NCBI RefSeq assembly: GCF_001941625.1
Contig: NZ_CP016076.1
Location: 620,001 to 684,000, forward strand
Direction: 5' to 3'
Length of the DNA stretch: 64,000 nucleotides
Origin: Actinoalloteichus fjordicus
GTDB taxonomy: Bacteria > Actinomycetota > Actinomycetes > Mycobacteriales > Pseudonocardiaceae
The notes below the pieces were generated by a model. The model was not told the origin of the DNA. It worked only from the letters and a program-made list of their open reading frames with translations, and did no database searches. Made by a program: the position numbers and the translations under genes. Shown piece after piece: positions 1 through 64,000 of this stretch (the stretch's first letter is position 1; each line of letters starts with the position of its first letter).

Positions 1-138
1 CGAGATTCGGGGGCGGAGCGGGCTGGGAACTGGGCTGTCTGTCTGTGGAACGGCCATGCCGGAATGCTCCCAGACCTGGCCTTCTGTCGGTGAGCCTGCC
101 CCTGGAGTCGCGGTCATGACGGTCTGCGGGCAATGGGG

Positions 139-169
139 TTGGAGTAATGCGGGCCGCGTACCGTACACT
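139..169 (+). promoter_or_regulatory. Candidate promoter for tRNA-Trp/secE
   Basis: TTGGAG at 139-144 and TACACT at 164-169 are separated by 19 bp and lie about 105 bp upstream of tRNA-Trp. The -10 fits the actinobacterial TAnnnT pattern; the -35 is weak and the spacing long. The remainder of 1-274 shows no credible gene. Confidence 0.4.
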
Positions 170-274
170 TCCGATCCTGGGCAGGCTCACCGCTTCAGAC
201 CCGGCTGCGTCATGGGTCGGCGACGGTGCGCGAGGTTGTCCGGACGGCGGTGGACCATCCGGTTCGGCCGCCAA

Positions 275-347
<73 letters not shown>

Positions 348-381
348 CGTCGAAGCCGACGGCTGAGCGGAGGAGCGCAGC

Positions 382-795
382 GTGAGCGAGGACCGCGAGC
401 ACAAGCGGGACGGGGAGGGCGACGACGCCTCCCGGCCACGCAGCGCTGCCGAGCGTCGCGAGCGCCGCGCCTCCGGGCGCCCGGCTGCCAGGAAGGACCG
501 ACGCGGCGGAGACGCCGAGTCGTCCAAGGGCGAGGTAGTGAGTTCGGGCGCCACCCCGAAGAAGGGGCGGCCGACCGAGTCGCGCGACGGCAAGGGCAAG
601 CGCCCTTCGCTGCCGCGTAGGCTTGGTCGGTTCATCCGCGAGGTCGTGGCTGAACTCCGGAAGGTCATCTGGCCCACGCGCAAGCAGATGGTGACCTACA
701 CACTGGTGGTGCTGGTCTTCGTTTCCTTCATGGTGACGCTGGTGGCGGGACTGGACATCGCCTTCAGCCAGGGCGTGTTGTGGCTGTTCGGCTGA
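382..795 (+). CDS. secE: Preprotein translocase subunit SecE
   Basis: SecE is the small essential subunit of the SecYEG channel that clamps the two halves of SecY in the cytoplasmic membrane. The 137-residue product starts at GTG behind GGAGGAGCGCA. About 75 residues of charged, Arg/Glu-rich N-terminal extension, typical of actinobacteria, precede the conserved amphipathic segment ([20 protein letters not shown]) and one C-terminal membrane helix (about residues 106-133). Position between tRNA-Trp and nusG supports the call, and it is probably co-transcribed with nusG. Confidence 0.95.
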
Positions 796-868
796 TCTCG
801 ATCCGTTGCGGATCGCAGGTCGGTGGACGGGCCGCGACCGCGACACACGAGAGGAAGCGGGACCGACA

Positions 869-1666
869 GTGACCTCCAACGAGGACAGCCAGGAGCTGGC
901 CGGCCTGTCCGACGCGCAGGTGCACGCCAAGGACGCCGATGACGACTCGACGGCTGTCGAGTCCGCCGAGGCCGGCGAGACTGCCACGGAGGCCACCGAC
1001 GGTGCTGCTGCCGGAGCGGCCTCGACAGGCGAGGCGGCCGAGGAGCCCCAGGACGAGCCCGAGTTCGACCCGGTGGCCGAGATGCGCGCCGCGCTCGCGA
1101 GCGCGCCCGGCGAGTGGTACGTCGTGCACTCCTACGCCGGTTACGAGAACAAGGTCAAGACCAACCTCGAGACCCGGGTCCAGACCCTCGACGTGGAGGA
1201 CTTCATCTTCCAGGTCGAGGTGCCGACCGAAGAGGTCACCGAGATCAAGAACGGCCAGCGCAAGCAGGTGCAGCGCAAGGTGCTGCCCGGCTACATCCTG
1301 GTCCGGATGGAGCTGAACGACGCCTCCTGGGGCGCGGTGCGCAACACGCCTGGTGTCACCGGCTTCGTCGGGGCCACCTCGCGTCCCTCGCCGCTGACCC
1401 TGGACGAGGTGCTGAAGTTCCTCGTCCCGCAGGTCGAGGAGGCCAAGCCGGAGAAGGGCAAGGCCGCCGCTGCGGCAAGCAAGTCGAACATCGAGGTCGA
1501 CTTCGAGGTCGGCGAGTCGGTGACCGTCATGGACGGGCCGTTCGCCACCCTGCCCGCGACGATTAACGAGGTCAACGCCGACGCACAGAAGCTCAAGGTG
1601 CTGGTGTCGATCTTCGGCCGCGAGACTCCGGTGGAGCTGTCGTTCAACCAGGTCTCCAAGATCTGA
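869..1666 (+). CDS. nusG: Transcription termination/antitermination factor NusG
   Basis: NusG binds the RNA polymerase clamp and links elongation to Rho or to the ribosome. The 265-residue product has an acidic, low-complexity extension of about 75 residues. The NGN domain follows ([19 protein letters not shown], then the LPGYILVRM segment), then an Ala/Lys-rich linker and a C-terminal KOW domain ([19 protein letters not shown]). The GTG start at 869 follows a GAGGAAG ribosome binding site at 851-857; an earlier in-frame start at 806 lacks such a site. The normal downstream neighbour rplK is absent here and rplA follows after only 120 nt. Confidence 0.95.
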
Positions 1667-1699
1667 CCACGGCGACATTCGTTCGCCTGCTCAAGACCC

Positions 1700-1717
1700 C
1701 GCCGCGTCCCTGCGGCG
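1700..1717 (+). other. GC hairpin in the nusG-rplA spacer
   Basis: CGCCGC (1700-1705) pairs with GCGGCG (1712-1717) across a six-base loop. It lies in the 120-nt spacer where rplK would be expected. There is no T tract, so it may be a weak terminator or an RNA processing/pausing structure. Confidence 0.4.
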
Positions 1718-1786
1718 TCGGAAATGTGGGAGGGCCACGCGCTGGCCCGTCACCACGACTGATCCAGAATCGAAGGAACAGAGGAC

Positions 1787-2506
1787 ATGACCAAGCGCAG
1801 CAAGGCTTATCGTCAGGCAGAAGAGCTGATCGACCGCGCGCGGCTCTACTCGCCGCTGGAGGCGACCAAGCTGGCCCAGGAGACCGCCAAGGCCAAGCAG
1901 AACTCCACGGTCGAGGTGGCGATCCGGCTCGGCGTCGACCCGCGTAAGGCCGACCAGATGGTGCGTGGCACCGTCAACCTGCCGCACGGCACCGGCAAGA
2001 CCGCCCGCGTGATCGTCTTCGCGACGGGGGACAAGGCAGCCGAGGCCGAGGCCGCAGGCGCCGACGCGGTGGGCACCGACGAGCTGATCGAGCGCATCCA
2101 GGGCGGTTGGCTGGACTTCGACGCCGCGATCGCCACGCCGGATCAGATGGCCAAGGTCGGTCGGATCGCGCGCATCCTCGGCCCGCGTGGCCTGATGCCG
2201 AACCCGAAGACCGGCACCGTGACGCCCGACGTCACGAAGGCCGTCACCGAGATCAAGGGCGGAAAGATCACTTTCCGGGTAGACAAGCAGGCCAACCTGC
2301 ACATGGTGATCGGCAAGGCGTCGTTCGAGACCGACAAGCTGGTCGAGAACTACGCGGTCGCCCTGGACGAGGTGCTGCGGGCGAAGCCCTCGGCAGCCAA
2401 GGGCCGCTTCCTGAAGAAGATCACCTTCTCCACGACCATGGGCCCCGGCATCCCGGTCGACCCGAACCGCACCCGCGACCTGCTGTCCGACGAGGCCTCT
2501 TCCTGA
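1787..2506 (+). CDS. rplA: 50S ribosomal protein L1
   Basis: L1 forms the mobile L1 stalk of the large subunit, helps eject deacylated tRNA from the E site, and in many bacteria represses its own operon. The 239-residue product is full length. It shows the family signature near residues 136-150 ([12 protein letters not shown]) and the C-terminal [12 protein letters not shown] segment. ATG follows GGAACAGAGGAC. It directly follows nusG with no rplK between, which is unusual, and a strong terminator closes the unit. Confidence 0.97.
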
Positions 2507-2530
2507 GGTCCTACGCAGGCTGACCACGTG

Positions 2531-2566
2531 ATCGGGCCCCCGCCGCATCTGCGGCGGGGGCCCGAT
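2531..2566 (+). terminator. Rho-independent terminator after rplA
   Basis: A perfect 16-bp stem with a four-base ATCT loop (left arm 2531-2546, right arm 2551-2566) lies 24 nt after rplA. The arms carry the GGGCCCCCGCCGC core, followed by TCGTCTGTG. No gene is visible in the remaining stretch to 2954. Confidence 0.85.
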
Positions 2567-2954
2567 TCGTCTGTGCGGGTCCTCGATCGCTGCGGGTGCA
2601 GCAGGAGCTCCCCGGCCAGCCGAAGGCAGACCGGCCGTCCGGGGCAGGTGCTCGGTGGGCCTGACGGTCGGGCCTGGGCATGGGCAGGACGGGGGGGACC
2701 GGGCAGCGGAGCCGCGTCGGCGTCGTTCCGACTCCGACGCGGTGCGGCCGGGGAGCGCTCGCCGATCACTGTGCAACCAGCGGCCTGCGGAGCCTGCACC
2801 CGTGCCAACCCGAGCCCCGACGGGGGCGGGCCGTCCCGCCGTGCGACGTCCGCGCTCGCGGCTGCGGCCCGTGCGGGTCGCACGTGAGCTGATCGAAGCG
2901 GGTGACCCGGTCGCCGCGCCGTCGCCCACCGGTCCCCAGGGTGCGTCGGCCTGC

Positions 2955-4070
2955 TCAGCCGCAGTCCTCCTCCTGGTGATCGGTGATCAGCCAGGATCGG
3001 GTGTCGTCCTGGTACGTGAGCTCGAAGATTCCCAACGGCGGACCGCCGTTGACGGTCATCTCGCAGGAGCTGATGGTCGCGACGCGTCCCGTCGGACTGT
3101 TCGCCGAGTCGGGGAAGCCGGGGCTGCGGTAGCCCATCTCGACGTCCTCCCCGAGTGCCTGCACCGCCGACACGCAGTCCGCGGCGCCGAAGGCGGTGGC
3201 GAAGGCCGCCGCCGCCTCGGCCGAGAAGAGGGCGCAGCCTTCGGCGGCGGGCCCGAAGAGCACGTAGGTGTGCAGTAGCCGGATGGTCTCCGACGGCCTG
3301 CCGGTCACGGTCGGATCGGCGGCCTCCGACGGCGGCGCCGAGGCCTCGCACTCTTCCTCGACCGAGTAGCCCGCCACCTGCCAGCCGCCGTCGGGGTGCC
3401 GGGTCAACTCGAACGTGCCCAGCGGTGTCCCGCCCCGGACGGTCATCGACCCGCAGGAGCTGATCTCCTTGCGGTCGCCGTCGACCTGTCCCGCGTCGGT
3501 GCCGAACTCGGGGCTCGCGTACCGCTCGGCGTCGGTCACCTCGCCCGCCAGCCCCCGGACGGCCTCGGCGCAGTCCGCCGCACCATGAGCGTCGGCGAAC
3601 TGCGTCGCGGCCGAGGCGGTGAACAACGAGCAGGGACGTTGATCGCCCTCCTCGTGGTGCCCGATGTAGTGATAGACGGTGCGGACCGTCTCGCGCGGGC
3701 TGGCAGGCCGGACGCTCCCGCCGGTGCCGAAACCGGGGCTCTGCCCGCCGGGACCGCTTGCGGACCCCCCGCCGCCGAACATGCACTGCTGCACCAGCAG
3801 GGCGACGATCACCAGGATCACGAACATCAGCAGCTTGCGGACAAGCTTCCTGCGCAGCAGACGTCGCCAGAGCGGGACGGGCTTCTCCGGCGCCTTCTCC
3901 TCGGTCTGGGCCGCCTGAAAGCGCTGATACTCCTGGAAGCGGCGGAAGTCCTCGAACTCACGCCGCTGCACGGCGTCGAGCTGATCGGGACCCTCGGTGG
4001 GGCCTGCGGGCAGCGCGGCTGGGCGCGGAGGGACCTCGTCGGAGTCGTCGGGGCGTCGCAGTTCGGCCAC
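2955..4070 (-). CDS. Membrane-anchored protein with duplicated four-cysteine domain
   Basis: This 371-residue protein has no function that I recognise. Residues 1-75 are a Pro- and Arg-rich cytoplasmic segment with a DFRRFQEYQRFQ helix. Residues 78-97 form one membrane helix. A Gly/Ser linker leads to two tandem extracytoplasmic repeats (about 125-241 and 258-370). Each repeat has four cysteines at near-identical spacing: 147, 167, 206, 241 and 279, 299, 336, 370. Matched motifs are AADC, ISSC, PLG-FEL and EE-C. Two disulfides per domain and an NTF2-like fold are plausible inferences. It is transcribed against the ribosomal operons between rplA and rplJ, a site where actinobacteria often carry extra genes. 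Confidence 0.8.
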   Translation of the reverse strand: MAELRRPDDSDEVPPRPAALPAGPTEGPDQLDAVQRREFEDFRRFQEYQRFQAAQTEEKAPEKPVPLWRRLLRRKLVRKLLMFVILVIVALLVQQCMFGGGGSASGPGGQSPGFGTGGSVRPASPRETVRTVYHYIGHHEEGDQRPCSLFTASAATQFADAHGAADCAEAVRGLAGEVTDAERYASPEFGTDAGQVDGDRKEISSCGSMTVRGGTPLGTFELTRHPDGGWQVAGYSVEEECEASAPPSEAADPTVTGRPSETIRLLHTYVLFGPAAEGCALFSAEAAAAFATAFGAADCVSAVQALGEDVEMGYRSPGFPDSANSPTGRVATISSCEMTVNGGPPLGIFELTYQDDTRSWLITDHQEEDCG

Positions 4071-4295
4071 GTCCCCATCATGCCGTGCGTGATCGGGTGC
4101 AGGTAGTGACTTGCCGAGCCCGGGGCGCGGCTGGGACGTCGAGGCCGGTGTGTGGAGCCTGCGGGCTTGCGCTGCCCTCCGCCGCCTTCTGCCGTGATCG
4201 CTGGCCGTGACTTTCGGCCGAGGCAGGCGGGGCGGTTGCGGCGCGGGTCGACAGCCTGCCGAGAGGGCCTCGCCGGGGATGCCTGGACCGTGCGC

Positions 4296-4301
4296 TATCC
4301 T
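4296..4301 (+). promoter_or_regulatory. Candidate -10 of the rplJ-rplL promoter
   Basis: TATCCT at 4296-4301 lies just upstream of the L10 leader, so transcription would start near 4308. No good -35 is visible. The stretch 4071-4290 shows no gene. Confidence 0.35.
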
Positions 4302-4304
4302 TGA

Positions 4305-4470
4305 CGCCAGTTCTACCGAAGACCGCTGGTTTCGTGGCCGCAGGCGACTGCGACACGACGAAGGCCCGTCGCAGACGGGCGGCCCGCGCAGGAGGAACGA
4401 GGCTCTTACGGGTCAGCCCTGATGCGGCTGCCGTTCTCACGCCCCGTGCCGTCCAGCGCCGGGGCGTTCG
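4305..4470 (+). ncRNA. L10 leader, autoregulatory mRNA element
   Basis: The 5' region of rplJ contains CCGAAGACCGCTGG (4317-4330) and CCGCGCAGGAGGAACGAGG (about 4383-4401). These resemble the conserved pieces of the bacterial L10 leader that is bound by the L10(L12)4 complex. A terminal hairpin CGCCCC/GGGGCG (4440-4466) could act as attenuator. Feedback control of rplJ-rplL is the expected role. Identification is by motif recall; a covariance search with the L10_leader model would settle it. Confidence 0.65.
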
Positions 4471-4564
4471 TCTTCTCCGCGTGGTCTTCGCTTCGGAATC
4501 AGCAGACCCGAGCACCTGTCGTTCGGTTCGCCGAACGACATTCGATGCGCAGAGAGGAGGCGAC

Positions 4565-5125
4565 ATGGCCAAGTCCGACAAGGTCGACGCGGTCACCGAG
4601 ATCTCGGACCGGTTCCGTTCTGCCTCGGCAGCGGTGATCACCGAATATCGCGGGCTTTCCATGGCACAGCTCAACGAGCTGCGCCGTGCACTGGGCCAGG
4701 GCGCCACGTACCGGGTCGCGAAGAACACGTTGGTCAAGCGTGCCGCGGTGGACGCCGGAGTGGACGGTCTCGGCGACCTGTTCACCGGTCCGACCGCCAT
4801 CGCCTTCGTCGAGGGCGAGCCCGTCGACGCTGCCAAGGCCCTGCGTGACTTCGCGAAGGACAACAAGGCGCTCGTCATCAAGGGCGGGTACATGGACGGC
4901 CGCGCGCTGTCCGTGGACGAGGTCAACCAGATTGCCGACCTCGACTCCCGTGAGGTGCTGCTGGCCAAGATGGCGGGTGCGCTGAAGGCGAACCTGTCCA
5001 AGGCCGCCGCCACCTTCGCGGCACCGGCCACCAAGGCGGCCAGGCTCTTCGTCGCCCTGGAAGAGAAGAAGCCGGCAGGCGAGGCCCCGGCGGCCGAGGC
5101 CGCCGACGCTCCGGCCGAAGCCTGA
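4565..5125 (+). CDS. rplJ: 50S ribosomal protein L10
   Basis: L10 forms the base of the ribosomal stalk and carries the L7/L12 dimers that recruit translational GTPases. It also binds its own leader. The 186-residue product has the N-terminal rRNA-binding domain ([29 protein letters not shown]) and an Ala/Glu-rich C terminus. The ATG at 4565 follows a strong GAGAGGAGGCGAC site; longer in-frame starts would run into the leader RNA. It heads the rplJ-rplL pair. Its usual partner in the GTPase centre, L11, is not encoded in this window. Confidence 0.96.
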
Positions 5126-5199
5126 GCACCCACCCACACCACCAGCCCGTCCGGTAGTCCTCGTACGCCGGCCGGGTGAGCCAGAAAGGAACCGCCACC

Positions 5200-5583
5200 A
5201 TGGCGAAGCTGTCCAACGCAGAGCTGCTCGACCACTTCAAGGACATGACCCTTCTCGAGCTCTCCGGCTTCCTGAAGGAGTTCGAGGAGACCTTCGACGT
5301 CACCGCCGCCGCGCCTGCCGCCGTGGTCGCCGCAGGCCCGGCCGCCGCCGCTGAGGCCGTCGAGGAGCAGAGCGAGTTCGACGTGGTCATCGAGGCTGCG
5401 GGCGACAAGAAGATCCAGGTCATCAAGGTCGTCCGCGAGCTCGTCAGCGGCCTGGGCCTGAAGGAGGCCAAGGAGCTCGTCGAGAGCGCGCCCAAGGCCG
5501 TCCTCGAGGCCGTCGCCAAGGACGCTGCCGAGTCCGCCAAGGAGAAGCTCGAGGCTGCGGGCGCCAAGGTCACCGTCAAGTGA
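5200..5583 (+). CDS. rplL: 50S ribosomal protein L7/L12
   Basis: L7/L12 is the multicopy stalk protein that contacts EF-Tu, EF-G, IF2 and release factors. The 127-residue product shows the N-terminal dimerisation helices (residues about 1-32), an Ala-rich hinge (about 38-55), and the globular C-terminal domain with [20 protein letters not shown]. The ATG at 5200 follows AGAAAGGA. A strong terminator 22 nt downstream separates it from rpoB. Confidence 0.97.
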
Positions 5584-5605
5584 TCTAGTGCTGTTGCACA
5601 CCGCG

Positions 5606-5644
5606 TGTCGGGGGGTGGATTCCAGGTGGAACCACCCCCCGACA
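5606..5644 (+). terminator. Terminator between rplL and rpoB
   Basis: TGTCGGGGGGTGG (5606-5618) pairs perfectly with CCACCCCCCGACA (5632-5644), giving a 13-bp stem. It lies shortly after the rplL stop, so it probably ends or attenuates the rplJL transcript. Confidence 0.75.
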
Positions 5645-5803
5645 TGTGTCCACCGCCGAGTCGGCGGGCCGTCCGGGACGGACGACGGTGACACGAGGTG
5701 ACGGTCTGCTGGGCCACGCGAGTGATCGGCGCGTGCCGTCTTGACTCAAGCGCGGACCGGAGTCACTCTGTTGTCGTGCGAGTGGCGGCGTGGCCGTTGC
5801 CAC

Positions 5804-5832
5804 TCGACAGTCGCCGGGATTGCGGCTAGACT
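5804..5832 (+). promoter_or_regulatory. Candidate rpoB-rpoC promoter
   Basis: TCGACA (5804-5809) and TAGACT (5827-5832) are spaced 17 bp apart, close to the consensus for the primary sigma factor. About 130 nt of leader would precede rpoB. The rest of 5645-5970 shows no gene. Confidence 0.6.
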
Positions 5833-5970
5833 GGCTCTTTGCGCTGCCCACTTTCCGCCTGTCCTCTGTCGGGGCGTAGGATGTTGGGCACCACTGCACC
5901 CTTGACAGCTGTGTTAGTCGGCTGCTAGCGCCGCTGCTTAGCCAGCTACCAGTCCCTGGAAGGACGCATC

Positions 5971-8900
5971 TTGGCAGTCTCCCGCGCGACCCAGGCCACT
6001 GCTGCGACCAACTCCATGTCGGGGATCCCTGGGGCACCCAAGCGGGTCTCGTTCGCGAAGATCCGTGAGCCGCTCGGGGTGCCTGATCTGTTGGACCTTC
6101 AGGTCCAGTCCTTCGAATGGCTCACCGGGGCCGAATCCTGGTTCCAGCGCCGCATTGACGCGGGCGAGGACCTCCCGGTCGGTGGGCTTGAAGAGGTCTT
6201 GAACGAGATCTCCCCGATCGAGGACTTCTCCGGCTCGATGTCTCTCTCCTTCTCCAGCCCGCGCTTCGACGAGGTCAAGGCCTCGGTCGAGGAGTGCAAG
6301 GACAAGGACATGACCTACGCGGCGCCGTTGTTCGTCACCGCGGAATTCACCAACAACACCACCGGCGAGATCAAGAGCCAGACGGTGTTCATGGGTGATT
6401 TCCCGATGATGACGAACAAGGGCACGTTCATCATCAACGGCACCGAGCGAGTCGTCGTCTCCCAGTTGGTCCGTTCGCCAGGCGTCTATTTCGATCACGC
6501 CGTCGACAAGACGACGGATAAGGACGTCTACAACGTAAAGATCATTCCCAGCCGTGGAGCCTGGCTGGAGTTCGATGTCGACAAGCGCGACACGGTCGGT
6601 GTCCGGATCGACCGCAAGCGTCGTCAGCCCGTCACGGTGCTGCTGAAGGCCCTCGGCTGGAACGCCGAGCGCATCCGGGAGCGCTTCGGCTTCAGCGAGA
6701 CGCTGATCGCCACCCTCGACAAGGACCACACCGCCGGGCAGGACGAGGCGCTGCTCGACATCTACCGCAAGCTGCGTCCTGGCGAGCCCCCGACCAGGGA
6801 GAGCGCGCAGACCCTGCTTGAGAACCTGTTCTTCAAGGACAAGCGCTACGACCTCGCCAAGGTCGGCCGATACAAGCTGAACAAGAAGCTCGGCATCAAC
6901 GAGCCCGTCCAGGCGGGCACGTTGATCGAAGAGGACATCGTCACGACGATCGAGTACCTGGTCCGCCTGCACGCAGGCGACGACAAGATGCTGGTCGGAC
7001 AGGGCGACGAGGTCGTCGAGGTGCCCGTCGAGAGCGACGACATCGACCACTTCGGCAACCGTCGCCTTCGCACGGTCGGCGAGCTGATCCAGAACCAGAT
7101 CCGGGTCGGCCTGTCGCGGATGGAGCGGGTCGTCCGCGAGCGGATGACCACGCAGGACGTCGAGGCCATCACGCCGCAGACCCTGATCAACATCCGGCCC
7201 GTCGTGGCCGCGATCAAGGAGTTCTTCGGCACCTCGCAGCTCTCCCAGTTCATGGACCAGACCAACCCGCTCGCGGGTCTGACCCACAAGCGCAGGCTTT
7301 CGGCGCTGGGTCCGGGCGGTCTGTCCCGGGAGCGCGCGGGCATGGAGGTCCGCGACGTCCACCCGTCGCACTACGGCCGCATGTGCCCGATCGAGACGCC
7401 GGAAGGCCCGAACATCGGTCTGATCGGCTCGCTGTCGTCGTACGGCCGGGTGAACCCCTTCGGGTTCATCGAGACGCCGTACCGGAAGGTCGTCGAGGGT
7501 CGGGTCACCGATCAGGTCGACTTCCTGACGGCCGACGAAGAGGACCGCTTCGTCAAGGCGCAGGCGAACACGCCGATCTCCGACGACGGCACCTTCCTCG
7601 AGGACCGGGTCCTGGTCCGCCGGAAGGGCGGCGAGCTGGACTACATCCCGCCGTCGGACGTCGACTACATGGACGTCTCGCCCCGACAGATGGTGTCCGT
7701 CGCCACGGCGATGATCCCCTTCGTCGAACACGACGACGCCAACCGTGCCCTGATGGGCGCGAACATGCAGCGCCAGTCGGTGCCGTTGCTGCGCAGCGAG
7801 TCGCCGCTGGTCGGCACTGGCATGGAGCTGCGTGCCGCCGTCGACGCGGGTGACGTCCTGGTGGTCGACAAGGCAGGCGTCATCGAAGAGGTGTGCGCCG
7901 ACTTCATCACCGTCATGGCCGACGACGGGACTCGGCAGACCTACCGGCTGCACAAGTTCCGCCGCTCGAACCAGGGCACCTGCACCAACCAGAAGCCGAT
8001 CGTCTCCGAGGGTGAGCGCGTCGAGATCGGCCAGGTCATCGCCGACGGACCGTGCACCGACGAGGGCGAGATGGCCCTTGGCAAGAACCTGCTCGTGGCG
8101 ATCATGCCGTGGGAGGGGCACAACTACGAGGACGCGATCATCCTGTCGCAGCGCCTCGTGCAGGACGACGTGCTCACCTCGATTCACATCGAGGAGCACG
8201 AGATCGATGCTCGTGACACCAAGCTGGGTGCCGAGGAGATCACGCGGGACATCCCGAACGTCTCCGAGGACGTCCTCGCCGACCTCGACGAGCGCGGCAT
8301 CATCCGCATCGGCGCCGAGGTCCGGCCCGGCGACATCCTGGTCGGCAAGGTCACCCCGAAGGGCGAGACCGAGCTGACTCCGGAGGAGCGTCTGCTGCGC
8401 GCCATCTTCGGCGAGAAGGCCCGCGAGGTGCGGGACACGTCGCTGAAGGTGCCGCACGGGCAGAACGGCAAGGTCATCGGCATCCGGGTGTTCAGCCGGG
8501 ATGACGACGACGAGCTGCCCCCCGGGGTGAACGAGCTGGTGCGCGTGTACGTGGCGCAGAAGCGGAAGATCCAGGACGGCGACAAGCTGGCCGGTCGGCA
8601 CGGGAACAAGGGCGTCATCGGCAAGATCCTGCCTGCCGAGGACATGCCCTTCCTGCCGGACGGCACGCCGGTCGACATCATCCTGAACACCCACGGTGTG
8701 CCGCGACGGATGAACATCGGTCAGGTGCTGGAGACCCACCTCGGCTGGATCGCGAAGCAGGGCTGGGACATCGAGGGCAACCCGGACTGGGCGGGCCGCC
8801 TTCCCGACGAGCTGTACTCGGCGGAGCCGGGTACGAACACCGCCACCCCGGTGTTCGACGGCGCCAGGGAAGAGGAGATCACCGGTCTGCTCGGCTCGAC

Positions 8901-9465
8901 GCTGCCCAACCGGGACGGCGAGCGGATGGTCAAGGCCGACGGCAAGGCACGACTGTTCGACGGGCGCAGCGGCGAGCCGTACCCGTACCCGGTCGCGGTC
9001 GGCTACATGTACATCCTGAAGCTGCTGCACCTGGTGGACGACAAGATCCACGCTCGGTCGACCGGTCCATACTCGATGATCACTCAGCAGCCGCTCGGTG
9101 GTAAGGCACAGTTCGGTGGCCAGCGGTTCGGCGAGATGGAGTGCTGGGCCATGCAGGCCTACGGCGCTGCGTACACGCTCCAGGAGCTGCTCACGATCAA
9201 GTCGGACGACGTGGTCGGTCGGGTCAAGGTCTACGAGGCCGTGGTCAAGGGGGAGAACATCCCCGACCCCGGCATCCCGGAGTCCTTCAAGGTGCTGCTC
9301 AAGGAGCTGCAGGCACTGTGCCTGAACGTCGAGGTGCTCTCCACCGACGGCGCCGCGATCGAGATGCGCGACACCGAGGACGAGGACCTGGAGCGGGCTG
9401 CCGCGAACCTGGGCATCAACCTCTCGCGCAACGAGTCGCCGTCTGTCGACGATGTCGTGAACTGA
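5971..9465 (+). CDS. rpoB: DNA-directed RNA polymerase subunit beta
   Basis: RpoB is the second largest core subunit and forms one side of the active-site cleft. The 1164-residue product starts at TTG behind GGAAGGA, as in several actinobacterial rpoB genes. The rifampicin pocket (about residues 420-450) keeps the sensitive-type residues: Asp429 in FMDQ, His439 in THKRR and Ser444 in RLSALGPGG. The downstream [22 protein letters not shown] and [15 protein letters not shown] motifs are intact. Nothing suggests a divergent or resistant second copy. rpoC follows after 117 nt. Confidence 0.98.
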
Positions 9466-9582
9466 CCTCGCTGACGTCGGGCGGGGGTCGATCCGGGTAT
9501 CCGGATCGACTTCCGCCCGACCTGGCCCTGCCCCACAGGTCCGTCAAGGATCTGAACCAACTATCAGGGGAGAAGAACCGGC

Positions 9583-12500
9583 GTGCTGGACGTCAACTTC
9601 TTCGATGAACTCCGTATCGGCCTGGCCACGGCAGACGACATTCGTCAGTGGTCCTACGGCGAGGTCAAGAAGCCCGAGACCATCAACTACCGCACGCTCA
9701 AGCCGGAGAAGGACGGGCTCTTCTGCGAGAAGATCTTCGGTCCCATGCGGGACTGGGAGTGCTACTGCGGCAAGTACAAGCGCGTCCGATTCAAGGGCAT
9801 CGTCTGTGAGCGATGCGGCGTCGAGGTGACCCGTTCCAGGGTCCGTCGTGAGCGCATGGGGCACATCGAGCTGGCCGCCCCCGTCACGCACATCTGGTAC
9901 TTCAAGGGCGTGCCGAGCCGGCTGGGCTACCTGCTCGACCTGGCGCCCAAGGATCTCGAGAAGATCATCTACTTCGCGGCGTACGTGATCACCTCGGTGA
10001 ACACCGACCTGCGTCACAACGACCTTCCCACGCTGGAGAACGAGTTCGGCGTGGAGCGCAAGCGGGTCGAGGAGAAGCGCGACGCCGACATCGAGGCTCG
10101 GGCGCAGAAGCTCGAGGCCGACCTCGCCGAGCTGGAGGCGGAGGGCGCCAAGAGCGACGTCCGCCGCAAGGTCAAGGAGGGCGGCGAGCGGGAGATGCGC
10201 CAGCTCCGCGACCGCACTCAGCGAGAGCTGGACCGGCTCGACGAGATCTGGACGACCTTCACCAAGCTGGAGCCCAAGCAGCTCGTGCCCGACGAGCTGA
10301 TCTACCGCGAGCTCTACGACCGGTACGGCGACTACTTCACCGGCGGCATGGGCGCGGAGGCGATCCAGTCGCTGCTGGGCACCTTCGACATCGGCCGCGA
10401 GGCGGAGATCCTTCGGGACACGATCCGCAACGGCAAGGGGCAGAAGAAGCTCAGGGCGCTGAAGCGGCTCAAGGTCGTGGCGGCCTTCTTGGCCACCGGC
10501 AACAGCCCGCAGGGCATGGTCCTCGACTGCACCCCGGTGATCCCGCCGGACCTGCGTCCGATGGTTCAGCTCGACGGCGGCCGGTTCGCCACGTCCGACC
10601 TGAACGACCTGTACCGCCGGGTGATCAACCGGAACAACCGTCTCAAGCGACTGATCGACCTCGGTGCCCCCGAGATCATCGTCAACAATGAGAAGCGGAT
10701 GCTCCAGGAGGCCGTCGACGCGCTGTTCGACAACGGCCGCCGTGGTCGCCCCGTCACCGGCCCTGGCAACCGGCCGTTGAAGTCGCTGTCCGACCTGCTC
10801 AAGGGCAAGCAGGGTCGATTCCGCCAGAACCTCCTCGGCAAGCGCGTCGACTACTCGGGCCGTTCGGTCATCGTGGTCGGCCCGCAGCTGAAGCTGCACC
10901 AGTGTGGTCTGCCCAAGCAGATGGCCTTGGAGCTGTTCAAGCCGTTCGTGATGAAGCGGCTGGTCGACCTGAACCACGCTCAGAACATCAAGTCGGCCAA
11001 GCGGATGGTCGAGCGGCAGCGCGGCCAGGTGTGGGACGTCCTCGAAGAGGTCATCACCGAGCACCCGGTGCTGCTGAACCGTGCGCCGACGCTGCACCGG
11101 CTGGGCATCCAGGCCTTCGAGCCGCAGCTCGTCGAGGGCAAGGCGATCCAGCTTCACCCGCTGGTCTGTGAGGCGTTCAACGCCGACTTCGACGGTGACC
11201 AGATGGCCGTGCACCTGCCGCTGTCGGCGGAGGCGCAGGCCGAGGCTCGCATCCTGATGTTGTCGAGCAACAACATCCTGTCGCCCGCGTCGGGTCGTCC
11301 GCTGGCCATGCCGCGACTGGACATGGTCACCGGCATCTACTTCCTCACCAAGGTCCGTGAGGGAGCACCGGGCGAAGGCCACGCGTACTCCTCGCCGTCC
11401 GAGGCGATCATGGCCTACGACCGGGGTGCCCTCTCGCTGCACGCCAAGGCGAAGATCCGCGTCACCGACCGGGTCCCGCCGCGTGGGCAGGAGCCAGAGG
11501 ACTGGGAGCCGGGCAAGGCGTGGCTGGCCGAGACCACGCTCGGGCGGGTGCTGTTCAACGACCTGCTGCCCGCCGACTACCCGTTCATCGACGAGCTGCT
11601 TCCGAAGAAGAAGCAGGCCGCGATCGTGAACGACCTCGCGGAGCGCTACCCGATGGTCGTCGTGGCGCAGACGCTGGACAAGCTCAAGGACGCGGGCTTC
11701 CACTGGGCCACCCGCTCCGGCATCACGATCGCCATCTCGGACGTGGTGGTTCCTGCGGACAAGCAGGACATCCTCGACAAGTACGAGCTGGAGGCCAGCC
11801 GTATCGAGAAGCGCTACCAGCGTGGCGCGCTCTCCTACACGGAACGCAACAGCGAGCTGGTCAAGGTCTGGCAGCGGGCGAAGGACGAAGTCGCCGAGGC
11901 GATGGAGAAGAACTTCCCCGAGGACAACCCGATCCCCACGATCGTGAAGTCCGGTGCCGCGGGCAACATGACGCAGGTCGTGCAGCTGGCCGGTATGCGT
12001 GGCGTGGTGTCCAACACCAAGGGCGAGTACATCCCTCGGCCGATCAAGGCGAACTTCCGTGAGGGCCTGTCGGTGCTGGAGTACTTCATCTCCACGCACG
12101 GCACCCGAAAGGGACTCGCCGACACCGCGATTCGTACCGCCGACTCGGGTTACCTGACCCGGCGTCTGGTGGACGTCTCGCAGGACGTCATCATCCGCGA
12201 GACGGACTGCGGCACCGAGCGCGGCATCATCATGCCGATCGGCGAGAGTGGCCCCGACGGCAAGCTCGTCTGGGACGTCCACGTCGAGACCAGCGTCTAC
12301 TCGCGTAGCTCTGCGGAGGACGTCACCGACGAGGACGGCAACGTGCTTCTCGCACGTGGTTCGGACCTCGGCGACTCGGCGATCGAGACCCTGCTCACCG
12401 CTGGCGTGTCGAAGCTGAAGGTGCGGAGCGTGCTGACCTGCGAGTCGGCCGTCGGGGTGTGCGCGGTCTGCTACGGCCGTTCGATGGCGACCGGCAAGCT

Positions 12501-13494
12501 GGTCGACATCGGCGAGGCAGTGGGCATCGTCGCCGCACAGTCGATCGGTGAGCCCGGCACGCAGCTCACGATGCGTACGTTCCACCAGGGTGGCGTCGCC
12601 GGTGACGACATCACCACCGGTCTGCCTCGTGTGCAGGAGCTCTTCGAGGCCCGCATCCCCAAGGGCAAGGCGCCGATCTCCGAGGTCGACGGCCGAATCC
12701 AGATGGAGGAGGGCGAGCGCTTCCGGAAGATCACGATCATTCCGGACGACGGCAGCGAGGAGATCGTTCACGACAAGCTGTCCCGGCGGCAGTGGCTGGC
12801 CACCATCAAGGTGGACGACAGCGAGCGGCCGATTCAGGACGGCGACCGCGTGACGGTCGGCCAGCAGCTGCTGGAAGGTGCGGTCGACCCCCACGAGGTG
12901 CTCCGGGTCATGGGCCCCAGGGAGGCTCAGCTTCACCTGGTGCGCGAGGTGCAGAAGGTGTACCGGACGCAGAGCGTGTCGATCCACGACAAGCACATCG
13001 AGGTCATCGTCCGGCAGATGCTCCGACGGGTCACGGTCATCGACTCGGGCTCCACGGAGTTCCTGCCCGCCTCCTGGGCCGAGCGCAGCGTGTTCGAGGC
13101 TGCCAACCGTCGAGTGGTGGCGCAGGGCGGCGAGCCTGCCTCGGGTCGCCCGGTCCTGATGGGCATCACGAAGGCGTCGCTGGCCACCGAGTCGTGGCTG
13201 TCGGCGGCCTCCTTCCAGGAGACGACCAGGGTGCTCACCGATGCCGCGATCAACGGCAAGAGTGACAAGCTGGTCGGCCTGAAGGAGAACGTGATCATCG
13301 GTAAGTTGATCCCGGCAGGCACGGGCATCAACCGCTACCGGCACATCCAGGTGCAGCCGACCGAGGAGGCGCGGGCCGCAGCGTATGCGATCCCGTCCTA
13401 CGACGACGGCTACTACACCCCGGACGTGTTCGGCACCGGCACCGGTGCGGCAGTGCCGCTGGACGACTATGACTTCGGCCGCGACTTCCGCTGA
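9583..13494 (+). CDS. rpoC: DNA-directed RNA polymerase subunit beta'
   Basis: RpoC contributes the catalytic magnesium site of RNA polymerase. The 1303-residue protein has the N-terminal zinc site (Cys60, Cys62, Cys75, Cys78). A charged coiled-coil insertion typical of actinobacteria lies near residues 145-225. The active-site motif [12 protein letters not shown] carries Asp535, Asp537 and Asp539. Later come the bridge-helix/trigger-loop region ([20 protein letters not shown]) and the second zinc site ([13 protein letters not shown]). The GTG start at 9583 follows AGGGGAGAAG. A strong terminator lies 16 nt after the stop. Confidence 0.98.
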
Positions 13495-13510
13495 GGTTCG
13501 TACGCTTCAT

Positions 13511-13545
13511 CCGAGGGCCCCGAGGCAATGCCTCGGGGCCCTCGG
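13511..13545 (+). terminator. Terminator after rpoC
   Basis: A perfect 16-bp stem (13511-13526 with 13530-13545) has a three-base loop and a CCGAGGGCCCCGAGGC left arm. It ends the rpoBC unit. No gene is visible between it and about 13930. Confidence 0.85.
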
Positions 13546-13939
13546 CCTGTGTAAGAGCGACGTTCGGGCACCTGCGCGCCCGGCGGCCCGGTCGCCACGG
13601 CCCGGACAGCTGTGCCTACGGCCGGATCGTCGCTCGTGTCTGCCTGCATACCTGCGTGGTTGCGCGGCGGACAGGCTGCCGAGCCGATCCGGGCTGCACG
13701 ACGTCGGACGCAGGCGACGGTCGACGGCGGCCGATGTGACGGCGGCGATGACACGCCGTCAGCCCCAGTCCGAGGCGGCAGCCGGACGAGGCGAGCCCAC
13801 GCGTCGGGCGCAGGCAGTTCCGTCTTTCTCGACGTCAGCGGGCCATCGCCGCAGGGCTGGTGGACATCGGGCGCGACGGGACACCGGCGATCCTTCCGGT
13901 AACCGGAAGCACGGTCGACGCTTCTGCGACTGATCTTGC

Positions 13940-13968
13940 TTGAATACGGGCGCGGACCGGAGAAGATT
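13940..13968 (+). promoter_or_regulatory. Candidate promoter for the XRE/DUF397 pair
   Basis: TTGAAT (13940-13945) is followed after 17 bp by AAGATT (13963-13968), in a locally AT-richer patch about 40 nt upstream of the 14007 gene. Match quality is moderate. Confidence 0.4.
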
Positions 13969-14006
13969 AGGTCGTCAGTTCACTCGTCAAGAAAGAGGCG
14001 ACTCCG

Positions 14007-14867
14007 ATGGCGAAGGTCACGCCAACCGCAAAGAAGCTGTTGCTCGGCCGCGAGATCGCCTACCTGCGAGATCGGGCAGGGCTGTCCCAGAGCGAGGCCG
14101 CCGCGTTGATTGAGAAGCGACAGAGCCAGTTCACCGCCCTGGAGTCCGGCCAGGCGAGTATCACGCCCGGCGACCTGCGACTGCTGCTCGGCGGGCTGGG
14201 GGTGACCGAGGAGCAGCACATCAGCGCCCTGCTGGAGTTACGCCGAGGCAATCACCAACGGGGCAGATGGACCGGCATTCGCAGTCTCTACAACGAGGAC
14301 TTCCGGACACTGGTGGATCTGGAGGAGCACTGCGACCTGATTCGCACCGTCGAGTGCGAGGTGCCGCCGGGTCTGCTGCAGTGTGAGGCGTTCACCCGCG
14401 CGCTCTACTCCTACGCGCACACCGGACCCGATCTCGACGACCGGGTTCAGGCGAGGCTGGCGAGACAGGCGATCTACCACAAGCCGGAGCCCCCGCAGGC
14501 GGCGTTCGTGATCTCGGAGTCGGCGCTGCGGCGGCAGTACGGCCCGCCCGAGGTGATGCGTGAACAGATCGACTACATGATCGCCCTGTCGACGCTGCCC
14601 AACGTTCGTCTCCAGGTGCTGCCCTTCAAGACCAGGGTGCAGAGTGCCTCGATCCGTGACGGCTTCGTGCTCCTGCGAATCCCCTCTCCGGGTGTCGCCG
14701 GTCCCTTGGAGTTCGCCTACACCGAGAACGAGGCAGAACTGCGGTACCTGGACGACAAGCGGACGGTGACGATATTGGACACTGCCTGGGCCCGATTGGC
14801 AGGCGCGGCACTGAGCTTCGACGACTCCCGCGAATTTCTGCGGGTGGTGGCGGATGAGTACTGTTGA
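14007..14867 (+). CDS. XRE-family helix-turn-helix regulator (DUF5753 type)
   Basis: This 286-residue cytoplasmic regulator has an N-terminal HTH (about residues 12-70: REIAYLRDRAGLSQSEAAAL, then QSQFTALESGQASI). A C-terminal region follows with the arrangement seen in actinobacterial DUF5753 proteins (CEVPPGLLQCEAFTRALY, LPNVRLQVLPFK). Such proteins are usually paired with a small DUF397 protein, as here, and some members control development or antibiotic production in Streptomyces. ATG at 14007 follows AAAGAGGCG. The target is unknown. A second, diverged pair lies at 37.7-38.8 kb. Confidence 0.88.
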   Translation: MAKVTPTAKKLLLGREIAYLRDRAGLSQSEAAALIEKRQSQFTALESGQASITPGDLRLLLGGLGVTEEQHISALLELRRGNHQRGRWTGIRSLYNEDFRTLVDLEEHCDLIRTVECEVPPGLLQCEAFTRALYSYAHTGPDLDDRVQARLARQAIYHKPEPPQAAFVISESALRRQYGPPEVMREQIDYMIALSTLPNVRLQVLPFKTRVQSASIRDGFVLLRIPSPGVAGPLEFAYTENEAELRYLDDKRTVTILDTAWARLAGAALSFDDSREFLRVVADEYC

Positions 14868-15129
14868 GAGGCCGTCACCCATGACCAGCTATGGAGCCCA
14901 GGACATGAAAGCCAAGCCGACTGAGTTCTCTCGGTTCGACTTCCGTACGTCCAGTTACAGCGGTGAGAACGGCAACAACTGTGTCGAGGTCGCGCGGCTG
15001 ACCGACGTGGTCGGCCTTCGCGACAGCAAGGTCGAGTTCGGCTCCTCGCACGACGTGGTGCTTCGGGTGTCGCTGTCGGCCTTCGCCGGCCTGCTGACCG
15101 CAGTGAAGGACGGGCGGTTGAGTCGCTAG
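14854..15129 (+). CDS. DUF397 domain protein
   Basis: A small DUF397 protein of up to 91 residues. The domain is recognised from FRTSSYSGENGNNCVEVARL and the C-terminal LLTAVKDGRLSR. The reading frame overlaps the 3' end of the XRE gene by 14 nt from ATG 14854. ATG 14881 and ATG 14905 are alternatives. Family members act with their XRE/DUF5753 partner, probably by binding it, although the biochemistry is poorly known. Confidence 0.85.
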   Translation: MSTVERPSPMTSYGAQDMKAKPTEFSRFDFRTSSYSGENGNNCVEVARLTDVVGLRDSKVEFGSSHDVVLRVSLSAFAGLLTAVKDGRLSR

Positions 15130-15220
15130 TCGCCTATCGGGGCGGGCCCGCGCAGCGCCGCGCGGAGTCCCCGATCACCGTCGATCGCCGGGCAGCGGCA
15201 GGCACCGAGTACGGGCTCCC

Positions 15221-15454
15221 CTACTGGTCACGCCGAGTGGAACAGCGCCGAACCCGGACGGACACCAGGACGATACGCACCGTCGAATACAGCACCGCCG
15301 CGATCGGCAGCACGATTCGTAACAGCGGCCGGTCGACGAAGTAGAAGGCGGCCGACGCTCCGATCACCGCAACCGTGATGAGCCCGATGACGACCTCACG
15401 GCCGATCGACTCGGCGAGACGACCCATGACGAGTTCCGCGAAGAGTCTGTTCAT
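15221..15454 (-). CDS. Small membrane protein of unknown function
   Basis: This 77-residue protein has two predicted membrane helices (about residues 21-40 and 44-64) and a basic C terminus (SVRVRRCSTRRDQ). It starts at ATG behind a good GGAGAGGAGCAAGCG site and follows the ABC permease gene by 43 nt on the same strand. It is probably the last gene of the exporter operon. I do not recognise a family. Confidence 0.6.
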   Translation of the reverse strand: MNRLFAELVMGRLAESIGREVVIGLITVAVIGASAAFYFVDRPLLRIVLPIAAVLYSTVRIVLVSVRVRRCSTRRDQ

Positions 15455-15497
15455 TCGCTTGCTCCTCTCCAGCTTGGGCGGCTGACGTACGACGAGG

Positions 15498-16256
15498 TCA
15501 TGACCGCGGCTCCCAGCGGAAGGCCTTGTGGATCACCACGCCGAAGAGCGCGACCCACAGGGCGGTCCCGCCGACCGCGACCAGTTCGACGTCGGGCAGA
15601 CCTTCGGGAACGACCAGCAGCGAGCTGCCTGCCCACCCGGCGGAGACCAGCTCCAGCGGTCCGGTCAACGGCATCGCCAGCCCGAGGAGGACCAGATTCG
15701 GATCTGAGGACAGGCGCAGGTACATGCCTGCCAGCGCCGCGATCAGCAGCGGTCCGGTGGTGAGCTGGGCCAGCTCCACCGTGCGGGTCAGCGTCGCTGT
15801 CGCCAGTCCTGCCAACACTGTCAGGCCGATGCCGGCCACGACGCCCGCGATCACGGTTAACGGCTGAGCGGGCAGCGGTGCGCCCGCGAGTAGACAGATG
15901 GCGAAGAGCACGGCCGCCTGCCCGAGCGCGACCAGTGCGATGGGCGCCAGGATGCCCGCGAGCACCCCGGTGTCGGTCAGCTCACTGGTGCGGAGCCGCT
16001 TGAGGACCAGCGCCTGCCTGCGCGCGGTCACCACGATGGTGCTCACCAGATAGACCGAGAGGATGAGCAGCATCAGGAATCGCTCGCCGAGGACCGCGCC
16101 CCATCGTGGGTCGGTCGGAGCGGGAGCCTGTAGCCAGGTGAGGAATCCGAGTCCCAGCGGGACGAGGATGGTGGTCATGGCGATCAGCGGCCGTCGGAAC
16201 AGCAGCCGAAGCTCGACGATGCTGAACCGTCCGACCAACAGGGCGGTGCTGGACAT
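15498..16256 (-). CDS. ABC-2 type exporter permease
   Basis: This 252-residue integral membrane protein has about six hydrophobic segments, as expected for an ABC-2 permease (for example GFLTW near the N terminus and the last helix ALWVALFGVVIHKAF). It lies 32 nt downstream of the ATP-binding protein gene. ATG 16256 is chosen because GGAAGGAAG lies just upstream; a start at 16292 would overlap the upstream gene. The substrate is unknown. Genes of this type beside DesK/DesR-like kinases often export lipids or antimicrobials. Confidence 0.85.
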   Translation of the reverse strand: MSSTALLVGRFSIVELRLLFRRPLIAMTTILVPLGLGFLTWLQAPAPTDPRWGAVLGERFLMLLILSVYLVSTIVVTARRQALVLKRLRTSELTDTGVLAGILAPIALVALGQAAVLFAICLLAGAPLPAQPLTVIAGVVAGIGLTVLAGLATATLTRTVELAQLTTGPLLIAALAGMYLRLSSDPNLVLLGLAMPLTGPLELVSAGWAGSSLLVVPEGLPDVELVAVGGTALWVALFGVVIHKAFRWEPRS

Positions 16257-16288
16257 CTGATCTTCCTTCCTCGGGGTGATCGAACGGG

Positions 16289-17260
16289 TCACTGGGTACT
16301 GATCTGGAGGAAGATCTCCTCCAAGGACGCGTTGACCGCGGTGAGACCGGACAAGGCGACGTCGTGGTCGGCGGCCCAGGCCAGCAGGGCCGTCAGATCG
16401 GCTTGCAGCGTGCTGGTCTCGACCCAGAGCCGGGTCTGCTCGTCCTCGGCGACGAGTTGGACGCGGCCCTTGAACGCGGGCAGAGCGGCCGTCCAGACGG
16501 AGGGCATGGTCGCGGCGATGCGGGACGGATGTCGGGCCAGCAACTCGGGAACCGAGCCCTGCAGGTGCACTCGCCCCTGGTGCATGATCGCCACTCGATC
16601 GGCCAGGCTCTCGGCCTCGGCCAGGTAATGGGTGGTCAGCAGCACTGTGCAGCCCGCGTCGCGCAGGTCACGCACCGTCGCCCAGAGCCGTTGTCGGGAC
16701 TCCGGGTCGAGGCCGGTGCTCGGTTCGTCGAGGATGATCAGCGAAGGCCTGCCCCAGACGGCTAGGGCGAAGTCCAACCTGCGGCGCTCACCGCCGGAGA
16801 GCCGCTCCACGGCGACGTCTCGCCTCGCGTCCAGCTCCACGAGGGCGAGCACAGCGTCGACGTCGTCGTCCCTGCTGCTCAGCCCGGCCCACATCCGCAG
16901 GGTCTCGACGGTCGTCAGCTCGTTGATCAGCCCGGCCTCCTGGAGGAGGATCCCCGTCCGAGCAGCCAGCGCGCGGCGATCACGGCAGGGGTCGAGCCCG
17001 AGCACCCGAATCGTTCCCTCGGCGGGGCGGCGGAAACCCTCGATCAGTTCGAGCGTGGTCGTCTTGCCTGCGCCGTTCGTTCCGAGCAGGGCGAAGACCT
17101 CGCCGATCCGCACATCGAGGTCGAGTCGGTCGACGGCGGTGAAGTCGTCGTAACGGAACGTCAGACCGGCCAGTTCGACCGCCGCCCCGGAGTCCGAGCC
17201 GGGGGCTCGTGTTCGGTCCGCGGCGCGGCCGCCGGGGGCGGAGTGCGTCATCGATGTCAT
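16289..17260 (-). CDS. ABC transporter ATP-binding protein
   Basis: This is the ATPase subunit of the exporter. It shows Walker A GTNGAGKTT, Q-loop LLQEAG, signature LSGGERRRLDFAL, Walker B SLIILDEPSTGLDP and the switch His in TTHYLAEAE. The C-terminal region (about the last 80 residues) resembles the extension of drug or lipid exporters. ATG 17260 is used (323 residues). A TTG at 17302 would place coding sequence inside the operator palindromes, and ATG 17251 is also possible. It is divergent from the two-component system at 17406, which probably regulates it. Confidence 0.9.
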   Translation of the reverse strand: MTSMTHSAPGGRAADRTRAPGSDSGAAVELAGLTFRYDDFTAVDRLDLDVRIGEVFALLGTNGAGKTTTLELIEGFRRPAEGTIRVLGLDPCRDRRALAARTGILLQEAGLINELTTVETLRMWAGLSSRDDDVDAVLALVELDARRDVAVERLSGGERRRLDFALAVWGRPSLIILDEPSTGLDPESRQRLWATVRDLRDAGCTVLLTTHYLAEAESLADRVAIMHQGRVHLQGSVPELLARHPSRIAATMPSVWTAALPAFKGRVQLVAEDEQTRLWVETSTLQADLTALLAWAADHDVALSGLTAVNASLEEIFLQISTQ

Positions 17261-17300
17261 GCGTCGAGCGTCGCCTGCGGAAGTCGTCGCTGGTAGTGGC

Positions 17301-17354
17301 AAGTGTCATGAAAAACCCATGACACTTGTCAGCAATCCGTATGACAGTTGTCAT
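17301..17354. promoter_or_regulatory. Tandem palindromic operators between the ABC operon and sensor kinase
   Basis: Two 14-bp sites of the form ATGACA-N2-TGTCAT lie at 17319-17332 (last base differs) and 17341-17354 (perfect). They start 22 bp apart, two helical turns. A further inverted half-site at 17301-17310 makes a perfect AAGTGTCATG/CATGACACTT repeat with the left site. The symmetry and position fit binding by the LuxR-type regulator encoded at 18581. That assignment is inference. Confidence 0.7.
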
Positions 17355-17405
17355 GAGCTTCGGTGAAGCCACGGCACGTCCCGGATCGTTCATTACGGTG
17401 AGTGC

Positions 17406-18584
17406 ATGACCGCAACTCCGCCGATCGAGGTGCTGCGTCGTCGAACGGCAGTCGCCATCGTCAGCTCGGCCGCCACGGCCGCCATGCTGCCGGTGGTGAT
17501 GATCCTGTTCCGAGGTGCGAGCGGGCCCGTCGGCGTCGTGCTGATCCTCGGTTCGGTGCTGTTCATGCCGCTGCACTGGTACTGCCTGCGATCCGGCCTG
17601 CGCGCACCCGCGACGCCGGTGGACCTGCGGGTGACGGTTCCGCTGCTGGGGCTGGCGGTGCTTCTCGCGCTGCTGGGCAGTGGTCAATCCGATGTCGGCT
17701 GGCTGTGGTTCGTCATCATCGGATTCGCGGTCGCGGATCTGGCGATCGGCCGCCCCATCCGGATCGTCCGCATCTTCGTCGCCGTCTTCGGCTGCCTGGC
17801 AGGCGCGTGCGCGGTGCTCCTCGCCTGGCTGCAGGATCCTGCCGATCCCGGGCGGCTGGCCCTCATCGGCGGGCTGGTGCTGTTCCTGGTCAGCGGAATG
17901 GTCTACAGCGAGCCGAGTTCACTGAGCACCTGGCGTTCGACGATGGAGCTGGACATCGCGCGACGAAACTCGACGGAGGTCGGCGCGCAACGCGAGCGAC
18001 TTCGTCTCTCGGAGGATCTGCACGACATGCTGGGGCACACCCTGGAAGTGGTAGCGCTCAAGGCCGAGCTGGCGACCCGGCTCGGGACCGTCGACCCGGA
18101 GCGGGCCAGAAGCGAGATGGCCGAGGTGCAACGCCTGGCCAGGACGTCGTTGCAGGAGGTTCGCGGTCTCGTCCGAGATCGACAGGAGACGGACCTGGTC
18201 GTCGAGCTCAGCAGCGTTCAGGCTCTGCTGAGCTCGGCGGGCATCCACTGCGACATCCGGGGCGAGGCCACCGACTTCGACCAGTTGACCCGTCAGCTCT
18301 TCGGCCGGGTCCTCCGTGAGTCGGCGACGAACCTGCTGCGACACGCCGAACCCGCCCACTGTCAGATCCACCTCGCCGACAGGCGAGGACACGCCTCGAT
18401 GATCGTGATCAACGACGGCGTGGCCGATCACCACGACGAGAAGACCGAGGGCACGGGACTCGCCGGACTAGCCAGAAGGCTGGCCGAACACGGCGGCACC
18501 GTGGCCGCCGGGCCGGGCACCGAGCCGGGCACATTCCGGGTCGAGGCCTCGTTGCCCGGTGTGTCCCTGCGGGGTGCGCGATGA
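17406..18584 (+). CDS. DesK-like sensor histidine kinase
   Basis: This 392-residue membrane kinase has an N-terminal block of about five to six hydrophobic helices (residues about 18-175) with almost no extracellular loop, suggesting membrane-state or intramembrane sensing. The HisKA_3 dimerisation/phosphoacceptor helix follows (SEDLHDMLGHTLEVVALKAE, His in DLHD). The HATPase domain has an N box (ESATNLLRHAEP) and a glycine box (GTGLAGLARRL). Translation is coupled to the regulator gene through an ATGA overlap. ATG 17406 has no clear Shine-Dalgarno site, so a leaderless message is possible. Confidence 0.9.
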   Translation: MTATPPIEVLRRRTAVAIVSSAATAAMLPVVMILFRGASGPVGVVLILGSVLFMPLHWYCLRSGLRAPATPVDLRVTVPLLGLAVLLALLGSGQSDVGWLWFVIIGFAVADLAIGRPIRIVRIFVAVFGCLAGACAVLLAWLQDPADPGRLALIGGLVLFLVSGMVYSEPSSLSTWRSTMELDIARRNSTEVGAQRERLRLSEDLHDMLGHTLEVVALKAELATRLGTVDPERARSEMAEVQRLARTSLQEVRGLVRDRQETDLVVELSSVQALLSSAGIHCDIRGEATDFDQLTRQLFGRVLRESATNLLRHAEPAHCQIHLADRRGHASMIVINDGVADHHDEKTEGTGLAGLARRLAEHGGTVAAGPGTEPGTFRVEASLPGVSLRGAR

Positions 18585-19186
18585 TCCGCGTGGTGCTGGT
18601 CGACGACGAGCGGCTGACGAGGGACGCGGTGGCCGCGCTGCTCGCCCTGGAGTCGGATCTCGACGTGGTCGGGCAGGCGTCGGACGGGGCGGCTGCGGTG
18701 GCACTGGTCTTGGAGCTGGTTCCCGACATCGTCGTGCTGGACGTCGAGATGCCCGGACTTCAGGGCCCGGACGTGGTCGAACGTGTGATGGCCTCGGCGA
18801 GCGGAATCCAGTGCATGATCCTCACCCGGCATGCGCGACCCGGTGTGCTGCGGCGCGCGCTTGCCGCAGGCGCACGGGGATTCCTGCCGAAGAACGTGCC
18901 CGTCTCGCAGCTCGCGGATGCGATCAGGAGGGTGCATTCCGGCAGACGCTACGTCGACGAGTCCATGGCCGCGGAGGCGCTGGCCGAATCGCCCTGCCCG
19001 CTGACCGATCGCGAGCGCGAGATGCTGGCGATGGTCACGGATTCCCGGACGGCCGCCGACATCGCCCGGCTGGTCCACCTGTCCTCCGGGACGGTCCGCA
19101 ACTATCTCTCCTCCGCGATGAGCAAACTGGCGGCTCGGACCCGAACCGAGGCCGCTCGTATCGCCCGTGATCACGGCTGGATCTGA
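18581..19186 (+). CDS. LuxR-family response regulator
   Basis: This 201-residue regulator has a receiver domain with the acidic pair LVDDE, the phospho-acceptor aspartate in DIVVLDVEMPG and a conserved lysine in FLPKNVP. A C-terminal LuxR-type HTH follows (LTDREREMLAMVTDSRTAADIARLVHLSSGTVRNYLSSAMSKL region). It overlaps the kinase gene by 4 nt. By analogy with DesR it is expected to bind palindromes such as those at 17319-17354 and control the divergent ABC operon. Confidence 0.92.
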   Translation: MIRVVLVDDERLTRDAVAALLALESDLDVVGQASDGAAAVALVLELVPDIVVLDVEMPGLQGPDVVERVMASASGIQCMILTRHARPGVLRRALAAGARGFLPKNVPVSQLADAIRRVHSGRRYVDESMAAEALAESPCPLTDREREMLAMVTDSRTAADIARLVHLSSGTVRNYLSSAMSKLAARTRTEAARIARDHGWI

Positions 19187-19490
19187 TCAACGGGCCCGCG
19201 CCTCGACTGTCGTCGCGGTCCTGGTGCTCCTCGGGCAGGCTCGGGCGCCGAGTTCGGCAGTCCGGCGGTAGCGGAGCCCGGTAATGCCGCAGTGCCGGAC
19301 TGCCGCAGCGCCGTGCGCCTGGTGCTTCTCGGGCAGCTCGGCGGAGAGCCGTGTCGCCGAACTCCATCGCCTGCGCGGCTCGACAGCCGAGCCCGACCTC
19401 GGCGGTCCGGTGGCGGGTCGTCGGAATCCGCCGCCGTGCGCGACGACGTCGTGTTCAGCCCCGAGGTGTGTTGGCCGGCATGGTGGGGGG

Positions 19491-19718
19491 ATGAGCGAAC
19501 TGACCTTCGGCGAGGAAGCACAGAGTCTGATCTCGGCATACTCGGACCTGCTTGTGCAGGCGGGCGAGGCGGGAGCCGAGCCGGACCCTGATCGCCAGGC
19601 GATGGTCGAGGCGCTCGAGGTGGGCGAACGTCTCGTCGAGCTGCTGACCGCGCGGGCCGACGAGTATCGGGAGTCGATGGCGTCGTTGCGGAGGCGACTG
19701 GAGCAGCCTGCCGGGTGA
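19491..19718 (+). CDS. Small helical protein of unknown function
   Basis: A possible 75-residue, mostly alpha-helical acidic protein (MSELTFGEEAQSLISAYS onwards, ending RRRLEQPAG). ATG 19491 is preceded by a G-rich stretch (GGTGGGGGG) that may serve as ribosome binding site. The amphipathic pattern and codon use look genuine, but I recognise no family. The preceding 19187-19490 contains no other convincing gene. Confidence 0.5.
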   Translation: MSELTFGEEAQSLISAYSDLLVQAGEAGAEPDPDRQAMVEALEVGERLVELLTARADEYRESMASLRRRLEQPAG

Positions 19719-19918
19719 GAACCGAGAAACGCAGGCGGCGGCCGGGCGGGCACCGGATCACTCCTGCGCGGGATCTCGACAGAGACCAACCGGTCGAGTG
19801 CATTCGCCCCTGGGCAGTCCGGCACCGGTGGGAGCTCCGACGGGAGGCCCGTGGCGAGAAGGCCCAGCGGGCCGGGCCGACGCCGGACGTCACGGCCTAC
19901 GCAGAGGCGACCGGCGAC

Positions 19919-20296
19919 TCAAGGGCGGTCCATGCGGTCACGGAGCCGCTGGACGTGTTCCTCGACAGACCGCTGGTGTTCTGCGGAGGCCTTCCGGTCT
20001 GCGCGGGCTAGGGCCAGCGCCGCCTCGGCCGACAGCTGGGCGCACATCATCATGTCCAGGACGGCCTCCCGACGGTCCTCAGTCTCGGCCGCGACGAGCA
20101 TGGGCCGGAGGTGCTCCACCATGCGCTCCATCTCCCCGGCCGACGCCACCAGCGCGTCGCGGGCTGCGGCCATCGCGGCGCGTCCTCGGTTGAAGTGATC
20201 CATGGCCTCGTGCCGTCGCTGTGGGGAGAGCTGGTCGAGACTCCGCAGCAGTTCGTCGCTCAGCTCGATGTTCCAGATGTCCTTCTCCGCGCTCAT
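19919..20296 (-). CDS. Helical hypothetical protein
   Basis: This 125-residue, almost entirely alpha-helical protein starts at ATG 20296 (MSAEKDIWNIELSDELLRSL) and is rich in Ala, Glu and Met, with a likely coiled coil over residues 30-120. There is no signal peptide or membrane segment. It lies convergent to the 19491 gene, and its 5' end abuts the promoter region of the rpsL operon. Function unknown. Confidence 0.6.
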   Translation of the reverse strand: MSAEKDIWNIELSDELLRSLDQLSPQRRHEAMDHFNRGRAAMAAARDALVASAGEMERMVEHLRPMLVAAETEDRREAVLDMMMCAQLSAEAALALARADRKASAEHQRSVEEHVQRLRDRMDRP

Positions 20297-20414
20297 CTGC
20301 TCAGCCTGGCACGGGGACGTGCTCGTGCGCGCCTGAGTTCTGCCCTGACTTCGGTCCTGACTTCGGCGTAGGCTGATCCACAGGTGCCTGACACTGCGGG
20401 TGACCCACCCCGTT

Positions 20415-20444
20415 TTGACCCGTCCCAGCGGGTGCGGGTATCTT
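20415..20444 (+). promoter_or_regulatory. Promoter of the rpsL-rpsG-fusA-tuf operon
   Basis: TTGACC (20415-20420) and TATCTT (20439-20444) are spaced 18 bp apart, a strong primary-sigma promoter. It leaves a leader of about 250 nt before rpsL that contains several GC-rich inverted repeats but no convincing gene. Confidence 0.7.
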
Positions 20445-20704
20445 TGCTGCCTGGGCCCGACTTGTGTTGGGCTGGTCTGTGTGCCTGTGATCGTTGGCTC
20501 ATCGCCTCCGTAACCACAGGACGGTGGAAGTCTTCCGGGTTGGCCGAGGGTTTCACGCCTGTGGGCGTGGAAGCGGGCGACACGCCCGACCTCGGGTTAC
20601 GGGGGACAGCCGCGTGACTCCAGACACGACCCGCAAGGGTCGGATATAGCCTGAGGTGCTCAAAGGAGCATCTTTACGTAGCGAACGGAAGAAGTAGCCG
20701 GTCC

Positions 20705-21079
20705 ATGCCCACGATCCAGCAGCTGGTCCGCAAGGGCCGCCAGGACAAGGTCGCGAAGACCAAGACCGCGGCGCTCAAGGGGAGCCCGCAGCGGCGCGGT
20801 GTGTGCACCCGCGTCTACACGACCACCCCTAAGAAGCCCAACTCGGCGCTGCGCAAGGTCGCGCGTGTCAAGCTGACCAGCGGCATCGAGGTGACGGCCT
20901 ACATCCCCGGTGAGGGCCACAACCTGCAGGAGCACTCGATGGTGCTCGTTCGTGGCGGCCGTGTTAAGGACCTGCCCGGTGTTCGTTACAAGATCATCCG
21001 TGGCTCTCTTGACACGCAGGGCGTGAAGAACCGCAAGCAGGCCCGCAGCCGGTACGGTGCGAAGAAGGAGAAGAGCTAA
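20705..21079 (+). CDS. rpsL: 30S ribosomal protein S12
   Basis: S12 sits at the decoding centre and controls accuracy. The 124-residue protein is full length. The segments that carry streptomycin-resistance substitutions have wild-type lysines ([13 protein letters not shown] and [12 protein letters not shown]). It is first in the str operon, with rpsG two nucleotides downstream of its stop. Confidence 0.97.
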
Positions 21080-21081
21080 CC

Positions 21082-21552
21082 ATGCCCCGCAAGGGACCGG
21101 CCCCCAAGCGGCCGCTTATCTCCGACCCGGTGTACGCCTCGCCGCTGGTGACCCAGCTCATCAACAAGGTGCTGGTCGACGGCAAGCGTTCAGTGGCTGA
21201 GAAGATCGTGTACGAGGCCCTGGAGGGCAGTCGCGAGAAGACCGGCACCGACCCGGTCGTCACGCTCAAGCGCGCGCTCGACAACGTCAAGCCCGCCCTG
21301 GAGGTGCGCAGCCGCCGTGTCGGTGGCGCGACCTACCAGGTGCCGGTGGAGGTGCGGGCGAGCCGCTCCACCACGCTGGCTCTGCGGTGGCTGGTCGGCT
21401 TCGCCCGTCAGCGTCGTGAGAAGACGATGGTCGAGCGCCTGACGAACGAGCTGCTGGACGCGAGCAACGGACTCGGGGCGAGTGTGAAGCGCCGCGAAGA
21501 CACCCACAAGATGGCCGAGTCGAACAAGGCCTTCGCGCATTACCGCTGGTGA
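21082..21552 (+). CDS. rpsG: 30S ribosomal protein S7
   Basis: S7 nucleates assembly of the 30S head and contacts E-site tRNA. The 156-residue product has the family signature [20 protein letters not shown] near the N terminus and the conserved C-terminal [18 protein letters not shown]. The start lies 2 nt after rpsL, so translation is coupled. A structured spacer of about 140 nt separates it from fusA. Confidence 0.97.
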
Positions 21553-21558
21553 TCGAGG

Positions 21559-21640
21559 ATGCCCGACACGATCGACTTCGTCGGTCACGGCTCCGCCTCG
21601 GATCGGACATCCGATTCGAGGCCTGCTGTTGTCGGGCCTT
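21559..21640 (+). other. Nested inverted repeats in rpsG-fusA spacer
   Basis: An outer pairing of GCCCGACA near 21561 with TGTCGGGC near 21630 encloses an inner stem (CCTCGGATCGG with CCGATTCGAGG, one mismatch). The structure has no T tract. It may be an mRNA processing or pausing element within the str operon. Confidence 0.35.
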
Positions 21641-21694
21641 CGGCCACCCCTAGAGACAGCTAGACAAAGCTGATCAGGAACGGGGAAGACTCTC

Positions 21695-23794
21695 GTGGCA
21701 CGCGACGTGCTGACTGACCTGGCCAAGGTCCGCAACATCGGGATCATGGCCCACATCGACGCGGGCAAGACCACCACGACCGAGCGGATCCTCTTCTACA
21801 CGGGGATCAACTACAAGATCGGCGAGGTGCACGACGGCGCGGCGACGATGGACTGGATGGAGGAGGAGCAGAAGCGGGGTATCACCATCACCTCGGCTGC
21901 CACCACCACCTTCTGGGCAGACCACCAGATCAACATCATCGACACTCCCGGGCACGTCGACTTCACCGTCGAGGTGGAACGGTCGTTGCGCGTGCTCGAC
22001 GGCGCGGTCGCGGTGTTCGATGGCAAGGAAGGCGTCGAGCCGCAGTCCGAGCAGGTCTGGCGGCAGGCGGACAAGTACGAGGTTCCGCGAGTCTGCTTCG
22101 TCAACAAGATGGACAAGCTCGGTGCGGACTTCTACTTCACCGTGCGCACCATCGAGGAGCGCCTCGGTGCCCGCCCGCTCGTCATCCAGCTGCCCATCGG
22201 TGCTGAGAACGACTTCGCGGGTGTCGTCGACCTGGTGAACATGCGCGCGCTGACCTGGCGTGGCGACGTTCAGAAGGGCGAGGACTACACCGTCGAGGAG
22301 ATCCCGGCGGATCTGGCCGAGAAGGCCGCCGAGTACCGGGAGAAGCTCGTCGAGGCCGTGGCCGAGACCGACGAGGAGCTCATGGAGCTCTACCTCGGCG
22401 GTGGCGAGTTGTCGCTGGAGCAGATCAAGGCGGGCATCCGCAAGATCACGATCGCTCGTGAGGCCTACCCGGTGCTCTGTGGCTCCGCGTTCAAGAACAA
22501 GGGCGTTCAGCCCATGCTCGACGCGGTCATCGACTACCTGCCCTCGCCGCTGGACGTGCCGCCGATGGAGGGTCTGCTGCTCGACGGCGAGACTCCCGCC
22601 ACTCGGCAGCCCAACGTCGACGAGCCCTTCTCCGCCCTGGCATTCAAGATCGCCGCGCACCCGTTCTTCGGGAAGCTGACCTACATCCGGGTCTACTCGG
22701 GCAAGGTCAGCTCCGGCACGCAGCTCGTGAACGCCACCAAGGACCGGAAGGAGCGCATCGGGAAGCTCTTCCAGATGCACTCCAACAAGGAGAACCCGGT
22801 CGAGGACGCGCAGGCGGGTCACATCTACGCGGTGATCGGTCTCAAGGAGACCACCACCGGTGACACGCTCGCCGACCCGCAGAAGCCCATCGTCCTCGAG
22901 TCGATGAGCTTCCCGGAGCCGGTCATCCAGGTGGCGATCGAGCCCAAGACCAAGAGTGACCAGGAGAAGCTGGGTACGGCGATCCAGAAGCTCGCCGAGG
23001 AAGACCCGACGTTCCAGGTCAAGCTTGACGAGGAGACCGGTCAGACCATCATCGCCGGTATGGGCGAGCTGCACCTCGAGGTGCTGGTCAACCGGATGAA
23101 GAGCGACTACAAGGTCGAGGCGAACATCGGTAAGCCGCAGGTGGCCTACCGGGAGACGATTCGCAAGACGATCGAGAAGGTCGAGTACACCCACAAGAAG
23201 CAGACGGGTGGCTCTGGCCAGTTCGCTCGAGTGATCGTGAAGCTGGAACCGTTGGAGAGCACCGACGGTGCGCTCTACGAGTTCGAGAACAAGGTCAGCG
23301 GTGGCCGGGTGCCGAGGGAGTACATTCCGTCGGTCGACGCGGGCGCCCAGGACGCGATGCAGTACGGAGTGTTGGCGGGCTACCCGCTGGTGGGGCTGAA
23401 GTTCACCCTGCTGGACGGCGCCTACCACGAGGTGGACTCCTCCGAGATGGCGTTCAAGATCGCCGGTTCGATGGCGATGAAGGAAGCCGCTCGCAAGGCC
23501 TCCCCGGCACTGCTCGAGCCCATGATGGCTGTCGAGGTGACGACCCCTGAGGATTACATGGGCGACGTCATCGGCGACCTGAACTCCCGCCGTGGCCACA
23601 TCCAGGCCATGGAGGAGCGCAGTGGTGCGCGCGTCGTCAAGGCGCTCGTTCCTCTGTCGGAGATGTTCGGGTATGTCGGCGACCTGCGTTCCAAGACGCA
23701 GGGTCGGGCGAACTACTCGATGCAGTTCGACTCCTACGCCGAGGTTCCGACGAACGTCGCAAAGGAGATCATCGCGAAGGCGACCGGTGAGTGA
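21695..23794 (+). CDS. fusA: Elongation factor G
   Basis: EF-G is the GTPase that drives ribosomal translocation and, with RRF, ribosome recycling. The 699-residue protein has P loop [19 protein letters not shown], switch [11 protein letters not shown] and [10 protein letters not shown] for guanine recognition, followed by domains II-V. GTG 21695 follows GGAACGGGGAAG. No sign of the FusA2 paralogue type. tuf follows after 230 nt. Confidence 0.97.
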
Positions 23795-23815
23795 GTCTCA
23801 CCTGTAACGCGGCCT

Positions 23816-23835
23816 GCCGAGGAGTTCTCCTCGGC
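23816..23835 (+). other. Hairpin in fusA-tuf spacer
   Basis: GCCGAGGAG (23816-23824) is followed by TT and its perfect complement CTCCTCGGC (23827-23835). A second stem around 23888-23912 (CTCCGG with CCGGAG) follows. These may tune fusA/tuf read-through. No T tract is present. Confidence 0.35.
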
Positions 23836-24024
23836 TCGGCTGCGGGTGAGCGGCTCGACCAGCCGACGCAAATCCAGCGGTAAGTGCTCCGGTGCCCGTC
23901 GGGCTCCGGAGCCCTCCGAGGGGGAAATGTCATCGGCCGCCTCGTATGGGCGGCGAAAATCGAAACCGTCGAGCACATACAACAGTCCGTGCGGCGGAAA
24001 GATTAAGTCCAGGAGGACAAACCA

Positions 24025-25218
24025 GTGGCGAAGGCGAAGTTCGAGCGGACGAAGCCGCACGTCAACATCGGCACCATCGGTCACATCGACCATGGCAAGA
24101 CCACGCTGACCGCGGCGATCTCCAAGGTCCTGCACGACAAGTTCCCGGACCTCAACCCTCTGATGGCCTTCGACTCGATCGACAAGGCGCCCGAGGAGAA
24201 GCAGCGCGGCATCACGATCTCCATCGCGCACATCGAGTACCAGACGGAGAAGCGTCACTACGCGCACGTCGACTGCCCCGGCCACGCCGACTACGTGAAG
24301 AACATGATCACGGGTGCGGCGCAGATGGACGGTGCGATCCTCGTGGTCGCCGCCACCGACGGCCCGATGCCGCAGACGCGTGAGCACGTGCTGCTGGCCC
24401 GTCAGGTCGGCGTTCCCTACATCGTGGTGGCCCTGAACAAGGCCGACATGGTGGACGACGAGGAGATCTTCGAGCTCGTCGAGATGGAGGTCCGTGAGCT
24501 GCTGTCGGCTCAGGAGTTCCCCGGCGACGACCTCCCGGTCGTGCGCGTCTCCGCGCTCAAGGCGCTGGAGGGCGACGCCGAGTGGAGCGCGAAGCTCCTC
24601 GAGCTGATGGACGCGGTCGACGAGAACATCCCGGAGCCGGAGCGCGAGGTCGACAAGGCGTTCCTGATGCCGGTGGAGGACGTCTTCACCATCACCGGTC
24701 GTGGCACCGTGGTCACCGGTCGTATCGAGCGCGGCATCGTCAAGGTGAACGAGGAGGTGGAGGTCGTCGGCATCAAGGAGAAGTCCCTGAAGACGACCGT
24801 CACCAGCATCGAGATGTTCAACAAGTTCCTCGATGAGGGCCAGGCTGGCGACAACGCCGCTCTGCTGCTCCGCGGCATCAAGCGCGAGCAGGTCGAGCGC
24901 GGCATGGTCGTCACGAAGCCGGGCTCCAACACCCCGCACACCAGCTTCGAGGCCGAGGTCTACATCCTCTCGAAGGACGAGGGTGGCCGTCACACGCCGT
25001 TCTTCAACAACTACCGTCCCCAGTTCTACTTCCGGACGACGGACGTGACCGGCGTGGTCACGCTGCCCGAGGGCACCGAGATGGTCATGCCCGGCGACAA
25101 CACCGCGATCTCGGTGGAGCTGATCCAGCCCATCGCGATGGACGAGGGTCTGCGTCTGGCGATTCGTGAGGGCGGTCGCACCGTCGGCGCGGGTCGCGTC
25201 ACCAAGATCAACAAGTGA
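24025..25218 (+). CDS. tuf: Elongation factor Tu
   Basis: EF-Tu delivers aminoacyl-tRNA to the ribosome. The 397-residue protein shows P loop [19 protein letters not shown] and NKADMVDD, with complete domains II and III. GTG 24025 follows CCAGGAGGACAA. One detail: near the C terminus the sequence reads [10 protein letters not shown], with Leu378 where many bacterial EF-Tu proteins have Phe, next to the alanine linked to kirromycin resistance in E. coli. Whether this affects elfamycin sensitivity is unknown. Confidence 0.97.
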
Positions 25219-25224
25219 CTCACC

Positions 25225-25259
25225 GTGGGGAGGGCTCCTGATCCAGGGGCCCTCCCCAC
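25225..25259 (+). terminator. Terminator after tuf
   Basis: GTGGGGAGGG (25225-25234) pairs with CCCTCCCCAC (25250-25259), a 10-bp stem 6 nt after the tuf stop. The following stretch to 25689 holds the rpsJ leader and possibly its promoter (TAGGGT at 25569-25574 with no good -35). No gene is visible there. Confidence 0.75.
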
Positions 25260-25689
25260 CCCCGATTTGGAGGCCTACCTCGGGGTATGGCATCCTGTAA
25301 GGGTTGCTCGTCGGAGGCTGTCGGTGAAGCATTGCGAACCGACAGCCTCGGCGCGAGCGCCCCGCGTCCGCAGCCTTGAGGATCGACTCGAGATCGGTGT
25401 CGGCCGGGGCTGCACGAACGCAGGTCCATCAGCGGACCCTGCGGGGTGCAGGGGGTCGAGAGATCCACACCACCGATGACGTCACAGGCATCGGTCTGAG
25501 CATCGGGCGCGACACGCCCGACCGCGTGGACCGGGTGACGGTGACGACTGGCAGTGTTTTTTCCTGAATAGGGTGTCTCCTTACGCAGGGGAGCAGCACG
25601 GGCCGGGAGGATCCAGGTCGGGATCAACGCGAGGCAACCGCAGCGTGTTAGTCAGAAGCGGCACGAGATTAGAGGAACGGCAAGCCACT

Positions 25690-25995
25690 ATGGCGGGACA
25701 GAAGATCCGCATCCGGCTCAAGGCCTACGACCACGAGGCGATCGACGCGTCCGCGCGCAAGATCGTCGAGACCGTGACGCGCACCGGCGCTCGGGTCGTC
25801 GGACCTGTGCCGCTGCCCACCGAGAAGAACGTGTACTGCGTCATCCGCTCGCCGCACAAGTACAAGGATTCGCGCGAGCACTTCGAGATGCGCACGCACA
25901 AGCGTCTGATCGACATTCTCGACCCGTCGCCGAAGACGGTGGACGCGCTGATGCGCATCGACCTGCCGGCCAGTGTCGACGTCAACATTCAGTGA
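25690..25995 (+). CDS. rpsJ: 30S ribosomal protein S10 / NusE
   Basis: S10 is a 30S head protein that also acts as the antitermination factor NusE. The 101-residue product begins [19 protein letters not shown] and has the signature [23 protein letters not shown] 25690 is the conserved start; longer in-frame starts upstream extend into the leader. It is the first gene of the S10 operon. Confidence 0.97.
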
Positions 25996-26029
25996 TTCGG
26001 GCGCTAGAGCGGCGGAGATAACGAGACCC

Positions 26030-26680
26030 ATGTCTGACAAGCAGATCAAGGGGATCCTGGGCACCAAACTTGGTATGTCCCAGGTCTTCGACGAGAACAA
26101 CCGGATCGTACCGGTCACGGTCGTCAAGGCCGATCCGAACGTGGTCACCCAGATCCGGACCGACGAGAAGGACGGCTACTCGGCCGTCCAGCTGGCATAC
26201 GGCGCCATTGACCCTCGTAAGGTCAACAAGCCCGAGACCGGCCACTTCAGCAAGGCGAAGGTGACCCCTCGCAGGCACCTGGTGGAGCTGCGCAGCAGCA
26301 ACGCCGGTGAGTACGAGGTCGGCCAGGAGGTGACGGCCGACGTGTTCGATCAGGGCACGCTGGTCGACGTCGTGGCCACGAGCAAGGGCAAGGGCACCGC
26401 CGGTGTCATGAAGCGACACGGCTTCGCGGGTCTGAGCGCCAGCCACGGTACTCAGCGCAAGCACCGCTCGCCCGGCTCCATCGGCGGCTGCGCCACTCCC
26501 GGTCGCGTCTTCAAGGGCGTCCGGATGGCCGGACGCATGGGCAACGTGCGGGTCACCACGCAGAACCTGACCGTGCACCGGGTCGACCTCGAGGCGGGAC
26601 TCATCCTGCTCAAGGGTGCGGTTCCCGGCCCGAAGGGCGGCCTCGTGCTGGTCAAGAGCGCTGCTAAGGGCGGTGTCTGA
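26030..26680 (+). CDS. rplC: 50S ribosomal protein L3
   Basis: L3 is an early-assembling 23S rRNA protein that reaches toward the peptidyl transferase centre. The 216-residue product has [17 protein letters not shown] at the start and the family region [20 protein letters not shown] with a long extension contacting rRNA. The start follows GCGGAGATAACGAG. Its TGA overlaps the ATG of rplD by one base. Confidence 0.97.
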
Positions 26681-27390
26681 TGAGCGCGAATGTTGAGATC
26701 AAGACCCCGGACGGCAAGGCCGACGGCAGCATCGAGCTGCCCGCCGACGTCTTCGACGTCCAGGCGAACATGGCCCTGATGCACCAGGTCGTGGTCGCGC
26801 AGCAGGCGGCGGCTCGGCAGGGCACGCACGACACGAAGACCCGCGGCGAGGTTCGCGGCGGTGGGCGTAAGCCGTACCGCCAGAAGGGCACCGGCCGCGC
26901 CCGTCAGGGTTCGGTTCGTGCGCCGCAGTTCGTCGGCGGTGGTGTCGTGCACGGCCCGACTCCGCGCGACTACTCCCAGCGGACGCCCAAGAAGATGAAG
27001 GCCGCCGCTCTGCGCGGTGCCCTCTCCGACCGGGCCCGCGAGGGGCAGCTGCACGTGGTCACCTCGCTGGTGGACGGCGAGAAGCCCTCGACGAAGTTCG
27101 CTCGTCAGGCGCTGCGCACGATCACCGAGGCCCGCCGCGTGCTGGTCGTCCTGCACCGTGAGGACGTCCTGGGCTGGCAGAGCCTGCGCAACCTTTCCGA
27201 CGTGCACCTGATCGCTCCCGACCAGCTCAACACGTACGACGTGCTGGTCAACGACGACCTGGTGTTCACGAAGGCGGCTCTGGAGAGCTTCCTCTCCGGC
27301 TCGGCCCGGCGGTCTGGCAAGGCCACCGCTCGGTCCGGCGCGAGCGCCGACGCTACCGAGTCCGACTCAGATGGGGAGGCTGGGAAGTGA
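26680..27390 (+). CDS. rplD: 50S ribosomal protein L4
   Basis: L4 lines the peptide exit tunnel and, in some bacteria, represses the S10 operon. The 236-residue product has the tunnel loop region [20 protein letters not shown] and a Ser/Ala-rich C-terminal tail (about 25 residues) typical of high-GC actinobacteria. It overlaps rplC by 1 nt and rplW by 4 nt. Confidence 0.97.
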
Positions 27391-27686
27391 TCCCCGACCC
27401 TCGCGACATCTTGGTTGCTCCGGTCGTCTCCGAGAAGAGCTACGGCCTTCTCGAGGAGAAGAAGTACACCTTCGTGGTGGTTCCGGACGCCAACAAGACG
27501 CAGATCAAGATCGCCGTCGAGCAGGTCTTCGGCGTGAAGGTCGCGAGCGTGAACACGCTCAACCGTCAGGGTAAGCGCAAGCGCACCCGCACCGGGTACG
27601 GCAAGCGCAAGGACACCAAGCGGGCGATCGTGACCTTGCACCCGGAGAGCAAGCCGATCGAGATCTTCGGCGGGCCGTCCGCGTGA
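27387..27686 (+). CDS. rplW: 50S ribosomal protein L23
   Basis: L23 lies at the tunnel exit and docks trigger factor and SRP. The 99-residue product has [20 protein letters not shown] and the loop [20 protein letters not shown]. It starts at GTG within the 3' end of rplD (GTGA overlap), indicating coupling. Confidence 0.96.
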
Positions 27687-27731
27687 CGCGGCCGGACCGA
27701 ACCGGACTGAACGACTGAGGACTGCACAGAC

Positions 27732-28565
27732 ATGGGCATCCGCAAGTACAAGCCGACGACACCGGGTCGTCGTGGTGCCAGCGTGGCCGACTTCGCCGAG
27801 ATCACTCGGTCGACGCCGGAGAAGTCGCTGGTCCGTCCGCTGCACGGCCGCGGTGGTCGTAACGCGCACGGAAAGATCACGACCCGGCACAAGGGTGGTG
27901 GCCACAAGCGCGCCTACCGTCTGATCGACTTCCGTCGGTTGGACAAGGACGGCGTGCCTGCCAAGGTCGCGCACATCGAGTACGACCCGAACCGCACCGC
28001 CCGCATCGCGCTGCTGCACTACGCGGACGGCGAGAAGCGCTACATCATCGCCCCGGAGAAGACGCGCCAGGGCGACGTGATCGAGAGCGGTCCCCGGGCT
28101 GACATCAAGCCGGGCAACAACCTGCCGCTGCGCAACATCCCGACCGGCACCGTGGTGCACGCCATCGAGCTTCGGCCCGGCGGCGGCGCCAAGATCGCCA
28201 GGTCGGCGGGTGCCAGTGTGCAGCTGGTCGCCAAGGACGGGCCCTACGCCCAGCTCCGGATGCCGTCCGGTGAGATCCGCAACGTGGACGTGCGTTGTCG
28301 CGCCACGATCGGTGAGGTCGGCAACTCCGAGCAGGGCAACATCAACTGGGGCAAGGCGGGACGGATGCGGTGGAAGGGCAAGCGCCCGACCGTCCGTGGT
28401 GTCGCCATGAACCCGGTCGACCACCCCCACGGTGGTGGTGAGGGTAAGACCTCCGGTGGTCGCCACCCGGTGAACCCGGCTGGTAAGCCCGAGGGTCGTA
28501 CGCGTCGTAACAAGCCGAGTGACAAGCTCATCGTCCGCCGACGCCGCACCGGCAAGAAGCGCTGA
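27732..28565 (+). CDS. rplB: 50S ribosomal protein L2
   Basis: L2 is a core 23S rRNA protein needed for subunit association and peptidyl transferase assembly. The 277-residue product carries the conserved [21 protein letters not shown] segment and the C-terminal [20 protein letters not shown] signature with its essential histidine. ATG follows CTGAGGACTGCACAGAC. Confidence 0.97.
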
Positions 28566-28583
28566 GCAGGGAGGGAGTGAAGG

Positions 28584-28865
28584 ATGCCACGCAGCCTGAA
28601 GAAGGGCCCGTTCGTCGACGACCACCTGCTCAAGAAGGTGGACGTACTGAACGAGTCCGGCAAGAAGACGGTGATCAAGACCTGGTCCCGGCGCTCGACG
28701 ATCATTCCGGACATGCTCGGGCACACGTTCGCCGTGCACGACGGTCGCAAGCACGTCCCGGTGTTCGTGTCCGAGGCGATGGTGGGTCACAAGCTGGGCG
28801 AGTTCGCCCCGACCCGCACCTTCAAAGGTCACGTCAAGGAAGACCGCAGGTCTCGCCGCCGCTGA
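28584..28865 (+). CDS. rpsS: 30S ribosomal protein S19
   Basis: S19 forms a complex with S13 in the 30S head. The 93-residue product begins [19 protein letters not shown] and has the signature [30 protein letters not shown] site precedes ATG. Confidence 0.97.
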
Positions 28866-28917
28866 CGCGGGCTTCGACGCGAGATTCACGGACTAGCAAG
28901 AGCAAGGGGAAACAGCG

Positions 28918-29349
28918 ATGAACGCCCGAAACGACGCTGTGGCGCCGGAAGGCGAAGAGACGCCGTCGCGTGCCGTGGCGCGGGCCCGCTATGTCCGCGC
29001 CACGCCGATGAAGGTGCGCCGCGTGGTCGATCTCGTCAGGGGCCGTCACGCTCAGGAGGCCCTGGCCGTGCTCCGGTTCGCGCCGCAGTCTGCCAGCGAG
29101 CCGGTCGAGAAGGTGCTTGCGAGCGCCATCGCCAACGCCGAGAACAACCTCGACCTCGATCCGGAGACGCTCTGGATCAGCAGCATCTACGTGGACGAGG
29201 GGCCGACGCTGAAGCGCATCCGGCCGCGGGCTCAGGGCCGCGCGTACCGGGTCCGTAAGCGGACCAGCCACATCACCGTCGAGGTCGAGTCCCGGCCGCA
29301 GGCCACGGGCCGGACTCGCAAGTCCAGCGTGAAGGGAAGTGCCCGGTAG
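28918..29349 (+). CDS. rplV: 50S ribosomal protein L22
   Basis: L22 binds 23S rRNA, and its beta-hairpin lines the exit tunnel near the macrolide site. The 143-residue product shows [19 protein letters not shown] and the hairpin [20 protein letters not shown] without obvious insertions or deletions. ATG follows AGCAAGGGGAAAC. Its TAG overlaps the rpsC GTG by one base. Confidence 0.96.
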
Positions 29350-30191
29350 TGGGTCAGAAAATCAACCCGCACGGCTTCCGGCTGGGGATCACCACCGACT
29401 GGAAGTCCCGCTGGTACGCCGACAAGCAGTACGCCGAGTATGTGTCGGAGGACGTCAAGATCCGCCGAATGCTCTCCAAGGGCATGGAGCGGGCAGGCAT
29501 CTCCAAGGTGGAGATCGAGCGCACCCGAGACCGGGTCCGCGTCGACATCCACACCGCACGGCCCGGCATCGTGATCGGCCGCCGCGGCGCGGAGGCCGAC
29601 CGCATCCGCGGTGAGCTGGAGAAGCTGACCAAGAAGCAGATCCAGCTCAACATCCTTGAGGTCAAGGGTTCCGAGTCCGATTCGCAGCTCGTGGCGCAGA
29701 ACGTCGCCGAGCAGCTCTCCAACCGGGTGTCCTTCCGGCGCGCGATGCGTAAGGCGATGCAGTCGTCGATGCGCTCGCCGCAGGTCAAGGGCATTCGGGT
29801 GCAGGTGAGCGGCCGCCTCGGCGGTGCGGAGATGTCGCGCTCGGAGTTCTACCGCGAGGGTCGGGTTCCGCTGCACACGCTGCGTGCGGACATCGACTAC
29901 GGCTTCTTCGAGGCCAAGACGACCTTCGGCCGTATCGGCGTGAAGGTCTGGATCTACAAGGGTGAGCTGGTCGGCGGCCTGAAGGCTCGCGAGGCTGCGG
30001 CTGCCGAGGCTCGGGCACCTCGCCGGGACCGTTCGGATCGGGCGGACCGCCCGGACCGGCCCAACCGTCGTCGCTCCGGTGCGTCCGGGACGACCGCGGC
30101 AGGCACCGAGGCCGGACGGGCTGCGGCCGAGACGGCGGAGAAGACGGCGGTCGCGACTTCGCCGTCCGCCGGCGAGAAGACGGAGGGCTGA
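29349..30191 (+). CDS. rpsC: 30S ribosomal protein S3
   Basis: S3 forms part of the mRNA entry channel and contributes helicase activity. The 280-residue product contains the KH domain ([20 protein letters not shown]) and the C-terminal S3 domain. An extra tail of about 60 residues rich in Arg, Asp, Ala and Pro ([18 protein letters not shown]) is typical of high-GC actinobacteria. It starts at GTG overlapping rplV. Confidence 0.97.
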
Positions 30192-30194
30192 GAA

Positions 30195-30614
30195 GTGCTC
30201 ATCCCGCGTAAGGTCAAGTTCCGTAAGCAGCACCGCCCCGACCGGAGCGGCGCAGCCAAGGGCGGGACGCGGGTCACCTTCGGTGAGTTCGGGATCCAGG
30301 CTCTGGAGCCCGCTTACGTCACCAACAGGCAGATCGAGTCCGCTCGTATCGCCATCAACCGGCACATCCGTCGTGGTGGCAAGGTCTGGATCAACATCTT
30401 CCCGGACCGCCCGCTGACCAAGAAGCCTGCCGAGACCCGGATGGGTTCCGGTAAGGGTTCGCCGGAGCAGTGGATCTCCAATGTGAAGCCCGGCCGGGTG
30501 CTGTTCGAGATGACTTACCCGAACGAGACGGTCGCTCGCGAGGCGTTGCTGCGCGCGATTCACAAGCTTCCGATGAAGTGCCGCATCGTCACACGTGAGG
30601 GTGGTGAGTTCTGA
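30195..30614 (+). CDS. rplP: 50S ribosomal protein L16
   Basis: L16 positions tRNA at the A site near the peptidyl transferase centre. The 139-residue product begins [19 protein letters not shown] and has the signature [22 protein letters not shown] 30195 follows GGAGGG located in the rpsC 3' end. It overlaps rpmC by one base. Confidence 0.97.
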
Positions 30615-30868
30615 TGGCAGCGGTCAGCACCGCAGCCGAGCTGCGTGAGCTCACCGAGAGCGAGCTCGTTCAGCGTCTTCGGGAGGCCAAGGAGGAGCTG
30701 TTCAACCTCCGCTTCCAGATGGCGACCGGACAGCTGGAGAACAACCGTCGGCTGCGCGTCGTGCGGCATGACATCGCCAGGATCTACACCGTGATGCGTG
30801 AGCGCGAGCTGGGCTTGTCCGTCTCGCCGGACCAGGCGGACGCGACCACGAGTGAAGGTGCGGCATGA
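30614..30868 (+). CDS. rpmC: 50S ribosomal protein L29
   Basis: L29 sits near the tunnel exit next to L23. The 84-residue product has [20 protein letters not shown] and [19 protein letters not shown], with a short C-terminal tail. It overlaps rplP by 1 nt and rpsQ by 4 nt. Confidence 0.96.
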
Positions 30869-31143
30869 GCGAGAACGAGCAGAAGACCGAGACGCGGAAC
30901 AACCGCAAGGTTCGCGAGGGTTACGTCGTCTCGGACAAGATGGACAAGACGGTCGTCGTGCAGCTTGAGGACCGTAAGAAGCACTCCCTGTACGGCAAGG
31001 TTCTGCGGAGCACCACCAAGGTCAAGGTGCACGACGAGCAGAACGCCGCAGGCGTGGGCGACCGGGTCCTGCTCATGGAGACTCGACCGCTGTCGGCGAC
31101 CAAGCGCTGGCGCATCGTCGAGATCCTCGAGAAGGCCAGGTAG
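30865..31143 (+). CDS. rpsQ: 30S ribosomal protein S17
   Basis: S17 is a primary 16S rRNA-binding protein. The 92-residue product has [20 protein letters not shown] and ends with [16 protein letters not shown]. It starts inside the last codons of rpmC. A strong hairpin just downstream suggests the end of the S10 operon. Confidence 0.96.
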
Positions 31144-31153
31144 GAATCGCGGC

Positions 31154-31182
31154 GCTTCGGCAGGGTGGTCTCCTGCCGAAGC
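31154..31182 (+). terminator. Hairpin between S10 and spc operons
   Basis: GCTTCGGCAGG (31154-31164) pairs perfectly with CCTGCCGAAGC (31172-31182), an 11-bp stem with 7-nt loop, 10 nt after rpsQ. It is the likely boundary between the S10 and spc transcription units. There is no T tract, so termination may be partial. Confidence 0.6.
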
Positions 31183-31321
31183 CGTGCCTGTCAGTAAGGT
31201 GCGGCGTCGGCGCCTGGTCCGAGACTGTCAGAGGTCTCAGACCGACCAAGAGGCACTACTAGAGACGACCGCGCCCGTCGGGTCGGAAATCCGGCGGGCA
31301 ATACGCAGGTCAGGAGTTGAC

Positions 31322-31690
31322 GTGATTCAGCAGGAGTCGCGGCTCCGCGTCGCTGACAACACCGGAGCCAAGGAGATCTTGTGCATCCGGGTGTTGGGCG
31401 GCTCGGGGCGGCGGTACGCGGGCATCGGCGACATCATCGTCGCGACCGTGAAGGAAGCGATCCCGGGCGCCAACGTGAAGCGTGGTGACGTGATCAAGGC
31501 CGTCATCGTGCGCACCGTGAAGGAGCGCCGTCGTCCGGACGGTTCCTACATCCGGTTCGACGAGAACGCCGCGGTGATCATCAAGGCGGACAACGAGCCG
31601 CGCGGCACGCGCATCTTCGGCCCGGTGGGTCGCGAACTGCGTGACAAGAGGTTCATGAAGATCATCTCGTTGGCGCCGGAGGTGCTCTGA
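31322..31690 (+). CDS. rplN: 50S ribosomal protein L14
   Basis: L14 lies at the subunit interface and forms a bridge with 16S rRNA. The 122-residue product begins [20 protein letters not shown] and ends [18 protein letters not shown] 31322 follows GGTCAGGAGTTGAC and matches the conserved start; upstream extension would read into the leader. It overlaps rplX by one base. Confidence 0.97.
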
Positions 31691-32004
31691 TGAAGGTGCA
31701 CAAGGGCGACACTGTCGTGATCATCGCAGGCAAGGACAAGGGCGCCAAGGGCAAGGTCATCCAGGCCTACCCGCAGACGTCGAAGGTCCTCGTCGAGGGC
31801 GTCAACCGGATCAAGAAGCACACCAAGATCAGCCGCACTCAGCGTGGCGCGCAGTCTGGTGGCATCGTGACCCAGGAAGCGCCGATCCACGTCAGCAACG
31901 TTCAGGTGGTGGACTCGGACGGTACCCCGACCAGGGTCGGCTACCGGACGGATGAGGACGGGCGCCGGATTCGCATCTCGCGCCGCAACGGTAAGGACAT
32001 CTGA
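31690..32004 (+). CDS. rplX: 50S ribosomal protein L24
   Basis: L24 starts 50S assembly. The 104-residue product has the KOW motif [20 protein letters not shown] at its N terminus, followed by [12 protein letters not shown]. It sits between rplN (1-nt overlap) and rplE (2-nt gap). Confidence 0.97.
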
Positions 32005-32006
32005 TC

Positions 32007-32582
32007 ATGACGACTGCTGAGAAGATCGTCCCCCGGCTCAAGCTCCGGTACCGCGAGGAGATCGTCGGTGCGTTGCGCGAGGAGTACGACTACTCGAACG
32101 TGATGCAGGTCCCGGGCGTCGTCAAGGTCGTCGTGAACATGGGCGTCGGCGACGCGGCCAGGGACGGCAAGCTGATCGAGCCCGCGATCCGCGATCTGGC
32201 CACCATCACCGGTCAGCGTCCCGAGGTGCGGCGCGCGCGTAAGTCGATCGCGCAGTTCAAGCTGCGTGAGGGCATGCCGATCGGCGCCAGGGCGACGCTG
32301 CGCGGCGACCGCATGTGGGAGTTCCTGGACCGGCTGCTGACCATCGCGCTGCCGCGTATCCGTGACTTCCGCGGCCTGTCGGACCGCCAGTTCGACGGCA
32401 ACGGCAACTACACCTTCGGGTTGAGCGAGCAGTCGATGTTCCACGAGATCGACCCCGACTCGATCGATCGCCCCAGGGGCATGGACATCACGATCGTCAC
32501 CACCGCGATCAACGACGAGGAGGGGCGGGCGCTGCTGCGGCACCTCGGTTTTCCCTTCAAGTCCGCTGACAGCGGACGATGA
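32007..32582 (+). CDS. rplE: 50S ribosomal protein L5
   Basis: L5 binds 5S rRNA and contacts P-site tRNA. The 191-residue product has [20 protein letters not shown] and the [17 protein letters not shown] segment. It starts 2 nt after rplX. rpsN follows. Confidence 0.97.
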
Positions 32583-32603
32583 GGACAAGGACGAGGAGAG
32601 CCG

Positions 32604-32789
32604 ATGGCTAAGAAGTCGCTGGTCGCCAAGGCGGCGCGGAAGCCGAAGTTCGCGGTGCGGGCGTACACCCGTTGCCAGCGCTGCGGTCGCCCGCACGCCG
32701 TGTTCCGTAAGTTCGGCCTCTGCCGGGTGTGCCTTCGCGAGATGGCGCACGCAGGCGAGCTGCCGGGCGTTCGCAAGTCCAGCTGGTGA
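32604..32789 (+). CDS. rpsZ: 30S ribosomal protein S14, zinc-binding type Z
   Basis: S14 binds the 30S head. This is the short 61-residue zinc form, with cysteines 24, 27, 40 and 43 (CQRC and CRVC). It occupies the classical spc-operon position. Many actinobacteria also keep a zinc-free longer S14 elsewhere under Zur control, which is not seen here. ATG follows GACGAGGAGAGCC. Confidence 0.96.
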
Positions 32790-32899
32790 TCGGCACGCCC
32801 CAGCGGCGTGACGACCTACCGGCACACTGACCATCCCAGTTCGCTCCAGGCCCAGCCGATCGGCTGGGAACCAGGGCGAGAAAGGTTGACCAGGTCACC

Positions 32900-33298
32900 A
32901 TGACCATGACCGACCCGATCGCAGACTTCCTGACTCGTCTGCGTAACGCGAACTCGGCATACCACGACGAGGTCGTGTTGCCGCACTCCAAGCTCAAGGC
33001 GAACATCGCCGAGATCCTCAAGCGTGAGGGCTACATCTCGGGGCATCGCGTCGAGCAGGGTGAGAAGTGCCAGAACCTGGTCGTCGAGCTGAAGTACGGC
33101 CCGAACCGCGAGCGCAGCATCGCGGGTCTGCGGCGCGTGTCCAAGCCCGGTCTTCGGGTTTACGCCAAGTCGACCAACCTGCCCAAGGTGCTGGGCGGTC
33201 TCGGAGTGGCGATCATCTCCTCCTCCGGCGGTCTCGTGACCGATCGGCAGGCGGGCAAGCAGGGAGTGGGCGGGGAAGTCCTCGCCTACGTCTGGTGA
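32900..33298 (+). CDS. rpsH: 30S ribosomal protein S8
   Basis: S8 is a primary 16S rRNA-binding protein and in many bacteria the spc-operon repressor. The 132-residue product begins [18 protein letters not shown] and ends [14 protein letters not shown] 32900 is used; ATG 32906 is equally plausible. The 110-nt spacer before it is longer than most in this operon. Confidence 0.96.
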
Positions 33299-33314
33299 GA
33301 AAGGGGGTATCGGA

Positions 33315-33854
33315 ATGTCGCGCATCGGAAAACTGCCGGTAACCGTGCCCTCCGGCGTCGAGGTCACCCTCGACGGCCGCATGGTGACGGTCAAGGGGCC
33401 CAAGGGCACCCTGTCCCACACCCTTGCCGAGCCGATCACCGCTGAGCGGTCGGAGGACGGCGCGGTTGTGGTGAAGCGTCCGGACGACGAGCGGAAGAGT
33501 CGTTCGCTGCACGGGTTGAGCCGCACGCTGGTGGCCAACCTGATCACCGGGGTCAGCCAGGGCTACGAGAAGAAGCTCGAGATCCACGGCGTGGGTTACC
33601 GCGTCGCGCTCAAGGGCGGCGAACTCGAGTTCGCCCTCGGCTACAGCCACCCGGTGAAGATCACGCCTCCGGAGGGCATCAGCTTCGTGGTGGAGAACCC
33701 GACTCGGTTCTCCGTCCAGGGCATCGACAAGCAGCGGGTTGGCGAGGTTGCGGCCAACATTCGCAAGCTGCGCAAGCCTGACCCGTATAAGGGCAAGGGT
33801 GTGCGGTACGCGGGTGAGGTCATCCGCCGCAAGGTCGGAAAGACGGGTAAGTGA
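33315..33854 (+). CDS. rplF: 50S ribosomal protein L6
   Basis: L6 lies near the sarcin-ricin loop and the GTPase centre. The 179-residue product has two repeats of the L6 fold and the C-terminal signature [22 protein letters not shown] follows AAAGGGGGTATCGGA. It overlaps rplR by 4 nt. Confidence 0.97.
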
Positions 33855-34267
33855 GCATGAGCGAGACCACTGCAACCACCGCTGCCAAGCGCAAGCCTGT
33901 CGGCAAGGACGTCTCCACGGTGCGTCGGGTGGCCAGGGCACGCAGGCACTTCCGTATCCGGAAGAAGGTCGCGGGCTCTGCTGAGCGTCCTCGTCTGGTC
34001 GTCACTCGGTCCTCGCGGCACATCGTCGCCCAGGTGATCGACGACCTCGCGGGCGTCACGCTGGCCTCTGCGTCGAGCCTGGAGGCCGACGTCCGAGGAC
34101 TGGACGGCGACAAGAAGGCCCGTGCGGCCAAGGTCGGCGCGTTGGTCGCGGACCGGGCCAAGGGCGCGGGCATCCAAGGGGTCGTCTTCGACCGCGGCGG
34201 CTACGAGTACCACGGTCGGGTGGCCGCACTCGCCGACGCGGCGCGCGAGGCGGGGCTGGAGTTCTGA
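33851..34267 (+). CDS. rplR: 50S ribosomal protein L18
   Basis: L18 binds 5S rRNA with L5. The 138-residue product has [20 protein letters not shown] and the C-terminal [23 protein letters not shown] 33851 overlaps the rplF stop; ATG 33857 is an alternative start. Confidence 0.96.
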
Positions 34268-34307
34268 GAGACATGCAGAAGATCAAGCAGAACGAGAGGG
34301 TCGTCTG

Positions 34308-34913
34308 ATGCCAGGACGCACACGTCGTGAGGGCGGTGGCGAGCGCGGAGAGCGCCGCGACCGTCGGGACGGTGGCCGCGGCGGGGCGGCTCAGGAGAAG
34401 ACCCCGCATCTGGAGCGCGTCGTCGCGATCAACCGGGTGGCGAAGGTCGTCAAGGGTGGTCGTCGGTTCAGCTTCACCGCGCTGGTGATCGTCGGAGACG
34501 GCGACGGCATGGTGGGCGTCGGCTACGGCAAGGCCAAGGAGGTGCCTGCCGCGATCGCCAAGGGTGTGGAAGAGGCGAAGAAGAACTTCTTCCGCGTCCC
34601 TCGGATCGCGGGCACCATCACTCACCCCATCCAGGGTGAGAAGGCGGCCGGTGTGGTGCTGCTTCGCCCGGCGAGCCCCGGTACCGGTGTCATCGCCGGC
34701 GGCCCGGTGCGTGCCGTGCTGGAGTGCGCAGGCGTCCACGACGTCCTGAGCAAGTCGCTCGGCAGTGACAACGCCATCAACGTCGTGCACGCCACGGTGG
34801 CCGCGCTCAAGGGCTTGCAGCGTCCGGAGGAGGTGGCTGCTCGCCGCGGCCTGCCTCTCGAGGACGTCGCCCCGGCAGGAATGCTGCGGGCTCGCGCCGG
34901 ACAGGGGGTGTGA
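34308..34913 (+). CDS. rpsE: 30S ribosomal protein S5
   Basis: S5 lines the mRNA entry tunnel and affects fidelity. The 201-residue product has an Arg/Gly-rich N-terminal tail (about 25 residues), the dsRBD-like part ([20 protein letters not shown]) and [22 protein letters not shown] 34308 follows AACGAGAGGGTCGTCTG. Residues of the spectinomycin loop look ordinary. Confidence 0.96.
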
Positions 34914-34917
34914 GGCT

Positions 34918-35100
34918 ATGTCGCAGCTGAAGGTGACGCAGCTTCGCAGCACCATCGGCACCAAGCAGAACCAGCGGGACTCGCTGCGCACCCTCGGGCT
35001 GCGCAAGATCCGGCAGGAAGTGGTGCGCGATGACACTCCCCAGGTCCGCGGTCTGATCCACACCGTGCGTCACCTGGTGAAGGTCGAAGAGGTGAACTGA
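34918..35100 (+). CDS. rpmD: 50S ribosomal protein L30
   Basis: L30 is a small 23S rRNA-binding protein. The 60-residue product reads [20 protein letters not shown] followed by the [10 protein letters not shown]-type core. It starts 4 nt after rpsE and is followed by rplO after 4 nt. Confidence 0.96.
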
Positions 35101-35104
35101 AGCA

Positions 35105-35548
35105 ATGGCCATCAAGATTCACCACCTGCGGCCTGCTCCTGGTTCCAAGACCGCGAAGACTCGCGTCGGTCGTGGTGAGGGTTCCAAGGGCAAGACCGCT
35201 GGTCGTGGTACCAAGGGCACGAAGGCCCGGAGCAATGTGAAGGCCGGGTTCGAGGGCGGTCAGCTTCCGCTCCAGATGCGGCTGCCGAAGCTCAAGGGCT
35301 TCAAGAACCGCTTCCGGGTCGAGTACCAGGTCGTCAACATCGGCGATCTGGCGAGGCTGTTCCCCGAGGGCGGCACCATCGGCATCGCCGAGCTGGTCGC
35401 CGCGGGAGCCGTCCGGAAGAACGAGCTGGTCAAGGTGCTGGGCAACGGCGACCTCGGCGATGTGAAGTTGAGCGTCACCGCGAACCGGTTCTCCGGCAGC
35501 GCGATCGAGAAGATCACGGCGGCCGGTGGGAGCACCACCACCGTCTGA
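35105..35548 (+). CDS. rplO: 50S ribosomal protein L15
   Basis: L15 is a late 50S assembly protein. The 147-residue product has [20 protein letters not shown] and the glycine-rich [19 protein letters not shown] segment. In nearly all bacteria secY follows directly. Here a strong terminator and about 7 kb of accessory genes intervene. Confidence 0.97.
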
Positions 35549-35562
35549 GTTCTTCATCGAGC

Positions 35563-35605
35563 ACGACGAAACGGCTCGCAGGTTCTCCTGCGGGCCGTTC
35601 GTCGT
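35563..35605 (+). terminator. Terminator after rplO
   Basis: The arms 35563-35582 and 35587-35605 form a stem of about 19 bp with one bulged base and a TTCT loop, 15 nt after the rplO stop. It ends the truncated spc operon and may also terminate the minus-strand genes that approach from the right. Confidence 0.8.
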
Positions 35606-35617
35606 CGGTGGGGCGGG

Positions 35618-35962
35618 TCAGAACACGCAGGAGCCGCTGGGAATGCTGCCGTTCCCTCGGTAGTTGACGCGGTTGGTGACGGAGGATTCGCGTTTGATGC
35701 GGGCGGCCAGTGTCTGGCCCTTCTCCAACCAGGCGATCTCTGCTTCAGGGCTGGTCCAGAGTGGCTCTTGGGGTGTGTCGTCGTTGTAGACGGCCTGGAA
35801 CTCGTCGTCCCATTCGGTGAGGTCGTGGACGAGTTCAGGACTGAGGCCGAGGAGTTCGGCTGCTTCGTCGATCTCGTGGTCGTATTGGGGCGAATCGCCG
35901 ACCCAGAACCAGAAGCACGGTTCTTCCCAGCCCGCGTGGAGGACGACGTCATAGCCTGCCAT
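35618..35962 (-). CDS. Immunity-like protein, paralogue 1
   Basis: An acidic 114-residue cytoplasmic protein, about 92% identical to the 36435 gene product (about nine differences) and more distantly similar to the one at 35979. Conserved parts are GYDVVLHAGWEE, EAAELLGLSPELVHDLTEWD, and WLEKGQTLAARIKRES. Position behind a polymorphic-toxin-like gene and the tandem duplication suggest an immunity protein. I do not recognise a named family with certainty. ATG 35962 is chosen; a longer frame would overlap the neighbouring gene. Confidence 0.75.
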   Translation of the reverse strand: MAGYDVVLHAGWEEPCFWFWVGDSPQYDHEIDEAAELLGLSPELVHDLTEWDDEFQAVYNDDTPQEPLWTSPEAEIAWLEKGQTLAARIKRESSVTNRVNYRGNGSIPSGSCVF

Positions 35963-35978
35963 GGGTGCTCCTGTCTTC

Positions 35979-36335
35979 TCAGAAGACGCACTCACCATCG
36001 GCGATGGTGCCGTTACCGAAGTATTCAACCCTGGACACGACCGGGGATTCGCGTTTGATGCGGGCGGCGAGTGTCTTGCCCTTCTCTAGCCAGGCCTGTC
36101 TGGCCTCGGGGCTCGGCCATTCGGAGTCCTGCGGGACGTCGATGTTGAGGACGTCCTGGTATTCGTCGTCCCAGTCGGTGAGTTCGGCGGCGAGGTCATC
36201 GCTCAGTGACAGCAGCTCAGCGGCTTCCTCGACCGAGTGTTGGAGCATGGGAGAGCGGCTGGTTCGGAACCGGATGCAGTCCTCGCCCCAGCCTGCGTGC
36301 AGAGTGACGTCATAGCCCGCCGTGTCACCGGTCAT
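35979..36335 (-). CDS. Immunity-like protein, paralogue 2 (diverged)
   Basis: A 118-residue acidic protein starting MTGDTAGYDVTLHAGWGED and ending NGTIADGECVF. It shares the full architecture of its two neighbours (AGYDV-LHAGW, EEAAELL-LS, WDDE, WLEKGKTLAARIKRESPV) but differs at many positions. ATG 36335 follows AGAAGGAACTATCC. Divergence beside two near-identical copies fits an immunity array that may recognise a different toxin variant; this is inference. Confidence 0.75.
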   Translation of the reverse strand: MTGDTAGYDVTLHAGWGEDCIRFRTSRSPMLQHSVEEAAELLSLSDDLAAELTDWDDEYQDVLNIDVPQDSEWPSPEARQAWLEKGKTLAARIKRESPVVSRVEYFGNGTIADGECVF

Positions 36336-36434
36336 CAGTGGATAGTTCCTTCTGCCACGGATCGAAGAGTGAGAAGTACGACCGTCCGTCGGTCTCCTTC
36401 GACGGAGGGGAGCTGGCACCCGTCGCTGTCTGCG

Positions 36435-36779
36435 TCAGAACACGCAGGAGCCGCTCGGGAAAGTACCGTCACCTCGATAGACGACGCGGTTGGTGACGGG
36501 CGATTCTCGTTTGATGCGGGCGGCTAGTGTCTTGCCCTTTTCCAGCCAGGCGGTCTCTGCTTCAGGGCTGGTCCAAAGTGGTTCCTGGGGAGTGTCGTCG
36601 TTGTAGACGGCTTGGAATTCGTCGTCCCACTCCGTGAGGTCATGGACTAGTTCGGGGCTGAGGCCGAGGAGTTCCGCGGCTTCGTCGATCTCGTGGTCGT
36701 ATTGGGGTGATTCGCCGACCCAGAACCAGAAGGGCGGTTCCTCCCATCCTGCGTGAAGGACGACGTCATAGCCTGCCAT
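36435..36779 (-). CDS. Immunity-like protein, paralogue 3, next to the toxin
   Basis: A 114-residue acidic protein starting MAGYDVVLHAGWEEPPFWFW. Its ATG lies 14 nt inside the 3' end of the toxin-like gene, the tight coupling typical of toxin/immunity pairs. No signal peptide or membrane segment is present. Best guess is the cognate antitoxin/immunity protein of the 36766-37560 product. Confidence 0.78.
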   Translation of the reverse strand: MAGYDVVLHAGWEEPPFWFWVGESPQYDHEIDEAAELLGLSPELVHDLTEWDDEFQAVYNDDTPQEPLWTSPEAETAWLEKGKTLAARIKRESPVTNRVVYRGDGTFPSGSCVF

Positions 36780-37560
36780 GTTTGCTCCTGTCTCGGTGTT
36801 GCCGAAGTACCTGGTCGAGGGGTATCGGATGTGCGCCGACGATGTAGCCATTGCTGCTGACGGTGATGGCGATTCGTCGAGGCCCATCGCCGATGTCTAC
36901 TTCGTAGACCGGTCGGTCCCTGCCGCTATAGCCGACAACGCGTCCTCGCTCCAATGCAGCAATGATCAGCGCCGGTAGCTGTTCTCGTGGTGTCCCGAGG
37001 TATTCGAACTGCTCGGGCCTGCCGTCGCTCATGACGTGTCCCAGCCCGGAGTTTTTGGTCCCGGTCTCGAGCCAGACAAGGCGGCCGTTCCGGAGGCGAG
37101 TCATTCGGACGATCTTGTCTGTGCTGATCTTCGTGCCACTACGGCGTAGCTCGGCGATCCAGTCGGCATACTTCACTCCAGGATCGGCCGTGTGGTCGGG
37201 AGGCGGTGGCGGTGGCTGCGGTCCTGTCGACGGTTCGGCGGAGGAGTGCGGGGCACTCGGCGGTCCGCTAGTCCCTCCGCCCGCCTCCGCGATGCCGTGT
37301 CCCGCGATGGAATGGCAGTAGGCGTCGATGACGTCCTGGGCCTGGCGGAGCATGGCATCGGCGGTCTGGACGTCGTCGCCTGCGGCCCGTGCGTGGTGGG
37401 TGATCTGGTCGACGTGCGGCTGTGTCGATCCGGCCGTGGCCGCGCCGACGATGGCGGCGCCGTCCGTGATCGCGTCAGCGGCGCGGGCGGCCTCGCGGCG
37501 GGCCTGAGTGACGAGTGCGTAGGCCTGCCGCAGCTTCGCCACGATCTCGGTGACAGACAA
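36766..37560 (-). CDS. Polymorphic-toxin-like protein with C-terminal BECR-type RNase-like domain
   Basis: A 264-residue protein starting at TTG behind AGGGGG. Residues 1-90 are an alpha-helical WXG-like/DUF6244-like region. Residues 97-122 form a Pro-rich linker ending in a run of prolines. Residues about 140-250 look like a small toxin domain: KNSGLGHVM (His175), RPVYEVDIGDG and NGYIVGAHP. This pattern resembles BECR-fold nucleases of the barnase/EndoU/colicin E5-D/RelE group, in which a GL-x-HI segment is followed by RPxYEV and NGYIVGANP-like strands. The domain order (secretion-type helical N terminus, linker, toxin tip) and the three immunity-like genes downstream support this. RNase activity is untested. 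Confidence 0.7.
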   Translation of the reverse strand: MSVTEIVAKLRQAYALVTQARREAARAADAITDGAAIVGAATAGSTQPHVDQITHHARAAGDDVQTADAMLRQAQDVIDAYCHSIAGHGIAEAGGGTSGPPSAPHSSAEPSTGPQPPPPPPDHTADPGVKYADWIAELRRSGTKISTDKIVRMTRLRNGRLVWLETGTKNSGLGHVMSDGRPEQFEYLGTPREQLPALIIAALERGRVVGYSGRDRPVYEVDIGDGPRRIAITVSSNGYIVGAHPIPLDQVLRQHRDRSKHGRL

Positions 37561-37692
37561 TGCCGGACCCCCTACGGTGTGTGATCACGCCGTCATGGTG
37601 CCCGAGGTGCGGCTGCCAGGGTCGCACGGGGTGTGCCTGCGCGCGTACGCGAGTGACCGCGTGTCTGTGGGCATCGACCGCCCCGCCGAGGG

Positions 37693-37890
37693 CTAGCGAG
37701 GCGCGTAGGTGCCGTCCTTGACGGCTGACATGAAGGCGGCCCACTGGGGGTGGGTGAAGGCGGTGGTGCCCTGGTCGGGGGTGACGCTGTTGCGGACGTA
37801 GACCGCGTCGTCGGTGAACATCGTCTCGACGCACGTGTTGCCGTTGTGGGATCTGGTGGAGACGAACCACTCGTTGGTGTTCCGTGCCAT
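37693..37890 (-). CDS. DUF397 domain protein
   Basis: A 65-residue DUF397 protein: WFVSTRSHNGNTCVETMFTD, then VRNSVTPDQGTTAFTHPQWA and AAFMSAVKDGTYAPR. It lies 7 nt after the XRE/DUF5753 gene and is the expected partner. It is only distantly similar to the 14854 protein. Confidence 0.85.
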   Translation of the reverse strand: MARNTNEWFVSTRSHNGNTCVETMFTDDAVYVRNSVTPDQGTTAFTHPQWAAFMSAVKDGTYAPR

Positions 37891-37897
37891 GGCCGGC

Positions 37898-38758
37898 TCA
37901 TTTCAGCTCGCGATGGACCCGGCGGAGGAACGCGGTGCTCTCCTTGAGTCCCAGGGCTGTCGCCTTGAGCAGGTCGAGATGGTGCGCCGCGCGGGCGACC
38001 TCTGCTCGTCGATCCTGGAAGACGTCTCGCCCGTGGCTGTCCATGATAAGTATGTCGGGTGCTGGGGAGGGAAACCGATGCCAGGTCACGGTGATCCCGA
38101 GAAACGGATGTGGTCCAGCCCCGAAGGGCAGAACTTGGATGACGACGTTCTCCAGGTCCTCATTCGTCTTGATCAGGTGAGCAACCTGTTGGCGCATGGT
38201 CTCGGTACCGCCGATGCCCGTGCGGAGGGCGGCCTCGCCGAGGATGCACCAGTACCTGAGCGGCGGACGATCGTTCCTGGTCAGGACTGCCGCTCGCTCC
38301 AGGCGGAGATCGACGAAGCGAGCGACTTCGTCGGGCCTGTTGTCGCGACCCCAGCGGAGGGTCGCTTCGATGTAGGGCGCTACTTGAAGCAGACCTGGGA
38401 TCAACTCGGAGGAGTAGAAGACCGAAGACGTCGCCTGGGACTCCAGATCAATGGCTCGACGCAGGTTGGTCGGGGTCACGGCCGTCGTGTACGGGCTCGG
38501 CGGACGACGACGCCGTGTCGTACGCGCAAACTCGATCAGCTCAGCACGCTCATCCTCACCGATCGCGTACCTGTCGAGCAGCTTCTCCAACTCGACGGGT
38601 TTGGGCTTGGACCTGCCCACCTCGAGATCGCCGATCTTGGAGAGACTGCATCCGAGTAGGTCGGCAGCCTCTTCTCGCGTCACGCCCGCCTTCTCACGCA
38701 TTCGTCGCAAGGTTGCCGCGACCTGCACGTGCTCGGTCCTGACTCGCCTGTCGCTCAA
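37898..38758 (-). CDS. XRE-family helix-turn-helix regulator (DUF5753 type)
   Basis: A 286-residue regulator starting at TTG behind GGGAGGACGGATC. The HTH is within residues 12-70 (LRRMREKAGVTREEAADLLG, KIGDLEVGRSKPKP). The C-terminal DUF5753-like part includes SSELIPGLLQVAPYIEATLR and LENVVIQVLPFGAGPHP. It is followed by its DUF397 partner. It may regulate the neighbouring toxin/immunity locus or the divergent 38939 gene, but no operator was identified. Confidence 0.88.
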   Translation of the reverse strand: MSDRRVRTEHVQVAATLRRMREKAGVTREEAADLLGCSLSKIGDLEVGRSKPKPVELEKLLDRYAIGEDERAELIEFARTTRRRRPPSPYTTAVTPTNLRRAIDLESQATSSVFYSSELIPGLLQVAPYIEATLRWGRDNRPDEVARFVDLRLERAAVLTRNDRPPLRYWCILGEAALRTGIGGTETMRQQVAHLIKTNEDLENVVIQVLPFGAGPHPFLGITVTWHRFPSPAPDILIMDSHGRDVFQDRRAEVARAAHHLDLLKATALGLKESTAFLRRVHRELK

Positions 38759-38938
38759 GATCCGTCCTCCCTGCCACGACGCTTGTGCGGAGAAGCTCAG
38801 CCTGTTCGCTGACCAGACTCAAGTCTCGGCACGGGATTCACGCCAAAGGATTAACGTCTAATTCTGGCACGTAGTTTAGCCTCGACGTGAGGAGATCGGC
38901 TGGTCCGGAAGCCGATCATCGTCCCGAGGGAGTGAGAC

Positions 38939-39211
38939 ATGACCACCTTGATCGACGACACGGCCACCACCGGCGGCGCCTGGGCGTACGTTCACGACGG
39001 CGACCGGCTCTACTGCAAGGCAGACAGCACGAGCGGCGCCATCGACCTGACCTTCCTCGGCGCCATGGAGTTCACGGTGGGGATGTCCGAGGAGGCCGCC
39101 TGCCGCTGCCGAGACATGCTCGACACCGCGATCACGGAGCTGCGGGCCGGGACCGTCGAGGCATCCGGAGACGCTGAGAGCGTGGCCGATCGGTCGAGGG
39201 GAAGCGCCTGA
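38939..39211 (+). CDS. Small hypothetical protein
   Basis: A 90-residue protein starting MTTLIDDTATTGGAWAYVHD behind GAGGGAGTGAG. It is acidic, with CRCRDM in a predicted C-terminal helix, and no signal or membrane segment. It is divergent from the XRE gene with a 180-nt intergenic region that must contain both promoters. I do not recognise a family. Confidence 0.6.
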   Translation: MTTLIDDTATTGGAWAYVHDGDRLYCKADSTSGAIDLTFLGAMEFTVGMSEEAACRCRDMLDTAITELRAGTVEASGDAESVADRSRGSA

Positions 39212-39495
39212 CGGCGGGTGGGCAGCGTAGTAGAGGTCGATGGGCGGGCCGGCCTCCAGCCGACGGCACCCGGGCTGCGGTGCTGATCACAGCGCACTCA
39301 TCCAACCCGCCGTCTGCGGCAGGGGCGGGATCGCTCGCGATCTCGCCCCGTCTGCGGTGGATGTCAGGTGAGGGGCGCTGCCCGACTCGCCTTCGGTCAT
39401 CGTGTTCGCCGGCCCCGCCGAAGCATTGGCGGGCGTCCCGTGCGGCCCCGTAGAGATCCACCGCCACTCCTGGCATTTTCCCACGAAGGAGAACA

Positions 39496-40067
39496 GTGAG
39501 CGAGCCCCTGATCTGGCTGCGCGGTGACAAGGCGGGCATCGGCCCTTTGCGTGCCGACCTCGTGGAGGACTACTGGCGGTGGGAGCAGAGCATCCCCACC
39601 ATCGTCGGATACAACCGGCGAACACCCCAGCCGATCGAGACCACCCGGCTGATTCTCATCGAAGGCTACGACCGAGCCTCGGACCGAGAGATCCGGTTCA
39701 CGATCTACGACCTGACCGGAGCGACACCCAGACCGGTCGGTATAGCCCAGGTAGTGACCGATCAGCCACGCGCAACGGCGAGTACATCGTGGCCATGGGT
39801 GAATCCCGGGAGAAAGGGGTGGGTTCCGAGGCGACCGGGCTCGTGTTGGACTACGCCTTCCACGTCGCCAACCTGGCATGCGTGTACTTGAGCGTCATGG
39901 AACCGAACCAGGGAGCGATCCGCGCCTACGAGCGGGCGGGTTTCAAGCGGCAGGGCATCCGCCGCAACGCGAATATGTGGCTTGGTGAGCGGGTCGATGA
40001 GGTGCTGATGGACGCCATTCCAGCCGAGTTCGAGGGTCCCTCCTTGGTCAAACAGATGTTCCGCTGA
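39496..40067 (+). pseudogene. GNAT-family acetyltransferase interrupted by a frameshift
   Basis: The N-terminal part (GTG 39496 behind GAAGGAGAAC; MSEPLIWLRGDKAGIGPLRA to PVGIAQVVTDQ) and the C-terminal part (RNGEYIVAMGESREKGVGSE, AYERAGFKRQGIRRN, VDEVLMDAIPAEFEG) are in different frames. Joining them with a -1 shift at about 39765, where GATCAGCC reads as if one G were missing from GATCAGGCC, gives a complete RimJ/RimL-like acetyltransferase of about 190 residues. The acetyl-CoA-binding segment lies in the second part. It is either a recent pseudogene or a sequencing error. Confidence 0.75.
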
Positions 40068-40444
40068 GGCGATCTCGGCGAGAATCCGCGGTAGGTAGGC
40101 GTGGTACGGACGCTTCCTGGCGATCTTCGCCTGGGCTCCGTCCGAGTGCGGCCGAGGACATGCGGCGGGAGCCCGCCGAAGGGCGATGAGCTGTCCCGAC
40201 AGTGGGCGCGAGGGCGAGGCGTCCGCCCTGCCGTTCGTGGTCGTGGACGGCGATGGTGGGCGATGGGAGCCGGTCGTCGCGTACGTGGCTTCTCACCTGG
40301 GCGGACCGGCGGTGTGCGACCTCGTCCGGGACGTGTGGATGAATCGTCCCTCGACGAGTGGTCCCAGCTCCTCGCCTGACCCGTCAGGCCCGGCGTCCCG
40401 CTGCCGATAACCATCTCGGTAGGAAGTCGGATGAAGGAGCGGAC
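40068..40444 (+). other. Stretch without a confident gene; possible degenerate coding remnant
   Basis: A short frame at 40186-40410 contains LPFVVVDGDGGRWEPVVAYV, faintly like the N terminus of some actinobacterial tyrosine recombinases, but it breaks off without a catalytic domain. It could be a recombinase remnant or chance coding. There is no other signal before the 40445 gene. Confidence 0.2.
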
Positions 40445-41158
40445 ATGACCAACGCGCAGTCGCTCGAGGATCGGATCGCCACACGGATTCAGGCGTCGTC
40501 GTTAGGGGTCGCGGTAGCCGATCCGGTGAACGGGCCCGATCAGGGCGTCTACATCGACAACCCCTACAACGCGATCAATCCGAGCGTGCAGACCAGGTTC
40601 GGCAAGGACCCGAGGAAACGGATCGTGCAGTACGCGCCCGGGTCGGACACACTGCTGTCGGTCATCCCGCCGATCAAGGCGAAGTCCCTCGGCTACGGCG
40701 ACACTCCGCCCTCCCACGCCGAACGCGTCAAGGCCTACCTCGACTGGGGCGCAGCGCGGGCCGTCGGGCACCCCTTCATCGGCGTCTGTGAGAGCTTCAA
40801 CACCGTGGTCATCGCCATCCTGGCGGCCAAGAACAGCCCCCTGGCCGACGGCACCGTGATCGAGTACATCGGTGTGAAGCAGGGCAACCTCGGACACGCC
40901 ATCGCCGTCATCGGTCGCGCCAACCAGACGGAGTCCGTCGGCCAGACGATCCCGGCCCCAGGTCTGTGGGGTGCCGACTGCATCGTGGTCGATCAGTGGT
41001 ACGCCCTCCAGGCAGGCACCGTCCCGGTCTTCCACGTCGCGGGCCCGCACGCCGACACCGACTACGTCGCCTTCCTCACCACCGGCACCACCCGCACCGG
41101 CCTCTACGGCACCTTCACCAAGGACGGCACCCGCGCCAACATCAACCTTCGCTCGTGA
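40445..41158 (+). CDS. Predicted papain-fold cysteine protease/deamidase-like protein
   Basis: A 237-residue protein with no signal peptide. Candidate catalytic residues are Cys115 in HPFIGVCESFNTVV, His151 in GNLGHAIAVIGR and Asp183 in ADCIVVDQWY. This is the Cys-His-Asp order and local sequence (small residues before Cys, HAxxVIGR, hydrophobic-VVDxWY) of papain-like effector domains such as YopT-type peptidases and OspI/Tox-PL-type deamidases. ATG 40445 follows AAGGAGCGGAC. It lies alone between the broken GNAT gene and a methyltransferase. Target and secretion route are unknown, and no immunity gene is obvious beside it. Confidence 0.55.
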   Translation: MTNAQSLEDRIATRIQASSLGVAVADPVNGPDQGVYIDNPYNAINPSVQTRFGKDPRKRIVQYAPGSDTLLSVIPPIKAKSLGYGDTPPSHAERVKAYLDWGAARAVGHPFIGVCESFNTVVIAILAAKNSPLADGTVIEYIGVKQGNLGHAIAVIGRANQTESVGQTIPAPGLWGADCIVVDQWYALQAGTVPVFHVAGPHADTDYVAFLTTGTTRTGLYGTFTKDGTRANINLRS

Positions 41159-41305
41159 CACTGCGGGTCTCCACGACGGGCAGGCATTGACGAAACGGCG
41201 GTCGATGCCACCCGATCTCGCCAGGAGCCGGACCGGACCGCAGACAGGGGCCGGTTCGGCTACCGGGGTGACTAGAGACCTACGAGGACCATCGCCGATG
41301 ACGGC

Positions 41306-41965
41306 TTAGCGGGGCGCTCCGGGCTCCTCGGGCTTGCGCACCAGCAGTTGCGCCTGCTGGAACTGCCGCTCGCCCTCCCGCGGCTCGCGCACCAACCGGG
41401 CGACCTCGACGAACCCGGCCTGGCGTGCCGACTCCGCGAGGCTGCCGGGCGACCATCGATAGGCGAGCGTGACCTTGTGGTCGAATTCCTGCGGCAGCGG
41501 GTCGTCACCGGCGAAGAATCCGAGCAGCAGGTGGCCGCCCGGCGCCAGCACTCGCCGGAACTCGGCGAACACGGCAGGCACGTGCTGCGGTGGCGTGTGG
41601 ATCACGGAATAGAACGCGAGAATGCCGCCGAGAACCCCGTCATCGACGTCCAAGGCGGTCATCGAACCCTCGTCGAACCGCAGATCCGGATGAGCCCGGC
41701 GGGCCAGGGCGACCATCTCGGAGGACAGGTCGATGCCGAAGGCGGTCGCCCCGAGCGCGTGCAGATGCGCGGTCACGTGGCCGGGGCCGCAGCCGACATC
41801 GGCGACCGGTCCGGCATCGTGGGCCCGCACGAGTTCGGCGAAGGCGGCCAGCATCGCTCGTTCCATCGGCAAGGTCTCGAGCACGTTGCTGAACAGTTCG
41901 GCGTACCGGGGCGCAACGGCGTCGTAAGCAGCCCTGATGTCGTGCACGACAGCGGGTTCGGTCAC
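41306..41965 (-). CDS. Class I SAM-dependent methyltransferase
   Basis: A 219-residue enzyme of the UbiE/Methyltransf_11-like group. It has motif I VADVGCGPGHVTAHL, the acidic residue in GIDLSSEMV, post-I DEGSMTALDV and motif III APGGHLLLGFF. GTG 41965 is preferred (VTEPAVVHDIRAAYDAVAPR, the usual N terminus of the family). A start at 42169 would add about 68 low-complexity residues without similarity to the family. The substrate cannot be told. Confidence 0.82.
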   Translation of the reverse strand: MTEPAVVHDIRAAYDAVAPRYAELFSNVLETLPMERAMLAAFAELVRAHDAGPVADVGCGPGHVTAHLHALGATAFGIDLSSEMVALARRAHPDLRFDEGSMTALDVDDGVLGGILAFYSVIHTPPQHVPAVFAEFRRVLAPGGHLLLGFFAGDDPLPQEFDHKVTLAYRWSPGSLAESARQAGFVEVARLVREPREGERQFQQAQLLVRKPEEPGAPR

Positions 41966-42640
41966 GGCGCGAACCGTACCGTCGTCGGTGCCCACGGCCC
42001 GGCGCTGGGCTGGTCCGGCTTCTCCACGGTCGCTGCTGTGCCGATCTGATCCTTCGAGCGGGACGGCGTCGGCGGCGGAGGATCGCCCCGCGATCTGATC
42101 GATGGATGTCGCGTCGACTGCTGTGCTCGGACGCCCGCCGGAGTTCGTGACACGCGCGGCTTGCGCCATCGGCGTCTCGGCTTCGCCTCGGCGCGGAGCA
42201 GGTCGGTCCGACGGGCACGGTCGTGACCATCGAACTCGACGACGATCGGCCCCCGCCTGCGCCCGAGGTCCGTGTCAGCCGACCAGAGCCGCACCTGATC
42301 ATCTCTCGGCGATCAGAGGGGAAGCCGGCCCGCCTGCGCGTGGCCGTCGACGACAATGATCACCCGACCGGGCGAAATCAGGCGGTGATCCTCCCGGCGA
42401 GTCGGCCCCGGCCGGACATCGCACCGCCCCGAGGCCGGGGAACGCCGGAATCCTGGCCTGTCTGCGGCTGCCTGCCTCGCGTCACGCCTGGTCGCTCACA
42501 TATCCGCTCACGTATCCGCTCGTCGGGCCGTGCCCCGATACGCGGTCTGGCCCCGCCGGCGGCCGTCAGACGTTGCCGCCTTCGGCGGTTGACACGGCGG
42601 AACCCGTGTCTAGCGCGGCTGATCACCCGCAATACGTCCG
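41966..42640. other. Gene-free stretch upstream of secY
   Basis: No convincing gene on either strand. Open frames here are Arg/Pro-rich and lack start sites with ribosome binding sites. It is the right end of the accessory DNA that separates secY from rplO. Confidence 0.5.
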
Positions 42641-42647
42641 CGCACCT

Positions 42648-42677
42648 TGTGGGGCATGACCACCCTGCTGTTAGAGT
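42648..42677 (+). promoter_or_regulatory. Candidate promoter for secY-adk-map
   Basis: TTGTGG (42648-42653) and TAGAGT (42672-42677) are spaced 18 bp. A leader of about 125 nt with several GC inverted repeats (for example TGCCGGCAC/GTGCCGGC near 42738) precedes secY. A private promoter is expected because a terminator closes the spc operon after rplO. Confidence 0.45.
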
Positions 42678-42806
42678 CGGCACACGCTTCGTGCCTGGAG
42701 GCACGCAGTGTTCCTGGCGTGCGCGCCAGGCCCGTGTACTGCCGGCACCGTGCCGGCCTATGCCGATCGTCGGAATGAGAACCCGACGACGCCGAGGAGG
42801 TCACGC

Positions 42807-44114
42807 GTGCTCAGCGCCTTCCGCTCGGCTCTCACTACGCCGGACTTGCGCCGCAAGATTCTGTTCACTCTCGGAATCGTGGTGATCTACCGGCTGGGGG
42901 CGAACGTTCCGTCGCCTGGGGTCTCCTCCACGAACATCCAGGAGTGCCTCAGGCTGGCTGAACAGGGCGAGAACCAGAACCTGTACTCCTTGCTCAACCT
43001 GTTCAGCGGCGGTGCTCTTCTTCAGCTGTCGGTCTTCGCGCTCGGCATCATGCCGTTCATCACCGCGAGCATCATCGTGCAGCTTCTCGGCGTCGTGATT
43101 CCGCGCTTCGAACAGCTTCGCAAGGAAGGCCAGGCCGGTCAGGCCAAGCTTCAGCAGTACACCCGCTACCTGACCATCGCCTTCGCGGTCCTTCAGGCCA
43201 CCACCGTCGTCGCCCTGGCCCGCTCCGGCGCCCTGTTCCAGGGCTGCAACGAGCGCGTCATCCCCGACGACTCGATCTTCAGTCTCGTCGTGGTCGTCAT
43301 CGTCATGACCGCGGGCGCCACCCTCCTGATGTGGATGGGTGAGCTGGTCACCGAGCGCGGTGTCGGCAACGGCATGTCGCTGCTGATCTTCGCCTCGATC
43401 GCGGCCCGCATCCCGGCTGAGGGTGGCAACATCCTCCAGACCGCAGGCGGCGTCGTCTTCACCGTGGTCTGCGTGTTCGCCCTCGCGATCATCGTCGCGG
43501 TCTGTTTCGTCGAGCAGGCACAGCGCCGCATCCCGGTGCAGTACGCCAAGCGCATGGTCGGCCGCCGGATGTACGGCGGGACCTCGACCTACCTGCCGCT
43601 GAAGGTCAACCAGGCGGGCGTCATCCCGGTCATCTTCGGCTCCTCGCTCCTCTACCTGCCGCAGCTGCTGTCGCAGCTCTCCGGCGAGGACAACTGGTGG
43701 CGACGGTTCGTCGACGAGTACCTGGTGCCGCAGTCGAGCTGGGTGCACATCAGCCTGTTCTTCCTGTTGATCATCTTCTTCACGTACTTCTACGTGTCGA
43801 TCACGTTCAACCCGGATGAGCGCGCCGACGACATGAAGAAGTTCGGCGGCTTCGTGCCGGGCATCCGTCCCGGCAGGCCGACCGCCGAGTACCTGAGCTT
43901 CGTCTTGTCCAGGATCACGTTGCCCGGCTCGCTGTACCTGGGCATCGTGGCAGTGCTGCCGAACTTCTTCCTGAGCGTCACCGGTGACGGGAACAACCAG
44001 AACTTCCCGTTCGGCGGCACGGCGGTACTGATCATGGTCGGCGTGGGCCTCGACACTGTGAAGCAGATCGAGAGCCAGCTCATGCAGCGCAATTACGAAG
44101 GGTTCCTCAAGTAG
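42807..44114 (+). CDS. secY: Preprotein translocase subunit SecY
   Basis: SecY is the protein-conducting channel of the Sec translocon. The 435-residue product has about ten membrane helices. SecY signatures are [20 protein letters not shown], the cytoplasmic loop [19 protein letters not shown] and [23 protein letters not shown] 42807 follows GAGGAGGTCACGC; this is the conserved start ([20 protein letters not shown]). It overlaps adk by one base. SecE is encoded at 382-795. Confidence 0.97.
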
Positions 44115-44674
44115 TGCGACTGGTTCTTGTTGGCCCGCCTGGCGCGGGCAAGGGCACGCAGGCGGCTGTGCTGAGCGAGGCGCTGGGGATTCCCCACGTC
44201 TCCACCGGCGAGCTGTTCCGTGCCAACATCGACAATCGGACGCCGCTGGGGACCGAGGCCAAGCGCTACCTGGACGAGGGTTCGCTGGTTCCGGACGAGG
44301 TCACCAACGAGATGGTGCGGCAGCGCCTGCGGGAGTCCGATGCGGTGGGGGGGTTCCTGCTCGACGGGTTCCCCCGCACCATCGGGCAGGCCGACGTGCT
44401 TGCCGGAATCCTCAAGGACCAGGACGAGCACGAGCTGGACGCGGTGCTGGAGTTCAAGATCCCCGAGGAGGAGGTCGTCTCCCGGATGCTCGCTCGCGGG
44501 CGGGCGGACGACACGGAGACGGTCATCCGCAAGCGGCTGGACGTCTACCACGACAGCACCGAGCCGCTGCTCGACTACTACCGGGACAAGCTGGTGGTCA
44601 TCGACGCCCTCGGCACGGTGCAGGAGATCTCCGATCGCGCCCTGAGCGCGTTGCGAGCCAGGCAGGGCGGCTGA
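44114..44674 (+). CDS. adk: Adenylate kinase
   Basis: Adenylate kinase interconverts ATP + AMP and 2 ADP. The 186-residue enzyme has P loop [19 protein letters not shown] for AMP binding and [18 protein letters not shown]. The LID is the short, zinc-free type. It starts at GTG on the last base of the secY TAG, giving tight coupling. Confidence 0.97.
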
Positions 44675-44680
44675 GTTCGG

Positions 44681-45472
44681 ATGCTCAAACGGGGTAGCGG
44701 GATCGAGCTCAAGACCAGGGGCGAGATCGAGGCCATGCGTGCGGCCGGTCTCGTGGTCGCGGGCGCCCTGCGGGCGGTCGGCGCGCAGGTCCGGGCGGGG
44801 GTGAGCACCGGCGAGCTCGACGAGGTCGCCGAGCAGTTCATCCGTGACGCGGGCGCCGTGCCGTCGTTCAAGGGCTACCACGGCTTCCCCGGATCGATCT
44901 GCACCTCGGTGAACGAGCAGGTCGTGCACGGCATCCCCTCGCGGGAGCTGATCCTCGCCGACGGAGACCTGATCTCGGTCGACTGCGGCGCGATCCTCGA
45001 GGGCTGGCACGGCGACTCGGCGGTGACCATGGCCGTCGGCACCGAGTCGGCGGCCGATGCGCTGCTCTCCGAGGCCACCCGGCTCTCGATGCTCGCGGGC
45101 ATCGAGGCGGTCCGGGTGGGCAACCGGCTCGGGGACGTCTCGTGGGCGATCGAGGTCGCGACCGTCCAGGCCTGTGAACGCGACGACCGCGAGTACGGCA
45201 TCGTCGAGGGTTACGGCGGGCACGGGATCGGCTCCGAGATGCACATGGAGCCGTTCGTCCCCAATCACGGCAAGCCGCGTCGGGGCCCGAAGCTCAAGGT
45301 CGGCATGGCGCTGGCCATCGAGCCGATGCTGACGCTGGGCACTGCTCAGACCAGGGAACTCGACGACGAGTGGACCGTGGTGACGGCCGACGGCTCGCGT
45401 GCGGCGCACTGGGAGCACACCGTCGCGGTCACCGAGGACGGTCCCTGGGTGCTGACGGCGCCGGAGGACTGA
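44681..45472 (+). CDS. map: Methionine aminopeptidase, type I
   Basis: MetAP removes the initiator methionine. The 263-residue enzyme contains the metal ligands in [20 protein letters not shown] (two Asp), [12 protein letters not shown] (His), IEPMLTLG (Glu) and [15 protein letters not shown] (Glu), plus the substrate His in [14 protein letters not shown]. It lies 6 nt after adk, completing the secY-adk-map unit. Confidence 0.97.
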
Positions 45473-45743
45473 CGCCGCCGCGCTCAGGTTGATCCCCGGC
45501 GGGTTGTCGGCAGGCCTGCTCGCCGGGTGGCGGGCCGGGGGAACCGCTCGGTCTCGTCGAGCCTCCTCGGCCTGCGCAGCCGGCTGCCCTCGAGCCCGTA
45601 CCGACCCGGATGGTCCTGAGGTCGCGGTGTCGCAGTGAACGTTGTCCGGTCCGACTTCCTGCGGATACCGTGTGAGGATCATTTGTTCGGCCTTTGCTCG
45701 GGTTTCGGCCCGAAGCCCGTCGAGGACGAGGGAAACTAGTCCC

Positions 45744-46181
45744 GTGACCGAGCCACCCAGCCGCGAGGAAATGCGCGCGTCCGACCGCGACCGGAAGCGG
45801 ACTCAGGAGCACCTGCACTGGGCTCACGCCGAGGGCCTGATCGACCTCGGCGAGTTCGACACCCGTGTGCGGGCTGCCTGGGACGCCAAGACCGGCGGTG
45901 AGCTGGCGAAGGTGACCCGCGACCTGCCGCCGGCCCGGCCGCAGGGCAAGGACCAGGCGAAACCACGCAGGCGGGTCTTCAGCGAGGACGCGGGCGGTGT
46001 CGCATTACGCGTGCTGACGATCATCTGGCTGAGCGCCACCGTGGTCAACCTGATGGTGTGGGGCCTGATCGACCTCGGCTCCTTCGAGCTGTACCCGTGG
46101 TGGCTCTGGGTGGCGCTCCCACCCGGCGGCGTCCTCGGGGTCCTCTACGCGACCGGCATCGGCAGGCCGCGACCCGAGTGA
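45744..46181 (+). CDS. DUF1707 membrane protein
   Basis: A 145-residue protein. The DUF1707 domain covers about residues 5-60 (REEMRASDRDRKRTQEHLHW, GEFDTRVRAAWDAKTGGELA) and two membrane helices lie at about 88-110 and 118-138. GTG 45744 is chosen because the domain begins there. DUF1707 is widespread in actinobacteria as a soluble head on small membrane proteins, with unknown function. A paralogue follows. Confidence 0.82.
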   Translation: MTEPPSREEMRASDRDRKRTQEHLHWAHAEGLIDLGEFDTRVRAAWDAKTGGELAKVTRDLPPARPQGKDQAKPRRRVFSEDAGGVALRVLTIIWLSATVVNLMVWGLIDLGSFELYPWWLWVALPPGGVLGVLYATGIGRPRPE

Positions 46182-46300
46182 CGCCACTGGCGCCATTGTG
46201 ACGTCGTTCGGTATCCTCGGTGATGTCACACGGGTGATGTGATGGCATCAACGGGGCGAACGGGGTGGTCAGGGTGAGTGCGTCTGGCAGAATCGACGTC

Positions 46301-46837
46301 GTGGGCGAGTCGCACTCCCAGGACGAGCTGCGCGCGTCGGACACCGACCGCGGGCAGGTCGTGGAGCGCCTGAGCGCCGCGCACGCCGAGGGCAGGCTCA
46401 CGATGATGGAGTTCGACGACCGGACACGCCAGGCGTGGCAGGCCCGCACCTACGGCGACCTCGCCGCGATCACCGCCGATCTTCCGGTGCCGACGCAGTC
46501 GGTGACGCCGATGACGCCCGTGACGTCCTCCTCGGTGCCCGTGGCGGCGGAGTCGGTGTCGAAGGAGGTGGACGCCTCCTTCGTGGCCGCCCGTCGGAAG
46601 GAGACGGCGACCTGGGCCTCGGTCGTCGGCGTCAGCCTGAGCATCTGGCTGGTCATCGGGATGACAGTGACCTGGGTGTATCCGTGGTGGCTCTGGATCG
46701 CGGGTCCCTGGGGCATCGTGGTCGCGCTGAAGTGGATCAACGGGCCCGCGTTCGAGTCGGAGCGTTCCGGCAGGTCAGGGCGCTCCGGGCATCGCGGCGG
46801 CGCGGGCGACGGGCATCGAGGCCACCGGTCCCGGTGA
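46301..46837 (+). CDS. DUF1707 membrane protein, second copy
   Basis: A 178-residue protein with an N-terminal DUF1707 domain (ELRASDTDRGQVVERLSAAH, MEFDDRTRQAWQARTYGDLA), a Thr/Val/Pro-rich linker and two membrane helices (about residues 105-145). A Gly/His/Arg-rich tail follows. GTG 46301 lies 8 nt after a CAGAAT -10-like hexamer (46288-46293), so the message may be leaderless. An upstream in-frame GTG at 46265 would add 12 residues. It is homologous to the preceding gene. Confidence 0.75.
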   Translation: MGESHSQDELRASDTDRGQVVERLSAAHAEGRLTMMEFDDRTRQAWQARTYGDLAAITADLPVPTQSVTPMTPVTSSSVPVAAESVSKEVDASFVAARRKETATWASVVGVSLSIWLVIGMTVTWVYPWWLWIAGPWGIVVALKWINGPAFESERSGRSGRSGHRGGAGDGHRGHRSR

Positions 46838-46887
46838 TCAAGAAGCCTGCCCGATTCAGGCGTCGTCGCCGCATGTGTTAGGGGCCG

Positions 46888-46918
46888 TTGTCGGTCCGCT
46901 TCACGCGGCGACTACACT
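46888..46918 (+). promoter_or_regulatory. Candidate infA-operon promoter
   Basis: TTGTCG (46888-46893) and TACACT (46913-46918) are spaced 19 bp, with about 225 nt of leader before infA. The spacing is long and the -10 good. The stretch 46838-47148 shows no gene. Confidence 0.5.
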
Positions 46919-47148
46919 GGCTCAACGGCGCATTCGTCGCGCTGGTCCATCGTGTCTCTAGAGTGTTGCGTGGTGGCGGTCGCCCCCTTGTGACATGTCG
47001 TGTCCCGCCCCGGACGAGTCCGGGGCTGCCGACATGAGACGACTCGCGGTCCTCACGACGGGTGCCCGCCCTCCTAGGTCCTCGGCCTGCTCCTTCAAGC
47101 CGAGACGGGAGGGGCAGACAACTGACACCGTCACGAAACGCGGAGGAC

Positions 47149-47370
47149 ATGGGCAAGAAAGACGGGGCCATCGAGGTCGAAGGTCGCGTGGTCGAGCCGC
47201 TCCCCAACGCGATGTTCCGTGTGGAGCTGGAGAACGGACACAAGGTTCTGGCCCACATCAGCGGCAAGATGCGGCAGCACTACATCCGCATTCTGCCCGA
47301 GGACAGGGTGGTTGTGGAGCTGTCGCCCTACGACCTGTCCCGTGGGCGCATCGTCTACCGCTACAAGTGA
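47149..47370 (+). CDS. infA: Translation initiation factor IF-1
   Basis: IF-1 occupies the A site during initiation. The 73-residue protein is a single S1/OB-fold domain: [39 protein letters not shown], ending [13 protein letters not shown] 47149 follows CGGAGGAC. It heads the infA-rpmJ-rpsM-rpsK-rpsD-rpoA-rplQ unit. Confidence 0.97.
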
Positions 47371-47390
47371 CCTCTGTGCCACTCACAGGT

Positions 47391-47410
47391 GCCCGGATGA
47401 CCATCCGGGC
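47391..47410 (+). other. Hairpin between infA and rpmJ
   Basis: GCCCGGATG (47391-47399) is complementary to CATCCGGGC (47402-47410), a compact stem 20 nt after infA. It may attenuate or process the transcript; no T tract. Confidence 0.4.
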
Positions 47411-47476
47411 TAAGCGGCATCGCTCTCGACGATCAACGCGGCGAGGGCGCATCGAGCGCAGCAGGAGAGCACGACC

Positions 47477-47590
47477 GTGAAGGTCCAGCCGAGCGTCAAG
47501 AAGATCTGTGACAAGTGCCAGGTGATCCGGCGGCATGGCCGGGTCTTGGTGATCTGCGACAACAAGCGTCACAAGCAGCGCCAGGGCTGA
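47477..47590 (+). CDS. rpmJ: 50S ribosomal protein L36
   Basis: L36 is the smallest 50S protein. The 37-residue product starts at GTG 47477 ([20 protein letters not shown]). It has the zinc-binding form with CDKC and a later Cys and His ([11 protein letters not shown]). A ribosome binding site GCAGGAGAG lies 5-10 nt upstream. It sits between infA and rpsM as usual. Confidence 0.95.
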
Positions 47591-47663
47591 ACCAGCCCCG
47601 ACAGGCTCCACCACAGGTCTCTTCAGACGACCGACAGTCAAGAGGCCTCCCCACACCTGTCGC

Positions 47664-47733
47664 CGGATCTTCGGATCCGGTCGACTCGCCCCCGGACTCC
47701 AGGCCGGGGCCCGCTCCTTTCGCGAGGAGCGGG
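47664..47733 (+). other. Two hairpins in the rpmJ-rpsM spacer
   Basis: The first (47664-47681) pairs CCGGATC with GATCCGG around a TTCG tetraloop. The second (47710-47733) pairs CCCGCTCCT with AGGAGCGGG. The 189-nt spacer has no gene. Such hairpins may balance infA/rpmJ against the downstream alpha operon. Confidence 0.45.
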
Positions 47734-47779
47734 ACGGTAGGGGAGCAGACCTGGAGTGACATGAAGGAGAACGCGCCGT

Positions 47780-48160
47780 ATGGCACGGGTTTCTGGCGTC
47801 GACCTCCCCCGCGACAAGCGGATGGAGGTCGCGTTGACCTACATCTTCGGCATTGGCCGGACCCGTTCCCGAGAGCTGCTGGCCGCGACCGGGATCAGTC
47901 CCGATCTGCGTGCCAGGGACTTGACCGACGAGGACGTCGTCAAGCTCCGGGATCACATCGAGAACAACTACAAGGTGGAGGGTGACCTCCGCCGCGAGGT
48001 GGCTGCCGACATCAGGCGGAAGGTCGAGATCGGCTGCTACGAGGGACTGCGGCACCGCCGCAGGCTGCCCGTTCGTGGCCAGCGGACCAAGACCAATGCC
48101 CGCACGATGAAGGGGCCGAAGAAGACGGTGGCAGGCAAGAAGAAGGCCACCCGGAAGTAG
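47780..48160 (+). CDS. rpsM: 30S ribosomal protein S13
   Basis: S13 bridges the subunits from the 30S head. The 126-residue product has [20 protein letters not shown] and the Arg-rich C-terminal signature [23 protein letters not shown] follows GAAGGAGAACGCGCC. Confidence 0.97.
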
Positions 48161-48196
48161 CAGCACCTCGCGCGCAGCTAGGAGAGCACACCAGAC

Positions 48197-48604
48197 ATGC
48201 CACCCAAGTCTCGTTCCGGTGCCGGGGTCAAGAAGGTCCGGCGCAAGGAGAAGAAGAACATCGCGCATGGTCATGCGCACATCAAGAGCACCTTCAACAA
48301 CACGATCGTGTCGATCACGGACCCGACCGGCGCAGTGATCAGCTGGGCGTCCGCAGGCCACGTCGGCTTCAAGGGCTCCAGGAAGTCGACGCCGTTCGCC
48401 GCCCAGATGGCCGCCGAGAACGCGGCCCGCAAGGCCGCCGAGCACGGCATGCGCAAGGTCGACGTGTTCGTCAAGGGCCCCGGCTCCGGCCGGGAGACCG
48501 CGATCCGGTCGTTGCAGGCTGCCGGTCTCGAGGTCGGCACCATCCAGGACGTGACCCCCCAGCCGCACAACGGCTGCAGGCCGCCCAAGCGGCGCCGGGT
48601 CTAA
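48197..48604 (+). CDS. rpsK: 30S ribosomal protein S11
   Basis: S11 lies on the 30S platform near the Shine-Dalgarno helix. The 135-residue product has [20 protein letters not shown] and the C-terminal [22 protein letters not shown] follows TAGGAGAGCACACCAGAC. Confidence 0.97.
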
Positions 48605-48631
48605 GAGCGCGGGAAAGGAGACAAGACACTC

Positions 48632-49237
48632 ATGGCTCGTTACACCGGACCCGCGACTCGCAAGTCTCGTCGACTGAAGGTCGACCTGATCGGCGGCGAC
48701 CAGGCCTTCGAGCGTCGTCCGTACCCGCCGGGACAGCACGGCCGGGCGCGGATCAAGGAGAGCGAGTACCTGCTTCAGCTTCAGGAGAAGCAGAAGGCTC
48801 GCTTCACCTACGGCGTCCTGGAGCGGCAGTTCCGCAAGTACTACGAGGAGGCCTCGCGGCGTCCTGGTAAGACTGGCGAGAACCTGCTTCAGCTTCTCGA
48901 GGCTCGCCTCGACAACGTCATCTACCGCTCCGGCCTGGCCCGGACCCGGCGGCAGGCGCGTCAGCTCGTGAGCCACGGCCACTTCGTGGTGAACGGCAAG
49001 AAGGTCGACATTCCCAGCTTCCAGGTGTCGAAGTTCGACATCATCGACGTGAAGCAGAAGTCGCTCGGCACCACGCCGTTCATCATCGCCAAGGAGACCC
49101 TGGGCGAGCGGATCACGCCCGCGTGGCTGCAGGTCGTCCCGAGCATCCTCCGGGTGCTCGTGCACCAGCTTCCCGAGCGGGCGCAGATCGACACGCCGGT
49201 TCAGGAACAGCTCATCGTCGAGTTCTACTCGAAGTGA
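48632..49237 (+). CDS. rpsD: 30S ribosomal protein S4
   Basis: S4 starts 30S assembly and helps accuracy. The 201-residue product is the zinc-free form: MARYTGPATRKSRRLKVDLI has no N-terminal Cys cluster. It has the S4 RNA-binding domain (LDNVIYRSGLARTRRQARQL, VNGKKVDIPSFQV). ATG follows GAAAGGAGACAAGACACTC. Confidence 0.97.
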   Translation: MARYTGPATRKSRRLKVDLIGGDQAFERRPYPPGQHGRARIKESEYLLQLQEKQKARFTYGVLERQFRKYYEEASRRPGKTGENLLQLLEARLDNVIYRSGLARTRRQARQLVSHGHFVVNGKKVDIPSFQVSKFDIIDVKQKSLGTTPFIIAKETLGERITPAWLQVVPSILRVLVHQLPERAQIDTPVQEQLIVEFYSK

Positions 49238-49372
49238 TCGTTCAGCGGGGTGGGCGTCACGGCGCCCGCCCCGCTGAAGGCACGTCTGGCGACGGTGCGA
49301 TGAGTGCGCCGCCGCGTCCCCGGTTCCATCGACGTCAAATAGCGGGCGTCGTGAGGAGAGGAAACAAACACA

Positions 49373-50431
49373 GTGCTGATCTCTCAGCGGCCCACCCTGG
49401 CCGAGGAGTCGGTCAACGAGACCCGCTCCCGGTTCGTCATCGAGCCCCTTGAGCCGGGCTTCGGCTACACGCTGGGCAACTCCCTGCGGCGGACTCTGCT
49501 GTCCTCGATTCCCGGTGCTGCGGTCACGAGCATCCGCATCGACGGGGTGCTGCACGAGTTCACCACGATCCCGGGCGTGAAGGAGGACGTCACCGACGTC
49601 ATCCTGAACCTCAAGGAGCTGGTCGTCAGCTCCGAGGAGGACGAGCCGGTCACCATGTACCTGCGCAAGCAGGGCCCTGGTGCGGTCACCGCTGGTGACA
49701 TCGTCCCGCCTGCGGGCGTCACCGTGCACAACCCCGATCTGCACATCGCCACGCTGAACGCGAAGGGCAAGCTGGAGATCGAGCTGGTCGTCGAGCGCGG
49801 CCGGGGCTACGTGCCTGCCGTGCAGAACAAGCAGGCGGGTGCCGAGATCGGTCGGATTCCGGTCGACTCGATCTACTCGCCGGTGCTGAAGGTGACCTAC
49901 AAGGTCGAGGCGACCCGTGTCGAGCAGCGGACGGACTTCGACCGGCTGATCCTGGACGTGGAGAGCAAGCCCTCCATCACGCCGAGGGACGCCGTGGCGT
50001 CGGCAGGCAAGACGCTGGTGGAGCTCTTCGGACTGGCTCGCGAGCTGAACTCCGATGCCGAGGGCATCGAGATCGGCCCGTCGCCCGCCGAGGCGGACAC
50101 CATCGCCGCGTTCGCGATGCCGATCGAGGACCTCGACCTGACGGTGCGCTCGTACAACTGTCTCAAGCGCGAGGGCATCCACACGGTCGGCGAGCTGGTC
50201 GGACGTAGCGAGGCGGACCTGCTGGACATCCGCAACTTCGGTGCGAAGTCCATCGACGAGGTCAAGATGAAGCTGGCGGGGCTCGGGCTCGCGCTCAAGG
50301 ACAGCCCCCCCGGATTCGACCCGTCCGCCGCCGCTGCCGACTACCCCGCCGAGGGCTGGTCGAGCAACGGAGACGGCACCGACGGTAACGGCGATGACGG
50401 CCAGGACTACGCCGAGACCGAGCAGCTGTAG
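49373..50431 (+). CDS. rpoA: DNA-directed RNA polymerase subunit alpha
   Basis: Alpha dimerises to nucleate RNA polymerase assembly, and its C-terminal domain contacts UP elements and activators. The 352-residue protein has the N-terminal domain ([20 protein letters not shown]) and the alpha-CTD ([38 protein letters not shown]). A Gly/Asp-rich tail follows. GTG 49373 follows GAGGAGAGGAAACAAACACA. rplQ is next. Confidence 0.97.
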
Positions 50432-50494
50432 ATCCGCTGACTGTCCCGCAGAGGACAGCCGCGGACAGTCGAGGATCTTGATAGAGGAGCAAGG

Positions 50495-51037
50495 ATGCCC
50501 ACCCCCACGAAGGGCCGCCGTCTCGGCGGTTCGCCCGCCCACGAGCGGTTGATGCTGGCCAACCTGGCCACCTCGCTGTTCACCCACGGGCGGATCACCA
50601 CCACCCAGGCGAAGGCGAAACGACTGCGTCCGTTCGCCGAGCGGCTGATCAGCAAGGCCAGGCGCGGTGACCTGCACAACCGCCGCGAGATCATGAAGGT
50701 GATCCGCGACAAGGACATCGTGCACAAGCTGGTCGCCGAGATCGGTCCGTTCTTCGTGGACCGCGACGGCGGTTACACGCGGATCATCAAGGCCATGCCG
50801 CGTAAGGGCGACAACGCCCAGATGGCGGTCATCGAGCTGGTGAACGAGAAGACCGTGACCAGCGAGGCCGAGGCCGCGCGCGGCACGACCTTCGCGTCGG
50901 ACGCCAAGACCGAGACCCCGGCTGCGCCCGCTGCGGCGCAGGACTCGGACAAGGCCGAGGAGACCGAGTCCCCGGCTGCGGAGGCCACGACCCCCGCAGC
51001 CGCCGAGGACGAGGGCGCCGAGGACAAGAAGGACTGA
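50495..51037 (+). CDS. rplQ: 50S ribosomal protein L17
   Basis: L17 lies near the tunnel exit. The 180-residue product has [20 protein letters not shown] and [20 protein letters not shown]. An Ala/Glu/Asp-rich tail of about 50 residues is common in actinobacterial L17. ATG follows GAGGAGCAAGG. Confidence 0.97.
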
Positions 51038-51066
51038 GCCATCACGTCTGCTCAGCGCGACACCGA

Positions 51067-51101
51067 CGAGCCCGCCGTGCCCTCCGGGGACGACGGGCTC
51101 G
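51067..51101 (+). promoter_or_regulatory. Hairpin enclosing the truA start codon
   Basis: CGAGCCCG (51067-51074) pairs perfectly with CGGGCTCG (51094-51101), followed by TTCGTGTTCG. The annotated GTG start (51077) is in the loop. It could be a weak terminator after rplQ or a translational control element. Confidence 0.4.
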
Positions 51102-51901
51102 TTCGTGTTCGCCTGGACCTCGGCTACGACGGCACGGACTTCTCCGGGTGGGCTCGGCAGCCGACTCGACGGACCGTGTGCGGGGTACTGGAAGACGCGT
51201 TGTCGTTGTTGACCCGGCTCGACGTCCGTGTGACGGTCGCCGGTCGCACCGATGCCGGGGTCCACGCCGCAGGCCAGGTCACGCATCTCGACCTGCCTGC
51301 GACTCATCCGTTGGCTTGCACGCCCGCCGAGCTGCTGCGGCGGCTCAACCGGATGCTGCCCGGCGATGTGCGGGTGTTCGCCGCCAGGGTGGTGCCCGCC
51401 GAGTTCGACGCCCGCTTCGCCGCGTTGCGCAGGCACTACGTCTATCGGTTGTCCGATGCCCCGTGGGGCGTCGATCCGATGGCTCGGCATGACACCCTCG
51501 GCTGGCACGGCGGCCTGGACGTCGACGTGCTCAATGCCGCGTCGGCTCGGCTCCTCGGCGAGCACGACTTCGCCGCCTTCTGCCGCCGCCGCGAGGGCGC
51601 GACCACGGTGCGGGACCTGGAGCGGCTGCACTGGACGCGGGTGGCAGAGCATCTGGTCCATGCGGAGGTCTCGGCGGACGCGTTCTGCCATTCGATGGTC
51701 CGCAGCCTGGTCGGGGCGTTGCTGGCCGTCGGCGACGGACGAAGGCCGGTGGAGTGGCCCGGCAGCCTGCTGACGCTGCGGCGGCGCGCGGACGAGGTGA
51801 GCGTCGCCCCGGCCCACGGACTCACCCTGGCCAAGGTCGACTATCCCGCCGACGCCGACCTCGCCGCCCGTACGGTGCTCACCCGTCGGCTGCGGGTGTG
51901 A
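51077..51901 (+). CDS. truA: tRNA pseudouridine(38-40) synthase TruA
   Basis: TruA forms pseudouridine at positions 38-40 of the tRNA anticodon arm. The 274-residue enzyme has [17 protein letters not shown] and the catalytic Asp59 in [10 protein letters not shown], with [20 protein letters not shown] near the C terminus. GTG 51077 is the first usable start in the frame after the rplQ stop, but it lacks a ribosome binding site and lies in the loop of a hairpin (51067-51101). The true start is therefore uncertain. Confidence 0.93.
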
Positions 51902-51966
51902 GTGGCTGTCTTCTCCTGGGTATCGGGGGCCTGCGGGCCTGAGCTCGGGCGGCTTGGATGCCGTCC

Positions 51967-52050
51967 GTGAGCCGTGAGCCGTGAGCCGTGAGCCGTGAGC
52001 CGTGAGCCGTGAGCCGTGAGCCGTGAGCCGTGAGCCGTGAGCCGTGAGCC
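51967..52050. repeat. Twelve perfect tandem copies of the heptamer GTGAGCC
   Basis: Positions 51967-52050 are exactly twelve head-to-tail copies of a 7-bp unit with no mismatch, 65 bp after truA. On the other strand the unit reads GGCTCAC. It lies in the gene-free stretch 51902-52519 between truA and the desaturase gene. Perfect identity suggests recent slippage expansion. Confidence 0.97.
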
Positions 52051-52519
52051 CCAGGTCGGTGTCCGCGATCGACAGCTCGACCGCCGTCGTCCGTCTCAGG
52101 CCGCGTCGCATCACCTTGGCCAATCTGCCTGCCGCCGAATCCGTCGACCGCCAATCCGTCAGCCGCGAACCCGCGAACCCGCACAACGCCGGCTGACCAG
52201 CACCGCCGCCCCCATCGGTGCGCGGTACGCGCCGATCAATCGATCCCGGGTCCCCGCGCCATCGCGCAGGGGGCGCCTTGAGCCGCAGCGCCGAGCGCCC
52301 CGACAGGTAGGGCTGGCCACCCCGTGAACAGGCATCCTGGGCTGCTCGTGTGTCGCCGTCGTCGTTCGTAGTCTCGATGCCAGACAACCTGGTCAACCGC
52401 GCGGCGGTCGATGTCACCGCCGGGATCGCCGGGCATTCGTGCATCGCCGCACGGCCTGATCCGCGACCGAGGTTCCCATCTCCGAGGCATCGCCTCGGCC
52501 GCACGCCTGGAGAGCGAAC

Positions 52520-53503
52520 ATGACCGTGTCCACTCGGCGGGTCGCCCGGCCCGCGTCTGCGCCGTCGCGGAAAGCGCCGGCCGGTGCGGAATCCCCGGCC
52601 GGGCATCCCGAGTTGGAACCCGCATCCGGTCTGATGCGTGCCCTGCTCGTCGGCTACGTCGGTCTCCCGTTGGCGGCCCTGCTGGTCGCGGTGCCCCTTG
52701 CCTGGGCATGGGGGCTGCTCAGCTGGGTCGACGTCGGGATCTTCCTCGTGATGTACCTGGTCTCCGGCCTCGGCATCACAGTCGGCTTCCACCGCTACTT
52801 CACCCACGGGTCGTTTCGTGCCAGGCGGCCGCTGCGGATCGCGTTGGCCGTCGCGGGCAGCCTGGCGATCGAGATGAGCGTGACGGACTGGGTCGCCACC
52901 CACCGCAAGCATCACCAGTTCGCGGATCAGGTGGGTGATCCGCACTCGCCGTGGCGGTTCGGCACCGGTGCGAGGGCCTTGACCAAGGGCCTGCTGTTCG
53001 CCCACGTCGGGTGGCTGTTCACCACCGAACGGGGTGATCGGGAGCGGTACGCCCGCGATCTGGTCGACGACGCCGACATCAACCGCGTCAACCGACTGTT
53101 CCCGGTGTGGGCACTGACCTCGGTGTTCTTGCCCGCACTGGTCGGCGGCCTGATCACCTGGTCATGGCAGGGTGCGCTGACCGCGTTCTTCTGGGGCTCG
53201 CTGGTCCGCATCGGCCTGCTCCAGCACGTCACGTGGTCGGTCAACTCGATCTGCCATGTCTTCGGCGACGAGACCTTCACCGTCCGGGATCGGTCGCGCA
53301 ACGTGTGGTGGCTTGCGGTGATCTCCTTCGGCGAGTCCTGGCACAACCTGCACCATTCGGATCCCACCTGCGCGCGACACGGCGTCCTTCGCGGCCAGCT
53401 CGATCCGAGTGCACGGGTGATCCGCTGGTTCGAGCAGGCAGGCTGGGCCCATGATGTCCGATGGCCGAATCCCTCGCGGTTGGCTGCCCGCCGGATCGCC
53501 TGA
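52520..53503 (+). CDS. Membrane fatty acid (acyl-CoA) desaturase
   Basis: A 327-residue membrane-bound di-iron desaturase of the stearoyl-CoA delta-9 type. The three histidine boxes are HRYFTH (His91, His96), HRKHH (128-132) and HNLHH (275-279). Four hydrophobic segments flank the boxes (about 40-90, 105-125, 190-235). An Ala/Pro-rich N terminus of about 35 residues precedes them. It would introduce a double bond into membrane acyl chains. It is monocistronic, following the repeat region. Confidence 0.9.
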   Translation: MTVSTRRVARPASAPSRKAPAGAESPAGHPELEPASGLMRALLVGYVGLPLAALLVAVPLAWAWGLLSWVDVGIFLVMYLVSGLGITVGFHRYFTHGSFRARRPLRIALAVAGSLAIEMSVTDWVATHRKHHQFADQVGDPHSPWRFGTGARALTKGLLFAHVGWLFTTERGDRERYARDLVDDADINRVNRLFPVWALTSVFLPALVGGLITWSWQGALTAFFWGSLVRIGLLQHVTWSVNSICHVFGDETFTVRDRSRNVWWLAVISFGESWHNLHHSDPTCARHGVLRGQLDPSARVIRWFEQAGWAHDVRWPNPSRLAARRIA

Positions 53504-53579
53504 GGCGGCGCGGGCACTGGTCCCGGCATCGGGGACGGTCCGGGGGTGGCGACACGGCCACCCCCGGCGCCTGCCTCAG

Positions 53580-53638
53580 AACCTGTCTTTGGTCCCTCTG
53601 GCCCCGCGCAACAGGAAAGTGGGGATTAAAGACAGGCT
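53580..53638. repeat. 59-bp inverted-repeat element flanked by CTCAG direct repeats
   Basis: Left end AACCTGTCTTTGGTCCC and the complement of the right end, AGCCTGTCTTTAATCCC, match at 14 of 17 positions. CTCAG occurs directly outside both ends (53575-53579 and 53639-53643). This looks like a minimal MITE or IS remnant with a 5-bp target duplication, though it could also be a bidirectional terminator between the convergent genes. The right CTCAG overlaps the stop codon of the DUF885 gene. Confidence 0.55.
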
Positions 53639-53639
53639 C

Positions 53640-55313
53640 TCAGGCGGCTCGGGTTGCGGTGAGCCAGTCGCTGACCACGGTGTCCAGGACGTTCAGCGGC
53701 AGCGGCCCGCTGCCGAGCACCACGTCGTGGAAGGCCCGGATGTCGAAGTCCGCGCCCAACTCCTCCTCGGCGCGGGCGCGGAGCCGGTTGATCTCCAGCC
53801 TGCCGACCATGTACGACAGCGCCTGACCGGGAGCGGCGATGTAGCGGTCCACCTCGCTCTCGACCTCCAACAGCCCCATGGCGGAGTTGTCCATGATGTA
53901 GTCGATCGCCTGCTGCCTGCTCCACCCCAGCGCGTGCAGGCCGGTGTCCACCACCAGGCGGGCGGCCCGCATCGAGTCGAGCGCCAGCATCCCGAACTTC
54001 GACAGGTCGTCGGAGTACAGACCCATCTCGTCGGCCAGTCGCTCGGTGTAGAGCCCCCAGCCCTCCAGGTAGGCGTTGAGCGGGGCGAGCCTGCGGGCCA
54101 GCGGGAGGTCGGACAGCTCCTGCGCGATGGTGATCTGGAAGTGGTGGCCGGGTACCGCCTCGTGGAATGCCGTGGCCTCGGCCGTGTAGCGATACCGCTT
54201 CTCGGCCTGGTAGGTGTTGGCGAAGTACGTGCCGGGCCTGCTGCCGTCCAGTGCCGGCGACAGGTAATAGGCCAGCGCTGCGCCGGGCGCCTCCGCCTCG
54301 GGCACCGGCTCGACGAGACAGCCCTGGCTGGGCAGTCTGCCGAACCAGTCGGGCGCGACCTTCTCGGCTCGACTGATGGCGGCGCGGGCGGCGTTGATCA
54401 GCTCATCGCCGTCGGCCCAGCGCAGTGACGGGTCGGTGCGCAGCCGCTCGAACACCTCGGCGAGATCGTCGGTGCCGAACACCTTCGCGCCCAGCGCCCG
54501 GTACTCCTCGGCCAGCGCGGCGATGATGTCCTTGCCGGTCTGGTGCAGCTCCGCCGGGGTGCGATCGGTGGTGGTGTGGGACTTCGCCAGCACCCGGTAG
54601 GCCTGCTCGCCCTCGGGCAGCCAGCACAGGCCGACCCGGTCGACGGGCCTGCCGTGCGCCACGACCTCCTCGGCGAGGACCCGGCGGTACTCGGCGAACG
54701 CCGGTCGGACCGTGTCCGCCAGGATCTTCTGCCTGCGGGACTCGAAGGCCGGATCGGCCTCGGCCGGTGCGGGCTGCGCCATCGGGTCGGCATCCGGATC
54801 GGCGAGGTAGCGATCCAGCATGGCGATCGTCTTGGTCACCAGGTGCTCCACCGGTACCCGGCCGGAGGCGATGCCTGCGCGATGCCCGTCCGCGAGCGTC
54901 GCAAGGAAGGCGGGAATGGCTTCGAGCCTGGCGAGATAGTCCTGGGCCTGGGCGGTTCCCGGCAGGGTGATCATCGGCAGCAGGCTGAACAGCTCGCCCG
55001 CAGGAGCGAAGAAGGAGTCCGTGATGGTGAACTCTGCGCTGCGCAGGTCGCCGGTCTCGATGGCGGACTCCGCCTGCTGCCGCACGACGGCCACGGTGAG
55101 CCGATCCTCGGCGTCGAGGGGGGTCAGGTCGATCTCACCGGCTCGGCGGGCCACGTCGGAGAGCCGGGCGCGCAGGGACTCCCAGGCGCTGTCTCCGTGG
55201 TCGGCGAGCCGGGTGTTGTCGTGTCCGGAAATGCCGAACAGGGTCGGGCTGAGCGGGTCGACGTCGAAGAGGACGTCTGTTAGTTCATCGGCGAGTCTGC
55301 GAGCCTCGGTCAT
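53640..55313 (-). CDS. DUF885 family protein, putative metallopeptidase
   Basis: A 557-residue cytoplasmic protein without signal peptide, full length for DUF885. The hallmark is HEAVPGHHFQ at residues 384-393, with two histidine pairs and a glutamate suited to bind a metal. Further family segments are GTYFANTYQAEKRYRYTAEA and EGWGLYTERLADEMGLYSD. Members are thought to be zinc-dependent carboxypeptidase-like enzymes; the substrate here is unknown. It is convergent with the desaturase gene. Confidence 0.88.
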   Translation of the reverse strand: MTEARRLADELTDVLFDVDPLSPTLFGISGHDNTRLADHGDSAWESLRARLSDVARRAGEIDLTPLDAEDRLTVAVVRQQAESAIETGDLRSAEFTITDSFFAPAGELFSLLPMITLPGTAQAQDYLARLEAIPAFLATLADGHRAGIASGRVPVEHLVTKTIAMLDRYLADPDADPMAQPAPAEADPAFESRRQKILADTVRPAFAEYRRVLAEEVVAHGRPVDRVGLCWLPEGEQAYRVLAKSHTTTDRTPAELHQTGKDIIAALAEEYRALGAKVFGTDDLAEVFERLRTDPSLRWADGDELINAARAAISRAEKVAPDWFGRLPSQGCLVEPVPEAEAPGAALAYYLSPALDGSRPGTYFANTYQAEKRYRYTAEATAFHEAVPGHHFQITIAQELSDLPLARRLAPLNAYLEGWGLYTERLADEMGLYSDDLSKFGMLALDSMRAARLVVDTGLHALGWSRQQAIDYIMDNSAMGLLEVESEVDRYIAAPGQALSYMVGRLEINRLRARAEEELGADFDIRAFHDVVLGSGPLPLNVLDTVVSDWLTATRAA

Positions 55314-55463
55314 CTTCTCCCCAGCCGTCGGTCGAGCGTTCCGGCAAGGTTAACCAGGGCCGCGGACGGCCGGCGACGACGAGGGGCGCTCGCCGCCTGG
55401 GATGGCGTGCTGCCGACGCGGGCCGAGGCATCGCCTGCCACCGCGGCGAGGGACCCGAGGGGA

Positions 55464-56102
55464 TCAGGCGTCGAGGTAGGCGATCACCGCGCGGACCCGA
55501 CGGTTGTCGTCCTCCGAGGGGGGCAGACCCAGCTTGCTGAAGATGTTGTTGGTGTGCTTCCCGACCGCGTTCTCGCTGATGAACAGCCGCCCGGCAATCG
55601 CGGCGTTCGACCGTCCCTCGGCCATCAGACCGAGGACCTCCCGTTCGCGCGGCGTCAGCCGTTCCAGCGGCTCGGGCTTGGTGGCCAGCAGCTGCGAGAT
55701 GACCTCGGGGTCCATCGCCGTGCCACCGCCCGCGACCCGGCGGATCGCCTCGACGAACTGGCTCACCTGGGAGACCCGATCCTTGAGCAGGTAGCCCACG
55801 CCGCCGTTGCGGTCCGACATGAGCTCGCGTGCGTAGAGCTGCTCGACGTACTGGGACAGCACCAGCACCGGCAGACCCGGCAACTGACGACGGGCTTCGA
55901 TGGCGGCCCGCAGGCCCTCGTCGGTGAAGGTGGGCGGCATCCGCACGTCGACCACGGCGACGTCGGGTCGATGGGTCACCAGGGCACGCAGCAGCGACGG
56001 ACCATTGTCGACTGCCTCGACGACCTCGAAGTCATAGGCCGTGAGCAGCCGGATCAGGCCCTCTCTGAGCAGAACCAGGTCTTCGCCGAGGACGACACGC
56101 AC
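55464..56102 (-). CDS. LuxR/NarL-family response regulator
   Basis: A 212-residue regulator. The receiver domain has LGEDLVLLREG, the phosphoacceptor Asp in DVAVVDVRMPP and the Lys in GYLLKDRVS. The LuxR HTH is LTPREREVLGLMAEGRSNAA with GKHTNNIFSKLGL. GTG 56102 is chosen because the receiver begins there. It is 82 nt downstream of the kinase gene at 56185 and presumably its partner. Confidence 0.9.
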   Translation of the reverse strand: MRVVLGEDLVLLREGLIRLLTAYDFEVVEAVDNGPSLLRALVTHRPDVAVVDVRMPPTFTDEGLRAAIEARRQLPGLPVLVLSQYVEQLYARELMSDRNGGVGYLLKDRVSQVSQFVEAIRRVAGGGTAMDPEVISQLLATKPEPLERLTPREREVLGLMAEGRSNAAIAGRLFISENAVGKHTNNIFSKLGLPPSEDDNRRVRAVIAYLDA

Positions 56103-56184
56103 ACGGACTCCAGGGTGATGAGAGAACTCGTCCGGGCGCGGGTCCCGGCTGTATCGAGAGTGTTCAGCATGGGCGGACCGGGGG

Positions 56185-57435
56185 TCACTCCGGCACGCAC
56201 GGCAGTTCCATCGACACGATCGTCGGTCCGCCGACGGGGCTGCTGATGTGCATCGTCCCGTCGAAGGCGTTGAGCCTGCGTTCGATCCCGTGCAGCCCGC
56301 CTGCGGAGTCCTGCACGACGCCGCCTCGGCCGTCGTCGCCGACCAGCACACTGAGTGAGCCTCGGACGTGGCGTGCGCGTACCCATGCCTCGGTGGCGCC
56401 GCTGTGCTTCGCAGCATTGGTGAGCACCTCGGCGACCGCGAAGTAGGCGGCCGACTCCACCGGAGCGGGCAGCCTGGCGGGCAGCACGACGTCGACCTGC
56501 ACCTGAAGCGGGCTACCGATGGCGAGGGCCTGGATGCCGCCGGTCAGGCCTCGGTCGGAGAGCACCGGGGGATGGATGCCGCGGACCAGGTCCCGCAGCT
56601 CGGACAGCGCGAGGCTGGTCGACTGGCGGGCCTCGGTGAGCAGCTCCTGCGCGACGGCCGGGTTGTTGGACAGCATCTCCTCGGCCATCCCGAGGCTCAT
56701 TCCCAGCGCCACCAGCCGGGCCTGGGCACCGTCGTGCAGATCCCGCTCGATACGCCGCAGCTCCGCCGCCTGGGTGCCCACGGTCTCGGCGCGGGAGCTG
56801 GCCAGCGCGTCGACCCGCAGCGACAGGCGGGCGCGCTCGCTGATGCCGAGCATGACTGCCGCCAGCCGCGCGTAGCCCACCATCATCTTTGGCGCCAGCC
56901 ACCACCACAGGCCGAAGGAGATCAGCGCGAACACCCAGTACAGCAGGGTGTTCTGGGTGCGGGAGACCTCGACGGGCCCGAGGTACAGGTCGAGAACGCC
57001 CTCGGGGACGATCTGCACCAGGCCCGGCATGATGCCGTAGAAGATCGTGGACGCGAACAGTGCGAGCGACACGAGGGAGATCGCGAACCCGAGGATGGCG
57101 TTGATCCACAGCCAGGCGTAGTCCCGGTAGGTGGCGGGATCGCTGCCGATCACGCGGAGCCTGCTGAACAGGTTGCCCTTCGGGATCGGCCGGTACGGGC
57201 GGATGACCGACGTGCCCAGGATGTGCCCGGCCCAGAGCCGATAGACGTCGTTGTAGCCGCGGATGGAGTAGGCGAATCCCACGACCAGCGGCAGGCCGAC
57301 CGTCAGGACCAGCAGCGCACTGCTCACCGTCATCAACACGATGAGCCCGATGCCCAACAGCGAGTAGACGGTGAAGATGAACGACCAGCCCAACAGCGGA
57401 AGCCGCTTGACTCTCCGTGTGGTCGCGGTGGTCAT
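56185..57435 (-). CDS. Sensor histidine kinase with membrane sensor domain
   Basis: A 416-residue kinase. The N-terminal half is a four-helix membrane sensor (helices near 15-35, 38-55, 115-140, 165-185), of the type common in actinobacterial NarL-partner kinases. The HisKA_3 segment is RRIERDLHDGAQARLVALGM with the phosphoacceptor His. The ATPase part has an N box EVLTNAAKHSGA and G boxes GDDGRGG and GGLHGIERRL. It is followed by its cognate regulator. Stimulus unknown. Confidence 0.92.
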   Translation of the reverse strand: MTTATTRRVKRLPLLGWSFIFTVYSLLGIGLIVLMTVSSALLVLTVGLPLVVGFAYSIRGYNDVYRLWAGHILGTSVIRPYRPIPKGNLFSRLRVIGSDPATYRDYAWLWINAILGFAISLVSLALFASTIFYGIMPGLVQIVPEGVLDLYLGPVEVSRTQNTLLYWVFALISFGLWWWLAPKMMVGYARLAAVMLGISERARLSLRVDALASSRAETVGTQAAELRRIERDLHDGAQARLVALGMSLGMAEEMLSNNPAVAQELLTEARQSTSLALSELRDLVRGIHPPVLSDRGLTGGIQALAIGSPLQVQVDVVLPARLPAPVESAAYFAVAEVLTNAAKHSGATEAWVRARHVRGSLSVLVGDDGRGGVVQDSAGGLHGIERRLNAFDGTMHISSPVGGPTIVSMELPCVPE

Positions 57436-57576
57436 CTCGGGTCCTCTCGGTTGGGCGCGGCCGGCGCCGGACCAGCCGCGTGCGCATCATTCTCGTACAG
57501 TCGCCTGCCCGAATCAGGGTGCCTAGCCACTCTCTTTGGGCGCGGCGGGCTGCCCTCGCCGCAGGTGCGGACGGGC

Positions 57577-60405
57577 TCAGCCGGGCAGGTCGTGATCGCC
57601 CGCGTCGATCAGCATCCTGCGCAGCGTCAGCGTGCGCTGCTGGTCGTCGCATTCGACATAGACCTGCAGGGCCGACCGCCATGCGGACCGTGCCTCCGCC
57701 CGCAGATTCGCCGCGTCCAATGCGAACCCGAGATGCTGGAGCGCCATGCCCTGACCTCGGCGGTCCTCGGTCTGCTGGAACAGCTCGGCGGCCTGTCGGT
57801 GCGCGGGGGCGGCCTCGGTGAACTGCTCGGCCTCCTGGAGCGCGAGCCCCAGGTTGTTCCAGGCGATGCCCTCGCCGTGCCGATCGTCGGTCTCGCGGAA
57901 CAGCGTGGTCGCGCGCTGATGTGCCTCGATGACGTCCTCGGATCGGAGCAGCCGCATGATGCTCAGGCCGAGATTGCTCAGCGTGCGGCCGGTTCGCGAA
58001 CCGCCCGCCGCCGCCTCGTCCGCGTGGTCGACCCGAGGCCCCGACCTGTCTGCCGCCCGATCGGACGAGCCGCTACGGCCGCCCTCGGCCCCGGACATGC
58101 CGTCCTGTTCCTGGTGGCGCAGCTGCCGAAGGGCGACTCCGAGGTTGTTCTGCGCGACGGCCTGTCCGTGTCGGTCCCCGAGTCGTCGATAGAGGTCCAC
58201 GGCGGCCTGGTGGGCGCTGACCGCCTCGGGGAGCTGTCCGATCTCCTGGAGGGCGATGCCGAGGTTGCTCAGGGCGATGCCCTCGGCGTGCCGATCGCCG
58301 GTCTCCCGACAGATCACCAGGTCCAGGCGATGTGCGGCCACCGCCTCCTCGATCCGGGAGAGCCTGCGCAGACAGAGACCGAGATTGCTCAGGGCGAGGC
58401 TCTCGGCAGGGCGGTCGCCCACCTGTCGATAGAGGCTTGCCGCGGCGCGATGTGTCTCGACGGCGTCCTCGAACCGCTGGGACTCCTGGAGGGCGATGCC
58501 GAGGTTGTTCAGTGCCGCCGCCTGTCCACCGGGATCGTCCAGTTCCCGGTAGAGGTCGACGGCCGTCTGGTGGGCGGTCATGGCCTCGTGCAGGTGTCCC
58601 GTCTCCTGCAAGGCGATGCCGAGGTTGCTCAGTGCCACTCCCTCGGCGTCGCGATCCCCGGTCTCCCGACAGATCGCGAGGTCCTGGCGATGTGCGTCGA
58701 CCGCCTCGGGGAAGCGTCGAATCTCCTGGAGCGCGATGCCGAGGTTGTTCAACGCGGTGCCCTCGGCGTGCCGGTCGCCGATGCGGCGACAGATGGCGAG
58801 ATCCTGTTGATGCGCAGCCACGGCCTCCTCGAAGCGCCTCGCCTCCTGGAGGCCGGTGCCCAGGTTGTTCAGCGCAGTACCTTCGGCCCGGCGGTCCCCG
58901 AGGCGGCGGGCGGCGCGGACGGCGGTTTGGTGGGCGGTGATCATGTCGTCGAAGTGCCGCTGGCGGTGCAGGTACCGGGCCAGCCGTAACGGCAGATGCA
59001 GGGCGACCTCGGGATGCGACGGGAGCGCCAGGACCACGGCCGCGAGGAGGTTGCCCCGCTCCTCGTCGAGCCAGCGGCGCGCGGCCTCATGAGTCGGGAA
59101 TCGGGGCGTGGTCGCGGGCGCGCCGTCGAAGTGCGCGGCGGCGGCGTCCGCGGACGTGAGGTAGTGCTGGAGCATTCGCGTGATCGCGAGCGCCCGTTGG
59201 CGTTCGTCCCCGGTTCCGCCCTCGTGATCCCGGAGCTTCTCGGCGGAGTGGAGGCGGATCAGGTCGTGGACTCGCCACCGCCTGCTGCTGGTGCGCTCCA
59301 GCAGATGTGCGCCGACCAGGGCGCGGAGTGCGGTGTGCGTCTGCTGGCGAGGCCGGTCCGCGAGCGCGACGGCGGTGTCCAGTGCGAAGTCGGGTCCGGG
59401 ATTCAGTGCCACGAGGCTCAGAAGGCGGGCCTGGTCGGCGGGCAGCCGATCCCAGGAGAGGTCGAACGCGGTGCGGACGGCGCGGATTCCGTCGGTGAGG
59501 ACGTCCAGTCGAGTGGCGCCGTCACGGAGCTCGTCGACCATGTCCGCCAGGGTGAGGTCTCGCTCGGCGACCAGGATGCCCGCGACGATGCCGAGGGCGA
59601 GCGGCAGCATGTCGCAGAGCCTGATCAGCTCCCGCATCGCTGCGGGCTGGGCATGGGCCCTGGGATCGGCGGACCAGGCCTTGACCATCGTCGCGGACAC
59701 GAGCGCGACGGCGGTCTGCTCGTCGAGCAGACCCAGCCGCAGGTTCTGGTCGGCGACCACGGCGTTCAGCGGCTCGCGAGTCGTGATCAGGACCCGATGC
59801 AGTCGCTCCGCCGGGAGCAGCGCCTCGATCTGCTCCTGGTCCGCGACGTTGTCCAGGATCAGCAGCAGCGCCCTGTTGCGGGTGGCCAGTCTGCCGAGTT
59901 GGCGGTGGTACTGGGCGAACTGGCCCGCCGGAGTCGGGTCGAGGGTGGCCACGCCGATGGCGCGGAGCAGCGGACCGACGAGGTGGTGGGCCAGGACGCG
60001 ACGCGACGCATAGGAGTCGTAGCCGTGCAGGTCCGCGAGCAGCGCACCCGCCGGGAACCACTGCTCGTCCACCGCGATCCTGGCGACATGACGAACGAGC
60101 GCGGTCTTGCCGATCCCGCCCATCCCGGCCACCGCGGAGACAACGGTGGTGGTGACCTGTCGTTCCTGGTCGGGACTCAACGACGAACGCAGGAGCTCGA
60201 CCTCGGCTTCTCGCCCCACGAAGAGGTCCGGCCTGCCCTCTGACAGGCCGCGTAACTGATGCACCACGGCGATCGGCGGAGACTCGACGGAGGTCTCGCC
60301 GATCACGATGTCCCGCTGTGCCTGGTAGACGCGGGATGCGTCATGACCTTCTGCGGAGTACGTCCCGCCGTGATCCGGGTGATCCGGCGGGCGGTTCGAT
60401 GTCAC
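57577..60405 (-). CDS. NB-ARC/STAND NTPase with C-terminal TPR array
   Basis: A 942-residue signal-transduction ATPase. Residues 24-36 carry a short motif SRVYQAQRDIVIG. The NTPase follows, with Walker A GMGGIGKTAL (Lys100), Walker B LLLILDNV, sensor LITTRE and a winged-helix region (LSLVALNPG to VHDLIRLHSAEKL). About ten 40-residue TPRs of kinesin-light-chain type (residues about 500-930, core LNNLGIALQE) complete the protein. One TPR junction is interrupted by a disordered Ser/Gly/Asp segment. No fused effector is recognised. GTG 60405 has only a weak GAAGGG site. STAND proteins act as switch-like sensors; the partner is unknown, and neighbours with the same motif are suggestive. Confidence 0.9.
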   Translation of the reverse strand: MTSNRPPDHPDHGGTYSAEGHDASRVYQAQRDIVIGETSVESPPIAVVHQLRGLSEGRPDLFVGREAEVELLRSSLSPDQERQVTTTVVSAVAGMGGIGKTALVRHVARIAVDEQWFPAGALLADLHGYDSYASRRVLAHHLVGPLLRAIGVATLDPTPAGQFAQYHRQLGRLATRNRALLLILDNVADQEQIEALLPAERLHRVLITTREPLNAVVADQNLRLGLLDEQTAVALVSATMVKAWSADPRAHAQPAAMRELIRLCDMLPLALGIVAGILVAERDLTLADMVDELRDGATRLDVLTDGIRAVRTAFDLSWDRLPADQARLLSLVALNPGPDFALDTAVALADRPRQQTHTALRALVGAHLLERTSSRRWRVHDLIRLHSAEKLRDHEGGTGDERQRALAITRMLQHYLTSADAAAAHFDGAPATTPRFPTHEAARRWLDEERGNLLAAVVLALPSHPEVALHLPLRLARYLHRQRHFDDMITAHQTAVRAARRLGDRRAEGTALNNLGTGLQEARRFEEAVAAHQQDLAICRRIGDRHAEGTALNNLGIALQEIRRFPEAVDAHRQDLAICRETGDRDAEGVALSNLGIALQETGHLHEAMTAHQTAVDLYRELDDPGGQAAALNNLGIALQESQRFEDAVETHRAAASLYRQVGDRPAESLALSNLGLCLRRLSRIEEAVAAHRLDLVICRETGDRHAEGIALSNLGIALQEIGQLPEAVSAHQAAVDLYRRLGDRHGQAVAQNNLGVALRQLRHQEQDGMSGAEGGRSGSSDRAADRSGPRVDHADEAAAGGSRTGRTLSNLGLSIMRLLRSEDVIEAHQRATTLFRETDDRHGEGIAWNNLGLALQEAEQFTEAAPAHRQAAELFQQTEDRRGQGMALQHLGFALDAANLRAEARSAWRSALQVYVECDDQQRTLTLRRMLIDAGDHDLPG
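57710..58930 (-). repeat. Array of about ten 120-bp TPR-coding repeats
   Basis: Near-regular 120-bp repeats encode 40-residue TPRs with a shared core (A-x-G-x-A-L-x-N-L-G-I-A-L-Q-E). GAGGTTGTTC or a close variant recurs on the + strand every 120 bp between about 58140 and 58870. The homogeneity indicates recent duplication or conversion. Confidence 0.8.
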
Positions 60406-60444
60406 GGGGGGCCCTTCACCGGGTCCGATGCTCGTACGGCCGGC

Positions 60445-60609
60445 TCAATCGTCGGTGACGGTCAGGTCACCGACGACTTGAGGGACCGAGCACCCGAGAC
60501 GGAGTTCGGGGGCGGACTCGCGGATCAGACTGCCGACTCGGCGACCCGACTCGGCACGGATTCCCGATGCCAGCGTGCTTCCGGCGGCGGCAGGCGTGGT
60601 GGCGTTCAT
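60445..60609 (-). CDS. Small ORF upstream of the STAND gene
   Basis: A 54-residue ORF starting at ATG 60609 with an excellent CGGAGG site 7 nt upstream, and ending 39 nt before the STAND start. It begins MNATTPAAAGSTLASGIRAE and ends CSVPQVVGDLTVTDD. The C terminus resembles the V-x-Q-x-x-x-D motif of the STAND protein and of the 62101 protein. An in-frame GTG at 60801 would give 118 residues. No family is recognised; a peptide precursor or accessory regulator are both possible. Confidence 0.5.
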   Translation of the reverse strand: MNATTPAAAGSTLASGIRAESGRRVGSLIRESAPELRLGCSVPQVVGDLTVTDD

Positions 60610-60835
60610 TCCAGGACCTCCGGGCGTCGTGACGGATTCGGCAAATCTCGGTGTGTCTAATGCGTGGGTCGCCGGGTTGTCGGAGAAGACGGTTGTGCGG
60701 CAGGCGAGGTGGGGGGAAAGCCGCAGGTTCGGTTGATCGGACAACAGATCAGGGGTGTGCGCGGCTAACGTGTTCAGTGCGGAAGCTTTCAGTGCAGCCA
60801 CCTCCGGTCCTGAGGCGCCTCGCCTGCTTACCCTG

Positions 60836-60864
60836 ATGGAGTAACCGTCGGGCGGGCTTGTCAA
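60836..60864 (-). promoter_or_regulatory. Candidate promoter of the STAND operon
   Basis: On the minus strand a consensus TTGACA (60864-60859) is followed after 17 bp by CTCCAT (60841-60836), a poor -10. It lies in an AT-richer patch. The rest of 60610-61347 shows no other convincing gene. Confidence 0.35.
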
Positions 60865-61347
60865 TATTCGAACGATCCGGCAACGTAGATTGTTCCAAGT
60901 TCGTGGCCGCTTAACCAGAAGCAGTCGTCCGTTCGCTGACACGATCTCGTATCGGTATCGGTCCTGTCGTCGCGCGAAGGATCGCCGACGGCCGCATCGT
61001 CGCAGGTCGATGCAAGTTGATGAACGATCTACGACCTAGGTGCGGATATCGCGGTGGCCGTGGAGCGAGTGTGCAGGAAGTCGTGATCCACGATCGGGTG
61101 AACTCGTGAGATCGCCACCGCGATGATCGTGTTCATCGTCCTTCAGCGGCCCGGACAAGGCCCGACGGCCGAAGCCCGCGACGTCCTAGAAGGGGATCAC
61201 GGCGGCACGCGGCTGGCGCTGAATCGCCTGATTGGGCGCTGACCGGCAGTCGGTCGGCCGCACGTCGGACTAGCGAACCGGTCGGCCCGACCATCCGAGG
61301 AGAGTTGATCCGACGTGTTCGCGACCTGCGTCGTTCCGGTGGAGAAG

Positions 61348-61779
61348 TCAGCGGCGATGAATGGGCTTGACGAACACCGCCAATTCCTGTTCCTCCGGTG
61401 AAATCAGTTCGAACGTTCGATAGAAGGCGCGTGACTTCCGGCCGTCCTCGGTCGATCCTCGATCAGTGGTGAGGAGGAAGGATCGACAGTGCGGGTAGCG
61501 CTCATCGAGATGTTGGAGAAGGGCTCGACCGATGCCCGGCCGCTGGGCGGCGGGTCGCACGAGGAGGTCCTGGACGTAGCAGACGGTCTCGTCGTCCGAG
61601 ACCGTCCTGGCCAGTCCGAGCAGCTCACCCGACTCGTCCCGAGCGGTGATGACGAGAGGAGAGCCGGTCAGGCTCCGGACGAGCTTCGCGAGGTCTCGGG
61701 TATAGGCAGACCAGCCGACGGAGTCGTACAACTCCCCGACCTCAGCGGGGTCGAACGACGTCCTCAGGGAGATGATCAC
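61348..61779 (-). CDS. GNAT-family N-acetyltransferase
   Basis: A 143-residue acetyltransferase. Motif A (acetyl-CoA pyrophosphate binding) is VCYVQDLLVRPAAQRPGIGR followed by ALLQHL, and motif B covers KSRAFYRTFEL. The N terminus (VGELYDSVGWSAYTRD) is typical of small GNATs. GTG 61779 follows CGAGGAGCCGGCGCAG. Substrate unknown. It lies between the STAND gene cluster and the 62101 gene on the same strand. Confidence 0.88.
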   Translation of the reverse strand: MIISLRTSFDPAEVGELYDSVGWSAYTRDLAKLVRSLTGSPLVITARDESGELLGLARTVSDDETVCYVQDLLVRPAAQRPGIGRALLQHLDERYPHCRSFLLTTDRGSTEDGRKSRAFYRTFELISPEEQELAVFVKPIHRR

Positions 61780-62100
61780 CTGCGCCGGCTCCTCGATCAG
61801 CCTGCTGGACGAGGCGACCCTCGCCGCGTGTGGATCGCCCTCACGAGGTGATCACCGCCTTCGTCCGGCGACGGCGACCTGGGCCGGGCGAGTCGATCCT
61901 TGGTGGGACGCGGGGCGCGAGGGCCTGCCGAGGCGAGGCTCACCAGTAGGCGATCCGCAGCGTAGACGCCCACGATCCCGGTGCGCTGCCCAACCTGCCG
62001 TGCTGTCGCCTGCTGATCGAGACGCCGGTGTCCGGCTGGCGCGACAGCCCGCCGTGGCGGCAGGCGGGCGGCGACCCGCACACCGGGACAAATTCCAGGA

Positions 62101-62529
62101 TCACTGCTCGTTGATGGTCATGTCGCCCGCAGACTGATACACCCGGCTGTGATCATGGGAGGTGGCGGTCATCGTGACCTGGCCGATCCGTTGTCGGCGG
62201 CCTGTCGGAACCAACGGCTGCAGACGCTCGTCGAGGAGCAGGCGCAGTTCCGCCTCGACCGTCGGGTCGTCCCTGATCAACCTGGCGAGCTTGCGCTTCC
62301 ACTCGACCGCCAGCTCTGCCATCGTCGCGGCGCCGTCCGAGTCGTTCTGGGGGGCCGCGAGGATCTCGTCTCGGACCTCCACCAGTTCGGCTTCGATGGT
62401 CTGCACGTCGGAAGGGCGGAACCGCCGCCACCAGTTGGTGACCTCGTCTACTGCCTGGCGCCACGAGTCGGCGGCCACCGCGTCGACGATGGCGGTGCCC
62501 GCAGCGGCGGCGACCGTGACCTGATTCAT
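62101..62529 (-). CDS. Hypothetical protein with C-terminal VYQ-type motif
   Basis: A 142-residue protein starting at ATG 62529 behind GAAGGGGACACGAC. Residues 5-20 are Ala-rich and hydrophobic. Residues 22-60 are helical (DSWRQAVDEVTNWWRRFRPS) and 65-105 form acidic helices. The last 15 residues (SRVYQSAGDMTINEQ) match the motif near the N terminus of the STAND protein 1.7 kb away (SRVYQAQRDIVIGET). Similar small proteins with this tail occur beside signalling and conflict genes in actinobacteria. Function unknown. Confidence 0.7.
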   Translation of the reverse strand: MNQVTVAAAAGTAIVDAVAADSWRQAVDEVTNWWRRFRPSDVQTIEAELVEVRDEILAAPQNDSDGAATMAELAVEWKRKLARLIRDDPTVEAELRLLLDERLQPLVPTGRRQRIGQVTMTATSHDHSRVYQSAGDMTINEQ

Positions 62530-62882
62530 GTCGTGTCCCCTTCGCCGTGCGGCCGTCCATATCGCGGCGCCTGCCGACTGCGCGGCGGCGGCCTCCCCTG
62601 TCGATGTTACGGAGGTGAATCGAGGCAGGGAGCGCGCGAGATCACGCCATCCGGGTGAGAAGTACTCGATTGACAGGCCTGCGGAGCGGGCTCGACCGTT
62701 ATCGCGGGCGGGGCGATGCCCGGTGAACGACGCCCCGAGGCGCGCGATCAGCTCCTCCCATCGGCAGGCACCGGATCGCTCTCGGCGATCGTGGGCACCC
62801 GATCGCAGGCCTGCGGCATCCCGGCAGGCTAGACCTGCCGGGGCGAGACGTGGCGGGGCGAGACCTTGGCGGAGGGAAGAGT

Positions 62883-63323
62883 TCAGTCCTCCGCAGGAGT
62901 CAGCACGAAGACGGGGATCTCTCGCGTGGTCTTCTGCTGGTACTCCGCATAGGGCGGGAACGCATCGACAGCGCGCTTCCACCACACGGCCTTCTCGTCG
63001 CCGGTGACCTCCCTGGCGATGTAGTCCTTCTTGACGGTCAGGTCCTGCAACTCCGCCCTCGGCTCCGAGCGGAGGTTGTAGTACCAGACCGGATGCTTCG
63101 GCGAGCCGCCGAGTGACGCGACCACCGCGTAGGAGCCTTCGTGCTCGACACGCATCAGCGCGTTCTTGCGGAGCCTGCCCGACCTGGCCCCGAGCGTCGT
63201 GAGCACGATGACGGGCAGTCCCTGGAGCGTGGTGCCTTCGGTTCCGCCAGACGATTCATAAAGCTCCACCTGTTCGCGAGTCCGTTCCGACGTGCTGGGT
63301 GCATACTCACCGGTCAATGGCAT
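62883..63323 (-). CDS. Deazaflavin (F420)-dependent nitroreductase family protein
   Basis: A 146-residue protein of the Ddn/FDR split beta-barrel family. The family pattern is [20 protein letters not shown] for F420 phosphate binding, [20 protein letters not shown] and a terminal PVFVLTP. Members use F420H2 to reduce quinones or other substrates, consistent with an actinobacterial host. ATG 63323 is used. It is monocistronic. Confidence 0.9.
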
Positions 63324-63724
63324 GTCACTGCCAACTCGTGCTCCGCGGCTCCTATTCCGCCCTCACCCGATCGGGGACAGGTGCGACGGGCCGACGGATT
63401 CGGACCGGCTTTGTCGTCATATGCGTGTGCCGGGTTACTCCGAACGCGCGGGTGACCGCGTGAGTGCATAAGTCGAAATATTGATCGGCACGGCGTCGGT
63501 GATCTCCGCGCTCGGCACCAGACGCGGTGGCCAGAACGCCGCTGGGAGTGGCGGCCTTGCGCTATCGGGTTGTCGTGCCGTCTTCCGGTGTCGTACTCGT
63601 CGGCGTCGCGGCGATCGTGCGCCAGATCCGCTCGGAACGGATGTCTCCGCGCTCGGACCAGACCAAAACGATCCCGAGACGACGAACGGCGGAGCATCTG
63701 AAGACGCTCCGCCGCTGGTCAGCG
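63324..63724. other. Gene-free stretch before tRNA-Arg
   Basis: No credible coding sequence or RNA gene was found on either strand. Open frames are short and lack ribosome binding sites. Confidence 0.5.
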
Positions 63725-63727
63725 TGG

Positions 63728-63800
63728 TGGCCCCGGCTGGAATCGAACCAGCGACACCCGCTTTAGGAGAGCGGTGCTCTATCCCCTGAGCTACGAGGCC
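63728..63800 (-). tRNA. tRNA-Arg (anticodon CCT)
   Basis: Read on the minus strand, the acceptor arm GGCCTCG pairs with CGGGGCC and A is the discriminator. The anticodon stem CCGCT/AGCGG has loop CTCCTAA, anticodon CCT (codon AGG). The T arm is GCTGGTTCGATTCCAGC. A CCA (63727-63725) follows directly, so the tail is encoded. Confidence 0.95.
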
Positions 63801-63851
63801 GTGTCGTGCGGTGGTCGTGGCGGGTTCCGAACCCCCGTCACGTCCCTCATC

Positions 63852-63857
63852 ATCCTA
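63852..63857 (-). promoter_or_regulatory. Candidate -10 of the tRNA-Arg promoter
   Basis: TAGGAT on the minus strand (63857-63852) lies about 50 nt upstream of the tRNA 5' end. A weak TTCCTC could be the -35 at 18-bp spacing. Confidence 0.35.
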
Positions 63858-64000
63858 GCGGCCCGCAGTCGAGGCGAGGAACCCGGTTGCCGACACCGAC
63901 CCACGGTCGGGTCTCGATGCGGCGGTACTGCCGTGGTTCGGCGGAGCGCGACGTAGTCCCGCCCCCTCCTCGGCGGTGAGCATGGTGTGGCGGGCCCGCC

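Follow-up and report, generated by a model that had tools for sequence, protein, structure and literature searches.

A short motif shared by an NLR-like receptor and a small helical protein suggests an amyloid-signalling-type pair in Actinoalloteichus fjordicus

The window analysed here is a 64,000-nucleotide stretch of the Actinoalloteichus fjordicus genome. It contains a gene for an NB-ARC/TPR protein (the receptor) and a gene for a small helical protein of 142 residues (the effector candidate), with a short open frame, an inverted repeat and a GNAT acetyltransferase gene lying between them (Table 1). The initial annotation located one short pattern in the receptor, the 142-residue protein and a 54-codon frame just upstream of the receptor gene, and proposed that it acts as a tag bringing the three together. 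The positions given for the three stretches are correct, and all are on the minus strand.

Table 1. Features of the receptor and effector candidate locus, with positions in the window
Feature	Position	Strand	Evidence
Receptor, 942-aa NB-ARC/TPR (STAND, NLR-like) protein	57577..60405	minus	Pfam NB-ARC 2.6e-12 and TPR_12 1.2e-46; kept in congeners G076 and G043
Receptor-side motif SAEGHDASRVYQAQRDIVIGE, aa 17-37	60295..60357	minus	21-residue score 55 against effector tail, null maximum 29
Open frame of 54 codons, regarded as non-coding	60445..60609	minus	Codon-position differences 6/6/7; no family matches in profile searches
Perfect inverted repeat, 11-bp arms and 6-nt loop	60449..60476		Three-species alignment, RNA fold, codon-position test
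GNAT acetyltransferase between receptor and 142-aa gene	61348..61779	minus	Pfam Acetyltransf_1
Effector candidate of 142 aa, predicted as five helices (aa 3-106) with a disordered tail	62101..62529	minus	AlphaFold2
Effector-side motif TATSHDHSRVYQSAGDMTINE, aa 121-141 of the 142-aa protein	62107..62169	minus	Motif match with receptor; kept in congeners

The segment common to the receptor and the 142-residue protein spans 21 residues and scores 55 in an ungapped BLOSUM62 comparison. The best of the 601 other six-frame open reading frames in the window (each of at least 60 amino acids, 89,931 residues in total) reaches 29 over the same length, and the best of 5000 shuffles (receptor's first 75 residues) reaches 35; at 21 residues the match is far above chance. 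When the comparison is limited to 13 residues, the pair reaches 42, the best other frame 31 and the best of 5000 shuffles 40, so the 21-residue match is the convincing one. The DNA form of the pattern [VIM]YQxx[GRA]D occurs five times in the 7.12-Mb genome, and a reversed control pattern does not occur. Two of the five sites lie in the receptor and 142-residue protein genes, 1.8 kb apart; the remaining three comprise two in apparently unrelated proteins and one in a second STAND protein.

AlphaFold2, run from one and from nine sequences, predicts the 142-residue protein to be a five-helix bundle at high pLDDT with a disordered tail. A hydrophobic helix, which may be transmembrane, is expected of effectors in bacterial amyloid-signalling (BASS/BELL) pairs. 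The first helix here has only mild hydrophobicity (Kyte-Doolittle mean 1.37 over its best 19 residues, compared with 1.23 in one BASS3-type domain), so a membrane role for this protein is a guess. The family is present in 20 of 200 genomes of the same taxonomic family and in 49 of 394 of the same class, this genome counted. The protein matched no model in PADLOC (database of 2023), and no known defence system was matched there, the receptor being matched by a generic TPR model alone (E 2.1e-34).

Both genes and both motifs are retained in the two congeners, giving three genomes of the genus in the comparison. The two genes are not direct neighbours in the window or in the congeners; here they are about 1.7 kb apart, with the GNAT gene between them. 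Only C-terminal remnants of the acetyltransferase are found in the congeners by tblastn, comprising the last 39 residues in G076 and the last 66 in G043. The receptor and effector candidate, with their motifs, are kept while the intervening gene decays, and the acetyltransferase is probably a passenger.

The 54-codon frame is a different case. Under the proposal that all three frames carry the tag, its product would be a small peptide bearing another copy and serving as adaptor or decoy. All three species keep the frame open, and they share an identical last stretch. When the C-terminal 30 residues only are considered, it is one of two among 729 window frames at its score, itself counted, so its resemblance to the motif is not trivial by position. 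Over whole frames, however, its score against the tail of the 142-residue protein is within chance: it reaches 28 over 13 residues, and the best window frames, of which it is one, reach 31, 29, 29, 28 and 28. The shared pattern is confirmed for the receptor and the 142-residue protein (55 against 29) and is not confirmed for this third frame. Between this genome and G076 the frame differs at 6, 6 and 7 sites by codon position, with no codon-position signal, and non-synonymous codons (12) outnumber synonymous ones (6). The equivalent counts are 14/13/46 for the 142-residue protein gene and 3/8/27 for the first 120 codons of the receptor. The 31 nucleotides that are identical across the three species at the end of the frame are the inverted repeat (alignment and RNA fold), which in the congeners has 10 bp plus a possible U-G pair. 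It precedes the receptor start by about 45 bp, and its reading as protein gives the putative third motif. We rejected the frame as a third motif protein on these grounds, and consider an adaptor or decoy peptide extremely unlikely; a conserved DNA hairpin accounts better for the supposed third copy. The frame is conserved as DNA and not as protein, and since it is not under visible coding constraint the idea of a three-component system is not borne out. The inverted repeat is likely to be a cis element, such as a terminator, attenuator or operator.

The proposal that a short tag joins a STAND NTPase to a small partner can be followed into other actinomycetes. In many relatives the gene directly adjacent to the homologue of the 142-residue protein carries a matching N-terminal motif. 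For 51 family members, with the neighbour picked by position alone, the mean motif score is 31.9 versus 21.5 (0 of 20000 permutations). The tags covary between adjacent genes, with IIQLGQGTQSI paired with VIQLGQGTQHI in one relative (L124) and VYMSGRDQHIT with IYMSGRDQYIN in another (L125). Pfam identifies 20 of the 28 motif-matched partners scanned as STAND NTPases, of several STAND classes; 7 of the 28 are not STAND. Two genomes (L144 and L146) encode fusions of the helical domain with NB-ARC, and CHAT is present in one helical-domain fusion. In the wider helical family (L140-L155), 15 of 16 members either end in a different tail or lack a matching next gene. The covariation, the proportion of STAND partners and the NB-ARC fusions give good support to the proposed connection. 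The refuting check set out in the initial annotation gave a split outcome: motif proteins do lie beside STAND genes in other genomes, and the small frame is conserved only as DNA.

Amyloid signalling motifs associated with bacterial NLRs, the BASS/BELL systems, were reportedly described by Dyrka et al. in 2020 (J Mol Biol). In these systems, according to PMC7889193 and PMC8086366, an NLR carries a short motif at its N terminus that recurs at the C terminus of a small helical protein encoded nearby. CHAT partners are mentioned for them in the review PMC7889193, which also presents bacterial receptor-effector pairs with short amyloid-like motifs as known mainly through sequence analysis, their bacterial output still open in 2021. 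The pair described here appears to be a good new instance of this known kind, because an NLR-like receptor and a nearby small helical protein carry the same end tag. The motif lies at the receptor N terminus and the helical-protein C terminus, the genes are close, the receptor is a STAND protein and the host is an actinomycete. The effector candidate is a small predicted alpha-helical bundle with its motif on a C-terminal disordered tail, and the CHAT domain noted in one fusion is a further likeness. The pair differs from BASS/BELL in the 1.7 kb separating its genes, in that the partners in some relatives are not STAND proteins, and in an effector domain only remotely like BASS3-type domains. 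A profile of 49 effector-family sequences matched eight domains, five with BASS3-like tails and three relatives with other tails, at scores of 24.2-28.0 and probabilities of 26-42%; 200 column shuffles gave at most 16.9 and a reversed control 11.2, and smaller profiles matched nothing. Remote homology of the 142-residue protein to the BASS3-type (BELL) effector domains is suggestive only.

A similar arrangement is described for the fungal NWD2/HET-S and PNT1/HELLP amyloid signalosomes, in which, according to PMC7889193, a receptor N-terminal motif likewise accompanies a helical effector with a C-terminal disordered motif. PNT1 is given there as NB-ARC plus TPR, as in the receptor here. Pfam HET-S, HeLo and RHIM have no match in the 142-residue protein at E<=1, the RHIM model being an insensitive one that gives E values of 0.07 and 0.28 for two of the three BASS3-type proteins scanned.

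We consider it fairly probable that the receptor and the 142-residue protein work as receptor and effector of an NLR-type pair linked through a homotypic short motif, with amyloid-like templating. The 21-residue motif, its placement, the conservation of the pair in the three genomes of the genus, the covariation between neighbours and the NB-ARC fusion in two genomes are direct observations; the steps from trigger to cell arrest are inferred from what is described for BASS/BELL and for fungal NWD2/HET-S. On sensing of a trigger via the TPR repeats the NB-ARC domain would oligomerise, the gathered receptor N-terminal motifs would nucleate a cross-beta (amyloid-like) template, and the disordered effector tail would be templated onto this assembly. 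Once clustered, the helical bundles would arrest the cell or kill it, with the membrane as the most likely site of action; defence against phage is a plausible purpose. The hairpin before the receptor gene may be part of the control of receptor expression. A beta-forming nature of the tag, by analogy with these systems, is plausible. Several observations count against the model: the separation of the two genes in the window and in the congeners, the 15 of 16 wider-family members described above, the seven non-STAND partners, the mild hydrophobicity of the first helix, the no more than suggestive homology to BELL and the absence of a PADLOC match to a known defence system.

The evidence for pairing (covariation, neighbour test and motif score) is silent on fibres, and AlphaFold leaves the tail disordered. 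Both points would also suit a stoichiometric docking peptide, working by ordered beta-augmentation or by binding a common third protein, through which the receptor and effector still cooperate. The shared motif, however, resembles BASS motifs in placement and length, and several of those reportedly gave rise to prions on expression in a fungal host (PMC7889193); we regard docking in place of templating as unlikely. Another reading concerns the receptor itself, which in NCBIfam is matched best by HaaT (361 bits) and AfsR (253 bits); its NB-ARC and TPR regions are homologous to theirs. It could be a regulator or an accessory protein of a RiPP pathway, the motif merely coupling it to a modulator. 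These scores cover the shared NB-ARC/TPR region and are far under the curated equivalog cut-offs (1125 and 1430 bits, respectively), and the motif-matched partners in relatives belong to several STAND classes; such a role is very unlikely.

The second STAND protein encoded in this genome is of the nSTAND1 class, is not linked to this locus and carries a comparable motif, EIYQSLGDQYIAE, at its N terminus. The YQ-type tag and the helical domain might form a signalling module distinct from BASS1-10 that serves actinomycetes as a general homotypic adaptor and accepts exchangeable sensors (NB-ARC, NACHT, nSTAND1 and non-STAND), in which the nSTAND1 protein would share the single effector with the receptor in a branched network; we put this forward tentatively and think it rather doubtful. 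The non-STAND candidates for the YQ-type tag include proteins with MgtE_N/FliG-like repeats and predicted membrane proteins.

The locus is compact and is kept in three genomes of the genus, and its motifs covary in many relatives. These relatives supply cognate and non-cognate peptide pairs for templating specificity, and the single-protein fusions are natural controls. A candidate second receptor for the single effector is encoded in the same genome. Should the non-STAND partners prove real, the motif language would extend beyond NLRs.

The NB-ARC/TPR receptor and the 142-aa protein, a candidate effector, have a segment in common: SAEGHDASRVYQAQRDIVIGE (residues 17–37 of the receptor) matches TATSHDHSRVYQSAGDMTINE (residues 121–141 of the effector). 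The initial annotation had proposed one motif in these two proteins and in a 54-aa ORF; the segment common to the first two extends beyond its pattern. The ungapped match of 21 residues scores 55, against maxima of 29 among 601 other six-frame window ORFs (89,931 residues) and of 35 when the first 75 residues of the receptor are shuffled 5000 times, which bears out this part of the proposal. The margin is narrower for a 13-residue version (42 for the pair, 31 for the ORFs and 40 for the top shuffle). The core pattern, [VIM]YQxx[GRA]D, was searched in DNA form in the 7.12-Mb genome and has five matches, two of them in the receptor and effector genes; its reversed control has none.

Features of the window and of loci (L) in related genomes; positions without a locus are in window numbering
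Feature	Position	Strand	Basis
Sensor-kinase/response-regulator pair (putative)	55464-57435		
NB-ARC/TPR receptor, 942 aa	57577-60405	minus	
Open frame, 54 aa	60445-60609	minus	
Inverted repeat	60449-60476		
Conserved DNA	about 60720-60965		
GNAT acetyltransferase	61348-61779	minus	
142-aa protein (effector candidate)	62101-62529	minus	
Non-STAND motif-bearing neighbour	L129:9009-10472		Pfam
Non-STAND motif-bearing neighbour	L131:7821-8846		Pfam
Non-STAND motif-bearing neighbour	L134:9135-10256		Pfam
Non-STAND motif-bearing neighbour	L127:7705-9309		Pfam
Helical domain fused to NB-ARC	L144:4496-9088		
Helical domain fused to NB-ARC and C-terminal CHAT protease-like domain	L146:8662-13635		
Motif-bearing next gene of a BASS3-type effector	L171:799-1497		
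Motif-bearing next gene of a BASS3-type effector	L172:1885-2574		

The 142-aa protein is present in all three genomes of the genus searched, the present one included, with 85% and 73% identity in the two congeners, and both congeners contain the receptor with its motif. The surroundings are the same in the three species, where the pair is flanked by a 146-aa protein and by genes that read as a sensor kinase and a response regulator. The latter, directly downstream of the receptor, keep this position in both congeners. Of the GNAT protein, tblastn recovers no more than the C-terminal 39 and 66 residues in the congeners, so the receptor/effector pair has been retained while the GNAT spacer decays.

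The 54-aa frame is open in the three species, and the terminal residues preceding its final codon are identical. When C termini only are compared it is one of two among 729 window ORFs to reach its score, itself counted; when whole ORFs are compared its score against the effector tail falls within the chance range. Between the present genome and the congener G076 the frame differs evenly by codon position (6/6/7), with 6 synonymous and 12 non-synonymous codons; the corresponding differences are 14/13/46 in the effector gene and 3/8/27 in the receptor's first 120 codons. The 31 nt identical in the three species contain an inverted repeat, TCGTCGGTGAC-CTGACC-GTCACCGACG(A), with 11 perfect pairs in the present genome and 10 in the congeners. 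It folds as a hairpin, the surrounding leader overall not being exceptionally stable (z -1.79). As the codon-position signal is absent and the conserved end is the inverted repeat, we reject the frame as a third motif protein; the claimed third component is better explained as a DNA/RNA hairpin, which we read as a cis element (a terminator, an attenuator or an operator) ahead of the receptor gene. All three species also share strikingly conserved DNA upstream of the receptor leader, beyond the expectation for a spacer. This stretch has no Rfam match and no sigma-70-like promoter was found in it; it is likely to be regulatory.

In most relatives with YQ-type tails, a large ORF adjoining the gene bears a matching motif close to its N-terminus. 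Pairing was tested in 51 members of the helical family, the partner being the next same-strand ORF, taken by position alone to avoid picking partners by motif match. Tails score a mean of 31.9 against their neighbours, a value reached in none of 20000 permutations, and 21.5 in other combinations. After removal by hand of seven near copies (L028, L029, L033, L034, L036, L041 and L042) the means are 31.5 and 21.2 (n=44), the former again reached in 0/20000. A score of 30 or more is attained by 22 pairs, which are a biased selection; in eight of them the own partner has the top rank (median rank 3), and the L148 match is probably due to chance. The window and the congeners fail the adjacency test (next-ORF scores 16, 26 and 11) because their next ORF differs from the receptor. 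Fifteen of the 16 members L140–L155, which are fusions or end in different tails (HGPVIQAG, for example), score below 30.

Among 200 same-family genomes 20 have a relative of the effector (E≤0.001; six of the 20 are weak, E about 1e-4), as do 49 among 394 same-class genomes (E≤1e-5), the present genome counted in both. Pfam, PADLOC and NCBIfam give no convincing match to the 142-aa protein. AlphaFold2 predicts five helices (3–19, 23–37, 39–58, 64–87 and 90–106), identically from one and from nine sequences, with block means of pLDDT of 74–95 in the body and 40–50 in the tail. Many of the class-level relatives L140–L155 carry other tails, for example SGGVQHGPVIQAG, and lack a next gene that matches; their receptors may be unlinked.

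Twenty-eight partners, selected because the motif is present in them, were scanned with Pfam: 13 contain nSTAND1 (several with WD40 repeats), six NB-ARC and one NACHT, and L128 shows AAA_16 only. The set includes near copies (L032/L033/L034 and L037/L041/L042), ten partners entered as N-terminal parts only and the frameshifted L036 partner was left out. The remaining seven partners have none of these domains; L129 has MgtE_N and a weak FliG, L130 TPR only, and no Pfam family was found in L127, L131, L134, L158 and L159. Some of the tabulated non-STAND neighbours, which have MgtE_N/FliG-like repeats or belong to no family, have apparent membrane helices. In L136 the receptor gene is located upstream of the effector gene. 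Both genomes with fusions of the helical domain to NB-ARC belong to one genus.

One of the three other core-pattern matches in the genome (L047, G000:C1:4325664) lies close to the N-terminus of a 1337-aa open frame, the N-terminal part of which is nSTAND1 (E 4.9e-120). Its motif, in EIYQSLGDQYIAE, resembles the effector tail, scoring 36 against it over 13 residues and 23 against the motif of the window receptor. No helical-family gene was found in the surrounding 18 kb (L179, G000:C1:4318000-4336000). Guessing from this one match, the window's effector may have in this protein an additional, orphan receptor. A narrower pattern gave no counterpart in G076 and one further match in the other congener, G043.

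Bacterial amyloid signalling pairs are described as having a motif at the N-terminus of an NLR and at the C-terminus of a small helical BELL protein, encoded by adjacent genes; ten motif families (BASS1-10) are described there, more are considered likely, and CHAT and TIR proteins likewise bear such motifs (PMC7889193). The layout of the window pair matches these reviewed pairs, and we therefore propose a model on their example (PMC7889193). The receptor would oligomerise, the effector tail would undergo cross-beta templating and the effector would then act, probably at the membrane, with a probably arresting or lethal outcome. What the data show is the pairing; the amyloid, the trigger and the output of the pair are put forward by analogy.

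BASS3-type proteins were retrieved with the published BASS3 peptide (PMC8086366) from six of 394 genomes at E≤0.05. Of the eight comparison domains used, five have BASS3-like tails and three come from relatives whose tails differ; we infer the eight to be BELL domains in the authors' sense. With tails removed, the 49-sequence family aligns end to end with these eight (score 24.2 to 28.0, probability 26 to 42%); at the setting yielding 28.0, the highest score over 200 column shuffles is 16.9 and the reversed control scores 11.2. Comparison with smaller profiles found no similarity to BASS3-type domains. The alignment is suggestive of remote homology. In two BASS3-type effectors (L171 and L172) the motif-bearing next genes encode short products that have an apparent membrane segment and are not NLRs.

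The window pair is a real and well-supported receptor-effector pair of an already known kind. With the covarying pairs, the fusions, the non-STAND partners and the putative second receptor, the hypothesis of templating can be tested directly.
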